DNA of 40,962 bases, taken from a virus. The number at the start of each line of letters is the position of its first letter. Within the stretch, counting starts at the first letter, position 1. Position numbers and translations under genes: made by a program. The notes under the pieces were generated by a model. It saw nothing but the letters and a program-made list of their open reading frames with translations. It was not told where the DNA came from and made no database searches. The stretch lies in the IMG/VR virus record IMGVR_UViG_3300045283_000322, positions 1 to 40,962 of that record. One strand, 5' to 3'. Positions 1-40,962 of this stretch are shown one piece after another.

Positions 1-131
1 GGCCCAGGCGGCGGCCCTGGCGGCGTCCGTGGCGGCGGCCGTGGCGGCGGCCCAGGCGGCGGCCCTGGCGGCGGCCCAGGCGGCGGCCCAGGCGGCGTCC
101 GTGGCGGCGGCCCTGGCGGCGGCCCTGGCGG
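1..131. repeat. 12-bp tandem repeat array; terminal overlap of the assembly
   Basis: Variants of GGCGGCGGCCCA/GGCGGCGGCCCT, with scattered GCGTCC units, are repeated head to tail. Bases 1-127 are identical to 40836-40962, where the array continues from about 40802. The repeat encodes the Ala-rich tail of the DUF7666-like protein on the minus strand. The 12-bp unit keeps the frame when copy number changes. Confidence 0.9.
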
Positions 132-576
132 CGGCGGCCCTGATCTCTTCGTCGCCGGTCTCCAGGTACTGCCGCACGATGGGCGGCATCTCCCAGAGGT
201 GCGCGACCGACAGTGCGACCTCGCGGGCGAAGATTCGCAGGACGTCGTCGCAGGGGACGGTGGCGATGATGCGCCGACGGCGACACACAATCTTGTCCGT
301 CTCCACCGCCTCGACGCCGTCGACCTCGACGAGACAGACGACGCCGCCCTCCCATCCGAGGTAATCCAGGGCGTCGATGGCCCGCCGGCTGGCGTGCAGG
401 CCGGACTGGCAGGCGACGATAGGGCCCTCGTGCTCCAGCCACTCACCGATGGGCGGCGCGGACGTCTTCCCGTCGCGGAGCACCGGAACGCCGTCGACGA
501 CGCGCAGGAAGTGCCACGCGCGCTCCGTGGTCTCGGCGTAGTACGACGGAGCCGGAAGCCCTGCGCCGCGAATCAC
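1..576 (-). CDS. DUF7666-like phage protein with Ala-rich repeats, N-terminal part (continues at 40749-40962)
   Basis: This is the 5' part of a gene that crosses the join of the circular genome; the full protein is 220 aa. The GTG start at 576 overlaps the stop of the preceding gene (GTGA) and follows a GGAGGTG ribosome binding site. Residues 1-145 form a compact domain with features of the phage family annotated DUF7666: an IGEWLEHEGPIVACQSGLHA segment, then a beta-rich stretch and a LETGDE segment. The rest is a four-residue repeat, one Arg, Trp or Thr followed by three Ala with an occasional Asp, encoded by a 12-bp DNA repeat. Family members are common in phages and have no established function that I know. 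The family name is from memory. The reading frame is continuous across the join. Confidence 0.75.
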   Translation of the reverse strand, partial: MIRGAGLPAPSYYAETTERAWHFLRVVDGVPVLRDGKTSAPPIGEWLEHEGPIVACQSGLHASRRAIDALDYLGWEGGVVCLVEVDGVEAVETDKIVCRRRRIIATVPCDDVLRIFAREVALSVAHLWEMPPIVRQYLETGDEEIRAAAARAAARAAATDAAWAAAWAAARAAAWAAATAAATDAARAAAWA

Positions 577-803
577 CGGCCCACCTCCAGGGCGCGCCGC
601 ACGGCCGCTGCGTGACTCAGCTTCCCACCGGCGACCGCCTGGGCGAGCTCGTTGATGCGCCGACGTGTCAGCGAAGGCAGGTCACCGTGCGACCCCGGCC
701 GCCCCGCTGATACCTGCTTCGCTATCCCCGTTCTTCCGTGCCCTGAACCGGGTAAGGCGCTTCCAGCGCGATCCGGTCCAGGTATCATCTGCCTGGTGGC
801 CAT
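573..803 (-). CDS. Small hypothetical protein heading the accessory operon
   Basis: 76 aa, not recognised. The ATG at 803 is preceded by GGGGGAG at a good ribosome-binding distance. The N-terminal half is Gly/Ser/Pro-rich and looks unstructured. The C-terminal half, from DLPSLTRRRINELAQAV on, is predicted helical and Arg/Ala-rich. Its stop overlaps the GTG of the DUF7666-like gene (GTGA), so the two are probably translationally coupled. It is the first gene of the long minus-strand operon that crosses the join and runs down to about 33174. The N-terminal half is the least certain part. Confidence 0.55.
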   Translation of the reverse strand: MATRQMIPGPDRAGSALPGSGHGRTGIAKQVSAGRPGSHGDLPSLTRRRINELAQAVAGGKLSHAAAVRRALEVGR

Positions 804-1041
804 GAGGACTCCCCCGGTATTCGCAGGTCAGCTCAGGTGGCTGCGCTCCGCGATGAAAAGCGCCCGCGCTCTGCGACGCCGAAAACTCTACAGTGCCACC
901 CGTGAATCCCGGGGCGGAGAGCGCGGACTTGAAGCGACAGGGGAGTCACGGTGGCGAGTTCATTGAGCCACAGGAAGCAGCCTCTGTCACGAAAAATCGT
1001 AACAGGACGGTTACTTACAGGCACCCACCGGTAACTACAGC
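804..1041. other. Non-coding gap after the integrase; candidate attP core at 999-1014
   Basis: I see no convincing gene in these 238 bp. GTAAC-AGGACG-GTTAC (999-1014) is a short inverted repeat with a 6-bp centre, the layout of a tyrosine-recombinase core site. It is flanked by near-repeats GGTTACTTACAG (1010-1021) and GGTAACTACAG (1030-1040) that could be arm sites. A partial copy of the phage operator, TCTACAGT, lies at 887-894. The promoter of the 803 operon should also be here, but I find no clear -35/-10 pair. Confidence 0.35.
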
Positions 1042-2163
1042 CTAGTCCTGGTTCGACGCTTTCTTCGGCGCCGGACGGCCAAATCGCTGTGGCTGCGCGG
1101 GTTTTCGCGGCTCGTCCACGATGGCGACGTGGGGCACACGCTGGCGGTTGAGGCGCTGACGCAGGAGCTCCCACTGGTCGGGTGAAAACTTTGCATAGCG
1201 GCGAAAGGTGTGGTCGCTCATGCCGGCGGCGGCCTTGATCATCGACTCGGCGGCGCCGTCGGCGACGAGCTGGGTGACCGCCGAGTGCCGGGCGTGGTGG
1301 ACGACGAGGCTTTCCCCGTCGATGGAGTGCATGCCGCTGTCCCTCCTGGCGGCTGCGAGCCAGCGCTGGAAGGTGTGCCCCGGGACGGGCTTCTCGCGCC
1401 GTGGGTCACGCGGGTTGACGAAGACGAAGGGGCCGCGCGAGCTCTCGCAGTGGCGCTTGAGGATGACCTCGACGTCGTCGGGGAAGGGCACCACGCGAAA
1501 GGAGCGCGCCTTGGTGCGCTTCGCGGGCAGGCGAATGACCTTGGCCTCCCAGTCGATCTCCGCCTTCTTCAGCTCGCGCCCCTCGGTGTTCCGCATCCCG
1601 ACACAGCGATAGCAGGTCCACACGATGTCCTGGAAGACGGGGTGCGCGGTGGCGAGGAACCGCTGCATTTGCTCGGCCGTAAGGTAGCCGCGCCGGGCGT
1701 ACTGCTCCTCGTTGACCATGGCCACGCCCACCGTGGGGTCAATCCTGAGCCGCCGCGTCACCTTCATGTGGTAGTTGAAGCAGGAGCGCAGGCATGTGAT
1801 CTCCCGGTTCACCGTCGATGGGCTGATGTTGCCACCGCGGTTGTTGGGCGACGCCTCCCGGGTGGCGCGGTAGTTGTCGAACACCTCGGGGTTGAGCTCG
1901 TCGGCGCGCAACTCGGCGATGGTCACGCCTCGGTTACCCACCGGCAGCTTCGTCCTGGCGATGACCCGCCAGTTCGTCTCGTTGAGGGTCCACGATGGGA
2001 TGTTCCTCGCCCCCCACGGGGCGAACTCCTCCCATAGCTGCGCCACCGTCGGCTGCTGTGCATGATCCTGCGCTGCCCGCTCCGCCTGCTCGAGCGCTGC
2101 CCGGAGAACATCCGGACGCTCAGAGAGCAGCCGAAGGGCCTCTATCAACTTCTCATCTCCCAT
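1042..2163 (-). CDS. int: Tyrosine-family site-specific integrase
   Basis: 373 aa, a normal length for a phage integrase. Residues 35-140 form the SAM-like core-binding domain and 155-340 the catalytic domain. The catalytic residues visible are Arg191 (in GMRNTEGREL), the HxxR pair His289/Arg292 (in VVHHARHSAV) and the nucleophile Tyr323 (in FRRYAKF). The usual second His lies 8-9 residues before Tyr; here that place holds Met315 (AAGMSDH), and the nearest His is His318. The enzyme would integrate and excise the phage. The ATG at 2163 has a G-rich leader (GGGGGG) 10 nt upstream. The candidate attP is directly downstream. Confidence 0.93.
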   Translation of the reverse strand: MGDEKLIEALRLLSERPDVLRAALEQAERAAQDHAQQPTVAQLWEEFAPWGARNIPSWTLNETNWRVIARTKLPVGNRGVTIAELRADELNPEVFDNYRATREASPNNRGGNISPSTVNREITCLRSCFNYHMKVTRRLRIDPTVGVAMVNEEQYARRGYLTAEQMQRFLATAHPVFQDIVWTCYRCVGMRNTEGRELKKAEIDWEAKVIRLPAKRTKARSFRVVPFPDDVEVILKRHCESSRGPFVFVNPRDPRREKPVPGHTFQRWLAAARRDSGMHSIDGESLVVHHARHSAVTQLVADGAAESMIKAAAGMSDHTFRRYAKFSPDQWELLRQRLNRQRVPHVAIVDEPRKPAQPQRFGRPAPKKASNQD

Positions 2164-2288
2164 CGGGAGAGCCCCCCTAAATTCGAACCATCACGCGCAC
2201 CGTAAACCGCGCGCAATAGCACGTAAATGTCGAAATCGTTTCATCCCCGTTTCCCGGAGATCTCTGCGTCCACGTGAGTGCACGCCAC
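2164..2288. promoter_or_regulatory. Integrase leader region
   Basis: This 125-bp gap between the integrase and the next upstream gene is richer in A+T than its surroundings and probably holds the int promoter. It contains GGTTCGAAT on the minus strand (near 2180), the T-loop sequence of many tRNAs. T-arm pairing is absent, so it is not a tRNA; I note it only because attachment cores often copy tRNA T-loops. Confidence 0.25.
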
Positions 2289-2489
2289 TCAGCGGCGCTG
2301 TCGTTCGATCGCCTCCACGCGGATTTCCAGTTCGCGCAGGCGGGCCATCATGTCCCGTCGCTGCTGGCCCTGGGCGGCGCGGATTCGCTCCGCCATTCGG
2401 AGCGCGCGCATCGCCGTTTCGTCGGTCGCCTCGATGTCCTTGCAGCAGGCGGCGATCTGCTTCCTCAGTTCGTCGGTTACCTTGGACAC
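2289..2489 (-). CDS. Small coiled-coil protein
   Basis: 66 aa, highly charged, almost entirely predicted helix with heptad-like spacing of Leu/Ile/Met (EIRVEAIERQRR-type end). Start is GTG at 2489 behind a CAGGAG ribosome binding site. It lies downstream of the early-operon terminator and upstream of int, so it may be transcribed with the integrase. Not recognised; no enzymatic motif. Small coiled-coil proteins next to int can be excision or regulatory factors, but nothing in the sequence shows it. Confidence 0.7.
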   Translation of the reverse strand: MSKVTDELRKQIAACCKDIEATDETAMRALRMAERIRAAQGQQRRDMMARLRELEIRVEAIERQRR

Positions 2490-2538
2490 TACGTGGTCTC
2501 CTGTAATGCGATTGAGGGAAGTGTAAGAAACGCGGTCG

Positions 2539-2570
2539 AAATAAAACCCGCCGAGCTTTCGCCGGGCGGG
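2539..2570 (-). terminator. Intrinsic terminator of the early operon
   Basis: On the minus strand, CCCGCC and GGCGGG pair around an inner GC-GAAA-GC hairpin and are followed by TTTTATTT. It lies 7 nt past the stop of the Tad2-like gene, the last gene of the early operon. It is the clearest rho-independent terminator in the window. Confidence 0.88.
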
Positions 2571-2576
2571 TCGTGG

Positions 2577-2801
2577 TTACTCGCTGTCGATCACGACAGG
2601 GACCAACTCCCAGTCATCGGCCACGACGTCTTCGATGCATATGACCTGCGGCACCGGGACCGTGTTGCGGCCCGCGTGCCAGTAGAACTCCGTCTGTCCC
2701 AGCCCAACGTGCGCGCCGTCCAGCCACGCCCGTCGCCGGATGTCCGGCGGGTTGATCTCGTCGCTCGCCTCCACGGCGCGGACCGCCTGCCGAAGCGTCA
2801 C
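2577..2801 (-). CDS. Tad2-like (former DUF2829) protein, candidate anti-Thoeris factor
   Basis: 74 aa. It shows the family pattern: an N-terminal helix MTLRQAVRAVEA, then RRRAWLDG (family RaaW), a beta-rich middle, and a C-terminal EDVVADDWELV matching the conserved DxxAxDWe motif. Tad2 proteins sequester the cyclic-ADP-ribose-type signal made by Thoeris defence. This copy is short for the family, and many homologues have not been tested, so activity is inference. The GTG start at 2801 overlaps the upstream stop (GTGA). It is the last gene before the early terminator, a usual place for accessory anti-defence genes. Confidence 0.6.
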   Translation of the reverse strand: MTLRQAVRAVEASDEINPPDIRRRAWLDGAHVGLGQTEFYWHAGRNTVPVPQVICIEDVVADDWELVPVVIDSE

Positions 2802-3277
2802 CCGGTCTCTCCCTTCTTCACGCGCCTCAGGAACTCGCGGGCGTCCTTGCAGGGCTTACCGGTGCAGTACTCTCCATCGCACACATGCGCGCTCCACAGT
2901 AGCGCCTCAATCACCTTCACCGCCTCGGCCAGGGCCTCCCTGAGGCGCCCCATCTTCTCGTGCGCCTGGGCGAGCTCCGGTGGCTTCCCCACTATCTCCA
3001 TGAGCCTCCGCGCCTTCTCGTGGCTGCCAGCCTCGGCCAGGGTTGGCAACTTGTCACCACGCTGAATCGCGGAGACATGCGCTGCGAACTCGTCTGGGAA
3101 GGCCAGGGTTGGCGGCGGTGAGTCTTCCTCGTCTAACGCCTTCGCCTCGCTACCCAGCCACGCACACTGTCCGCCGTGGCTTCTGCGCCGGAGGCAGCGA
3201 AACACCGATTCGCCGTTTACTATGGCGGCGAAGCACATACCAGCAGATGCCGCCTGAACCACAGATTTCTCATCCAT
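2798..3277 (-). CDS. Hypothetical early protein with helical C-terminus
   Basis: 159 aa. The start is the ATG at 3277, which overlaps the previous stop by one base (TGATG); a longer reading upstream would only copy the neighbour out of frame. Residues 10-45 contain scattered Cys and His (AGMCFAA, RCLRRRSHGGQC). The middle is helical (EKARRLMEIVGKPPELAQAH), and the end has CDGEYCTGKPC, a possible metal-binding cluster. Not recognised. Part of the early operon; its stop overlaps the Tad2-like start (GTGA). Confidence 0.7.
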   Translation of the reverse strand: MDEKSVVQAASAGMCFAAIVNGESVFRCLRRRSHGGQCAWLGSEAKALDEEDSPPPTLAFPDEFAAHVSAIQRGDKLPTLAEAGSHEKARRLMEIVGKPPELAQAHEKMGRLREALAEAVKVIEALLWSAHVCDGEYCTGKPCKDAREFLRRVKKGETG

Positions 3278-3516
3278 CACCCACCCCACTTTGGCTCGAC
3301 CGCCAGCAGGGCGTCGACGACCTGGGCAAGAATGATCATCTCGCCAGCGCCTACCTTGGCGGCCCGCCACGCCACCGCCGCCCGAAGCACGGCCTCCTCC
3401 TCGGGAGTGCGCTGCTTCTCTCGCGCTTCATCCAGCGCCGCCATGACCCGGGTGATCGTATGGGAACACCCGCGGCTCAGAAACGGCTTGCCATCGACAC
3501 ACAGAGGGCACCTCAT
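3277..3516 (-). CDS. Small early protein with N-terminal CxxC
   Basis: 79 aa. It begins MRCPLCVDGKPFLSRGC, a half zinc ribbon, followed by an Ala/Glu-rich helical body (DEAREKQRTPEEEAVLRAAV). The ATG at 3516 overlaps the upstream stop (ATGA), and its own stop overlaps the next ATG (TGATG). No family recognised. Several small proteins in this operon share the pattern of a Cys pair plus a short helix. Confidence 0.7.
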   Translation of the reverse strand: MRCPLCVDGKPFLSRGCSHTITRVMAALDEAREKQRTPEEEAVLRAAVAWRAAKVGAGEMIILAQVVDALLAVEPKWGG

Positions 3517-3728
3517 CGCTTCCCTCCCGCGGAGCCGACGTGATCTCCGCGCTCAATGGCAGCAGCGAACCAGAAGTAGCCGATGGCAGACAGCCAGGTG
3601 AGGGTGTCTGCCCTCTCCTCGCGGCGACCCTCGGCATAGCCGCTCTTCTGCCCCTCGCGGCGGCCCTCTTCGCGGGCGGTGGCGCATGAGCAGTTCTCGC
3701 ACTCGCGCTCGTTCTCCTGCTCGTCCAT
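3513..3728 (-). CDS. Small early protein, Cys/Glu/Arg-rich
   Basis: 71 aa. MDEQENERECENCSC at the N-terminus gives a Cys cluster, followed by a run of Arg/Glu/Gly (REEGRREGQKSGYAEGRREE) and a short hydrophobic end. The ATG at 3728 overlaps the upstream stop (TGATG); a GTG three bases upstream is an alternative. Not recognised. Confidence 0.6.
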   Translation of the reverse strand: MDEQENERECENCSCATAREEGRREGQKSGYAEGRREERADTLTWLSAIGYFWFAAAIERGDHVGSAGGKR

Positions 3729-4039
3729 CACCCCTCCTTGCCTTCGAGACCGGCGCGCGAGCGAGTCTCCCGAACTACACGCGCCGTAGCCAAATCCACG
3801 TCAGTGGATGGATCGCAGCATCCGCCGCAGCATCCATCGTTCCCGCAACCGGTGGCTTCTGCGTAGGTCGCATACTCGATTGCGTTGCGAACCGCTACGG
3901 TAAACACCGTCGGCTCAAGCGCCGCCTCCAGCTTCGCCACGCGGGCGAGGGCGGCGTCGCGCTCGTCGATGAGGCGCTTGCTTTCGGCGGATAGCTGGAT
4001 GGAGATGCGCTCCACTTCGTCCCATAGCTCAGCGCTCAC
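3728..4039 (-). CDS. Small early protein with coiled coil and Cys cluster
   Basis: 103 aa from the GTG at 4039, which overlaps the upstream stop (GTGA). Residues 1-45 form a helical segment with heptad character (LIDERDAALARVAKLEAAL). Residues 65-80 carry a Cys-rich loop, CGNDGCCGGCC, that may bind a metal. The C-terminus is Arg-rich. Not recognised; it lies in the middle of the early operon. Confidence 0.65.
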   Translation of the reverse strand: MSAELWDEVERISIQLSAESKRLIDERDAALARVAKLEAALEPTVFTVAVRNAIEYATYAEATGCGNDGCCGGCCDPSTDVDLATARVVRETRSRAGLEGKEG

Positions 4040-4275
4040 CGCCCACCTTCCTTCGCCTGCGGGTCGTCCACGAGCATGGCCTCGATGGCCAGCGCGCAGT
4101 CCTCGCTGGAGACGCGTGGCATGCCTTCGCCGCGAAGGTACAGGTTTCGGCACCGCCTCGCGGCCTCCTTGATGGCCATCTTCAGCGCTTCACGCGCCAT
4201 CGCCTTGACCACGCGGTATTCGGGCGTCTCGTCGTCGAGGAGTTCCAGCAGTGTCGCCTCCACCCAGCTACTCAC
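4036..4275 (-). CDS. Small helical early protein
   Basis: 79 aa from the GTG at 4275 (GTGA overlap with the gene upstream; an ATG at 4296 would overlap that gene more deeply). It is predicted mostly helical (LLELLDDETPEYRVVKAMAR), with a basic middle and no motif I recognise. It is coupled to its neighbours on both sides by 4-bp overlaps. Confidence 0.65.
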   Translation of the reverse strand: MSSWVEATLLELLDDETPEYRVVKAMAREALKMAIKEAARRCRNLYLRGEGMPRVSSEDCALAIEAMLVDDPQAKEGGR

Positions 4276-4910
4276 CGCCACCCCCTCGTCGCCCACCCTG
4301 CCAGCCCTTCATGCCGCGGGACGTACGTCGATGCGCGAGCCGCGGGCAGGTCGGGGGAAACATCACTGCCGCCGCCGCGAAGCCCGGGGACGCGGCTGTG
4401 CGGCGGCTCGCGCCAGTAGCCGCACACACCCTCGGTCATGCATGGCGCCCCCGGTGCGCAACCAGGCTTGCACCGCGGAGGGTCCGGCGGGGACGGGGTT
4501 GGCTTCTGGGCCGCGTAGTCGACACCGACGAACATCGCGGGCGCCTCGGCCTTCGCTGGCCCCGGGAGGGCAAGAACGCGGACACCCACGGCCTGCACGG
4601 TCTCACGAGTCCACTGAATCATGCCCGGACCAATCTCCCACTCGCCCGGGAACGCACAGCCCGCCCACTGCACCCGCATTCCTTCCCACAGCAACGCCGG
4701 GTCCTTGACGATATCGCCAACCTTCACCGCCGCGGGCGTGTCGATGCGGGTAGAGATCGCGAGAATCGCGTCGATCATGCACCATCCCTCGGAGATCCCC
4801 TGCCTCAGATGGCACTGGTCGCCGCGAATTTTGAGCACATCGAATACTCCTGGCGTGCCAGGCGGCTTCCATCGCCGGCGCTGGCCAACTTCGATCGTGT
4901 CGTCGCTCAT
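4272..4910 (-). CDS. Hypothetical early protein with Cys/Pro-rich C-terminus
   Basis: 212 aa from the ATG at 4910 (ATGA overlap). Residues 1-110 look like a small beta-rich domain (GQRRRWKPPGTPGVFDVLK, with DPALLWEGMRVQWAGCAF later). Residues 145-180 are Pro/Cys-rich (CKPGCAPGAPC). The C-terminus is Gly/Pro/Arg-rich and probably disordered. No family recognised. Lies between the RecT-like recombination gene and the run of small Cys-rich proteins. Confidence 0.6.
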   Translation of the reverse strand: MSDDTIEVGQRRRWKPPGTPGVFDVLKIRGDQCHLRQGISEGWCMIDAILAISTRIDTPAAVKVGDIVKDPALLWEGMRVQWAGCAFPGEWEIGPGMIQWTRETVQAVGVRVLALPGPAKAEAPAMFVGVDYAAQKPTPSPPDPPRCKPGCAPGAPCMTEGVCGYWREPPHSRVPGLRGGGSDVSPDLPAARASTYVPRHEGLAGWATRGWR

Positions 4911-5161
4911 CGTCGCTCTCCTCTCGTCGCGCCCACCATTGCTCGCCACGCCGCCCGCCACTCCTCCAACTCGCGCTCCCGCTGTCGCCTGAAGGCGCCT
5001 GGCGTGATGCCCAGCCGCGCGCACTCCCGCATGTCCGCCCACGACACCAGCCCGCTGCCGTCGTGCCCCAGCCCATCGTCGGGCTCAACCATCGGGTCCG
5101 ACGGGTCGTGCGGCGCCTCAGGGTAGGCATCGGGGCCAGCGATGGGGTCGTCGGGGTTCAC
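4907..5161 (-). CDS. Small early protein, acidic N-terminus and basic helix
   Basis: 84 aa. The first 35 residues are Asp/Pro-rich (MNPDDPIAGPDAYPEAPHD). The rest reads WADMRECARLGITPGAFRRQ and continues as an Arg/Glu/Ala helix, which could be a small helix-turn-helix. The ATG overlaps the end of the RecT-like gene (ATGA). It may be a partner or regulator of recombination, but that rests on position only. Confidence 0.65.
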   Translation of the reverse strand: MNPDDPIAGPDAYPEAPHDPSDPMVEPDDGLGHDGSGLVSWADMRECARLGITPGAFRRQRERELEEWRAAWRAMVGATRGERR

Positions 5162-6066
5162 TTGCCCTCCGCCGCCAGGCGCTCTTGCTCCGCCGCGTGA
5201 GCCTCGATTTCAGGCCGGATGCGCTCATACCGGCGCAGCAGCCCGTCGAGCACCTTCGCCGCCTCACGCGTGGAGAGCTCGTTCGTCTTCTCCTTGCAAA
5301 ACACCTTCTTGAGGTGCTTCTGGTAGTCGACCTCGGTGTACTGATTCCGCAGCTCGTGGAGCAGCACGTGAATGCGCGTCCCCTGGGCGCTGGTGATGGC
5401 GTCCTCATGGCCCACCACCTCGCCAGTGTTGGCGTCGATGACGTCCACCTTCTCCGTGTACTCCGCCTTGGTGATATCGACCTCGGCTGGGTCGGTGAAG
5501 CCGCCGTCGCGGATGGGCTCGCGCTTCGGGGCGTTCTCGGTGCCCGCGGTCCACTTTGGCGGCGCCTCAGCGGGCGGCACGGGATGGTGCGCACCCGGGA
5601 TGCTGTCCACCTCGTTCTCGTCGAGCATCCCCAGGCCGCACACCGACAGCGTCACCCGGCGCTTCGCCTTCGTCTCGGCCTTCATCATGGCGTTGGCGCG
5701 GGCCTCCCCCTTCAGCCCGTCGATGGGGACGGCCCCGATGGCCTCGTCGCACCTGCCGCTGGCCGTGGTGGCGCGCGCGGTGACCACGTAGACGCCCTCC
5801 ACGAGCTCGCGGGCGGCGATGGTGATGCTGACGCCGTGAATCTTGCGAAGCTGGTCGGCGCAGTCCCGGCGCGCGTACAGCACCAGCTTGCCGTTCAGCG
5901 TGATGTACTCGAACGGCCGCGTCAGCGGGTTGAGCCCCACCGACGCGCACACGGCGTTGTAATAGCTGATCCGCTGGTCGGGGTTCAGCGACGATAGATT
6001 GCCATTGACGAGCACCTGCTCGATTTGGGCCCCGATGGGGGCAACGGTGGCGAGCGCCGTGGTCAC
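5158..6066 (-). CDS. RecT/Bet-like single-strand annealing protein
   Basis: 302 aa from the GTG at 6066 (GTGA overlap). The core has the layout of phage annealing proteins: a GLNPLTRPFEYITLNGKLVL segment (residues 55-75), LRKIHGVSITI, then a GRCDEAIGAVPIDGLKGEA stretch and a MMKAETKAKRRVTLSVCGLG segment. It matches the RecT GL-P-pF-Y pattern but is divergent, so the exact family is uncertain. The C-terminal 120 residues are charged and could be a tail or a partner-binding part. Such proteins anneal single strands during phage recombination. No RecE-type exonuclease is adjacent; the VRR-NUC gene at 7781 is the nearest nuclease. Confidence 0.65.
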   Translation of the reverse strand: MTTALATVAPIGAQIEQVLVNGNLSSLNPDQRISYYNAVCASVGLNPLTRPFEYITLNGKLVLYARRDCADQLRKIHGVSITIAARELVEGVYVVTARATTASGRCDEAIGAVPIDGLKGEARANAMMKAETKAKRRVTLSVCGLGMLDENEVDSIPGAHHPVPPAEAPPKWTAGTENAPKREPIRDGGFTDPAEVDITKAEYTEKVDVIDANTGEVVGHEDAITSAQGTRIHVLLHELRNQYTEVDYQKHLKKVFCKEKTNELSTREAAKVLDGLLRRYERIRPEIEAHAAEQERLAAEGK

Positions 6067-6242
6067 GCCGCACCCCCATAGCAGTCGCCGCAGCGCCCCT
6101 GCCCGTGGTAGGTCTTGCCGCAGTTCTCGCACCATTGTGGACACTTGCAGTCCCACGGCAGGCGGTTGCAGCAGCGGGCGGTGGGTGCCCCCGGCGTGGC
6201 GGCCACAGGCAGCGGCTCACCGTCGATGTCGTAGTCGGTCAC
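6063..6242 (-). CDS. Small Cys-rich zinc-ribbon-like protein
   Basis: 59 aa from the GTG at 6242 (GTGA). The C-terminal half carries seven Cys: CCNRLPWDCKCPQWCENCGK, then GRCGDC. This would fit one or two zinc sites. No family recognised. It sits directly before the RecT-like gene and could be a DNA-binding accessory, by position only. Confidence 0.65.
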   Translation of the reverse strand: MTDYDIDGEPLPVAATPGAPTARCCNRLPWDCKCPQWCENCGKTYHGQGRCGDCYGGAA

Positions 6243-6343
6243 CGGGTCTTCTCCTTCCACGTGCGGTGCAGGCGGCAGCACTCGCTGCCGAACGCGGCGC
6301 AGATGGCGCATGGGCCAGGGGGCGGGACGACGACGGGCTTCAC
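6239..6343 (-). CDS. 34-aa zinc-finger-like miniprotein
   Basis: 34 aa. The start GTG at 6343 overlaps the upstream stop and its stop overlaps the next GTG, both as GTGA. It contains CAICAAFGSECCRLH, a C-x2-C-x6-CC-x2-H pattern compatible with one zinc site. Its reality is supported by the exact overlaps on both sides and by good GC content at third codon positions. No function known. Confidence 0.55.
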   Translation of the reverse strand: MKPVVVPPPGPCAICAAFGSECCRLHRTWKEKTR

Positions 6344-6537
6344 GATTCGCCTCCGTCTTTGAACCCGGGCAGGAACTGCACCCCGACGGTGTTCACGATC
6401 GCCGGCCTCCAGCACATCCCGCAGCGCTGGCAGGCGTGGGTGTGGTGGGGCTTCGTCGCAAACTCGCCCTTGTCCACGTGCCGCATGTGGCAGTACGGGC
6501 AGGCAAGGAACATCGGGATCGGCGCTTCGTCGCTCAC
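6340..6537 (-). CDS. Phage zinc-ribbon protein (ACPYC family)
   Basis: 65 aa from the GTG at 6537 (GTGA). It contains LACPYCHMRHVDKGEFATKP, then HHTHACQRCGMCW and a GVQFLPG end. I recall this Cys/His order from small phage proteins, but not a named function. The two Cys pairs and the His cluster suggest a zinc ribbon. Part of the early operon. Confidence 0.7.
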   Translation of the reverse strand: MSDEAPIPMFLACPYCHMRHVDKGEFATKPHHTHACQRCGMCWRPAIVNTVGVQFLPGFKDGGES

Positions 6538-6860
6538 GGCGTCTCCCTGCGAATGCGCGTGCCGTCGGGTGCGATGGCGACGAGGTCGCGGTGGGCGGCC
6601 ACGCCGCACTCACCGGCGCAGGGGCCGGCCTTGTAGCCCTCGCCGGCCAGCGACGCCAGCACCTCGCTCGCCTGCCGCATGAACAGCTCGACGATGGCCG
6701 GCCCCTCGGCACCGCACGTCTCCAGGGTCGAATCGCCGATGATGGCGGCGTAGTCGCACAGCATCGTCACCGCCGTGGTCGCGATGACCTGCCCGTCCTT
6801 CGACAGCCCCGAGGCGGCGCGCTCGATTGAGTGCTGCACCGACAGTTCCTCGGGGGTCAT
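6534..6860 (-). CDS. Hypothetical early protein
   Basis: 108 aa, ATG at 6860 (ATGA overlap). Residues 1-75 are predicted helical (AASGLSKDGQVIATTAVTML, then AEGPAIVELFMRQASEVLAS). A CAGEC pair and a short basic tail follow. No family recognised. Confidence 0.65.
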   Translation of the reverse strand: MTPEELSVQHSIERAASGLSKDGQVIATTAVTMLCDYAAIIGDSTLETCGAEGPAIVELFMRQASEVLASLAGEGYKAGPCAGECGVAAHRDLVAIAPDGTRIRRETP

Positions 6861-7060
6861 GGCGCCACCTGCGGCCAGCGGCCAGTGGACATAAACTCGT
6901 AGACCGCGTCGTCGGTGAGGTGCGGCAGCTCCTGCGTCTTGGCGTTCATCGCCTTGCGCAGCCCGCGCTCGATCATCGCGTCCACGTCAGCGGCGCAGCG
7001 TGAGCAGCCGTCGCACGTGTCGTTGCACTCGGGACACCCGTTCTTGTCGGCCCAGTTCAT
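6857..7060 (-). CDS. First gene of the early operon, Cys-rich small protein
   Basis: 67 aa. I chose the ATG at 7060 because GGAGGG lies 4 nt upstream, and the promoter at 7080-7108 leaves room for it. The N-terminus is NGCPECNDTCDGCSRC, with five Cys in 14 residues; a helix follows (DVDAMIERGLRKAMNAK). It is the first gene expressed when the early promoter opens. Not recognised. Confidence 0.65.
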   Translation of the reverse strand: MNWADKNGCPECNDTCDGCSRCAADVDAMIERGLRKAMNAKTQELPHLTDDAVYEFMSTGRWPQVAP

Positions 7061-7079
7061 GTCGCCCTCCATGACGTCA

Positions 7080-7108
7080 ACACTACGGCTACTGTAGACT
7101 TCGGTCAA
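7080..7108 (-). promoter_or_regulatory. Early promoter with operator in its spacer
   Basis: TTGACC (7103-7108) and TAGTGT (7080-7085) are separated by exactly 17 bp, a sigma-70-type pair reading into the early operon. The spacer contains the palindromic operator at 7087-7099. Repressor binding there would block transcription of 6857-2577. Confidence 0.65.
7087..7099. promoter_or_regulatory. Operator 1, GGCTACTGTAGAC
   Basis: Near-palindrome built on CTAC-N-GTAG. The 9-mer CTACTGTAG recurs at 7388-7396 in the repressor promoter. Both sites lie between or on promoter boxes on either side of the repressor gene, as expected for the binding site of the phage repressor. Confidence 0.6.
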
Positions 7109-7145
7109 CACAAAAATCGCCAGTGTCACGCAATGGCGCGAATCC

Positions 7146-7562
7146 CTAGCGCTTCCAGCGGGTCGCGGGGAAGCCGGTCAGCTTCTCGAATGCCTCGGCC
7201 AGTGGCACGGGGCAGGGGCGCTTTCCTCGGAAAATCTTCGAGAGAAAGCCCGGGTCCACGTCGAGCTTCGCCGCCACGGCCCGCAGTGATGGCAGGCCCG
7301 CCTTACGCGCCGCCCGCATCGGGGCGCTGTCGTTGAGGTCACGGCTCGTGCTCAGGGCCTCCCGGTGCGAATCGGTCATCACGGAGTCTACTGTAGGCGC
7401 ACGACTGGGGGATTTCAAGCCGTCCTGCTTCGCGGCCACAGCGCGATACCCCTCGGCGAGCGCGCTCAGCCGAGCGGCGCCGTCGATGTCACCCGACTCA
7501 GCGAGGGCGAGGGCGCGCGCGTCGGCATCGTCGGCGAGCTGCCTCAGCTTCTGTGGCGTCAT
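7146..7562 (-). CDS. Cro/CI-type HTH repressor (likely internal start at 7379)
   Basis: The frame gives 138 aa from the ATG at 7562 and 77 aa from the ATG at 7379. The C-terminal part carries a helix-turn-helix, PSLRAVAAKLDVDPGFLSKI, followed by a short basic end. The N-terminal extension is an Ala/Leu-rich helical segment. A promoter and the second operator copy lie immediately before the 7379 ATG, with almost no leader, so the 77-aa form is probably the autoregulated repressor. The longer form could come from read-through from 8044. It would hold the early promoter shut in the lysogen. Function is inferred from HTH and operator positions. Confidence 0.7.
   Translation of the reverse strand: MTPQKLRQLADDADARALALAESGDIDGAARLSALAEGYRAVAAKQDGLKSPSRAPTVDSVMTDSHREALSTSRDLNDSAPMRAARKAGLPSLRAVAAKLDVDPGFLSKIFRGKRPCPVPLAEAFEKLTGFPATRWKR
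7386..7418 (-). promoter_or_regulatory. Repressor promoter with operator 2
   Basis: TTGAAA (7413-7418) and TACAGT (7390-7395) are 17 bp apart. The -10 box is inside the operator GTCTACTGTAGGC (7386-7398). Initiation about 7 bp downstream would fall near 7383, leaving a leader of only a few bases before the ATG at 7379. This would be a leaderless or nearly leaderless repressor message, as for lambda cI from PRM. The operator position predicts autorepression. Confidence 0.55.
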
Positions 7563-7577
7563 CCGCCGGGGAGGGTA

Positions 7578-7784
7578 TCATGGCCTCGGGCGGGGCCGGC
7601 CGCATCCCTCACAGCACTCGATGCGTGGCTCGGTGGGCTCGCGGTCAGCGTCGGCGACGATGGCCTTGGCCGCGGCGTCCAGCACGCGGGCGTCCTGGGG
7701 ATGGTCGCTGCCCCGGGATGCGGCGGCGAGCGCCCGCACGATCTCCTCGGCGCGCTTGAGGCCCTCGACGTACCCGCGGCTCAT
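7578..7784 (-). CDS. Small protein between nuclease and repressor
   Basis: 68 aa from the ATG at 7784 (ATGA overlap with the VRR-NUC gene). It is predicted helical (YVEGLKRAEEIVRALAAASR, then VLDAAAKAIVADADRE) with a CCEGCGRP end. Not recognised. A 15-bp gap separates it from the long form of the repressor gene. Confidence 0.65.
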   Translation of the reverse strand: MSRGYVEGLKRAEEIVRALAAASRGSDHPQDARVLDAAAKAIVADADREPTEPRIECCEGCGRPRPRP

Positions 7785-8044
7785 CGGGTTGCCTCGATGG
7801 CTTCCTGGGCGGTGTAGACCACCGCCGCATGCCCACGCCACGACAGGTGCCACACCGCCTCGTGCGCGGTCATCTTGGCCCCGGGCGTCTTCAACTCCAG
7901 CAGGAACGTGCGTCCGAGGTGGCCAACCAGCAGGTCGGGCACCCCGCGGCCTATGTCGCTGATCACCTCCACGGTGCGCCCAGCCGCGCGCAGGGCTGCG
8001 ACGATGGTCGGCTGGTTGGCGTCGACCCGGCGGGCGCGCCTCAC
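7781..8044 (-). CDS. VRR-NUC-type nuclease
   Basis: 87 aa, the size of stand-alone phage VRR-NUC domains. It has the PD-(D/E)xK core: GRGVPDLLVG (Asp37) and FLLELKTPGAK (Glu50, Lys52), followed by HEAVWHLSWRGHAAVVY, the usual last helix and strand. The GTG start at 8044 follows GGGGGCCCG. Family members cut branched or damaged DNA; in phages they are often replication or recombination accessories. It might work with the RecT-like protein, which is inference. Confidence 0.8.
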   Translation of the reverse strand: MRRARRVDANQPTIVAALRAAGRTVEVISDIGRGVPDLLVGHLGRTFLLELKTPGAKMTAHEAVWHLSWRGHAAVVYTAQEAIEATR

Positions 8045-8192
8045 CGGGCCCCCGTGCTATATTGGCGTCGCAGGGAGGGGCTCAGGCCCGCTGGCTCGGG
8101 AGTGACGTTCGGGGACACCCGTCGGCACATGCTCTCCGGGAGGCGCATGACGGGAGCAGCGTCGGCCCCCTGCGGCCCTCGGGCCCCCTGGG
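8045..8192. promoter_or_regulatory. Non-coding gap, probable promoter of the nuclease-repressor operon
   Basis: 148 bp between the last lysis-block gene and the VRR-NUC start, without a convincing gene. On the minus strand CAATATAGC (near 8060) could be a -10 box, but I see no matching -35. GC-rich inverted repeats near 8165-8190 follow the lipoprotein stop without a T-run, so a terminator is not clear. Confidence 0.3.
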
Positions 8193-8477
8193 CTACTTGC
8201 GGTAGGTGCGGGCGGGCGGCCAGACGATGGTCAGTTCGTCGCCGTGGATGGCCCACCGCATGGCCGGGTAGGGCAACCCCACGTCGGGCACCAAGTGCAA
8301 GCCATCGGCGTCCGTGGCCCAGGTTCCGTCCTCGGCGCTGGCGGGCTGCAAATTCTGCATGTGGTAGCGATCCGCTGTAAATGACAGCGTCTGCGCATCG
8401 CTGCGCCACGTCCCGCCTGTGATGCTTTCGTCCGCGCCGCAGCCCACGAGGGCCAGCGCCAGCAGCAATCGCCTCAT
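8193..8477 (-). CDS. Small lipoprotein
   Basis: 94 aa. MRRLLLALALVGC is a lipoprotein signal with Cys13 as the lipid-modified residue. The mature part is a small beta-rich domain (GGTWRSDAQTLSFTADRYHM, later TWATDADGLHLV) resembling a lipocalin-like or META-type barrel, which is a guess. The ATG lies 18 bp past the stop of the larger lipoprotein gene. It may be a cell-surface factor made by lysogens or late in infection, such as a superinfection-exclusion protein, by position only. Confidence 0.75.
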   Translation of the reverse strand: MRRLLLALALVGCGADESITGGTWRSDAQTLSFTADRYHMQNLQPASAEDGTWATDADGLHLVPDVGLPYPAMRWAIHGDELTIVWPPARTYRK

Positions 8478-8495
8478 GGGCCGGGAGCATAGACC

Positions 8496-9311
8496 TCAGT
8501 GCCCGCAGATTCCAGGGGGCACCGGATCGCACGTGCCGTTGTTGGGCCACGAGTAGCAGTGGTCATCCTCGACGCCGCCCGGGCCACAGTCGTAGTAGTA
8601 CCCGGTGTTGTACCATTCGCTGGTGTAGCCCCCATCCCCGCTCGCAGTGCAGTCATCGGCGATCTGCTTCCACTTGAATGGCTCGATGAAAATGCCCGAC
8701 TGATTGGCCGTATCGAACGGGACGCTCGTACTGTCGGGCAGGTTGTCCATGTAGACGGCCGGGCCCCACCCGATAGACGGATAGGCCACGTGCCCGTTGT
8801 TGCAAACGTAGTCGTACCGCCACTCGGCGAGCACTCCATAGCTTCGCGGGAATCCGGCCGAGGTCTCGAAGTCGCTGTAGAGCGGCTCCGTGTACGGAAT
8901 TGGCATGCAACCAAAGAAGGGAGCGCACCGCCTGAACCCAGGAACCAGGGTGTTTTGAGTGCCGTCGAACCAGAAGAAGCGATTGTCGACTCCGGTGTAG
9001 TACCAGGTCGGATCCGCCCATGAGCGCATGGCGTAGAGCGTCCCGCGGAGATTCTGCGGGTTGATGTACAGGAAGGGGTTCATCGAGGAATGCGCGCGGT
9101 GAACGCTCTCCTCCAGCGGAGTGTCGAGGCCGAAGCTGATGCGAATCTTCTCGTCGAAAACGGCATACGTCCCTTGGGCCTGCTTGATCGCCACGATGCC
9201 GCCGTCGGTGCGGTTCTCGACGAGCTGCGGATCCACGTAGCCCTCGCAGCCGATGAGCATGCACGTGACAGCGAAGCTGGCGAAGGCGACTAGGAAGAGA
9301 AGGCGGTTCAC
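8496..9311 (-). CDS. Large secreted lipoprotein, possible cargo gene
   Basis: 271 aa. The signal MNRLLFLVAFASFAVTCMLI ends at Cys22 (IGCEG), a lipobox. The mature protein is rich in Tyr, Trp, Pro and Gly, with paired Cys (CAPFFGC, then YYYDCGPGGVEDDHC), suggesting disulfides in a compartment outside the cytoplasm. No family recognised. Its G+C content looks lower than that of neighbouring genes, which suggests separate acquisition. It follows the endolysin and could be a moron gene altering the host surface. The Acb2-like gene upstream overlaps its start (ATGA). Confidence 0.75.
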   Translation of the reverse strand: MNRLLFLVAFASFAVTCMLIGCEGYVDPQLVENRTDGGIVAIKQAQGTYAVFDEKIRISFGLDTPLEESVHRAHSSMNPFLYINPQNLRGTLYAMRSWADPTWYYTGVDNRFFWFDGTQNTLVPGFRRCAPFFGCMPIPYTEPLYSDFETSAGFPRSYGVLAEWRYDYVCNNGHVAYPSIGWGPAVYMDNLPDSTSVPFDTANQSGIFIEPFKWKQIADDCTASGDGGYTSEWYNTGYYYDCGPGGVEDDHCYSWPNNGTCDPVPPGICGH

Positions 9312-9547
9312 TTGGCCCCCTTGTCGTAGATGGAGACGCCGCCGTCAGCGTGCTGGAGCACCTTGCCCAGCCGCATGCGCGCGTCCTCGATGGCCCTGAC
9401 GGCAAGCATCGCTTGCTCCTGGCACTCGCCGAGGTTGTTCGTGGCGGACATCAGCCCACTGTCGAACCGCAGGGACCGCGCGCCCTTCTCGATCGCCAGC
9501 AGTTCGGTGCGCAGTCGGTCGCATTTCTCCTTAAATCCCTCTCCCAT
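9308..9547 (-). CDS. Small helical protein resembling Acb2/Tad1-type sponges
   Basis: 79 aa from the ATG at 9547 (TGATG overlap; GTG at 9550 is an alternative). It is all helical, with a first hairpin EKCDRLRTELLAIEKGARSL and a second segment QAMLAVRAIEDARMRLGKVL ending DGGVSIYDKG. Small phage proteins with an ArmxLG-type second helix are, as I recall, annotated as Acb2/Tad1 hairpin proteins, which sequester cyclic nucleotide signals of CBASS or Thoeris. I cannot confirm it; a virion or lysis accessory is also possible. Confidence 0.45.
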   Translation of the reverse strand: MGEGFKEKCDRLRTELLAIEKGARSLRFDSGLMSATNNLGECQEQAMLAVRAIEDARMRLGKVLQHADGGVSIYDKGAK

Positions 9548-9987
9548 CACGTCGTCTCCTCACTTCCAACGCCACGGCCGAGCCAATGCGCGACGTGCCC
9601 ATCAGCCGGCCGCTGCCTGATGTCCACGTGAATCCAACGGCCGGCGTACCAGCCCCATCCGCCGAGGGCGGGCAGCTCGCCGGCCGCCAGCATCTCCTCG
9701 ACGTACTGCTTGAGCCGCGGGAGGTCGGCGATGTCTGCCGGGCGGATGTCCGCCGCGCCGCCGGTCATGTGCTGCGATTTCGGGGCGCCGCCGACGCTCG
9801 CGTTGTACCAGGGAGTGCGGTACCAGCTGATCGGCACCAGCGCCCCGCCGAGTTGTGCCCGCAGCGGCTCGAGCACCGTCTCCGCGAGCCGGCGCGCGAC
9901 GGGCTGGCACTCCAGCGGGACGTCAGCACCTGAGTGGCAGGCCGCCTCGCTCCAAGCGAAGTGCTCGGTGATTTGCGTGATGCTCAC
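9547..9987 (-). CDS. Peptidase M15 family endolysin
   Basis: 146 aa, usual for phage M15 endolysins. It shows the zinc-peptidase signature SQHMTGGAADIR (His73 and Asp80 as ligands) and WIHVDIR (His120 ligand), with Trp/Tyr-rich segments between. It would cleave peptide crosslinks of peptidoglycan at the end of infection. No signal peptide, so export probably needs a holin, for which the upstream membrane proteins are candidates. Its start overlaps the 31-aa membrane protein's stop (GTGA-type). Confidence 0.88.
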   Translation of the reverse strand: MSITQITEHFAWSEAACHSGADVPLECQPVARRLAETVLEPLRAQLGGALVPISWYRTPWYNASVGGAPKSQHMTGGAADIRPADIADLPRLKQYVEEMLAAGELPALGGWGWYAGRWIHVDIRQRPADGHVAHWLGRGVGSEETT

Positions 9988-10079
9988 CGGCGGCGGTCCC
10001 AGTAGTGCAGCGCCATGATGCCCAGCGCGTTCACGCCGACAGCAATGGCCAGAATGCTGAGGATGGCGCCCCAGTTCAC
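9984..10079 (-). CDS. 31-aa membrane miniprotein
   Basis: 31 aa. The GTG at 10079 and the stop at 9984 both overlap neighbours as GTGA. Residues 4-24 are one transmembrane helix (ILSILAIAVGVNALGIMALH) followed by a basic tail YWDRRR, a positive-inside end. Position between another membrane protein and the endolysin suggests a holin or antiholin role, not shown by sequence. Confidence 0.6.
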   Translation of the reverse strand: MNWGAILSILAIAVGVNALGIMALHYWDRRR

Positions 10080-10213
10080 CAGTTCATCCCTCGCAGGAGC
10101 GCTCGTCGAGCGGCCATGCCCATCAGCAACATGCCGACGGATGCGCCCAAGCCGAATACGCAAATCCATTTCATGACCGACCAGACCCCGGCCCAGGTGA
10201 TAGCGATGGTCAC
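10076..10213 (-). CDS. 45-aa membrane protein, holin candidate
   Basis: 45 aa from the GTG at 10213 (GTGA overlap). One transmembrane helix at about residues 16-36 (WICVFGLGASVGMLLMGMAA) is followed by RRALLRG. With the 31-aa gene it forms a pair of single-span membrane proteins between a three-span protein and the endolysin, the usual place for holin and antiholin. Assignment is by position and topology only. Confidence 0.6.
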   Translation of the reverse strand: MTIAITWAGVWSVMKWICVFGLGASVGMLLMGMAARRALLRGMNW

Positions 10214-10764
10214 GGCGCCGGCCTCATCCCGACGTCGGCGTAGAATCGCTCGGCGTTCAGCTTGCGGCGCTCGCTCGCGAACCGTTCAGCGTCCGTGGGC
10301 TCGATGAGCGTCATGATGACCGCTGGCTCGGCGGCCTGCTTCGCCCGGCAGACCAGCGCCTCCTTCGTGGCGCATCCAGCGTCGCCCAGCAGCGCCAGGA
10401 GACACGGGGTGGGGTTCGCCGGGGCGTTCAGACACGCAGCCACCGTCGGCAGCACGTTCGCCTGACAGGCGGATAGGACGTCCGCGGTGCAGGCGATGGT
10501 CCGCTGCGCAGCGGGCTTCTGGAAGAGGGCGCAGCCGTGGAGGAGGGGGAGCGCCAGGAGTAGGACCAGCAGCCCGGCGTTCTTCGGAACGGCGATGGTC
10601 CCAGGAGGCGCCTGCCGGTGAAGAAGGACACCGCCGAGGCCGGCGATGCCACCGGCGAGGGTGACCCCCAACTCCGCGGCGCCGTGCTTGCCGCAGAGGT
10701 AGCCGACGAGCGGGGCGATGATGGACATCAGCGAGTAGCCGACGATGAGCTGCAACAGGTTCAT
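10210..10764 (-). CDS. Three-span membrane protein with internal lipobox, lysis candidate
   Basis: 184 aa from the ATG at 10764 (ATGA). Hydrophobic segments lie at about residues 3-24 (LLQLIVGYSLMSIIAPLVGY), 28-48 and 62-80. The third, LLVLLLALPLLHGCALF, looks like a lipoprotein signal with Cys at its end. The remaining 100 residues are Ala-rich with six Cys (ACTADVLSACQANVLPTVAA and CLLALLGDAGC among them) and end in a charged stretch. It looks like a holin-like N-terminus joined to an Rz1/spanin-like lipoprotein. Not recognised as a family. Confidence 0.65.
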   Translation of the reverse strand: MNLLQLIVGYSLMSIIAPLVGYLCGKHGAAELGVTLAGGIAGLGGVLLHRQAPPGTIAVPKNAGLLVLLLALPLLHGCALFQKPAAQRTIACTADVLSACQANVLPTVAACLNAPANPTPCLLALLGDAGCATKEALVCRAKQAAEPAVIMTLIEPTDAERFASERRKLNAERFYADVGMRPAP

Positions 10765-11012
10765 GAGTGGCTCCTGTTCGGGAGGTTCGTCATGCCAGCC
10801 TGTTGCTGCCACACGGGCGAGCTCTTTCGGCGTTCCTCCTCGGCCGCCTCCTGCCGCTTGCGCTCGGTCTCATTCATCTCGTGAAGGCGCTTCACCTGCG
10901 GTACGGCCATGCATTCATCGCAAAGGTCAACCTGTGACAGGTAGCGCAGCGCCAGGATTTGTTCGCTCTTCTTCTTACAGAAGTCGCAGTAGCGGGTCGT
11001 TTCGATGCTCAC
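10761..11012 (-). CDS. Small zinc-finger protein
   Basis: 83 aa from the GTG at 11012, with a strong GGAGG ribosome binding site 6 nt upstream. It contains RYCDFCKKK and, 22 residues later, DLCDECMAV, a C-x2-C...C-x2-C zinc site, followed by a charged helix (LHEMNETERKRQEAAEEERR). It could be a regulator or an RNA-binding protein. Unexpected in a lysis block; no family recognised. Confidence 0.7.
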   Translation of the reverse strand: MSIETTRYCDFCKKKSEQILALRYLSQVDLCDECMAVPQVKRLHEMNETERKRQEAAEEERRKSSPVWQQQAGMTNLPNRSHS

Positions 11013-11040
11013 GGAGTACCTCCAATCAGCAGGGTGTCGG

Positions 11041-11370
11041 TCAGCGTTTCGTGCGCGGGAACCTCGCGGCCAGTTCGGAGATCGCAGCCCTCCCGAGGCG
11101 CTCCCACACGCCATACGGGAGCATCGTCAGGCACAGGGCCAGCGGAGCCCCCCACCACGGCGCGCGCTCGAACGCGTGGCCCCACACCCATTGGTAAATC
11201 TCCACGCCCATGGCCCCGGCTACCGTGGCTTTCCCGAAGAGGCCACGGGGCGAGCCAGCACGCGACAACGACCGCGAGTCCGGCGGCGGCGCATGCGAAA
11301 GGGAACCACCAGGGCCCTCCTCCCTCGGAGTGGTCTCGAACGGGTCGATGGGCACAATCGGCGGCGTCAT
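11041..11370 (-). CDS. Membrane-associated hypothetical protein
   Basis: 109 aa. The first 40 residues are Pro/Ser/Gly-rich. The rest contains two moderately hydrophobic segments (GKATVAGAMGVEIYQWVWG and WWGAPLALCLTMLPYGVWER) and a basic tail. The ATG at 11370 lies 9 nt after GAGGAG; an out-of-frame ATG at 11374 is not used here because its frame reads as a shadow. Possibly a holin of another class; no firm assignment. Confidence 0.6.
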   Translation of the reverse strand: MTPPIVPIDPFETTPREEGPGGSLSHAPPPDSRSLSRAGSPRGLFGKATVAGAMGVEIYQWVWGHAFERAPWWGAPLALCLTMLPYGVWERLGRAAISELAARFPRTKR

Positions 11371-11383
11371 TCATGCGGTCTCC

Positions 11384-11842
11384 TCAAAGTCCTTCCGCCT
11401 GCAGGTTGGCGTTCCCCTGCTCCACGAGCCCGCCGGGCCCAAACACTTCGGGGAAGCGCTCGTGGGTGTGGTCCGGGTCGGCGCCCTTCAGCAGCCCGTA
11501 CTTGCGCAGTAGATAGACGTGGGCCATCTCGTGCGTGTAGGGCGAGGAACTGAACGTCACGCCGTCGCGCCAGGCGGCGAAGAACTGGAACGGCGACACC
11601 GTGAGCCCCTCGTGGCAGGGCACGTCGGGCAGCTTGAATCCCGGGTAGCCACTCTTCGGGTCCGTGCAGGTGAGCGAAGCGCCGTCGAACCAGACGGCGA
11701 ACGGCGGGGCGTCCTCGCGCCGGAAGGTGTCGTGCCAGACGATGTGCGCGGCGACCTCCTGCTTCTCTCGCGGACGCAGAGAAGCGGCGGGGATTGTTGC
11801 GCAGGAGGAGACGAGGAGCAGCGCTAGGACTACCGGCTGCAT
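11384..11842 (-). CDS. Lipoprotein with HExxH zinc-protease motif
   Basis: 152 aa from the ATG at 11842. MQPVVLALLLVSSC is a lipoprotein signal (Cys14). The mature part has THEMAHVYLLRKYG with HExxH at residues 104-108, and a following DPDHTHERFPEVFG that could supply the third zinc ligand. The small size and the gap between motifs resemble minimal metalloproteases. It would act at the host membrane or periplasm, perhaps on envelope proteins or incoming phage; target unknown. Confidence 0.7.
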   Translation of the reverse strand: MQPVVLALLLVSSCATIPAASLRPREKQEVAAHIVWHDTFRREDAPPFAVWFDGASLTCTDPKSGYPGFKLPDVPCHEGLTVSPFQFFAAWRDGVTFSSSPYTHEMAHVYLLRKYGLLKGADPDHTHERFPEVFGPGGLVEQGNANLQAEGL

Positions 11843-11847
11843 GACTC

Positions 11848-12048
11848 CTAGGGCACGCTGCACTTCATAGAACGCAAAATCGCCTGAATGGCCAGCGTTT
11901 GCTGGCCCGCCGTAATGGCCGCAATCGCCGCCAGCCATTGCGTTTGCGTCGTGATCCCATTGTTCTTGCAGAACTGTGCGATCTGTCGCTCGAATTCCAG
12001 CGAGTCGAGCGTCATCGTCGGGTCGGAAATTGTTACCTGCGCTGGCAT
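11848..12048 (-). CDS. Small hypothetical late protein
   Basis: 66 aa, helical (LEFERQIAQFCKNNGITTQT, then WLAAIAAITAGQQTLAIQAI). ATG at 12048, directly at the stop of the lectin-like gene. Not recognised. Its place between a fibre-like gene and a lipoprotein gene suggests a late gene, perhaps a fibre chaperone. Confidence 0.65.
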   Translation of the reverse strand: MPAQVTISDPTMTLDSLEFERQIAQFCKNNGITTQTQWLAAIAAITAGQQTLAIQAILRSMKCSVP

Positions 12049-12798
12049 TTAGAACCTCGGGTACAGGTAGACGAACCAGTCGCGATCCATGGCGTCCGCG
12101 GTGCCGCCGGTGCCGTTGAACACCTGGTCGAAGACGATGGTGTCCGTGATGGCACCGGCTGGCGTCACCGGTGTGAACTCCGCGCCGCCGTCGATGCGGA
12201 AATGGTATTTGCCGTCGCCTGGATGCCAGCACTCGAAGATGTGCCAGTTCGTCTGGTCGATTGCGACGTTCAGATTGACGAGAGTCCCGCTGCCGCTGGT
12301 GGGGTGTCCGTCGTAACGGAACGTGTAGTTCGTCGTCGAGGAATCGCCGTTGATGCCCACGCAGATGACCGAGCCGTCGGCGATGTTGCCGAGCCCCATG
12401 TTGGCCCGGGTTCCCGCCGCGGGCGCGACCGCTGAGCGGAACCGCCAGGCCCAGTACCACTTGTCAGTAGTCACGAGCTGCGTGAGCCGCTGGCTGCTGA
12501 ACATGCGGGCGAAGCTTCCAGCCGTGGTCGTGATGGCGTTGCGGCTGACGCCGCCCTTGCTCGCGGCGACGGCGATGCAGGGCGTGCCACCGGACGCGGT
12601 TGCAGTGGTGAGCCCTGCTGGGAGCGGGTTTGCTTCGAAGTCGCTCTGAAGCGGCAGCCCCATTTTGGGGTCGCTGGGCGCGAAGCCGATGAGGGCTGCG
12701 CCAAGGGAAGCGTAGAAGGCCGGCCCCGCATTTAGGCTGTTGCCAGCCTGGGGCGGGAACGTGTTCCCAATTGGAAACCGCGCCGTATCCGCGGGCAT
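12049..12798 (-). CDS. Virion fibre/lectin-like protein
   Basis: 249 aa. The sequence looks beta-rich with the spacing of a concanavalin-A-like lectin or LamG jelly roll: KWYWAWRFRSAVAP, WHIFECWHPGDGKYHFRIDG and FDQVFNGTGG. The N-terminus is Gly/Ala/Pro-rich and could attach to the particle. It probably binds a host surface glycan. The ATG at 12798 overlaps the upstream stop by one base (TAATG). Fold assignment is by eye. Confidence 0.6.
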   Translation of the reverse strand: MPADTARFPIGNTFPPQAGNSLNAGPAFYASLGAALIGFAPSDPKMGLPLQSDFEANPLPAGLTTATASGGTPCIAVAASKGGVSRNAITTTAGSFARMFSSQRLTQLVTTDKWYWAWRFRSAVAPAAGTRANMGLGNIADGSVICVGINGDSSTTNYTFRYDGHPTSGSGTLVNLNVAIDQTNWHIFECWHPGDGKYHFRIDGGAEFTPVTPAGAITDTIVFDQVFNGTGGTADAMDRDWFVYLYPRF

Positions 12799-13178
12799 TA
12801 CTGCGACACCGCGGGTTCGAGGTCACCCTCGATGCCCACCTCGAAGACGGTCGGCGCGCTACCGGTGAGCACCGTGATCTGAGTGCGCCCCGGGAGCAGC
12901 AGAACGTCGCGCTCAAACGGGTTGTTCGCCGCGATCGTCTCGCCGGCCGGGGGCGTGGCAGGCCCATTCATCGTCCGCAGGTTCGCGGAGCCCGGCGCCG
13001 ACCACTTGATCAGGTAGGTGGCGGCGGCGTCGGTGAAGACGACCAGCCGGACGCGCCGCATGTCGCGCGCCGTGCCGCCGTTGACGTTTCCCTGGATGGC
13101 GCCCGTGTCGTAGAGGGTCACGGTGGTTGAGCCGCCTGGGACGCCGCCGGTGTAGGGGAGGGGTCGCGTGACTGCCAT
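12798..13178 (-). CDS. Hypothetical late structural protein heading the fibre-lysis unit
   Basis: 126 aa, beta-rich (GGSTTVTLYDTGAIQGNVNG, then MRRVRLVVFTDAAATYLIKW). It could be a small head-decoration or fibre-base protein. The ATG at 13178 has no clear Shine-Dalgarno; instead the 16-bp late element ends 4 nt upstream. It is the first gene of the unit running to 8193. Confidence 0.6.
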   Translation of the reverse strand: MAVTRPLPYTGGVPGGSTTVTLYDTGAIQGNVNGGTARDMRRVRLVVFTDAAATYLIKWSAPGSANLRTMNGPATPPAGETIAANNPFERDVLLLPGRTQITVLTGSAPTVFEVGIEGDLEPAVSQ

Positions 13179-13182
13179 GCCC

Positions 13183-13198
13183 TACCCGCATCGTTCCC
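13183..13198 (-). promoter_or_regulatory. Late element 1, GGGAACGATGCGGGTA
   Basis: Exact match to GGGAACGNNGCGGGTM, 4 nt before the ATG at 13178, in the 45-bp gap between divergent late units. See the finding on this element. Confidence 0.6.
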
Positions 13199-13203
13199 TT
13201 CCG

Positions 13204-13219
13204 AGGAATGCGGCGGGTC
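13204..13219 (+). promoter_or_regulatory. Late element, diverged plus-strand copy
   Basis: AGGAATGCGGCGGGTC matches the late element at all but three fixed positions and ends 4 nt before the GTG at 13224, the same spacing as copies 1 and 3. It lies back to back with copy 1. Confidence 0.45.
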
Positions 13220-13223
13220 TTAC

Positions 13224-14018
13224 GTGAAGCCCGACGCCGCCTTGCCGCGCGACCCGCCCGCCGAGGACCTGCTCGCCTCCATGGGCATCGGCCCCCTGCT
13301 CGAGCCCGGCCGGAAGCTGCGCATCACTGCCGAGATGCGGCACAACGCCGAGCGCCTGCGCCCGCGGATGCGCGCCGAGCTCCGCAAGTTCCTGAAGCGC
13401 GACTCGCTCGAGGGAGAGCGCGACCTGCCCGACTTCGACTACGACCAGGCGCTCGAGCACCTCAGCCAGCTCGACCCGCAGCAGCGGATGACCGAGCTCG
13501 CGGCGGCGGCGCAGGACCCCGAGGCGGCGGGGCTGCTGGTGGTGGCCGGGAAGGCCCTGCAGTACCTCAAGGGCATCGTCCCGGCCCGCTCACGCACATC
13601 CATCACCGGGCCGACGCCCATCCCGCCCAGCGACTTCCAGCGCTACCGGTTCCGCCGCGCCTACTCGGTGATGAATGATCCCCTGGAGGTGTTGCGCGAC
13701 ATGAACGAGGGCAACCTGTCGCGCGACCAGGTGCGCACCCTGCAGTTCATCTATCCCAGCATCTACGAGGACGCCGAGAAGACGCTGTTCGAGGAGATGG
13801 CGGTGATGAAGGGCGAGAACCCGAAGCTGGAATTCAGCCGGGACAAGACGCGCCAGATCGAAAACCTGTGGCTGACCCGCTCGTGGACGCCAGAACTCGG
13901 CCAGGCGATGCAAGCGGCGTTCGCCCAGAAGCAGCCCGAGACGCAGTCACCGAAGCCCCTCGGCAATCAGACGGACGAGGTGGACAACACTCCCATGCAG
14001 CGAATCGAGGCGAAGTAG
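13224..14018 (+). CDS. Virion internal/ejection-type protein (plus strand)
   Basis: 264 aa from the GTG at 13224. Residues 1-100 are acidic and helical, with RKFLKRDSLEGERDLPDFDY. Residues 135-225 read YRFRRAYSVMNDPLEVLRDM, then NEGNLSRDQVRTLQFIYPSI and a helical YEDAEKTLFEE segment. I recall this pattern from the C-terminal ends of large internal virion proteins of phages. The gene is divergent from the fibre-lysis unit and probably uses the diverged late element in front of it. Function is inferred. Confidence 0.65.
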   Translation: MKPDAALPRDPPAEDLLASMGIGPLLEPGRKLRITAEMRHNAERLRPRMRAELRKFLKRDSLEGERDLPDFDYDQALEHLSQLDPQQRMTELAAAAQDPEAAGLLVVAGKALQYLKGIVPARSRTSITGPTPIPPSDFQRYRFRRAYSVMNDPLEVLRDMNEGNLSRDQVRTLQFIYPSIYEDAEKTLFEEMAVMKGENPKLEFSRDKTRQIENLWLTRSWTPELGQAMQAAFAQKQPETQSPKPLGNQTDEVDNTPMQRIEAK

Positions 14019-14020
14019 CC

Positions 14021-14149
14021 ATGCCCCTGGTGAAGTCGGCCAGCCCCAAGGCGTTCAAGAAGAACGTCGCCACCGAGGTGGACGCCGGGAAGAAACTGCA
14101 GCAGGCGCTGGCTATCGCCTATGCGACGAAGCGACGCGCAAAGAAATAG
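14021..14149 (+). CDS. Small basic phage protein (PLVKSxSxKAF family)
   Basis: 42 aa, start ATG at 14021, two bases after the previous stop. MPLVKSASPKAFKKNVATEV then AGKKLQQALAIAYATKRRAK. This short basic protein resembles one I have seen in many unrelated phages, usually among structural genes; function unknown. The small size and high Lys/Arg content suggest DNA or RNA binding. Confidence 0.75.
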   Translation: MPLVKSASPKAFKKNVATEVDAGKKLQQALAIAYATKRRAKK

Positions 14150-14173
14150 CCGCGACATCGCCGCCATGGTGAC

Positions 14174-14204
14174 AAAACCCCCACCACGGTGAGTCATACC
14201 GTGG
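14174..14204 (-). terminator. Hairpin with short T-run on the minus strand
   Basis: CCACGGT-ATGACTC-ACCGTGG forms a perfect 7-bp stem; on the minus strand TGGGGGTTTT follows. It could end a minus-strand RNA from the adjacent non-coding region. On the plus strand there is no T-run. Confidence 0.45.
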
Positions 14205-14405
14205 GCGGTCTCTCCGACGGCGAGCGCCGGAACCAGAGACGGACCGGATAGCCATGAGAGCGGGGAGGAGACCGGCCGGAGGCGGACCCGGTGGCATGCC
14301 CAGCAGGGAAGTCGCCGGCCGCCGCAGTCGGAGCTGAGCGCGCCGGGAGAGTCCGACGGGGGAGCACCCATCGCCTGCCCCTGAACCCTCCGGGTAATGG
14401 GCCAC
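14178..14405 (-). ncRNA. Candidate structured non-coding RNA ending in a terminator-like hairpin
   Basis: Read on the minus strand, consecutive stems can be paired by eye: CCCAT/ATGGG (outer 14387-14391 with 14397-14401 region; inner ACCC-GGA-GGGT), GTCGGA/TCCGAC (14328-14333 with 14351-14356), ACCGG/CCGGT (near 14271-14292), GTCTCT/AGAGAC (14208-14239) around CGGC/GCCG, and CCACGGT/ACCGTGG (14184-14204). The last is followed by GGTGGGGGTTTTG. A density of pairing like this in a non-coding phage segment suggests an RNA product. No known RNA family recognised. Strand is inferred from the T-run. Confidence 0.4.
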
Positions 14406-14426
14406 AGCCGAATTGCGACGTCAAGA

Positions 14427-14555
14427 TGTGAAATTTCGACACACCTGAGACCGCGGTAGATGCAGTGAATCGATGACGTGTGAATCCACGGCACACCATG
14501 CACTGCGGCTGTGAATTTCAGGCACAGACGCGGTGTGGTGTGAATTCTACTCACA
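14427..14555. repeat. Four 17-bp palindromic units, TGTGAA-N7-CACA
   Basis: Units at 14427-14443, 14479-14495, 14510-14526 and 14539-14555, all exactly 17 bp and in the same orientation. Each begins TGTGAA and ends CACA. Unit 4, TGTGAATTCTACTCACA, has perfect TGTGA/TCACA arms. Start-to-start spacing is 52, 31 and 29 bp. They probably bind a protein cooperatively. Confidence 0.75.
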
Positions 14556-14608
14556 CTGCGCACGTGCCCAGCTTGCTGACGCGGTCGCGCTCGGGCGAGC
14601 ATGCGGGC

Positions 14609-14884
14609 ATGAAGTGGATGATGCTGGCGGTGCTGGTGGCGGGCGGCTGCGCGACGGCCCCCCCGTCGTGCGTGGGGATGGTCGGGACGCCGGCGCAGGT
14701 GAACGCCTGCTTCCAGCGGCGGGCGGCCTGGGAGCAGCAGCAGGCCCAGCGTCAGCGGACGGGCGCTGCTCTCGCGGCAGGGATGACGGCGGCCGGCGCT
14801 GGGCTCCAGGCAGCGGGGCGGCCGGCCATGCACTGCACGAAGGACGTCATCACCCTGACGCCCGGCTCGATGACCTGTCAGTAG
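14609..14884 (+). CDS. Small plus-strand lipoprotein
   Basis: 91 aa from the ATG at 14609. MKWMMLAVLVAGGC is a lipoprotein signal (Cys14). Mature part: short Pro/Cys segment, a Gln/Arg-rich helix (RRAAWEQQQAQRQRTGAALA) and a Gly/Ala segment. Two further Cys (MHCTKDVITL, MTCQ) are near the end. It converges on the 505-aa virion protein gene and overlaps its end by 7 bp. It could be an outer-membrane spanin subunit or an exclusion lipoprotein. Confidence 0.7.
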   Translation: MKWMMLAVLVAGGCATAPPSCVGMVGTPAQVNACFQRRAAWEQQQAQRQRTGAALAAGMTAAGAGLQAAGRPAMHCTKDVITLTPGSMTCQ

Positions 14885-16395
14885 GGCTGATCGTTCGGCA
14901 GGAACGGCGCTGAGACGGCGTCCAGGGCGGCCCCGGGCAGGGCCTCGGCGTTGGCCGCCAGCCCCCGCGGGGCGCCCGTCTGGAGCGCGCGCAGGGCCAT
15001 CTGGGCCATCTTGTCTCCCCGCTGGGCCGCCACGATCATCTTGGCCACCGCCTGGTCAGCGGGGCGCCCCAGCTTGCCGATGGCGCCGAGGGTGGTCTTG
15101 ATGGGGGCCTTGATGAGGTTGCCGACGGCGTTGACGGTATCGCCGAAAGGAGCCGCCTCGATGTTCTGCCGCGATGCCTTCTCGGTGAGCGCCCCTTGCA
15201 CCTTGAGCCACGTGGAGACTTCCTTGTTCGTGGCCTCCAAGGCCTTCCGGCTGATACCCAGGTGAGGCATCTCCTCGGCCACGGTCGCGATGTGCGACTG
15301 CAGGGTCTCGCGCAGGGCGTTCGCCGTCGCCTCAGCCGCCTCCTCGCGGGGCGACTTCGAGTTGAAGAGCTTCATCGACTTGTTGGCGAGGTCCTGCCAT
15401 CCCCGGTACTCGGCGCGCAACGCCGGCACAGGGATGCCCTGCGGGTACTTCTCGGCCAGGCGCTGGCCCACGTTGCGGATGGTGTCGGCGATGCCTTCGT
15501 CGGCCGTGGTGGTGAACTTCTTCGCGGCCTCCTCGAGCCCGTCGGCGGCGTTCTTCACCGGCACCGGGCCCCCGAGGTCGGCCTTCGAGTAGATGTGGTC
15601 CAGCGTGTCGGTCAGCCCATCCACCTTCTGCTCCACCATCGACAGCGCCCGGTGCGCGTCCTTGTTCACGGCCGATTTGATCTCGGGCTCGGCCTTCAGG
15701 GCGGCCTTGATGGCCCCCGTGAACTGCCCCTCGGGCGCCTCGGGCGTCGCCTTGCCGAAGGTCTTCAGCTTGGTGGAGTACTGGACGCCCTCCTTGAGGC
15801 CCGCGAGCTCGGCGTTCTCCACCCGCTGGGCCGCCCCGCCCACCAGCTTGTTGCCGATGGCCCCGGCGACGCCGCCTACCGCGCCCCCGGCGAGCCCCGA
15901 GATGGCGGCGTCCTTGGCGATGTCCTGGACGCTCTTGCCCTCGCTGTTGCCGATGCCCGACAGGATGCCCGCGCCGGCCCCGCGGACCGCGTTGGCAGCC
16001 AGCCCGGCGCCCTTGATGGCTCCGCCCACTGCGCCGACGCCAGGTAGGAACGACGACGCCACGCCGCCGCCCACCTCGCCAGCGGTGAAGTACCCGCCAT
16101 GGGCCTCCTTGGCCGCCGCATCCCGCGCCCGCGCCTCGTCGCGCCCCTTGGTGTAGCTGCCTTCCTTGCCGCCCGACAGCACGTAGTCGAGCGCCCCTGC
16201 CAGCTCGTCGCCGAACCCGAAGGTGACCCCCTGCTTTGCCCCGCGGGCCAGCGCTTCGAGGCGCCCGGGCTGCTCGGCCGCTGGGGCTGCCGCTTCCTCG
16301 ACGGGCGTGGCGCCCGCGAGGTCATCGGCGCTGACGACGCCGCCCCCCTGGATCGGGGTCGCGCCCTCCAGGTCGTCCGCGGGGACGACGCTCAC
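14878..16395 (-). CDS. Internal virion / DNA-ejection-type protein
   Basis: 505 aa. N-terminus holds two copies of a short motif, ADDLEGATPI and ADDLAGATPV. Residues 45-180 contain ARGAKQGVTFGFGDELAGAL and Gly/Ala-rich hydrophobic stretches typical of membrane-inserting ejection proteins (GAGAGILSGIGNSEG, GLAGGAVGGVAGAIGNKLVG). The rest is helical. In podoviruses three such proteins form a conduit across the envelope. It is the last gene of a three-gene set (18074, 16392, 14878) coupled by 4-bp and 1-bp overlaps. Confidence 0.7.
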   Translation of the reverse strand: MSVVPADDLEGATPIQGGGVVSADDLAGATPVEEAAAPAAEQPGRLEALARGAKQGVTFGFGDELAGALDYVLSGGKEGSYTKGRDEARARDAAAKEAHGGYFTAGEVGGGVASSFLPGVGAVGGAIKGAGLAANAVRGAGAGILSGIGNSEGKSVQDIAKDAAISGLAGGAVGGVAGAIGNKLVGGAAQRVENAELAGLKEGVQYSTKLKTFGKATPEAPEGQFTGAIKAALKAEPEIKSAVNKDAHRALSMVEQKVDGLTDTLDHIYSKADLGGPVPVKNAADGLEEAAKKFTTTADEGIADTIRNVGQRLAEKYPQGIPVPALRAEYRGWQDLANKSMKLFNSKSPREEAAEATANALRETLQSHIATVAEEMPHLGISRKALEATNKEVSTWLKVQGALTEKASRQNIEAAPFGDTVNAVGNLIKAPIKTTLGAIGKLGRPADQAVAKMIVAAQRGDKMAQMALRALQTGAPRGLAANAEALPGAALDAVSAPFLPNDQPY

Positions 16396-18074
16396 GATGC
16401 CTCGTCGTAGTGATACTGCCCGTCAGGGCCCAGTGTCGCCGGCCGGCCGCTCTTGGTGCGAATCTTCTGCGGCTTCGCGCTCGCCGCCGGGCCGGGAACC
16501 GCCGGGGCGGGCACAGCGCCGGCTGCGGTGGCCGCCTGGGCCCCGGCGCCGGCAGCGGCCAGCTTACCTTGGATGATCTGCTGCCGCGCGACCCGCTTCG
16601 CCTCAATGTCGACCGGCGAATCGCCGGGCTGAGGCATATAGAGCTGAGCGCCCATGAGATACTCGCCAGCTGCGATGGCCCCACCAGAGTCGCCGCGCTG
16701 GAAGCTATTGATGAACCGCGCCCCGGCCGCATAAGCCAGGCGGTCATGAGCGTTCAGCAGCTGCTCCGGAGTCTTGAGGATGCCCTTCGAGATAGCTAGC
16801 GCCTTCATCCTCGGCGATTTGTCGAAGGCCGCCTCGTTAGCCGCCAGAGAGCGCAAACGTTGCATCCCTTCGGCGGAGATGGGGCCCAGCTTATTCAGGG
16901 TCTCGTTGTCCTGGGTCATGCGGCCCGCGAGTTCGCTGCTCTTGGCCTGCGACTCTGTGAGCGGCTTGACCTCGCCGGCCTTGGCCTTAACCGCCTCGGC
17001 GCGGGCGTGCTCCGCCTCAGCCCGCTTCAGATCGGTGTCGGCGCGAAGGTTCGAGACCTTCGCCACGTTCTCCGTCAGCGCCTGCTGCGAGTCGAAAGCC
17101 TTCTGTCGCGTGGCCACCACCAGCGCGTTCTTGTCGGCCTCCGCCTCGGGCACGCCCATCTTGGCCAGCATCGCCTTGGCCTGCGCGCCCGCCTGTTCGT
17201 ACGCGCTCTTGCGCCAGTTCTCCAAGGCCAGCAGCTTGTCGGCCTTCGCCTGCCGAGCGCCCTCGACGCCCATGCGCGCCTCGGTGACGACGTCCTTTTG
17301 CTTCAGGATGGAATCCCGCTGCATCTGGTAGTCGCGGTCGATGGCCTTGTCGATCATCTCCTGGGCGAAATTCGGCGTGTGGGCGAGTGAAGCTCCGGCC
17401 GCGCCGAGTGCCATGGAGATGGCCCCGAGGATGCGGGCTCCAGTGACGGTGCCCTCCTTGCCGGCGATGGAGGCCCGGGACCAGAAGTCCTTGAACCCCA
17501 TCGACTTGTACTTCTCGGACTCGGTATCAAGCACCGATTGTCGGCGCGCCACCTCGGCCTCGGTGGCCTGCTCGAGCGCCGCCCGCCGGGACTCGGCATC
17601 GGCCGCCAGCGTGACCTGCTGGTCGGCAACCTTCTGCTCAAGCCCGGCGCGCTGGACGCCGATGTCGCCCTTCTGCGCGGCGACACGCTCCTGTTCGGCC
17701 TGGATGCCCGAGAGATCGCTGCGGAGTTGGCGCTCGGACGGCGAGCCGCCGCCACCACCGATGGCCGGCGCCTTCGGGGGAGCCATGGGAGGCAGGGGCA
17801 CGGGCCCGCGGACAGGGAGGGTGGGCAGCGGCGCCGGCTCGGGGGCGGGATAGGTGACGCCGGGACCGGGCAGGCCGGCGGGAGCATTGCCAGCCGCTGG
17901 CGCGCCCGTGAGCGGTGGAGGCGGCGCGGGCGGAGGGGGCTCGGCGGACGCCAGCATGGGCGCGGCCATGGGTGGCGCGGGATGCGGGAAGGAGGCGTTC
18001 AGGTCGGCCTGGTCGAGCGCACCGGTGCCATCGTCCTCCATCTGCCCGGTCTGTGGATTGAGCCTGAGACCCAT
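16392..18074 (-). CDS. Internal virion / ejection-type protein, Pro-rich N-terminus
   Basis: 560 aa. Residues 30-105 are a Pro/Ala-rich, probably disordered stretch. Residues 110-195 are coiled coil (GIQAEQERVAAQKGDIGVQR; EQATEAEVARRQSVLDTESE). A Gly/Ala hydrophobic patch follows (GARILGAISMALGAAGASLA), then a long helical region. The C-terminus ends in a short Lys/Gly segment. The start overlaps the previous stop (TAATG). Like its neighbours, best explained as a protein injected with the DNA; no exact family recognised. Confidence 0.68.
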   Translation of the reverse strand: MGLRLNPQTGQMEDDGTGALDQADLNASFPHPAPPMAAPMLASAEPPPPAPPPPLTGAPAAGNAPAGLPGPGVTYPAPEPAPLPTLPVRGPVPLPPMAPPKAPAIGGGGGSPSERQLRSDLSGIQAEQERVAAQKGDIGVQRAGLEQKVADQQVTLAADAESRRAALEQATEAEVARRQSVLDTESEKYKSMGFKDFWSRASIAGKEGTVTGARILGAISMALGAAGASLAHTPNFAQEMIDKAIDRDYQMQRDSILKQKDVVTEARMGVEGARQAKADKLLALENWRKSAYEQAGAQAKAMLAKMGVPEAEADKNALVVATRQKAFDSQQALTENVAKVSNLRADTDLKRAEAEHARAEAVKAKAGEVKPLTESQAKSSELAGRMTQDNETLNKLGPISAEGMQRLRSLAANEAAFDKSPRMKALAISKGILKTPEQLLNAHDRLAYAAGARFINSFQRGDSGGAIAAGEYLMGAQLYMPQPGDSPVDIEAKRVARQQIIQGKLAAAGAGAQAATAAGAVPAPAVPGPAASAKPQKIRTKSGRPATLGPDGQYHYDEAS

Positions 18075-20059
18075 TACCCGTCGTCTCCCAGGAAGTCACC
18101 GGCGGCCTTGCCCGCGGCAGCTCCAGCAGCCGTCCCGACACCCGGTGCGATCAGACTGCCGGCGATGGCGCCTCCGACGCCGAGCACGGTGCCCAGCACC
18201 TGCGACAGGAAGTTGCGATCGCCGCTCTGGATGGCGGCGTTGATCTGCTGCTGCATGAGCGCGTTCTTGGCCCTCGCGTCGTCGGTCTGGAGCACCTGAG
18301 ACTGCGATTGCAGCGCCTGGATGACCGACTGGGCGTTCTTGGCGTCGTCGATGGTGAGCTGGTTCTGCTGCAGCCCCGCGTTCGCCTTCCCCACCTCGAT
18401 GGCGTTCGAGGCATTGGCGAGGTTCGCCGTGTTGGCCAGCGCCGCGTTCTGCGCCGCCAACTGGGCCGCGGTCTGGCCGGCGGTCAGGTTGAGGGCGTTC
18501 GAGGCCCCGGCGTTCGCCAGGTTGACATTGTTGGCCATGCCGGCATTGGCGAGCGCGGTCTGTAGCCCCGCGTTCTGGTTCGACTGCGAGGCGGTCAGGG
18601 CGTTGCCGACGTTGCCCACATTCGCCTGCTGCTGGAAGCCCGCATTCGCGAGGTTCGTCTGCAGGGCAGCCGCCTGATTCGCCCTGGCCTGCTCGAGCGC
18701 CGTGCTCTGATTGGCGAGGTTCGCGCCCTGCGTGAAGCCGGCGTTGGCGAGCCCAGTCTGGAGGCCCACCGCCTGATTGGTCTTCTCGACGTCGAGGGCG
18801 TTGGCCTGGTTCGCCAGCGCGGACTGCTGTGCGAACTGCGAGCTCGTGAGTTGCGCCGTATTCTGCGCGGCGGCATTCTGAGCAGCGGCCTGCGCGGCCA
18901 GCTGTGCCTGCGTCAGATTCGTCTGCAGGCCCGTCGATTGGTTCGCGAGGTTGACGTTGGTGCCGAGCGAGGCGTTCTGCAGGGCTACCTGGTTCGCTAG
19001 CCCGGCGTTCCCGAGGCCAAGGGTGATGTCCTGGCCCCTGGCGGTCCCTGAGCCCTGCAGGAACTGATTCTGTGCGCCCTGCTGTTCGCTGGCGCGGAGG
19101 GCGGCGGCGTCCGCGGCGCTCTGGCCGGTCAGCCGGGCGACGTTCTGGCCAGCGGCGAGGGCAGCGGCCATGCGGCCCGGGCCATGGGCAGAACTCGCGA
19201 TGGAGCGCTGGGCGTAGATGGCCTGATCGAGGGCCTTCTGGAATTGCGCCTGCGCCGCCGTGGGGCCATTGCCGTTGGCTGCATTCCGGATGAGGCCCAG
19301 GGCGTCCTGCTGCGTGCCCTGGTTCGCGTTGGCGATGGCGCCGGCCTCGACCGCATTGGCCGCAGCAGCCTGCGCAGCCGGCGTCTGGGCGACCGTGGTG
19401 GGTGCAACGGTCGCGGCGGGGCCTGTGGTGACGGTATTGACCCGTTGCCCCTCGATGTTCCGCTGGTTCTGGACGAACCCGGCGGCCGCGTTGAGGTTCT
19501 GGGTAATCTGCGGGGCAGCCGCAGCCTGTGCTGCAGCGATCTGCTGGGCCGAAATCTGCTGCGGGGAGGCAGCCTGAGCCGTCGACGCCATGGTCGCGCT
19601 GCCGAAGCCGGGGTTCGCCGCCTGGGCTGCGGTGACGGTGGGGGCGGCGCCGATTTGGGCCGCGGTGCGGTTGACGGGTTGGCCAGCTGCAGTAGCGAGC
19701 GAGTCACGAAGCTGCTGGGCCTTGACCAGGTCCATGTTCGCCGACTGGTTGGCGTTGCCGTAGGGATCGGCTGGGAGCTGGCCATTGGGTCCCTGGACGC
19801 CGTTGATGACGTTGGTGGCAGGGGCCCAGGTATGCGTCCAGTTGTCGGCGGGTGCCGTCGTCTTTGTGGGGTCAGCGGTCCATGTGCCGGCGCCCGGCGC
19901 AGGAGTCCCGGCCGGCGCCGTGATGCCGGACGCACCCACCTTGCTGCCAGCGAACCCGCTCGCGGCCGGCGCTGCCGCGTTGGGATCGTCAAGGGGCTTT
20001 TTCGCCGCAGCAGACAGCTGTCCCGTGGTGGGGTCGACGCGGGCGCCTGCGACGGGCAT
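18074..20059 (-). CDS. Ala/Asn/Gln-repeat internal virion protein
   Basis: 661 aa, with extreme Ala, Asn and Gln content. From about residue 330 to 590 it repeats units like NQSTALEQARANQAAALQTN and LANAGFQQQANVGNVGNALT, degenerate repeats of roughly 16-18 residues. The last 35 residues are a Gly/Ala hydrophobic tail (AGSLIAPGVGTAAGAAAGKA) that may insert in a membrane. The ATG at 20059 has no good Shine-Dalgarno; a late element lies 7 nt upstream. Repeats and context suggest an elongated virion or ejection protein. Confidence 0.68.
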   Translation of the reverse strand: MPVAGARVDPTTGQLSAAAKKPLDDPNAAAPAASGFAGSKVGASGITAPAGTPAPGAGTWTADPTKTTAPADNWTHTWAPATNVINGVQGPNGQLPADPYGNANQSANMDLVKAQQLRDSLATAAGQPVNRTAAQIGAAPTVTAAQAANPGFGSATMASTAQAASPQQISAQQIAAAQAAAAPQITQNLNAAAGFVQNQRNIEGQRVNTVTTGPAATVAPTTVAQTPAAQAAAANAVEAGAIANANQGTQQDALGLIRNAANGNGPTAAQAQFQKALDQAIYAQRSIASSAHGPGRMAAALAAGQNVARLTGQSAADAAALRASEQQGAQNQFLQGSGTARGQDITLGLGNAGLANQVALQNASLGTNVNLANQSTGLQTNLTQAQLAAQAAAQNAAAQNTAQLTSSQFAQQSALANQANALDVEKTNQAVGLQTGLANAGFTQGANLANQSTALEQARANQAAALQTNLANAGFQQQANVGNVGNALTASQSNQNAGLQTALANAGMANNVNLANAGASNALNLTAGQTAAQLAAQNAALANTANLANASNAIEVGKANAGLQQNQLTIDDAKNAQSVIQALQSQSQVLQTDDARAKNALMQQQINAAIQSGDRNFLSQVLGTVLGVGGAIAGSLIAPGVGTAAGAAAGKAAGDFLGDDG

Positions 20060-20066
20060 CTCTAAG

Positions 20067-20082
20067 GACCCGCGCCGTTCCC
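20067..20082 (-). promoter_or_regulatory. Late element 2, GGGAACGGCGCGGGTC
   Basis: Exact match to the late element, 7 nt before the ATG at 20059, filling most of the 31-bp gap behind the 1002-aa tail protein gene. Confidence 0.6.
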
Positions 20083-20090
20083 GTGGCGCG

Positions 20091-23000
20091 TCACGTAAAC
20101 CTCGAAGTCGGCGCCGTGCGCTTCAGCGCTCCCTCGGAACCGAGTTCCAGTGTGAATCCCGACAGGCGGAAGCCCTGGGTCGTGGAGGTCTCGGCGAAGG
20201 TGAACCGGTACGCCGAGGCGTCCTGCCGCGCCGGCTTGAGTTCGAGAGACGGGCTGTTCGTGGCCGAGATGACAAGCGACGTCGATTGCGCCGCTCCAGC
20301 GACGAAGTCCACTTCGTAGTTGAGGTTTAGCGTGAAGCCGGTGAAGACGTCCAGCGTGGGAATCATCGACCACAGGCGCACGTCGCCGAAGAGTCCGGCC
20401 GGCGACAGCCACGCCACACGCGCTTGGACCGCGATGGCCGAGCCGTTGTCGTCCCACCCCGAGGATTCCTCATTCACGAACCCCGACGAGATGAGGTAAA
20501 CGAACTTCCCGCCGAAGACGGCGCAGTCGACGGCGAAAAAGTTCGTGAAGGTGGTCCACCGCCCGACGCCCTGATCGTCGAGAATGCCAAAGTGGTAGAC
20601 GAGCACGGTGCCGGTGGAGCACACCCAGCGCACCTGCTCGAAGTTCTCCATCACGACGGCGCCAGTGGTAGTGATGTTCTCGAACGTCTCGACACCACGA
20701 AGGCGAATGGGAAGCCCACCGCCGATGGGCAGCAGGTAGAAGCCCCGCAGGCTCTGGAACATCAGCCCCTGCGGCGTCTTCACCACGCTCTCCGGGATGA
20801 TCGTGCCGACGGTGGCGGTGATGCGCGCCGGTTGATCGAAGTTGCCGCCGCCACTTGCCGTGGGGCCGCTCCCCACGAGCTCATAGAGCGCCGAGCGCTT
20901 GAATATGATCAGACGGTCATCCATCTCGGCCAGCGCCGTGATGGCGCCGCCTTCTTTCTCCATACTGATGACGTTGGCGCTGCTGAAGTAGACGCCCTCG
21001 CCCGAAAACCATTCGTCGCTGACCCATAGGTCCGTAGAGTCCTCGGTGCCGGCCAGGAAGATGCGCCCGCGCCAGGCCGCCATGAGTCTCGCCGGGGGGA
21101 GCGGCTCATGGGCAAGGGAACCGTCCGAGGTGTAGAGCTGTGCCTGCTGCTGAGCCAAGGCGACACCAGCCGCGCTGTTGAGACTGGCCGGCACGGTGAA
21201 GGTGACCGTGTCCGCCGTGGGGTCGTTGCCGACCTGCCCAACGAGATAGAAGACCGATCCATTGACGGCGGTGAAGTAGACCTCGATGGCCACCTGTGTC
21301 CCACGTTCGGAAAGCCGGTAGGTCTGGCAGGAAACGCTGGTGATGCCGTTGGCGCCGGTGGTGGTGGCGAACTGGGCCTGCGACGGCGCCGACCTGCGCG
21401 TTTGCCCACGGTTGTCGATGTACTTCCAGACGATGCAGACCCCGACCGAGCCCGGCACGGTCGCCCCGTAGCCGCCGGCCGCGACCGTTGTAGTTGGGTA
21501 TTCTGGAACGACGTGAAAGCCCGCTTCGGCGACGGTGCTTCCGTCGTATTCCTTTACCGCGCCGCCGGGTAGGAACAGGTTTTCACCGGCTGTTGCTGCC
21601 GGCGACGCCGCAGGAAATGAGAAATCGAACGTGCATAGCCAGACGTCGCGAATCTTTCCATCAATGAGCGCGGGAGAGCCCTGCACATACGAATCAGACG
21701 CCGCTCGACGAAGAACGATGGCAGTGCGATTGGAATCGATGTCGGCAAACGCCGTGGCCGCTCCTATGACGACAGTGCCCGAAGTAGATCGCTGCGGTTG
21801 CCCCAGCGCCTCACCAAAGAACGCCTTGCCGACCACGACCCCGGTAAACGCAGTCGTGCTAGTGACGTCCAGGATGAAATACGCGCGCTGATCGATTTGC
21901 ACACCGGCGGTGGGGATGGGCGTATCGATGTTGTCGAATACGCACGGCAAGAAGTAGCGCCCATTCTTCAGGAACGGCTTTCCCATGGCGCACAACCCGC
22001 GCTGGTAGACCGCGACGGCGCCCCCCAGAGACCGGTCAAGGCGGATGTTCGCCGACGGCGAGATGGCGCGCGACACGAAGATGTTGTTCGTGCTGCCGGT
22101 CCGGTAGCCGCAGATGCAGTCGCAGCTCACCACAGCCGCGTCGTTGACCGTGGTCGCCGAGATGGCAGCGGTGGTGGCCGTGACCGTAAAAGTCTTCAGG
22201 CCGACGGCAGACCCGATGTACGAGAGATAGCCGCTCCCGTCGCTGTAATCCCACGTGAGCCACGACAGGCCCTGGTCTGCGACGTTGGCGCTGTTCGACG
22301 TGCCGCCGCTGGTCTGGTTGCTGTTCCAGCGGATGATGGTGGTGTTTGGCGTGGTGGTCTGCAGCCCCACCATGGCCCAGTCATTGGAACCGGCGCGCTG
22401 CATGTCCCAGAAGGGACCAGTTCCTGAACGCGCAGCGGTGGCCGAAACGCTGACCTCGGCGCTGACAGTTGTGGGCGTTGCGAAGGCGATGGTCTTCGAG
22501 GCCAGCAGGTTGCCCGTCTGGAAGCTGGCCAGAATCATGAAAACGCTGGCCAGCGCCACCACTCGGATCTCCTGGATGCCGGTGGTGACTGACCACGCCA
22601 GGTTGGTATCGAGCACGCGCGCGCCGGTAGCGAGGCTCACGACGGTAACGTGCGAGGGCTGATTCGGACCCTGCCCCGAGACGATGCAAATGTAGCCGCC
22701 CCCGTAAGCACAATCGCAGACATCCAGAGCGCTGAAGCGAGTAGCGCTCACCGGCTCGGCGGTCAATGTGCAAAGTGGAATAGATGGCGTCGATGCAATT
22801 TGAACCCACTTGGAGGACTGCGCATCCCAGGAGAACAGCCCAGTCTTGTCGATGATGAGCTGCTCGTTATTGAAGTTGGCTAGCTTTCTCCCGCTGCCGA
22901 TGGTGCCGCCCTGAATAATTGTCGCGGGACGCGCGGTCACGCCGAAGCGTTTGCGCAGCTCCCAGCCGGGGGCATTGCCCTTCCGCTTCCAGAAGACGTT

Positions 23001-23099
23001 CTCGGCGAGGTCAAGCGTACCCGGCGGTGCGCTCTTGGGGTCGGCGTTGGTATCCAGCCCGAGGATGGGGATCGGAACCAACGCGCGCCGAAGAGGCAT
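20091..23099 (-). CDS. Large tail protein (nozzle/propeller-like)
   Basis: 1002 aa from the ATG at 23099, which overlaps the upstream stop (TAATG). It starts MPLRRALVPIPILGLDTNAD followed by LDLAENVFWKRKGNAPGWEL, a beginning I associate with short-tail nozzle or stabilisation proteins. The body is beta-rich with recurrent Gly/Ser/Thr strands, suggesting a propeller. A Cys-containing loop (CDCAYGGGYICIVSGQG) lies near residue 135. It is the largest gene in the window and sits between an adaptor-fibre pair and the ejection set. Family by order and composition. Confidence 0.65.
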   Translation of the reverse strand: MPLRRALVPIPILGLDTNADPKSAPPGTLDLAENVFWKRKGNAPGWELRKRFGVTARPATIIQGGTIGSGRKLANFNNEQLIIDKTGLFSWDAQSSKWVQIASTPSIPLCTLTAEPVSATRFSALDVCDCAYGGGYICIVSGQGPNQPSHVTVVSLATGARVLDTNLAWSVTTGIQEIRVVALASVFMILASFQTGNLLASKTIAFATPTTVSAEVSVSATAARSGTGPFWDMQRAGSNDWAMVGLQTTTPNTTIIRWNSNQTSGGTSNSANVADQGLSWLTWDYSDGSGYLSYIGSAVGLKTFTVTATTAAISATTVNDAAVVSCDCICGYRTGSTNNIFVSRAISPSANIRLDRSLGGAVAVYQRGLCAMGKPFLKNGRYFLPCVFDNIDTPIPTAGVQIDQRAYFILDVTSTTAFTGVVVGKAFFGEALGQPQRSTSGTVVIGAATAFADIDSNRTAIVLRRAASDSYVQGSPALIDGKIRDVWLCTFDFSFPAASPAATAGENLFLPGGAVKEYDGSTVAEAGFHVVPEYPTTTVAAGGYGATVPGSVGVCIVWKYIDNRGQTRRSAPSQAQFATTTGANGITSVSCQTYRLSERGTQVAIEVYFTAVNGSVFYLVGQVGNDPTADTVTFTVPASLNSAAGVALAQQQAQLYTSDGSLAHEPLPPARLMAAWRGRIFLAGTEDSTDLWVSDEWFSGEGVYFSSANVISMEKEGGAITALAEMDDRLIIFKRSALYELVGSGPTASGGGNFDQPARITATVGTIIPESVVKTPQGLMFQSLRGFYLLPIGGGLPIRLRGVETFENITTTGAVVMENFEQVRWVCSTGTVLVYHFGILDDQGVGRWTTFTNFFAVDCAVFGGKFVYLISSGFVNEESSGWDDNGSAIAVQARVAWLSPAGLFGDVRLWSMIPTLDVFTGFTLNLNYEVDFVAGAAQSTSLVISATNSPSLELKPARQDASAYRFTFAETSTTQGFRLSGFTLELGSEGALKRTAPTSRFT

Positions 23100-24298
23100 T
23101 AGCTGATCTCCAGGCGCAGGCGCGGAACCGTCGCGGTGGATGCCACATAGGCCCCGCTGGCCGGGAAGGTGGCCGGCATGGCTCCGAAGGTCTGCGCCAC
23201 TGAGATGGCCACGTTGTAGGCGGTGCCCCCGGCGGCTGGTGCGCCAAGCATCGCGGTCATGTCGACGCCGTTGAGCTTGTTGAGACCCACGGCCGCGTTG
23301 TCCGTATTGTAGACCAGCCAGTAAAGCGCGCCTCCCGTGAGGGCAACGCTGATGGAGGCCGCCTTCACCGAGACCGAGTTGAGCGAGATAGAGCCGCCAT
23401 CGGCAAGCAGCGTTTTGGGGTACAGGTTGTTGTCTGCCACGTTGTCGTAAAGTCCGATGCGTCCGTTGCCAACTGCGGGGCCGCCAAGCACCTCGAAGTC
23501 GACAGTGGTCGCCGTGCCTCCGCGCTGTGGGGCCACGAAAGGGATGGCCAACAGGAGATTCGCGGTCGCACCGGTGATGGCCGCGACAGAAGTGACTGTC
23601 TCGACGCCGGCAGTGACCCGGTTCGTGAGTCCTGAGCCGCCTGGGGCATGCACGTAAGATAGAAAGCGGCGACCGTCGCGCCCGGTGACGGTGATGATCT
23701 GACCGGCCTCGCTGATGGTCACGCACCCCGCACCATCTACCTCGAGCGCCCCTGTGATGGGCGTGCCTCCGCTGTTGGCCTTGGCCGAGGTGAGCGGCGT
23801 ATCCATACCGACACCCGTGATCCGCCCCTGGGCGTCCAGGGTGACGGTGCTGATCCATGGGCCATAGGTGGCCGCGCCCGGACCAACCGCGCCGCCTGCG
23901 ATGGCGAACCAGGTGTTGTAGCCATCTGACACCACCACCGCGACCTGATTCGGCTGGAGGGTCACCGCGGAGGTGAGCACGTCCGCTTTCGCCGAACCGA
24001 TTGCCTGGGATGGCAAGACGGTGAGCGTACCGGTGCCCTCATGGCAGATGACGATCACCTGGCCCTTGCCTCGTCCGCGCTTCATGGCGGATGGCAGGAG
24101 CAGGTTCGCCGTCTGGCCGTTGTAGCGGACGATGGCCTGGTCACCTAGCTGCACACCGCGGGTGACCGTTTCGGCCGGGTATGCGATGACTCCCTGGCGC
24201 GCGTCCTCCAGCTGGTCGGCGAAGTCTCGCACCGCCGCCTGAACGGTGTTCAGGTTGACATCGTCGGTGCGGAATGGCCTGTACGGTCCGTTGGCCAT
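23099..24298 (-). CDS. Tail fibre / structural protein
   Basis: 399 aa. The N-terminal 60 residues (MANGPYRPFRTDDVNLNTVQ, then a helical ADQLEDARQGVI) resemble a particle-anchoring segment. The rest is Gly/Thr/Val-rich beta structure of the kind found in fibres and spikes (TSAVTLQPNQVAVVVSDGYN; AGQIITVTGRDGRRFLSYV). No catalytic motif. The ATG overlaps the upstream stop by one base (TAATG). Confidence 0.62.
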   Translation of the reverse strand: MANGPYRPFRTDDVNLNTVQAAVRDFADQLEDARQGVIAYPAETVTRGVQLGDQAIVRYNGQTANLLLPSAMKRGRGKGQVIVICHEGTGTLTVLPSQAIGSAKADVLTSAVTLQPNQVAVVVSDGYNTWFAIAGGAVGPGAATYGPWISTVTLDAQGRITGVGMDTPLTSAKANSGGTPITGALEVDGAGCVTISEAGQIITVTGRDGRRFLSYVHAPGGSGLTNRVTAGVETVTSVAAITGATANLLLAIPFVAPQRGGTATTVDFEVLGGPAVGNGRIGLYDNVADNNLYPKTLLADGGSISLNSVSVKAASISVALTGGALYWLVYNTDNAAVGLNKLNGVDMTAMLGAPAAGGTAYNVAISVAQTFGAMPATFPASGAYVASTATVPRLRLEIS

Positions 24299-24966
24299 TA
24301 CGGCGCCGGGTACCTCGGCCGCCAGTAGGGCACGCTGTCGGCGTCCACCACGCGGTCGGCCTCGCCCACGTCGTTGTCACCCGCCATGCGCCGCACGTCG
24401 GCCACCATCTCGGTGAGCTCGGCCGTCAGGTCGTTTGCGTCCTTCTGTTGCCGGCGCCGCGCTTTGATGGCCGACTCCAGGACGATGACCTCGCTGTAGA
24501 TATCCTCGGCCAGGGTCAGCTGGTCGCCATCGGCGGCAAGCGCTGTCGGCTGCTCGACGTACCACAGCGTGTAGCTGCCCGCTGCGAGGCGCTGGGGGCG
24601 AATCTCCAGGGTGTTGCTGTAGACGCGATAGACGCGGTCCACCGTCCGATTGCGCTCCGCCCACATGAAGCGCGGCACCACCGAGAAGTCGTCCACGCTG
24701 GCGCCGGTGGTCATGTAGTCGAGCGAGAGCGCCTTCCAGAAGGTCGGCGCGTTCGCCAGCAGGTCGTAGGTGTAGCTGGGCGAAGTGAGGGTAAACGCCT
24801 TGCTCAGCAGGAAGAGCTGCGGGTTGCAGCCGACGAGGAGACGCCGCAAACGCTGGCGCGAGCCATTGATGAACGAGGCCCAGGCGGCCGTGGTGACGTT
24901 CGAGTCGTTCTCGAAGTCGGCCCTCGCCTGAGCGTTCGTTCGCAGCTGCGCCAGCGTCGACGGCAC
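24298..24966 (-). CDS. Head-to-tail adaptor (tail tubular A-like) protein
   Basis: 222 aa. Begins MPSTLAQLRTNAQARADFEN, with helices at both ends and a beta-rich middle (SPSYTYDLLANAPTFWKALS, then VYRVYSNTLEIRPQRLAAGS), the layout of gp11/gp4-like podoviral adaptors. A long helical C-terminus (LESAIKARRRQQKDANDLTA) is also typical. It would form the ring below the portal. Its place after capsid genes and before the nozzle candidate supports this. Confidence 0.65.
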   Translation of the reverse strand: MPSTLAQLRTNAQARADFENDSNVTTAAWASFINGSRQRLRRLLVGCNPQLFLLSKAFTLTSPSYTYDLLANAPTFWKALSLDYMTTGASVDDFSVVPRFMWAERNRTVDRVYRVYSNTLEIRPQRLAAGSYTLWYVEQPTALAADGDQLTLAEDIYSEVIVLESAIKARRRQQKDANDLTAELTEMVADVRRMAGDNDVGEADRVVDADSVPYWRPRYPAP

Positions 24967-24969
24967 CCG

Positions 24970-25224
24970 CTACTCCCCGCTGTCGTACTTCTTGCCCATG
25001 CAGATGCGAATGAAGTCCGAGAGCGCCGCGCTGGCCGCCGCCGGGTCCTTGGGGGTGATGCCGAGCGCGTCCCAGAGCTCGCCGGCCGCAGCCGACTCGC
25101 CCTCGTCGCTCTCAGGGATGTCGTCCATCTTGCCGGCGTCATCGGCGGAAGCGCCGCCCCCCGGCTTCTTACCGGGAGGAGGCAGCTTCTCGACCACGAC
25201 GTCGATTGCATCGCGTGGCTTCAT
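24970..25224 (-). CDS. Small acidic head/tail accessory protein
   Basis: 84 aa. MKPRDAIDVVVEKLPPPGKK, then a Gly/Asp/Glu/Ser-rich linker, then a helical end (LWDALGITPKDPAAASAALS, FIRICMGKKYDSGE). Three bases separate it from the adaptor gene. Not recognised; probably a virion assembly protein. Confidence 0.6.
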   Translation of the reverse strand: MKPRDAIDVVVEKLPPPGKKPGGGASADDAGKMDDIPESDEGESAAAGELWDALGITPKDPAAASAALSDFIRICMGKKYDSGE

Positions 25225-25625
25225 CAGCCGACCGTCGACGCGCTGAGGGACAGCGTGAGCGACCAGAGCACAGAGGCTCCGTCCGGGATTTCACCGGTGA
25301 TGGCACCTGCATCGTTGACGAACTGCATCGTCAGGATGCCTGTGGTAGTCAGCGCGTCGACGGTGCAGATGGGCACGAGGCCCTTGCCCGCCGCGAACGC
25401 CGCGCCGTACAGTTTCCCAGCGAAGTCCAGCAACTCGTTGTAGCGAGCCGCCGTCCTGTCGACCGTCAGCGTATAGAGGCCGACGCCCGTACGCGCCGCC
25501 ACGAAGCCCGAGAATTTCTTCTTGGTCTGGGTGGTGATCGTACCGCTGGTGGAGGTGTTCATGCGGCCGAACAGGTCGATCTGGTCTCGTCGCGGGCTCA
25601 GCCCGCCGCGATTCATCAGAGGCAT
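25224..25625 (-). CDS. Virion structural protein after the capsid gene
   Basis: 133 aa, beta-rich (GRMNTSTSGTITTQTKKKFS, YTLTVDRTAARYNELLDFAG). The ATG at 25625 follows an AAAGGAC ribosome binding site, and the stop overlaps the next ATG (TGATG). Candidates are head-decoration or minor head protein, from position after the major capsid gene. Confidence 0.6.
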   Translation of the reverse strand: MPLMNRGGLSPRRDQIDLFGRMNTSTSGTITTQTKKKFSGFVAARTGVGLYTLTVDRTAARYNELLDFAGKLYGAAFAAGKGLVPICTVDALTTTGILTMQFVNDAGAITGEIPDGASVLWSLTLSLSASTVG

Positions 25626-25653
25626 GTTGGTTTGTCCTTTGGTTTCCCGCCGC

Positions 25654-25685
25654 GCCCAGCCCGTTAGGAGACAACCGGGCCAGGC
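25654..25685 (-). other. Strong hairpin after the capsid gene
   Basis: On the minus strand GCCTGGCCCGGTT pairs with AACGGGCTGGGC around a 7-nt loop, with two G-T wobbles and one bulge. Further pairing extends the stem towards the gap's edges. No T-run follows, so it is more likely a partial attenuator or a stability element that favours capsid mRNA than a full terminator. Confidence 0.5.
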
Positions 25686-25700
25686 GCGAGCGGAAAGCTG

Positions 25701-26987
25701 TTAGAGGCCGATGACCCCGTTGAACCCAGGAGCCATGCAGAGCAGCTCCACGTACCCGCCGATGCGCACCTCGTAGCTGTCCGACGAGGTCTCACGCAGC
25801 ATCCGGTTGTCGTCCTCGTCGAGGAAGCCGATGGGCTTGCCGAGCGAGAGCAACTTCCAGGTGTCCGGCTGGATGACGAAGCAGCGGTTCGCCGGGCACC
25901 CCTGGTCGGGAAGCACCTCGACGCTGCCCTTGGGGCCGTTCACGCGGATGGACTTGAAGCCCACCACGCCCTGCTCGCCCACCTTGAGGTCGACGTACTG
26001 GACGTTGGAGCCGAACTCCAGCGCCAACTCGTTCCACTTGCTGAACGAGAGGAAGGCGTACTTCGGGTTGGCCTTGCGCCCCGCCAGCAGCGACACCATC
26101 GTCTGGATGGACTCGCGGATGCTCTTCGTGGTGCCGTCGAGGAACGACCCGCCCAGCCGGGTCTTGTTCTTCGACCGGTCGATGTTGAAGAAGGGCGTCG
26201 AGGTGAGGGTGGTGCGGTCGAACGGCGTCCAGCCCTCGAAGCCCACCAGGCGGAGCCGCGAAGGAGTGGCGCTATCCTGGCGATCGCCGTTCGGAAAGAC
26301 GAAGTCGCCAGCCGCCACCGAGCCGCCACCACCGGTGACGGTGCTGACGTTGGCGGTGAAGGTCACCGTTCCGGCGTCCTCATCGACGCTGTCCACGATG
26401 AGGACCTGAGCCGAGCCGCCACCAGCACCGCGAAGAACAGCAGAGCTGTTCGTCGAGGAGAAGATGACGTTCATGTTCTGCTCGAAGTTCTTGGCGTCCT
26501 CTGCCTGGGTCAGCGTGATGGTCGCCGAGGAGATGCCGCCGGCAGCGATGGTGCCGATGGCCCCGAACCCGTCGCGGAACAGGTCGATGGAGAAGCGCCG
26601 CGCGCTCGCCTTGATGGCGGACTCGACGTTTGCCGAGACCTCGGGGAAGTACGCGTTCGCGTTCCCCTCCATCGCCCGGATGAGATCGCCCGGGATGGTG
26701 GCGAAGGTGTAGTGCTTCTTGTTGGCGCTCGAGGGGAGCAGCCACTTCTTCAGGTTGTAGGTACCCGCCGAGGTGGTCTTGAGCGCCTGCGAGGTGCCGA
26801 AGGTGGCCGAACCGGTCTGGTTCTGCCCGATCATGATGGGGAACGTGCTGTTGTCGCCGCCCCAGTCTTCGGACTTCGGAATCAGTGCGTACGCAGGAGA
26901 CTCCTCGTACGTCATGTCGGGAATGGTGTTCTTGTCGAGATAGAACCGCGTCTTGAGCGCGGCAGCTGCTGTGGTGAACGAGGACAT
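25701..26987 (-). CDS. Major capsid protein (HK97-like)
   Basis: 428 aa. Order (portal, scaffold, this gene) and sequence fit a major capsid protein. The N-terminal arm reads SSFTTAAAALKTRFYLDKNT, then an E-loop-like stretch (KKWLLPSSANKKHYTFATIP), a long helix (FPEVSANVESAIKASARRFS), an inserted Gly/Ser beta region and a C-terminal A-domain-like end (SYEVRIGGYVELLCMAPGFN). The ATG at 26987 follows GGGAG. Fold assignment is by pattern. Confidence 0.82.
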   Translation of the reverse strand: MSSFTTAAAALKTRFYLDKNTIPDMTYEESPAYALIPKSEDWGGDNSTFPIMIGQNQTGSATFGTSQALKTTSAGTYNLKKWLLPSSANKKHYTFATIPGDLIRAMEGNANAYFPEVSANVESAIKASARRFSIDLFRDGFGAIGTIAAGGISSATITLTQAEDAKNFEQNMNVIFSSTNSSAVLRGAGGGSAQVLIVDSVDEDAGTVTFTANVSTVTGGGGSVAAGDFVFPNGDRQDSATPSRLRLVGFEGWTPFDRTTLTSTPFFNIDRSKNKTRLGGSFLDGTTKSIRESIQTMVSLLAGRKANPKYAFLSFSKWNELALEFGSNVQYVDLKVGEQGVVGFKSIRVNGPKGSVEVLPDQGCPANRCFVIQPDTWKLLSLGKPIGFLDEDDNRMLRETSSDSYEVRIGGYVELLCMAPGFNGVIGL

Positions 26988-27024
26988 CGAAGGGACTCCC
27001 GTCGATGGCCGGCGGCGGTATCAG

Positions 27025-28074
27025 CTAGGCGGGCGCACCCCTCGGCTTGAAGTGCTCGAGCGCGCGGCGCTCCAGCTCAGCCTTCGAGAGGCGGCCGACC
27101 GGCTGCGGAGGGGGTGCCTCGTTGCCGTTGCCGACCAGGGTGACGGAGCTCGCCTGTGCTCCCTGATTCGTTCCACCTGCAGGCGCCGTCTGCCCATTGG
27201 GCTTCGGTGGCGCGAACCGCGCAGCCAGCTTGGGCACCTTGGTGACGAGGGCGCTGACCTCCTCGTCAACCTGGGCCTGACGAGCGTCCTCGTAGGCCGT
27301 GGCCACCGCGGTCACCAGTTCCGTGGTGGCTTCCGGCGTGAGCTTCGAGAAGTCGAGTTGGTACTTCTCCCCGTAGCGCATCACCGCATCGAAAACGTGC
27401 TCCGCTTCGCCCTTCGCGAGCGTGACGGGAAACCTGTCGGCCGCGACCTGCAGGTGCCCCTGGATGGCCGCCACGCCCGTGGCGCGCGCCTCCTGCTGGG
27501 CCTGCGTCTGCTGGGTCTCGGCGTCCTTGGCCGCGCGGTCGGCGGCAGCCTTGCGCTCCGCCTCCAGCTGCGCGATACGGTCCTCCACGGTCGGCTCGCT
27601 GCCGGCGCCATTGCGCTTGAGGTAGTCCGCGGCGACGTCCTCCAATGTGATGCCGTGGAGCTCGAGCACCGCCGAGGGCGATTGCTTCACCTTGGCGTGG
27701 CCGTCTTCCCAGTGCTGGGCCGCCTTGATGCGCTCCTGCTGGGCCTGAATCTCCGCCTTGGCCCCCGCCAGCTTGGCAAAGCCCCGGGACAGCTGTTGCT
27801 GCTGCGCCTTCAGGGCCTCGATAGTGGGGACGTCACCGGCAGCAGGCTCGGCAGTACCGGGGGCACTCACGGCTTTGCCCGCCTCGGCGCCACCACTCGA
27901 TGAGGCAGAGGGGGCAGGTGCTTTTGGGTCTACCGCTGGCGTGCCAGCAGCCGCAGCACGCGCATCGGCGGCCTTCTTGAAGACCTCCAGCGCGGCCGCG
28001 TTGGGATCCACGTGCGTCGGCGCGGGAGATGCGGCCTCACCGGCGGCCGCGGGTGCATTCTGTTCGTCTGCCAC
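27025..28074 (-). CDS. Scaffolding protein
   Basis: 349 aa. The sequence is low in aromatic residues and rich in Ala/Glu/Lys/Gln, with a disordered first third, a central coiled coil (EAERKAAADRAAKDAETQQT) and a basic Pro/Gly-rich end (KAELERRALEHFKPRGAP), the usual form of phage scaffolds. GTG start at 28074, without a clear Shine-Dalgarno but with the late element 4 nt upstream. Placed between portal and capsid. Confidence 0.8.
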   Translation of the reverse strand: MADEQNAPAAAGEAASPAPTHVDPNAAALEVFKKAADARAAAAGTPAVDPKAPAPSASSSGGAEAGKAVSAPGTAEPAAGDVPTIEALKAQQQQLSRGFAKLAGAKAEIQAQQERIKAAQHWEDGHAKVKQSPSAVLELHGITLEDVAADYLKRNGAGSEPTVEDRIAQLEAERKAAADRAAKDAETQQTQAQQEARATGVAAIQGHLQVAADRFPVTLAKGEAEHVFDAVMRYGEKYQLDFSKLTPEATTELVTAVATAYEDARQAQVDEEVSALVTKVPKLAARFAPPKPNGQTAPAGGTNQGAQASSVTLVGNGNEAPPPQPVGRLSKAELERRALEHFKPRGAPA

Positions 28075-28078
28075 GTAC

Positions 28079-28094
28079 TACCCGCAACGTTCCC
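28079..28094 (-). promoter_or_regulatory. Late element 3, GGGAACGTTGCGGGTA
   Basis: Exact match to the late element, 4 nt before the GTG of the scaffold gene, in the 32-bp gap after the portal gene. Confidence 0.6.
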
Positions 28095-28106
28095 TCGCTG
28101 CACTGC

Positions 28107-30032
28107 TCAGGCCATCGGCGGGAGCGCGGCCTGAGGCGAAGGAGCGCCAGGAAGCGGCGGCGGAGGGGCAGCCGCGTCGGGTGCGGGAGCAGGCGCCGGC
28201 AGCTGGCCCGGCACGTTGGGCGCCAGCATGGCCGGGGTCGGCGCAGGGGCGGGCTGCATCTCGGCGAGCAGGTCGGTGACGTCGGCGATGAAGCGCAGCA
28301 GCAGGTCCTTGCGCTTCTCGGGCACGCCGTCATTGCGCGCGCGCAGGTAGGCGGCTTGCCCCATGCGCTGGGCCAGCTTCAGGTCCATGTACGGCTCGGG
28401 GGTCTCGTACTTTCCCTGCTCGACAATCTTCTCAAGGATGCGCTTGACGTCGTCGATGGCCGCCAGCTCGAGCGACAGCGCCTCTTGGAGGTCGGGGAAG
28501 TCGAGCAGGGCCAGCGCCGTCTCGCGATCGGGGATGAGGCCCGCCTCGTAGTACTCCTTGACCGCCTGGAGCTTCGCGCCGGGCGTGGTGGGCAGCGAGG
28601 ACGTCGGGTAGCCGGCGATGATCGAGCGGTTCTCGTCCAAATCGACCTTCGCGAAGTCGATTTGCTCGATGGTCTTGCTGTCGGGGGCCATCACGACCAC
28701 TTTTCGGCCGCGCTTGACCATCTTCTTGGTCAACTTCACGTTCTTTTCAGCGATTTCGACGTGCAACTCCTCCCATTCCTGGCCGAGGCAGGCGAATCGC
28801 TGCGTCTGGGTGTCGTTGTATTCGCGCTGGGCCGGCGCCGAGTCGAGCCCGGCGGGCTTCGTGCCCGTGCTGAGGTCCTGCGAGACGCCTTCGATCTCGA
28901 AGCTCTTGTTGTAGAGCTCCCACATGTACTCGTACGCCTGCTGTGGCATCGGATTCGGCGTCGCGAACGTCGGCGGTGTCTCCGCGTCGATGATGGACAT
29001 CGTCTCGTTGGACATCTGGCCCTTCGTGGGCCCTCCCGGCTGCCTGAACACCCACAACTTCGCTCCCAGCTTCATCGCCTTCTGGAAGCGGTCGAGCATC
29101 TGCGAGAGCTCGTACTGGATGGAGAGCAGGTTTTCGGCCGCGCCGAGCCCCCAGTAGCCGCTGTCGGGCTCGCGCCACACGCCCTTGACGTGCGGGAACC
29201 AGTCGAACTCCCAGTCCTCCTGGAAGACCGCGCCTTCCTCCAACGCAACGACGTGCTTGCCGTTGAGGTGCCAGCCCTCGAAGACCGGCAGCATCTCGCT
29301 AGCACGCCCGTCGTTGGTGCCGGCGGGATTGTAGCCCTTCGCGTTTTCGATGATGTCCCGCGCGCCCGGGTTGCGGTCGCCCACCATATCCAGCAGCGAG
29401 CCCCGGTAGATGGGGCGCTTGATGTAGAAGCTCTGCGGATCGCCCCGCGCCGCCTCCATTTCATCCACGATGGCTTCACACGGCAGGATGCGCCCCACGC
29501 CCACGATGGATTTGCGCCTGTCCTCGTAGAGCCCGAAGAGACCGGTGCCGAAGGCGCCCATGTCGCGGAACACCCGCCGGCCCAGCTTGTAGAGCCCCGT
29601 GGCGCGCGCCCAGCCGTCCTGGAACTTCGTGAGCCCCTTGGCCTGGCGCTGCATGGTGAAGTCGCCGCCCTCGGTGAGGAAGCGGACGCGCGGCTTGTTC
29701 TTGGCGATGCGGCTGGCGATGGACTCGATGACCGCCTGCACGACGTTGATGGGCACCTTCCAGCCGAAGCCCCACGGGTCGCTCACGTAGGGCACGCGGA
29801 AGGCGCTGCCGTAGTCGTAGATGCTGGCCAGGGGGCGCCCCGAGTGCATTCGGGCGAAGACCAGGTCGGCCCGGCGGCGCGCCCTCTCGCTGGGGCTCTC
29901 GTAGATGCGCTTGGCCGCATCCACCATGGCCTGCCCGATGGTCTCTGCCGGCTCCAGCCACCAGCGGGCCACCCCCTTGTGCGCCTCCTCGGGGCCGTAG
30001 CCGCGGTCGATTACGACCGGATTGTCAGCCAT
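28107..30032 (-). CDS. Portal protein
   Basis: 641 aa, a usual size for podovirus portals. N-terminal half: GFGWKVPINVVQAVIESIAS, KNKPRVRFLTEGGDFTMQRQ and VGVGRILPCEAIVDEMEAAR, which fit portal wing and stem elements. The middle has ENLLSIQYELSQMLDRFQKA, and a Pro/Ala-rich tail closes the protein. It would form the dodecameric DNA gate. The ATG at 30032 overlaps the upstream small gene by 8 bp. It lies directly after the terminase block. Confidence 0.85.
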   Translation of the reverse strand: MADNPVVIDRGYGPEEAHKGVARWWLEPAETIGQAMVDAAKRIYESPSERARRRADLVFARMHSGRPLASIYDYGSAFRVPYVSDPWGFGWKVPINVVQAVIESIASRIAKNKPRVRFLTEGGDFTMQRQAKGLTKFQDGWARATGLYKLGRRVFRDMGAFGTGLFGLYEDRRKSIVGVGRILPCEAIVDEMEAARGDPQSFYIKRPIYRGSLLDMVGDRNPGARDIIENAKGYNPAGTNDGRASEMLPVFEGWHLNGKHVVALEEGAVFQEDWEFDWFPHVKGVWREPDSGYWGLGAAENLLSIQYELSQMLDRFQKAMKLGAKLWVFRQPGGPTKGQMSNETMSIIDAETPPTFATPNPMPQQAYEYMWELYNKSFEIEGVSQDLSTGTKPAGLDSAPAQREYNDTQTQRFACLGQEWEELHVEIAEKNVKLTKKMVKRGRKVVVMAPDSKTIEQIDFAKVDLDENRSIIAGYPTSSLPTTPGAKLQAVKEYYEAGLIPDRETALALLDFPDLQEALSLELAAIDDVKRILEKIVEQGKYETPEPYMDLKLAQRMGQAAYLRARNDGVPEKRKDLLLRFIADVTDLLAEMQPAPAPTPAMLAPNVPGQLPAPAPAPDAAAPPPPLPGAPSPQAALPPMA

Positions 30033-30222
30033 CGGCGGGCGCCCCGCCGCCTTCGAAGAACTCCAGCATCTGCCCGCGGGTCGGCGGCGCCTCGTCGACG
30101 ATGGGCTTCATCACCGCGGCCGGCGCCGGCAGCACGCACTGTACGTCCCCGACGCGCACCGGGCCGTGCACCCCGCGGGCGATGAGGGCGTCGAGGATGA
30201 GCAACACGTCGGCCGGGGCCAC
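30025..30222 (-). CDS. Small protein between terminase and portal
   Basis: 65 aa from the GTG at 30222 (GTG at 30225 is equally possible). MVAPADVLLILDALIARGVH then GPVRVGDVQCVLPAP, ending in an acidic, Gly-rich tail. The late element lies just upstream (30228-30243), with no Shine-Dalgarno. Not recognised; the end overlaps the portal start by 8 bp. Confidence 0.6.
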   Translation of the reverse strand: MAPADVLLILDALIARGVHGPVRVGDVQCVLPAPAAVMKPIVDEAPPTRGQMLEFFEGGGAPADG

Positions 30223-30227
30223 CACCA

Positions 30228-30243
30228 GACCCGCCGCGTTCCC
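30228..30243 (-). promoter_or_regulatory. Late element 4, GGGAACGCGGCGGGTC
   Basis: Exact match to the late element in the 28-bp gap between the TerL stop and the next gene; 2 or 5 nt before its GTG, depending on which start is used. Confidence 0.6.
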
Positions 30244-30253
30244 GCGCGAGGCG

Positions 30254-31714
30254 TTACTCCCAGTCGGTGCGCATGCCCAGCCATCGGGCGTCCTGCTCGA
30301 GCCACGTCTGATCGCGGCCACGTTGGACGGCGTCCAGGCGCGCCTGCTCCATCTCGTCGGGCTCCTGCTTCACCGGTGGTGGTGGCCCCTCGGCGAGGTA
30401 GTGGCGAGCCCGCCGGTGTGCGTAGAGTTTCGCGTCCATGATGTCCGAGTGCGGCTTCTTGGCGACCTTGAGCTCGCCCCGCTGATCACGTGCCCTCTCG
30501 TCCCAGCGCACCACCGCCATGTCGTGGGCCGCTCGAGCCCCGCGGGCGACCTTGGCCCGGCCGGCGCGCAGGTCGGTGTTCAGGACCCCGATGGCCCCCA
30601 GCTTGTCGAACTTCTCGGCCGGCATGCAGGCGATGCCCTTGCGGCGACGCAGCGTCTCAGCCACCAGCTTCCCCAGGCCGCCCTCGTCCACCACCACCGC
30701 CAGTGGCTCCCAGCGCTCGATGCGATCGATGAGGGCCTCAGCCACGTCATCCACGTCCACGTTGCCCTTCACCCACTCGTCCACGCCATGCAGCGTCGGG
30801 CCCACCTCGGGCCACCAGCCCTCGACGTCGATGGCGCTGGAGTCGGGGTGGTGCCCCAGGTCGACGCCGATGACCGTCTGTGGCTTCCCGGGCGGCAACT
30901 CGTCGTAGTAGTTCAGGTCGGGGTTGAACTGGAACACCAGCGCCTGCAGGTCGGTGACCCATTCGCCCAGCCACTCACGCAGGTAGGCGACAGTGGACTC
31001 GCCGACCGCCTGGTCCCCGCCGCCGAGCAGCCGCGCCGCCTCGGCCAGCACGGACTCCACATCCTGGATGCGCGGGTTCTGCCGAATCGTCCAGTGGTGG
31101 TGGCCCCAGGCATCGTCGGTGCGATGGACGAGATCGTGCCAGAAGCCCACCTTGACGAGTGACGGCGTGCCCATCACCCAGATGCGGCCGCGCACCCCCC
31201 CGCCGCCGGTCATGGCGGGAAGGAGCGCGTCCACGATGGCGGTCTTCAAGGCGGCGCCGTAGTTCTGCGCCTCGTCGATGATGACCCGGTGGTAGCCCTG
31301 CGGAGGACCACGAAGCCGCTGGGCCTGCCCCTCGTCCTTGGCGCCGCGGAAACGGACCTCGCTCTTGGTGACGGGGTGGGTGAGCGCCAGCCGCTGCTCG
31401 TTGCCCACGTCGAAGCCCAGCCCGTAGACCTCATTGAGCCGCTTCGACTCGGCCCAGATGGTGTCCCGGGCATCCACCATCTGCGGCATCACGCAGAGCT
31501 GCAGGCTGCCCGGAACGGTGATGCCGTCGTAGAGAAAAGCCCCGGCCGCCAGCGTGGTCTTGCCGATGCGACGGGAGCCGTCGAGGGTCAGGAAGCGGCG
31601 CGGGTCCCGGTAGACGGCGAGTTGCTCGGTGAAGAAGAGCGAGTCGGGCGTGAAGGCGGCGCGCTTTGCCTTGCGGTCGAAGGCCCGCAGCTGGGCGAGG
31701 TAATCGTCGGTCAG
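30254..31714 (-). CDS. terL: Terminase large subunit (CTG start)
   Basis: 486 aa. ATPase part: Walker A GSRRIGKTT (residues 46-54) and Walker B VIIDEAQNYG (Asp147, Glu148). Nuclease part: Asp285 (VIGVDLGHHPDSSA), Asp343 (VVVDEGG) and the HSDIMDAKLYAHR segment (Asp424/Asp427). It pumps DNA into the procapsid and cuts it. Start: no ATG, GTG or TTG lies in frame before Walker A except far upstream inside the neighbouring gene's shadow. CTG at 31714 overlaps the previous stop (CTGA), the same geometry as GTGA elsewhere, with GGAGG four bases upstream, so I take CTG as the start. Confidence 0.9.
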   Translation of the reverse strand: MTDDYLAQLRAFDRKAKRAAFTPDSLFFTEQLAVYRDPRRFLTLDGSRRIGKTTLAAGAFLYDGITVPGSLQLCVMPQMVDARDTIWAESKRLNEVYGLGFDVGNEQRLALTHPVTKSEVRFRGAKDEGQAQRLRGPPQGYHRVIIDEAQNYGAALKTAIVDALLPAMTGGGGVRGRIWVMGTPSLVKVGFWHDLVHRTDDAWGHHHWTIRQNPRIQDVESVLAEAARLLGGGDQAVGESTVAYLREWLGEWVTDLQALVFQFNPDLNYYDELPPGKPQTVIGVDLGHHPDSSAIDVEGWWPEVGPTLHGVDEWVKGNVDVDDVAEALIDRIERWEPLAVVVDEGGLGKLVAETLRRRKGIACMPAEKFDKLGAIGVLNTDLRAGRAKVARGARAAHDMAVVRWDERARDQRGELKVAKKPHSDIMDAKLYAHRRARHYLAEGPPPPVKQEPDEMEQARLDAVQRGRDQTWLEQDARWLGMRTDWE

Positions 31715-31923
31715 TCGGCCTCCAGGAACGCGGCGACGTTCGTCCAGGGGACGAGAATGGTCCACGCCCCCTGCTCGGCGTTGGCACGGTTGACCACCGG
31801 CAGCAGGGTGACGCCGGCATCCGTCCTGGCCATGCGACACAGCCCCTCGCGGGAGTCGACGTGCAGTACCTGGGAGTCATCGATGAGCGTCACGGGGCGC
31901 ATGAAGTCGACGAGCGTCCTCAC
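31711..31923 (-). CDS. Small protein before TerL
   Basis: 70 aa from the GTG at 31923 (GTGA overlap). Beta-rich (VTLIDDSQVLHVDSREGLC, GAWTILVPWTNVAAFLEAD). The end, VPWTNVAAF, resembles VPWGNVRWA at the end of the next gene upstream, so the two small proteins may be diverged duplicates. Not recognised. Confidence 0.65.
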   Translation of the reverse strand: MRTLVDFMRPVTLIDDSQVLHVDSREGLCRMARTDAGVTLLPVVNRANAEQGAWTILVPWTNVAAFLEAD

Positions 31924-32165
31924 CGCTTCGCCCCCTTCAGCTCCTCGGCGTTCACGCGCGCCCATCGCACGTTGCCCCAGGGCACCACCACGACGTCGCC
32001 GCTGCCATCCGTGCGCTCGATGAGCACGCCAGGGCCAAACACACGGCACGCCTCCTTAGCGCCCTCGCCGCCGTCCTTCCACTTCGTCATCATCTCACCC
32101 TCGGACCGCTGGCCCGCGTTCACGTTGCGCACAGGCTCCAGAAACTCGATCGCGCTGACCTTCAT
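31920..32165 (-). CDS. Small protein, possible paralogue of the one downstream
   Basis: 81 aa from the ATG at 32165 (ATGA). MKVSAIEFLEPVRNVNAGQR at the N-terminus, and GVLIERTDGSGDVVVVPWGN at the C-terminal part. It shares the layout of a short strand, a linker and a V-V/I-V-P-W-x-N-V motif with the 70-aa protein at 31711. Such small proteins next to terminase genes may bind DNA or regulate packaging; not shown here. Confidence 0.65.
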   Translation of the reverse strand: MKVSAIEFLEPVRNVNAGQRSEGEMMTKWKDGGEGAKEACRVFGPGVLIERTDGSGDVVVVPWGNVRWARVNAEELKGAKR

Positions 32166-32578
32166 CGCATCTCCCTGTAGGGGTTCACGTACTCGGGCCG
32201 CACGCCCATCGCGGCCATCCATCGACCGCCATCGATGGTCACATGTGTGACCCTCTCGGGCTTGTGGGCAACCTCGAACAGCGCGCGCCCGATGCCCTGC
32301 TTCCTGAACTCGAACCGGGTGAAGGCATAGTGCAGCGACTTGCCGCCAGCGCACATCCACCCGTAAATCCATGATGGCCGCTCGGGAAGGCAGGCCACCA
32401 GCGCGCCGTGCTTTTCCAGCAGCGCCTCGACGAGGCCCACATGGCCGAAGTGACTCCAGTAGGCGAAGTCGGGAAGCTGCTGAGCACCTGGGGAGGCCCG
32501 GTAACTCTCCAGCCACGTCTGCAGGATGTAGCCGCGGTCTCCCAGGGCTGCCGGGCGAATGAGGTGTGGCAGGCTCAC
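32162..32578 (-). CDS. GNAT-type acetyltransferase-like protein
   Basis: 138 aa from the GTG at 32578 (GTGA). It has the GNAT layout: an N-terminal IRPAALGDRGYILQTWLESY, a central strand and helix (YAFTRFEFRKQGIGRALFEV) with RKQGIG as the acetyl-CoA-binding Q/R-x-x-G-x-G/A motif (residues 92-97), and a C-terminal VTIDGGRWMAAMGVRPEYVN. It sits between the DUF5681-like gene and TerL and so is probably expressed late. Substrate unknown; phage or host protein modification is possible. Confidence 0.72.
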   Translation of the reverse strand: MSLPHLIRPAALGDRGYILQTWLESYRASPGAQQLPDFAYWSHFGHVGLVEALLEKHGALVACLPERPSWIYGWMCAGGKSLHYAFTRFEFRKQGIGRALFEVAHKPERVTHVTIDGGRWMAAMGVRPEYVNPYREMR

Positions 32579-33018
32579 TTGCCACCCTGCACGACGGCCA
32601 GCTTCGCTGCCACGAGCTCGGGGTTCTTTCGCACCAGCGCCTCGGCCACGCGCTCCTCGAGCCCCTCGTCGGGCGCGTCGTCGGTCTTCTCGGGGGCTGC
32701 TGCAGCCTTCGCCCAGCCGCTCAGGCTGCCCACGCCGTTGACGAACGCGTTGAGAGCCGCAACCCGCGTCTTGGCGTCCACCACCGGGACCTCCACCTCG
32801 TCGCCCCGCTTGTCGGTCATCGTGTAGGTGCGCTCGTCGCACCCCATCTCATACAGCCTCTGCAGCGCAGTGAGCACCTTGCCGCCATGGGCGAGAGACA
32901 GCGATGCCTGTAGCTGGTTGAGGCGCGCCCGGGTACCCTTGGGCATGCCGCCGGGGTTGCCACTCTGGCCAGCCGGCCATGGCGTCAGGCCGCTTCGCTG
33001 TGTAGCCGCCGCGCTCAT
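32575..33018 (-). CDS. DUF5681-like protein, candidate small terminase
   Basis: 147 aa. The N-terminus has WPAGQSGNPGGMPKGTRARL, the GQSGNPGG pattern of DUF5681 proteins that are often found next to phage terminase genes. The rest is helical and acidic. The ATG at 33018 lacks a clear Shine-Dalgarno; the late element ends 10 nt upstream. First gene of the packaging unit, so a DNA-recognition (TerS) role is likely but unproven. Confidence 0.68.
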   Translation of the reverse strand: MSAAATQRSGLTPWPAGQSGNPGGMPKGTRARLNQLQASLSLAHGGKVLTALQRLYEMGCDERTYTMTDKRGDEVEVPVVDAKTRVAALNAFVNGVGSLSGWAKAAAAPEKTDDAPDEGLEERVAEALVRKNPELVAAKLAVVQGGK

Positions 33019-33028
33019 GAATCTGCAA

Positions 33029-33044
33029 TACCCGCGACGTTCCC
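33029..33044 (-). promoter_or_regulatory. Late element 5, GGGAACGTCGCGGGTA
   Basis: Exact match to the late element, 10 nt before the ATG of the packaging unit. A perfect 9-bp inverted repeat abuts it upstream (33045-33067). Confidence 0.6.
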
Positions 33045-33067
33045 GAATTACGTCCCGTACGTAATTC
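33045..33067. repeat. Perfect 9-bp inverted repeat next to late element 5
   Basis: GAATTACGT-CCCGT-ACGTAATTC, A+T-rich arms in a G+C-rich genome. It may be an operator for the packaging unit, a hairpin, or part of a packaging site near the terminase genes. Confidence 0.7.
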
Positions 33068-33173
33068 CCTGCGTCGTTTACCCTGGACGCACCGCTTCCC
33101 TGACCAGTGAGTGAGGGTCCGGTTGGGTCCGTCTCCCTCGCTGCGCTGAGCGTGTGCTAGAGCTGGGCCGCTG

Positions 33174-33749
33174 CTACCTGGCTCGCCTGGTCAGAATCGG
33201 CGAGTGAGGCTCTGACGGTCGTCGCTGCTCGTCGTGTCGTATCGCACGCAGGCCCGAGATACGTGCCGGGTGCCACTCCCCAAGTCGAAGCTGGCGGGTG
33301 CCGGCCCCTTCAGAGTGGTCGTGCCGTTGTCCCGTTAGACCCCCTACCCGGGCAGGCGGTAGCGCCCGGGCCCCCAGTGACAGTGAGGGGGGTGTTCCTG
33401 CGTTCAGCGCGTTCGCTGCCGGCTGTCTGCCCACGCCTGGGCTTCTCATCGCTGGGACGCTGCCGACCGCATTGCTGCGGCCCTCGCGCAACAGGGCCAC
33501 CGGTGCCCCAATCTGGTTGGCGTACGGGAAGGAGGGCCCGTGGTCGGGTCCATCATACTTCCACGTTACCTCGCCGCGGTAGGCAGGACACGCGGTCCTC
33601 GCCATCGTCGCAGGCGGTCGATACTCGAGCCCCGACCACAACTCGGCCAGCAACTCACCCAGGTCCTCGGCCTCGTCGTCGCGAGGGTTCGCCTCGTCGG
33701 TCTGCTCCATGGTCAACAACCACTCCTCGTCGACCTCGATGTCTCTCAC
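33174..33749 (-). CDS. Hypothetical acidic protein; C-terminal part doubtful
   Basis: 191 aa from the GTG at 33749 (GTGA). Residues 1-75 look like real coding sequence (VDEEWLLTMEQTDEANPRDD, then EYRPPATMARTACPAYRGEV). From about residue 95 the third-codon-position G+C falls and the sequence becomes Arg/Pro/Gly-rich, while the DNA gains inverted repeats (33347-33370, 33181-33205). The frame simply stays open, so the downstream half may be a signal region that happens to be read through. Last gene of the accessory operon. Confidence 0.5.
   Translation of the reverse strand: MRDIEVDEEWLLTMEQTDEANPRDDEAEDLGELLAELWSGLEYRPPATMARTACPAYRGEVTWKYDGPDHGPSFPYANQIGAPVALLREGRSNAVGSVPAMRSPGVGRQPAANALNAGTPPSLSLGARALPPARVGGLTGQRHDHSEGAGTRQLRLGEWHPARISGLRAIRHDEQRRPSEPHSPILTRRAR
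33178..33210. other. Hairpin near the end of the accessory operon
   Basis: CTCGCC and GGCGAG form a perfect 6-bp stem around an 11-nt loop, with a further CCT/AGG pair outside a small internal loop. There is no T-run. It could end or slow the accessory-operon transcript, or belong to a packaging site. Confidence 0.4.
33347..33370. other. 7-bp inverted repeat CCCGGGC/GCCCGGG
   Basis: A perfect GC-only inverted repeat with a 10-nt spacer, within the doubtful 3' half of the 33174 gene. Confidence 0.55.
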
Positions 33750-34309
33750 CGGGACAGCCCCCGGGCCACGATGAGCAGCGCCCGCCTCGCTGCCTCTGGA
33801 GCGCTCACACCGAGCACGGCGCGGATGTGGTCGAGCGCCGATGCCGCCGGTCGGGTGAGCTGCACATCGATGCGCCCCGCCTCGCCCCGGCGGAGGGCAT
33901 CGGCGTTTGCGGGCCTCCCCCTGCCTCGTCGGCCTCCGCGCTCCGCCTGCAGCATCAACTCGCGGTGCCGAGTGACGAGCACATGAACGCGGCGCCGGTA
34001 AATGGTGCTGTGGCCCTCGCGCTTCATGGTGCGCACGATGCGGGTGTAGCTGGCGCCGTCGCAGTGCAGCTCCCAGCACCGGCGCTCGAGGTCGCTGTAC
34101 CACTCGTGCTCCCAAAGGAAATGGGAGGCGCGGCGGAAATATTCCTCGGTCTCGGCGAATTTGTTGGGATTCGTCTTCAGGTCGGACACGCGGTGGACGT
34201 GGCGCTCAGCCGAGGACTCGTTCTTGAGACCCGTGGGGGTCTCGATGTCCTCGAAGCCGTCCGCCTTCAGCAGCCGGTCGCGCTCACGTTCCACTTCGCG
34301 CTGGTTCAC
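33746..34309 (-). CDS. HTH DNA-binding protein (regulator or small terminase candidate)
   Basis: 187 aa from the GTG at 34309 (GTGA). The middle reads LKTNPNKFAETEEYFRRASH and CWELHCDGASYTRIVRTMKR, then YRRRVHVLVTRHRELML: a helix-turn-helix with a basic recognition region. A Gly/Arg linker (GGRRGRGRPANADALRRGE) and a helical, ribbon-helix-like end follow. Two DNA-binding parts joined by a linker fit either a late-gene activator or a packaging-site-binding TerS. Given the unexplained late element, an activator role deserves testing. Confidence 0.6.
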   Translation of the reverse strand: MNQREVERERDRLLKADGFEDIETPTGLKNESSAERHVHRVSDLKTNPNKFAETEEYFRRASHFLWEHEWYSDLERRCWELHCDGASYTRIVRTMKREGHSTIYRRRVHVLVTRHRELMLQAERGGRRGRGRPANADALRRGEAGRIDVQLTRPAASALDHIRAVLGVSAPEAARRALLIVARGLSR

Positions 34310-34689
34310 GGCCCCGGCCACCCCTGCGCCTTCAGCAACTCGGCAATGCGCGGCGGCTTCCACCCCGGCGGTTTGATCCACTTGCCGTCCTCGCGCTTGT
34401 GGCCGCCCTGGAGCTTGGCCATGTTCGACGCGTGTACCTCATCGAACAGCGGCGCGAGGTCGATGCCGCACGCAACGGCCGTCCCCAGCGCGACGTAGAT
34501 GAGGTCGCACAGCCCGTCGGCCACCTCGACTAGGTCGCCCGCGGCGAGCGCCGAGATGGTCTCTGCCGCCTCCTCCTGGATGAGCGACCAGCGCAGTAGC
34601 TCATCTCGAATGGCCGGCGTCTCGCCGATGGTCTGCCCCATCGCCGCGTGAAACTCCTGCACCATCCTCTGCGCCCCGCGCAGGCTCAT
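34306..34689 (-). CDS. MazG-like NTP pyrophosphohydrolase
   Basis: 127 aa from the ATG at 34689 (ATGA). Helical with the metal-binding pattern of all-alpha NTP pyrophosphohydrolases: SLIQEEAAET (Glu39, Glu40, Glu43) and VEVADGLCDLIYVALG (Glu55, Asp58, Asp62), then DEVHASNMAKL, the usual end of this domain. It would hydrolyse dNTPs or alarmone-like nucleotides. In phages, MazG proteins are proposed to change nucleotide pools or ppGpp signalling. Confidence 0.8.
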   Translation of the reverse strand: MSLRGAQRMVQEFHAAMGQTIGETPAIRDELLRWSLIQEEAAETISALAAGDLVEVADGLCDLIYVALGTAVACGIDLAPLFDEVHASNMAKLQGGHKREDGKWIKPPGWKPPRIAELLKAQGWPGP

Positions 34690-35027
34690 CGGGACGCCCT
34701 CATCGCGGCCTGCCGCGCGGCCACCTCCTTGCGCCACCGGGCGTCGCGCTCCTCCTGCGTCCTGGGCTTGGAGCCCCCCCGGCGCGCCCGGCATTCCTCG
34801 CAGCCGCATGCGAACCACTCGCCGTGGTCGTACGCGCTCTTCAACGCCTGGGCGCTCTGCCGGGCGGATTGCCGCTTGCCCATCGCCAGTGCGTCGGCGA
34901 AGGAGCGGTGGCCCTGCCCCATGCGGTTGGCGAGCGTCTGCGGCGTCACCCCGATGACCATCGCCCATTCGCGAATCGACTTGCTCTCCCCGTTATGGGT
35001 GTAGAGCTTCGGCCGCGGGCCCATCAC
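34686..35027 (-). CDS. HTH protein with Cys pair
   Basis: 113 aa from the GTG at 35027 (GTGA; ATG at 35024 is an alternative). IREWAMVIGVTPQTLANRMG is a likely helix-turn-helix, followed by ADALAMGKR. A CGCEECRARRGG segment may bind zinc, and the C-terminus is Arg/Glu-rich. Probably a small DNA-binding protein of the accessory operon; family not recognised. Confidence 0.65.
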   Translation of the reverse strand: MMGPRPKLYTHNGESKSIREWAMVIGVTPQTLANRMGQGHRSFADALAMGKRQSARQSAQALKSAYDHGEWFACGCEECRARRGGSKPRTQEERDARWRKEVAARQAAMRASR

Positions 35028-35212
35028 GCCTCACCTCGCTTCTGCACGTAGAGCAGCGCCCAGGCCATCGCCTCATCCTCGGCGCGCTTCCCCGTGTGCG
35101 CCATGAAGTCCCGCACCACGATGCCGGTGCTCCACGTCCCCGCCACGAGCCACACCTCGGCGAGGTACCCCAGCTTCGTCTCGCTCACCGTCACGACAGG
35201 TCGCATGCTCAC
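35024..35212 (-). CDS. Small hypothetical protein
   Basis: 62 aa from the GTG at 35212 (GTGA). RPVVTVSETKLGYLAEVWLV, then a beta-helix pattern ending in a helix (DEAMAWALLYVQKRGEA). Not recognised. Confidence 0.6.
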   Translation of the reverse strand: MSMRPVVTVSETKLGYLAEVWLVAGTWSTGIVVRDFMAHTGKRAEDEAMAWALLYVQKRGEA

Positions 35213-35310
35213 TCCCTCCTGTTGTTGCCGAACAGCAGCAGGGACGTCGCCACCCACATCACTGCCGAAAGAACCAGCAGCGCCATGGCGACGCCCCTGA
35301 GCAACTTCAC
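35209..35310 (-). CDS. 33-aa membrane miniprotein
   Basis: 33 aa. Starts GTG at 35310 (GTGA overlap), stop overlaps the next GTG. KLLRG is followed by one transmembrane segment, MALLVLSAVMWVATSLLLF, and a GNNRRE tail. Exact overlaps on both sides support it. It could be an inhibitor or exclusion peptide at the membrane; no evidence beyond topology. Confidence 0.55.
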   Translation of the reverse strand: MKLLRGVAMALLVLSAVMWVATSLLLFGNNRRE

Positions 35311-35498
35311 GCGCGCTCGTTTCCCCAGACGCGCTCGCTGCCGCACTGGCACCTGAAAATCAGGTTCGCGATCAGCTGCGGTTGCGCGTCCTTGTAGTCG
35401 CCCTTGGTCCTGAGGACATGCCGCTTGATGAAGACGTGGTGCCGGGGCGCCTGCTCGCGCTCGCACATCAGGATTGCGTTGCTCGTGAAGTCGCGCAT
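35307..35498 (-). CDS. Small zinc-ribbon-like protein
   Basis: 63 aa from the ATG at 35498 (TGATG). MRDFTSNAILMCEREQAPRH at the start and NLIFRCQCGSERVWGN at the end; the C-x-C pair with Arg/Gly context suggests half a zinc ribbon. Not recognised. Confidence 0.62.
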   Translation of the reverse strand: MRDFTSNAILMCEREQAPRHHVFIKRHVLRTKGDYKDAQPQLIANLIFRCQCGSERVWGNERA

Positions 35499-35812
35499 CA
35501 GCCGGCCTGCTTCATGGCGCGGGCCCCGGCGTCCCACTGCGCGTTGCCGCCGATGAGCTGCGGGTGCGCAGGCTCCTGGCCGGCGACCTCCACGACGCTG
35601 CCGATGTACGACTGCAGCCGGCGCACCACGTTCGGCGGCACGCCCTCCAGCGCGCGGGCGATGCGACCCATGACGACGGGGTCGTGTTTCACCGGCGACC
35701 ACGGCTCACCCGCGGCGGGCAGGCCCTTGCGCTTCTGCTTCTCGCCAGAGGGCTGCGAGCCCTGGGTCGACGCCTCCGGTACCATCTCCACGGTCAGCTT
35801 CTTGTCGGCCAT
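35498..35812 (-). CDS. Hypothetical protein
   Basis: 104 aa. ATG at 35812 behind GGAGACAGAAA. The first 40 residues are polar and probably disordered; the rest contains VMGRIARALEGVPPNVVRRL and a short helical end. The gene upstream overlaps its first 107 bp in another frame. Not recognised. Confidence 0.62.
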   Translation of the reverse strand: MADKKLTVEMVPEASTQGSQPSGEKQKRKGLPAAGEPWSPVKHDPVVMGRIARALEGVPPNVVRRLQSYIGSVVEVAGQEPAHPQLIGGNAQWDAGARAMKQAG

Positions 35813-36200
35813 TTTCTGTCTCCTTGTTGGGTTTCACGGGATGCAGTGGAATCACGGGCGCCTCGGCTTTCTTGCGGGGGCGCTCCAGCAGGCGCAGCAC
35901 CAACTCACAGGCTCTCTTCTTGGCCTCCGCCTCGGCGAGCCAGTGCCTGGACTCGGCGAGCATGGGGTCGCTGACGATGTACTTCTCGAACCACACCACG
36001 CGCTCTTCGGAGGGCGGAAAGCTGCTGAGCAGGGAGCCGCGAAACTGACCCTGCAGCATCTCCAGGTGCTTCAGGTGCTCCAGGGCCTCGACGACCTCGC
36101 CGTGCGCCTCGGCCACCAGCCACGACCACTCCAGCAGCACGCCGATGGGGCGGGCGGTGAGGTCACGGCGGGCCTTCGCCTGGAGCTCGATTAGGGTCAC
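35706..36200 (-). CDS. Hypothetical helical protein overlapping its neighbour by 107 bp
   Basis: 164 aa from the GTG at 36200 (GTGA). Residues 1-110 are helical (PIGVLLEWSWLVAEAHGEVV; AEAEAKKRACELVLRLLERP). The last 35 residues (ENGRQEADRGDGTGGVDPGL) lie entirely over the start of the 35498 gene. No earlier stop occurs in this frame, so either the overlap is real or the original stop was lost. Not recognised. Confidence 0.55.
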   Translation of the reverse strand: MTLIELQAKARRDLTARPIGVLLEWSWLVAEAHGEVVEALEHLKHLEMLQGQFRGSLLSSFPPSEERVVWFEKYIVSDPMLAESRHWLAEAEAKKRACELVLRLLERPRKKAEAPVIPLHPVKPNKETENGRQEADRGDGTGGVDPGLAALWREAEAQGPARRG

Positions 36201-36502
36201 AGCAGTGTCCCCTGCTTCGCCTTCGTGCGCGGGCGGTCCCACCTCTTGGCCACCCGGGCAAATTGCCGGGACGCAGATTGCCGTTCGCCCTCGCTTATCG
36301 GCGGGAATGGCAACGGCTCGATCGACATGCGATCGCCGATCGCCGAGCCGTTGCCATTCCCGCGCTTCACACGTCGTTGGAGCGTATGAGCCGCCTCCTC
36401 AAAGGGCGGGTCGCAGAGGACGTGATCCACGCTTCGGTCGGGGAGCGACGCCAGGCCGCTAACCGGGTCAAGGCAGTCGCCGAGGTGCAGTTGCCAGCTC
36501 AC
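36197..36502 (-). CDS. Internally shortened DNA methylase (probably inactive)
   Basis: 101 aa from the GTG at 36502 (GTGA). QLHLGDCLDPVSGLASLPDR then DHVLCDPPFEEA with the catalytic DPPF motif, then RQFARVAKRW, matches the N-terminal third of phage site-specific DNA-adenine methylases. In that family the next segment continues V-x-x-F-C and a SAM-binding FxGxG near the end. Here KRW jumps straight to DRPRTKAKQGTLL, which looks like the family's last residues. The most likely history is an in-frame deletion of the middle, removing the SAM site. A 20-bp palindrome lies within the gene. Confidence 0.6.
   Translation of the reverse strand: MSWQLHLGDCLDPVSGLASLPDRSVDHVLCDPPFEEAAHTLQRRVKRGNGNGSAIGDRMSIEPLPFPPISEGERQSASRQFARVAKRWDRPRTKAKQGTLL
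36301..36363. repeat. 20-bp perfect inverted repeat in the methylase gene
   Basis: GCGGGAATGGCAACGGCTCG at 36301-36320 is the exact reverse complement of 36344-36363, with a 23-bp spacer that itself contains GATCG repeats. Pairing can extend by four more bases with a 3-nt bulge. It encodes the Gly/Asn-rich segment between the methylase motifs. Confidence 0.9.
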
Positions 36503-38124
36503 GCAGCCCTCCTTCGCCGCCAACCGGGCCCGGGCTTCCCCGCGGCCTTCCACTCGGTCACCAGCTGCCGGTAGCGGTCCAGCGGCAACGCCCACGCGCG
36601 CTCGACGTCCAGCCACTTCTCGGCGAAGGCGCGGCGCGTGTAATCGCACCAGCCGTGTTGCGCCGCCACGAACTCGCGGGCGAGCGCCTTCTTCGCCTCC
36701 TCGAAGGTCGCCGGTACCGGGACGCCCATCTCGCCCAGGCGGCGGGCCTGGCGCGGCGTCGGTGGGTCGGTGGGCAGCGGCTTCGGTGGGGCGGGCTTCT
36801 TCGGGCGACGCCGAGCGGTCGGGTCGTAGCTGCCCAGCTTCAGCTTCACCTCGGCCTTCGCCGCAGCCTCGGCGATGCGCTTGCGGGCTTCCAGCAACAT
36901 GGCCAGCGGGTCGCGGCCGCCCTGCTCCATGAGCCGTGCCGCCTTCTTGCGCTCCTTGTCGGTGAACGTCTCGGCCAGGATGGTCAGCGGCGTCTCAAGG
37001 TCGCCGGGGGCGTCGTTCAGCGCGAGGTCAATCCACAGCCCCACCGGCTTGGGAGACGCCGCGATGGCCGCCTTCCGCTCCTCGGCGGTGGCGCAGGCGT
37101 CGACGTCGGCGAGGGGGCGAAGGATGCGCCCGATGCGCTGAATCTTGACCCGCTTGCTCTTCGTCGGCGCCGCGTCGATGAGATTGCGCAGACCGCGGAA
37201 GTCGAAGCCCCGCCCGAAGACGCGGCAGTTCGCCATGAACTGCACCTCGCCGCCCTTCCAGCGCGCCACGCCCGCCCGCCGCTGGTCCTCGGGCGTCTTG
37301 CCGTCGATGGCAAGCGCGCACCCGGGGCGAATCTGGTTGAGCGCAGCGGCGGCAGCGTGGGCCGACTTCACCCCGGGTAGGCAGATGAGCGTGGCGCCTG
37401 TCCCGCAGGCGTTGAACGCGGCGGCGAGCACCGGCGCGATGACCTCGGCCATCGCCTCGTCGAGGGCCTCCTGCTCGAAGTCGCCCGTTTCCTTGCTGAC
37501 CTTGATCTTGCTGAGGTCGATGTCGCACTGGATGGGCGGGGCGCACTCCAGGCGGTTGAGCCACCCCTCGCCGATGGCGTCCACCAGGTCGAACTTGAAC
37601 GCCGTCTCGGTGAAGATTCTCTTATCCATCCCGTGCGGCGTGGCGGTGAAGCCCACAATGCGAGCGGTGAAGTACTCGAGAGGGCGCCGCACATCGGGGC
37701 CGCGAAAGCAGTCGGCCTCGTCGACAATGATTTCGTCGAACGCATCGCGGGGGAAGCGCTCCAGACGCTCTGGGCGCATGATGGACGCCGCGCTCGCCAC
37801 GACGTGCGCCGTGCCCCGAACCGACGCCCACGAGTCGCCCTGCTCCACCTCGAAGCGCTGGCCGACGAGGTCTTCGAACTCACGCTGCGCCTGGTAGACG
37901 AGGATGTTTTGCGGGGCCAGCACCAACGCGCGCTTCGCTTTGCGCACCCTCGCCGCCATCATGTGGGACTTGCCGGTGCCGGTCGCACTCACCACCAGGA
38001 CCGCCCGGTGCGACTGCAGCTCGCGGTCGATATTCGCGTCGCAGACGAGCTGATAGCCACGCATCTTCCGCGGCGGGGTGCTCACCCTGGTCACGGGCTC
38101 GAACAGGGATAGCGATGCGCTCAT
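36499..38124 (-). CDS. Superfamily 2 DNA helicase
   Basis: 541 aa from the ATG at 38124 (ATGA overlap). Motifs: Walker A SATGTGKS (46-53), motif II DEAD (135-138), motif III GFTATP (158-163), motif VI QRIGRILRP (329-337). The C-terminal 150 residues are Lys/Pro/Ala-rich, then helical. It resembles RecG/UvsW-like or DEAD-type helicases of phages that remodel replication forks and branched DNA. It is by far the largest enzyme of the accessory operon and lies between an HNH nuclease and the shortened methylase. Confidence 0.88.
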   Translation of the reverse strand: MSASLSLFEPVTRVSTPPRKMRGYQLVCDANIDRELQSHRAVLVVSATGTGKSHMMAARVRKAKRALVLAPQNILVYQAQREFEDLVGQRFEVEQGDSWASVRGTAHVVASAASIMRPERLERFPRDAFDEIIVDEADCFRGPDVRRPLEYFTARIVGFTATPHGMDKRIFTETAFKFDLVDAIGEGWLNRLECAPPIQCDIDLSKIKVSKETGDFEQEALDEAMAEVIAPVLAAAFNACGTGATLICLPGVKSAHAAAAALNQIRPGCALAIDGKTPEDQRRAGVARWKGGEVQFMANCRVFGRGFDFRGLRNLIDAAPTKSKRVKIQRIGRILRPLADVDACATAEERKAAIAASPKPVGLWIDLALNDAPGDLETPLTILAETFTDKERKKAARLMEQGGRDPLAMLLEARKRIAEAAAKAEVKLKLGSYDPTARRRPKKPAPPKPLPTDPPTPRQARRLGEMGVPVPATFEEAKKALAREFVAAQHGWCDYTRRAFAEKWLDVERAWALPLDRYRQLVTEWKAAGKPGPGWRRRRAA

Positions 38125-38630
38125 CGCCACGTCTCCCCGCGCCTTATGAGACTTATCGTCGAAGGACTGACGCCAAATCGCGCCGCGACCTCACGGTTCA
38201 GTCCAGTCGCCGCCCTTATCTCAGCAACCTGCTCCGGGGTCAGCTTGGCCTGCCCGTGCGCGGCTCCTCGAACATTCACGCGCCTGCCCTTCAGCTTGCA
38301 GTCGATCGTATTGTCGAGCCGGCTTCCTTCGAAGAGATGAGCGGGGTTGCAGCACGGGGGATTGTCGCAGCGGTGGCAGGCTTCCATGCGGGAGCCCGGT
38401 GGGCGTCCGAGAGAAAGCTCCAGCGCCACGCGGTTCGATCGGACGTTCTTGCCGTCGGCCCAGAACTGGCCATACCCCTTCGGCGAGCGGAATTGACGCC
38501 AGGGCCAGCAGGCGTCGGGGCCCGCGCTGCGATCGACCTTCGACCAGAAGCGCTCCTCCCACGCCGGCCTGGGGCGCTTCGCTGCAACCAGCGCCGGGGC
38601 CAGCGGCTCGAAGAGCGGCAGCTGGAGCAT
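38121..38630 (-). CDS. HNH endonuclease with C-terminal HTH
   Basis: 169 aa from the ATG at 38630 (TGATG). Residues 25-65 form a strand-rich N-terminal part (ERFWSKVDRSAGPDACWPWR). HNH motif: MEACHRCDNPPCCNPAHLFE, with His86, Asn95 and His98. A C-terminal helix-turn-helix (LTPEQVAEIRAATGLNREVA; FGVSPSTISLIRRG) is typical of homing HNH enzymes. The first 18 residues (MLQLPLFEPLAPALVAAK) are encoded by a 54-bp sequence repeated at 39166-39219. It could act in homing or in packaging. Confidence 0.88.
   Translation of the reverse strand: MLQLPLFEPLAPALVAAKRPRPAWEERFWSKVDRSAGPDACWPWRQFRSPKGYGQFWADGKNVRSNRVALELSLGRPPGSRMEACHRCDNPPCCNPAHLFEGSRLDNTIDCKLKGRRVNVRGAAHGQAKLTPEQVAEIRAATGLNREVAARFGVSPSTISLIRRGETWR
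38577..38630. repeat. Direct repeat A, copy 1
   Basis: 54 bp identical to 39166-39219. It encodes the first 18 residues of the HNH protein here and of the 41-aa chimera there. Confidence 0.92.
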
Positions 38631-39097
38631 CAGAATGGCCACCCCACGCCGGCCCTGCCAAACGGCTTGTGCAGCAGGGTCTTCTTGTCATCAGCGCTGC
38701 GGCCGATAGCGCGCCATCCGGCCTTCTTGAAGCAGCATCCCGGGTTGGCGCTCTTGACCTTCTTGTCCCAGACGTAGGTCAGCATTCCGTCGGGCCCGCA
38801 GCCCATCCCAGAGAGCTTCAGGTGCTCTTCGGCCACCAGGATCAAAAGCGACGAGAGGTGCTCGCTCTCGTTTCGGAAGATGGTGCAGGTCCACCCGTCG
38901 AGGTTGTTCATCGCGCGGATGCCGCTCGACGGGTGGGGACGCCACCAGCCGAAGACCACGTCGCCCTCGTTGCTGCGAAGGACGAGTGTCTGTCCCGGGG
39001 GCATGAACTGCGGCGACCCGACCGTGCGCCTCGAATAGTGGCGGTCAGCGAGCGCGGCGCCCTGCGGGTCGAACTTGGTGACTACCTCCAGGTTCAC
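38630..39097 (-). CDS. Mom/GNAT-like protein, candidate DNA-modification enzyme
   Basis: 155 aa from the GTG at 39097 (GTGA). LADRHYSRRTVGSPQFMPPG at residues 17-36 and a C-terminal SANPGCCFKKAGWRAIGRSA match the layout of GNAT-fold phage proteins, including Mom-like ones (N-terminal HYS motif, late KKAGW). Between them are a beta-rich VVFGWWRPHP and a helix, EHLSSLLILVAEEHL. Mu Mom modifies adenines and protects phage DNA from restriction. Here the relationship is by eye and the substrate is unknown. The gene sits between repeat B and repeat A, next to the PAPS-reductase-like gene. Confidence 0.55.
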   Translation of the reverse strand: MNLEVVTKFDPQGAALADRHYSRRTVGSPQFMPPGQTLVLRSNEGDVVFGWWRPHPSSGIRAMNNLDGWTCTIFRNESEHLSSLLILVAEEHLKLSGMGCGPDGMLTYVWDKKVKSANPGCCFKKAGWRAIGRSADDKKTLLHKPFGRAGVGWPF

Positions 39098-39162
39098 GCC
39101 GCCTCCGCGTGCTCGTCGATGTCCTCCATCTGCCGCCTCGCCTCGGCACAGCGGTTCTCCAC
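39094..39162. repeat. Direct repeat B, copy 1
   Basis: 69 bp identical to 40092-40160. Encodes the last 22 residues of the chimeric small protein (ending DIDEHAEAA) and includes its stop codon. Confidence 0.92.
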
Positions 39163-39219
39163 GGCCTTCGCTGCAACCAGCGCCGGGGCCAGCGGCTCGA
39201 AGAGCGGCAGCTGGAGCAT
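39094..39219 (-). CDS. 41-aa chimeric miniprotein made of repeats A and B
   Basis: 41 aa, ATG at 39219 directly after the upstream stop, stop overlapping the next GTG. The first 18 residues equal the start of the HNH protein and the last 22-23 equal the end of the 53-aa protein at 40092. Three bases (GGC, 39163-39165, on the plus strand) join the 54-bp and 69-bp repeats. It is therefore a recombination scar that still reads as a gene. It probably has no function of its own but keeps the operon coupled. Confidence 0.6.
   Translation of the reverse strand: MLQLPLFEPLAPALVAAKAVENRCAEARRQMEDIDEHAEAA
39166..39219. repeat. Direct repeat A, copy 2
   Basis: 54 bp identical to 38577-38630; forms the 5' end of the chimeric miniprotein gene. 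Confidence 0.92.
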
Positions 39220-40095
39220 CTACGCCTCGCTCCCGTTGGTGTCGCAAAGGCCCCAGCGCATGCACCCTTCCTCGCCCGGGCCGGCGGCGAAGAGCTCATA
39301 CTGACGCCCCCCGTGGGCAGTGCGGGACCACTTGATGACCTCGTCGATCGGAGTGCCGGGCCGGGCACCATCGGCATTGCGCATCGGCGCCTGGAAGAAC
39401 GTGGGCGGGTTGCGAACGGCCTCGCCGCGGGACTCGGCGCGGGCGGCGCTGGCCTCCTGAGCCTCGGCCTCTAACTGACGAATGACAGCGATACGAGCCG
39501 GATCCGTCTCCGCCAAGTGCCGAATCTCTGCCTTGCGTGCGAACAGACAGGGCCAGCACCCCACGCGAGTCGCGCCCTCCAAGTAGAGCGGGTTGGGCGC
39601 CAGGCCGTGACGGTGGTGAATGGCGATGACCTCGTCCTCGGTCCAGTGGATGAGCGGCCTCCATGTCTCCGCGTCAAATCCGTTCGACCACTCCCATTCC
39701 TCCATCCGCGATCGAGCCTCGGACTCGGCCCGCCGGATCCCTACAGCGTTGACCACGTCGGCCCCCAGCCCGGCGAGGTACCGCTGCATCGGCTTCACCT
39801 TCAACTCCTCGGTGCAGAACCGCCTGGTCCTCGATGGGAACATGCCTTTCTTGCGGATGAGGTCCGGCATGAGCAGGTCGCCCCGAATCTCGGTGATCGG
39901 CCCGAGGACCCGGGTGAGTTCGCCGCGCAGGTAGTCGTAGGTCTTCGCATGCTCCCAACCGGTGTCCATGAAGACGCGGTCGTGCTCGATGCCCAGTTCC
40001 CGCAGGTGCAAGGACATGGCTGCGCTGTCCTTGCCACCGCTGATGGAGGCCACCACATGCCGGCCGGCCAGCTTTTTTTCCAGAGCAGCGATCAC
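39220..40095 (-). CDS. PAPS-reductase-like PP-loop protein
   Basis: 291 aa from the GTG at 40095 (GTGA). PP-loop SGGKDS at residues 19-24, FMDTGWEH, TRRFCTEELKVKPMQRYL (Cys94) and CWPCLFARKAE (Cys180, Cys183) are features of the phosphoadenosine-phosphosulfate reductase/DndC-type family. Phage members are widespread and may act on DNA or nucleotides rather than sulfate. It is directly followed by the chimeric scar and the Mom/GNAT-like gene, so a joint role in DNA modification is plausible. Confidence 0.8.
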   Translation of the reverse strand: MIAALEKKLAGRHVVASISGGKDSAAMSLHLRELGIEHDRVFMDTGWEHAKTYDYLRGELTRVLGPITEIRGDLLMPDLIRKKGMFPSRTRRFCTEELKVKPMQRYLAGLGADVVNAVGIRRAESEARSRMEEWEWSNGFDAETWRPLIHWTEDEVIAIHHRHGLAPNPLYLEGATRVGCWPCLFARKAEIRHLAETDPARIAVIRQLEAEAQEASAARAESRGEAVRNPPTFFQAPMRNADGARPGTPIDEVIKWSRTAHGGRQYELFAAGPGEEGCMRWGLCDTNGSEA

Positions 40096-40160
40096 GCCGC
40101 CTCCGCGTGCTCGTCGATGTCCTCCATCTGCCGCCTCGCCTCGGCACAGCGGTTCTCCAC
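40092..40160. repeat. Direct repeat B, copy 2
   Basis: 69 bp identical to 39094-39162; forms the 3' end of the 53-aa gene at 40092. Confidence 0.92.
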
Positions 40161-40253
40161 CGCCTCGAAGCGCCCCAGAACCTCGGAGTGCCGCCGGTAG
40201 ATGGCCTCGATGTCGGTGAGCAGCTCGGCGAGCAAGTCGCGGTAGGTGGTCAC
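40092..40253 (-). CDS. Small coiled-coil protein
   Basis: 53 aa from the GTG at 40253 (GTGA). Entirely helical with heptad spacing (YRDLLAELLTDIEAIYRRHS; then VENRCAEARRQMEDIDEHAE). Its C-terminal 22 residues are duplicated in the 41-aa chimera. Not recognised. Confidence 0.65.
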   Translation of the reverse strand: MTTYRDLLAELLTDIEAIYRRHSEVLGRFEAVENRCAEARRQMEDIDEHAEAA

Positions 40254-40558
40254 GGGCGGACGCTCCGCTTTGTGGGCACCGGCTGCTCCAGGTAGGGATT
40301 CTCCTCGGCGGGCGGCTCCGGGAGCCGGTAGACGCAGCCCTTGCGAATCCCGCATGCGAAGCACCAGCCCCGCCTACACCGCGAAGCGGGCGTCGCGCTC
40401 CAGGTTGGCCATCCTGGCGAGTCGATGCAGACCTCCGGATAGGGCGCAGTGAGGATGTAGACCCGGACGCGATCAGCTGCGTACACCACCACCGTCATCC
40501 CGCCGCGCAGTTCACTGGGGCTCTGCACGGGCACCAGTTCCTCCCCCTGCCACTTCAC
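40250..40558 (-). CDS. Hypothetical protein with Cys-rich loop
   Basis: 102 aa from the GTG at 40558 (GTGA). Beta-rich first half (KWQGEELVPVQSPSELRGGM; VVVYAADRVRVYILTAPYP) and a CRRGWCFACGIRKGC loop at about residues 60-75. Pro-rich end. Not recognised. Confidence 0.63.
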   Translation of the reverse strand: MKWQGEELVPVQSPSELRGGMTVVVYAADRVRVYILTAPYPEVCIDSPGWPTWSATPASRCRRGWCFACGIRKGCVYRLPEPPAEENPYLEQPVPTKRSVRP

Positions 40559-40752
40559 CGTGCCGCCTCCAGGTTCCCGCACGTCGTCGAGTTGTGTCCC
40601 GCCCGCCCGCACCGGCCGCAGCCCCGCCGATTGCTGCCGTAGGGCCGCTGGCGCTGCATCTCCAGCAGCGCCTCGGTGTACTCGGTGGACGCCTCGCCGT
40701 GGTTGATGCGCGCCCAGAAGGCGGCGACGCAGGCCCGTTGGAAGGGCGTCAC
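40555..40752 (-). CDS. Zinc knuckle protein
   Basis: 65 aa from the GTG at 40752 (GTGA overlap with the DUF7666-like gene). The C-terminal CGRCGRAGHNSTTC is a classical CCHC zinc knuckle (Cys45, Cys48, His53, Cys58), which binds single-stranded nucleic acid. Residues 1-35 are helical. CCHC knuckles are typical of retroviral Gag and eukaryotic RNA-binding proteins, less often of phages. It could be an RNA-binding regulator or a DNA-replication accessory. Confidence 0.72.
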   Translation of the reverse strand: MTPFQRACVAAFWARINHGEASTEYTEALLEMQRQRPYGSNRRGCGRCGRAGHNSTTCGNLEAAR

Positions 40753-40962
40753 AGGTCCATCTCCCCGAGCAGCAGCGACTCCAGCAGGGCGTTCTGATCG
40801 TCCGTGGCGGCGGCCCAGGCGGCGGCCCTGGCGGCGGCCCAGGCGGCGGCCCTGGCGGCGTCCGTGGCGGCGGCCGTGGCGGCGGCCCAGGCGGCGGCCC
40901 TGGCGGCGGCCCAGGCGGCGGCCCAGGCGGCGTCCGTGGCGGCGGCCCTGGCGGCGGCCCTG
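40749..40962 (-). CDS. DUF7666-like phage protein, C-terminal part (continues from 1-576)
   Basis: This is the 3' part of the gene that starts at 576. Bases 40836-40962 duplicate 1-127, so only 40749-40835 add new sequence, and the frame joins exactly. The Ala-rich repeat runs to about 40801 and is followed by an acidic, Leu-rich tail ending GEMDL. The stop TGA overlaps the GTG of the next gene (GTGA). The number of 12-bp repeats may be wrong, because the assembly was closed inside them. Confidence 0.75.
   Translation of the reverse strand, partial: RAAARAAATDAAWAAAWAAARAAAWAAATAAATDAARAAAWAAARAAAWAAATDDQNALLESLLLGEMDL
40802..40962. repeat. 12-bp tandem repeat array, right-hand end
   Basis: Same array as at 1-131. 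Its last 127 bp duplicate the start of the window exactly, which shows that the molecule is circular or permuted, about 40,835 bp long. Confidence 0.9.

Follow-up and report, generated by a model that had tools for sequence, protein, structure and literature searches.

The window analysed here, the whole 40,962 bases of a metagenomic contig from an uncultured phage, carries two accessory genes stacked in one slot, each bordered by the same two repeats. The first gene codes for a PAPS reductase-like (PAPSr-like) PP-loop protein, the second for a Mom-like protein with a GNAT fold. They probably represent two cassettes of a single slot, located between a small gene X and an HNH endonuclease gene, that were joined by out-of-register illegitimate recombination. 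Each cassette has the order repeat B, cargo gene, repeat A.

Layout of the slot

All genes of the slot are located on the minus strand. They are transcribed in the order gene X, PAPSr-like gene, 41-codon ORF, Mom-like gene, HNH gene and helicase gene. Written with its repeats, the slot reads X·B – PP-loop gene – A·B 41-aa ORF – GNAT/Mom-like gene – A·HNH. The individual features are the following:

40092-40253 (-): gene X, small predicted coiled-coil-like protein, 53 aa (ORF reading)
40092-40160 (-): first copy of repeat B, in its native place where gene X ends (exact repeat search)
39220-40095 (-): cargo gene 1, PP-loop 'PAPS reductase-like' protein, 291 aa (PF01507, PADLOC SspD, CysH-like fold)
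39094-39219 (-): A·B fusion mini-ORF, 41 aa (ORF reading; parallel 14-aa mini-ORF at L013:6719-6763)
39166-39220 (-): first copy of repeat A, where the 41-aa ORF begins (exact repeat search)
39163-39165 (-): GCC, the three bases at the joint of A and B (repeat comparison)
39094-39162 (-): second copy of repeat B, where the 41-aa ORF ends, with GTGA into the Mom-like gene
38630-39097 (-): cargo gene 2, GNAT-fold Mom-like protein, 155 aa, phrog_24928 (phrog match, model)
38577-38631 (-): second copy of repeat A, in its native place where the HNH gene begins, MLQLPLFEPLAPALVAAK
38121-38630 (-): HNH endonuclease with C-terminal HTH, 169 aa (PF13392, 1.4e-5; phrog_1872, 1.7e-31)
36499-38130 (-): helicase gene, the next gene after HNH

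The GTG start of gene X at 40253 overlaps the preceding TGA, and its frame is open up to 40364. No family match was found for gene X in Pfam or phrog, and no relative in viral_contigs. Near relatives of the phage were also sought in viral_contigs with terL, the helicase, gene X and the exact A pattern, and in the phages collection with terL and the portal; neither these searches nor the DNA comparison with phages and plasmids returned any.

Just downstream of the helicase, an apparently truncated DNA methyltransferase fragment is present (36197-36649, minus strand; phrog_6025, 1.4e-6), with ~37 residues matched around DHVLCDPPF. It is possibly the remnant of a modification gene that has decayed. 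Both ends of the contig carry a direct terminal repeat of 127 bp, located within a 12-bp GC-rich array coding for [R/T/W]AAA repeats (window 1-576 and 40749-40962). One ORF appears to continue across these ends, and the genome is therefore probably circularly closed.

Repeats at the gene borders

The two copies of repeat A are identical over 55/55 positions, those of repeat B over 69/69 (73/74 when extended past one mismatch). Besides the Ala-coding 12-bp array and the 127-bp terminal repeat, A and B are the only exact repeats of at least 20 bp in the genome. For comparison, 141 loci were fetched (1.44 Mb, with the window counted as L001). Exact direct repeats of at least 24 bp with a spacing of 150-3000 bp occur in ~6 independent loci of this set besides the window, and none of them exceeds 31 bp.

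Repeat B consists of the last 23 codons of gene X (stop included). It contains a GGAGG ribosome-binding site just ahead of the GTG start, and it ends precisely on the GTGA overlap of the stop (TGA) and the next start (GTG). Consecutive genes upstream of the slot are joined by the same GTGA overlap (40749/40752, 40555/40558 and 40250/40253), so the end of B is the native linker of the operon. Repeat A covers codons 1-18 of the HNH gene together with the one base preceding its ATG. Since B ends at GTGA and A begins one base before ATG, the cargo borders fall exactly on start and stop codons. Both cargo ORFs start and end at these borders, and A and B lie outside the cargo proteins. A is confined to the HNH gene and the mini-ORF, and B to gene X and the mini-ORF.

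It had been noted earlier that both genes are flanked by B on the 5' side and A on the 3' side. This is borne out, as the coordinates hold and the order is the same both times. The length of 54 bp given for A was confirmed and extended by the one base before the ATG to 55. The earlier note had also considered that A and B might be ordinary conserved parts unrelated to the two genes, which proved half true: they are the ends of neighbouring genes, not free repeats.

The joint and the 41-codon ORF

The ORF between the two cargo genes had been described as made of A plus three bases plus B. This composition is exact: on the minus strand from 39219 to 39094, 54 + 3 + 69 nucleotides give the full 126. 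The ORF thus combines the HNH start, GCC and the end of gene X in one frame. Its A/B junction is the only new sequence joint in the slot, with 2 bp (AG) in common. Reading across it gives GCG AAG / GCC GTG GAG, and the frame is kept. The sole difference between the B copies is located here: GCC at the junction versus GCG in gene X, both coding for Ala.

The 41-codon ORF most likely acts as a translational relay, handing ribosomes over from the stop codon of PAPSr to the start codon of Mom. In another phage locus, L013, an analogous ORF of 14 codons has a different sequence, which argues by analogy that the relay would be weightier than the peptide sequence of the mini-ORF.

The HNH gene and the A peptide

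The conserved body of the HNH protein begins at ~residue 25, downstream of A. None of the fetched HNH homologues contains the A peptide, and their similarity also starts at ~residue 25. A was therefore rejected as part of the HNH fold. In other phages, no HNH homologue was found adjoining a Mom or PAPSr homologue.

Residues 3-7 of both the HNH and the mini-ORF protein read QLPLF. The bacterial beta-clamp-binding consensus is QL(S/D)LF (PMC9690074). In the whole viral_contigs collection, the pattern MxQLPLFEP occurs in 2 places only, both at the N-terminus of a long phage protein. These two proteins (L137:871 and L138:7457, minus strand) start with M[L/I]QLPLFEPP, nearly the same as the A peptide. 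By look, they resemble Pol I-type DNA polymerases, and their N-terminus is likely a clamp-binding tag. The N-terminus of the window helicase is similar as well (MSASLSLFEPV). Judging from these sequence motifs, A may be a putative replisome-tethering tag fused to the HNH body.

The cargo genes

The PAPSr-like protein contains the PP-loop domain PF01507 (Pfam, 1.3e-24). Its best PADLOC model is SspD of DNA phosphorothioation (3.4e-27), and its structure model (pLDDT 86) matches CysH-type structures (1sur, 7.5e-10). The GTG start of the gene overlaps the stop of gene X (GTGA). With the SspD/DndC ATP pyrophosphatases the window protein shares the PP-loop SGGKDS, the invariant cysteines and the PAPS_reduct domain. 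In contrast to them, it is encoded by a lone phage gene, as far as the PADLOC scan of the slot neighbours extends. About half of the PAPSr family carries Q-x-E/K-L-F near the C-terminus, in a stretch that is predicted to be disordered in the window protein (residues 263-277). This could be another clamp-binding motif. The excess of QxxLF in the family (8/18 sequences against a shuffled mean of 0.36) was attributed to homologous inheritance and discarded as independent evidence.

The Mom-like gene starts with a GTG that overlaps the stop of the mini-ORF. Its product matches no Pfam and no NCBIfam family and falls in phrog_24928 (1.4e-35). The structure model (pLDDT 90.9) has a GNAT fold, and its top PDB matches are GNATs. 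The best of these is an aminoglycoside 6'-acetyltransferase (4.6e-4), while the structure of phage Mu Mom (8bv8) ranks fifth (E 6.4e-3). Membership of the Pfam family of Mom (PF25680) was ruled out, as the window protein stays below the model cut-off; Mu Mom itself scores 2.4e-75. The GNAT fold and a local HYSRR motif, invariant or nearly so in the Mom-like family, are common to the window protein and Mu Mom. The sequence match to Mu Mom consists of HYSRR alone, and the label 'Mom-like' is therefore a statement at the level of the predicted fold.

The two cargo genes are unrelated (PP-loop versus GNAT), and they do not behave as a pair. A PF01507 gene is present in 2/24 other records of the Mom-homologue set and in none of their fetched loci within 6 kb around Mom; conversely, the Mom family occurs in 0/19 other PAPSr phages. 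Many of the Mom and PAPSr records are fragments, and these absence counts are a lower bound. A functional pairing was rejected on these grounds, namely that both genes rarely occur in one record and never within 6 kb in the fetched loci. As they are so rarely found in one phage, Mom and PAPSr are independent cargo, and a tight pairing is excluded. Both cargo proteins are plausibly DNA modifiers, and they would have an anti-restriction (DNA-modification) role.

Parallels in other phages

Similar border repeats can be observed in other phages. L013 and L015 are related Mom phages with ~82% identity over their shared DNA. In L015, gene1 (protein end KIRGLV) passes by a TGATG overlap directly to gene4 (MVGSLHLTDENV). 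In L013, gene1 (protein end RIRGLV) is linked by TGATG to an extra gene of 249 aa, a Mom by Pfam (PF25680, 1.3e-17). This gene is in turn linked by TGATG to the 14-codon ORF, MVGARLWRRIRGLV followed by a stop (MVG+ARLWRRIRGLV), which is in frame. This ORF ends with 26 bp that match the end of gene1 exactly, and it starts with the same 11 bp as gene4 (TGATGGTCGGC). From the ORF, GTGA leads to a 48-aa gene3, followed by a further small ORF and gene4 (MVGSEHLTEENV). The B part of this parallel is solid; the A part is short, with only 11 bp compared to the window.

L013 also contains an extra radical-SAM-like gene (275 aa) directly 5' of its phrog_24928 gene. It starts at the ATG position that is used by the phrog_24928 gene itself in L015. 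The comparison of L013:3417-6983 with L015:5500-7709 thus displays two separate single-gene gains beside Mom in L013: the radical-SAM-like gene at the Mom 5' border, and the PF25680 Mom with the mini-ORF repeat after the next gene.

The second pair concerns PAPSr. In L049, PAPSr is joined by an ATGA overlap to a small gene starting MNIYDEPQG (7077-7300). In L047 (2713-3560), a DNA methyltransferase (PF01555, 2.2e-38) is inserted between the two. Its first 13 codons copy the start of the small gene (38/40 bp), and the small gene retains its own start. Compared to the window, A is duplicated here and B is single. In-frame fusions are found in the window, L013 and L047.

Shorter repeats are present at further borders. 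L003 has one 29-bp stop/start junction twice, at the 3' end of Mom and again at that of the next gene. Mom is flanked there (L003:5534-6967) by two proteins that begin alike and contain coiled-coil-like stretches. Three successive genes of L003 end with the tail AGTPSE(D/A)T, and ATGAGCGGC comes after two of them. In L045 (6875-8148), a 21-bp sequence of ribosome-binding site plus start occurs at the border of PAPSr and the next gene and again two genes on. PAPSr precedes a two-gene block in L045 and follows that block in the related L041 (4508-6870).

Repeats of at least 21 bp that touch a stop codon occur in 5/44 Mom/PAPSr loci versus 1/70 HNH loci (Fisher p 0.03). This enrichment is post hoc and weak, and it is only suggestive because the parallels emerged once the question had already been asked.

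Origin of the stack

In the favoured reading, the slot flanked by gene X and the HNH gene would accept one accessory gene at a time, with an exact fit at its start and stop codons. On arrival, such a gene would use the ribosome-binding site and the GTGA of the X end (B) and hand over to the HNH ATG (A). The donors would have been sister versions with the orders X-PAPSr-HNH and X-Mom-HNH. Between these, codon 18 of the HNH gene from one version would have been joined to a codon close to the 3' end of gene X from the other, with ~2 bp shared. The product would contain both cargo genes and the hybrid 41-codon ORF, with the HNH start in frame with the X end, and this ORF would couple translation from PAPSr to Mom. 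The adjoining HNH gene is a candidate helper of the recombination. Copies as long as those of A and B are sufficient for ordinary or phage-type homologous recombination. Recombination between the two A copies would reduce the stack to X-PAPSr-HNH (589 bp shorter), and between the two B copies to X-Mom-HNH (998 bp shorter), each time with all overlaps preserved. The stack should therefore be young or under selection.

The earlier proposal of B-gene-A cassettes joined by unequal exchange agrees with the anatomy, which fits an out-of-register join: every overlap survives and the joint is in frame. Its view of both genes as cassettes of the same slot gains from the finding that they are not an obligate pair and that boundary-repeat cassettes are present or absent in two other phage pairs. 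From this, we infer that PAPSr and Mom were alternative occupants of one slot.

The observed order is most simply obtained by a single event, an out-of-register joint between two donor phages. Against such a direct exchange, no single-occupant sister was found, and B and gene X have no relative in the searches. The 2-bp microhomology at the joint is also below the 6-10 bp typical of T4 amplifications (PMC9391042). The parallels in other phages moreover deviate from the window, with a short A in L013 and a single B in L047. Segmental duplication followed by the replacement of one gene could give the same end product. In that case, B-gene-A would have been duplicated in tandem within one lineage, through a break repaired out of register and possibly with the help of the adjacent HNH endonuclease, and one cargo would later have been replaced by homologous recombination through the B and A arms. 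In favour of this, phage T4 evades defence by amplifying segments between short homologies (PMC9391042), the homing endonuclease SegB drives the amplification of anti-defence genes (PMC13096335), and here an HNH gene abuts the slot. However, SegB is a GIY-YIG and not an HNH enzyme (PMC13096335), and the HNH body is located outside the duplicated unit. This route moreover takes two events, one more than the direct exchange, and it is considered unlikely. Rather improbable is a sequential insertion, in which a block of the A/B joint plus Mom entered ahead of A·HNH and duplicated A, without any history of alternative occupancy. It would give the same product. L047 compared to L049 does display such an A duplication, with the new gene fused to the first copy. 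The inserted block, however, carries the X end ahead of Mom, so the donor Mom was already behind an X gene, and this comes close to saying that the slot had another occupant.

It is quite improbable that the 41-aa A·B protein was itself selected and that the repeats were kept because its clamp-like N-terminus acts on the replisome. MLQLPLFEP resembles the beta-clamp consensus (PMC9690074), and its pattern in viral_contigs is restricted to the N-terminus of the two putative Pol I-type polymerases. The analogous mini-ORF of L013, however, has an unrelated 14-aa sequence, and the HNH protein begins with A as well, which accounts for the presence of A. An assembly or library artefact that merged two strain variants is given the least credence. 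The contig is metagenomic, and strain mixtures with different occupants are plausible. However, assemblers join on shared sequence. The new joint has almost none to join on (~2 bp), which makes an artefact unlikely, as the joint must then exist in the reads. The joint is in frame as well, and the contig closes on itself with the 127-bp terminal repeat and the ORF apparently across its ends.

Significance and comparison with known systems

The turnover of accessory genes at gene borders is known, and its intermediate products are rarely caught. In the window, the scar has been kept. The same logic is observed in two further phage pairs, one member of each lacking the cassette, which suggests a route for collecting DNA-modification genes. 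Tentatively, a general route can be envisaged by which phages might gain DNA-modification or anti-restriction genes: recurrent copying of the upstream neighbour's end, the downstream neighbour's start or both, together with each new gene. The copies would form in-frame relay ORFs or N-terminal leaders that keep the overlapping operon translated, and they would leave arms for the loss or swapping of cargo. Stop/start-bounded repeats together with hybrid mini-ORFs provide a searchable signature for exchangeable modification slots and newly acquired counter-defence candidates.

The start-associated sequences of cluster K mycobacteriophages (PMC3203893) are reportedly repeated at gene starts as well, translation start region included. 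In contrast, A and B are the coding ends of two neighbours, in two copies each, and not a dispersed regulatory motif.

Phage T4 amplifies anti-defence loci (tifA) by recombination at short homologies (PMC9391042), which SegB can drive (PMC13096335). The window likewise displays tandem units of a short, putative anti-defence region with borders in the flanking sequence, and instability is expected in both cases. Here, however, the units are not identical but differ in their cargo, and the homology at the joint is 2 bp.

Another close known system is the mosaicism of phage genomes by illegitimate or relaxed recombination at gene boundaries (PMC8136500, PMC2327257, PMC3945230). As there, the joints in the window are located at gene borders, the units are gene-sized, the operon runs on one strand and no insertion element is involved. 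Compared to such mosaicism, the window differs in that the ends of the flanking genes have been duplicated and fused in frame, and the cargo has been stacked rather than swapped.
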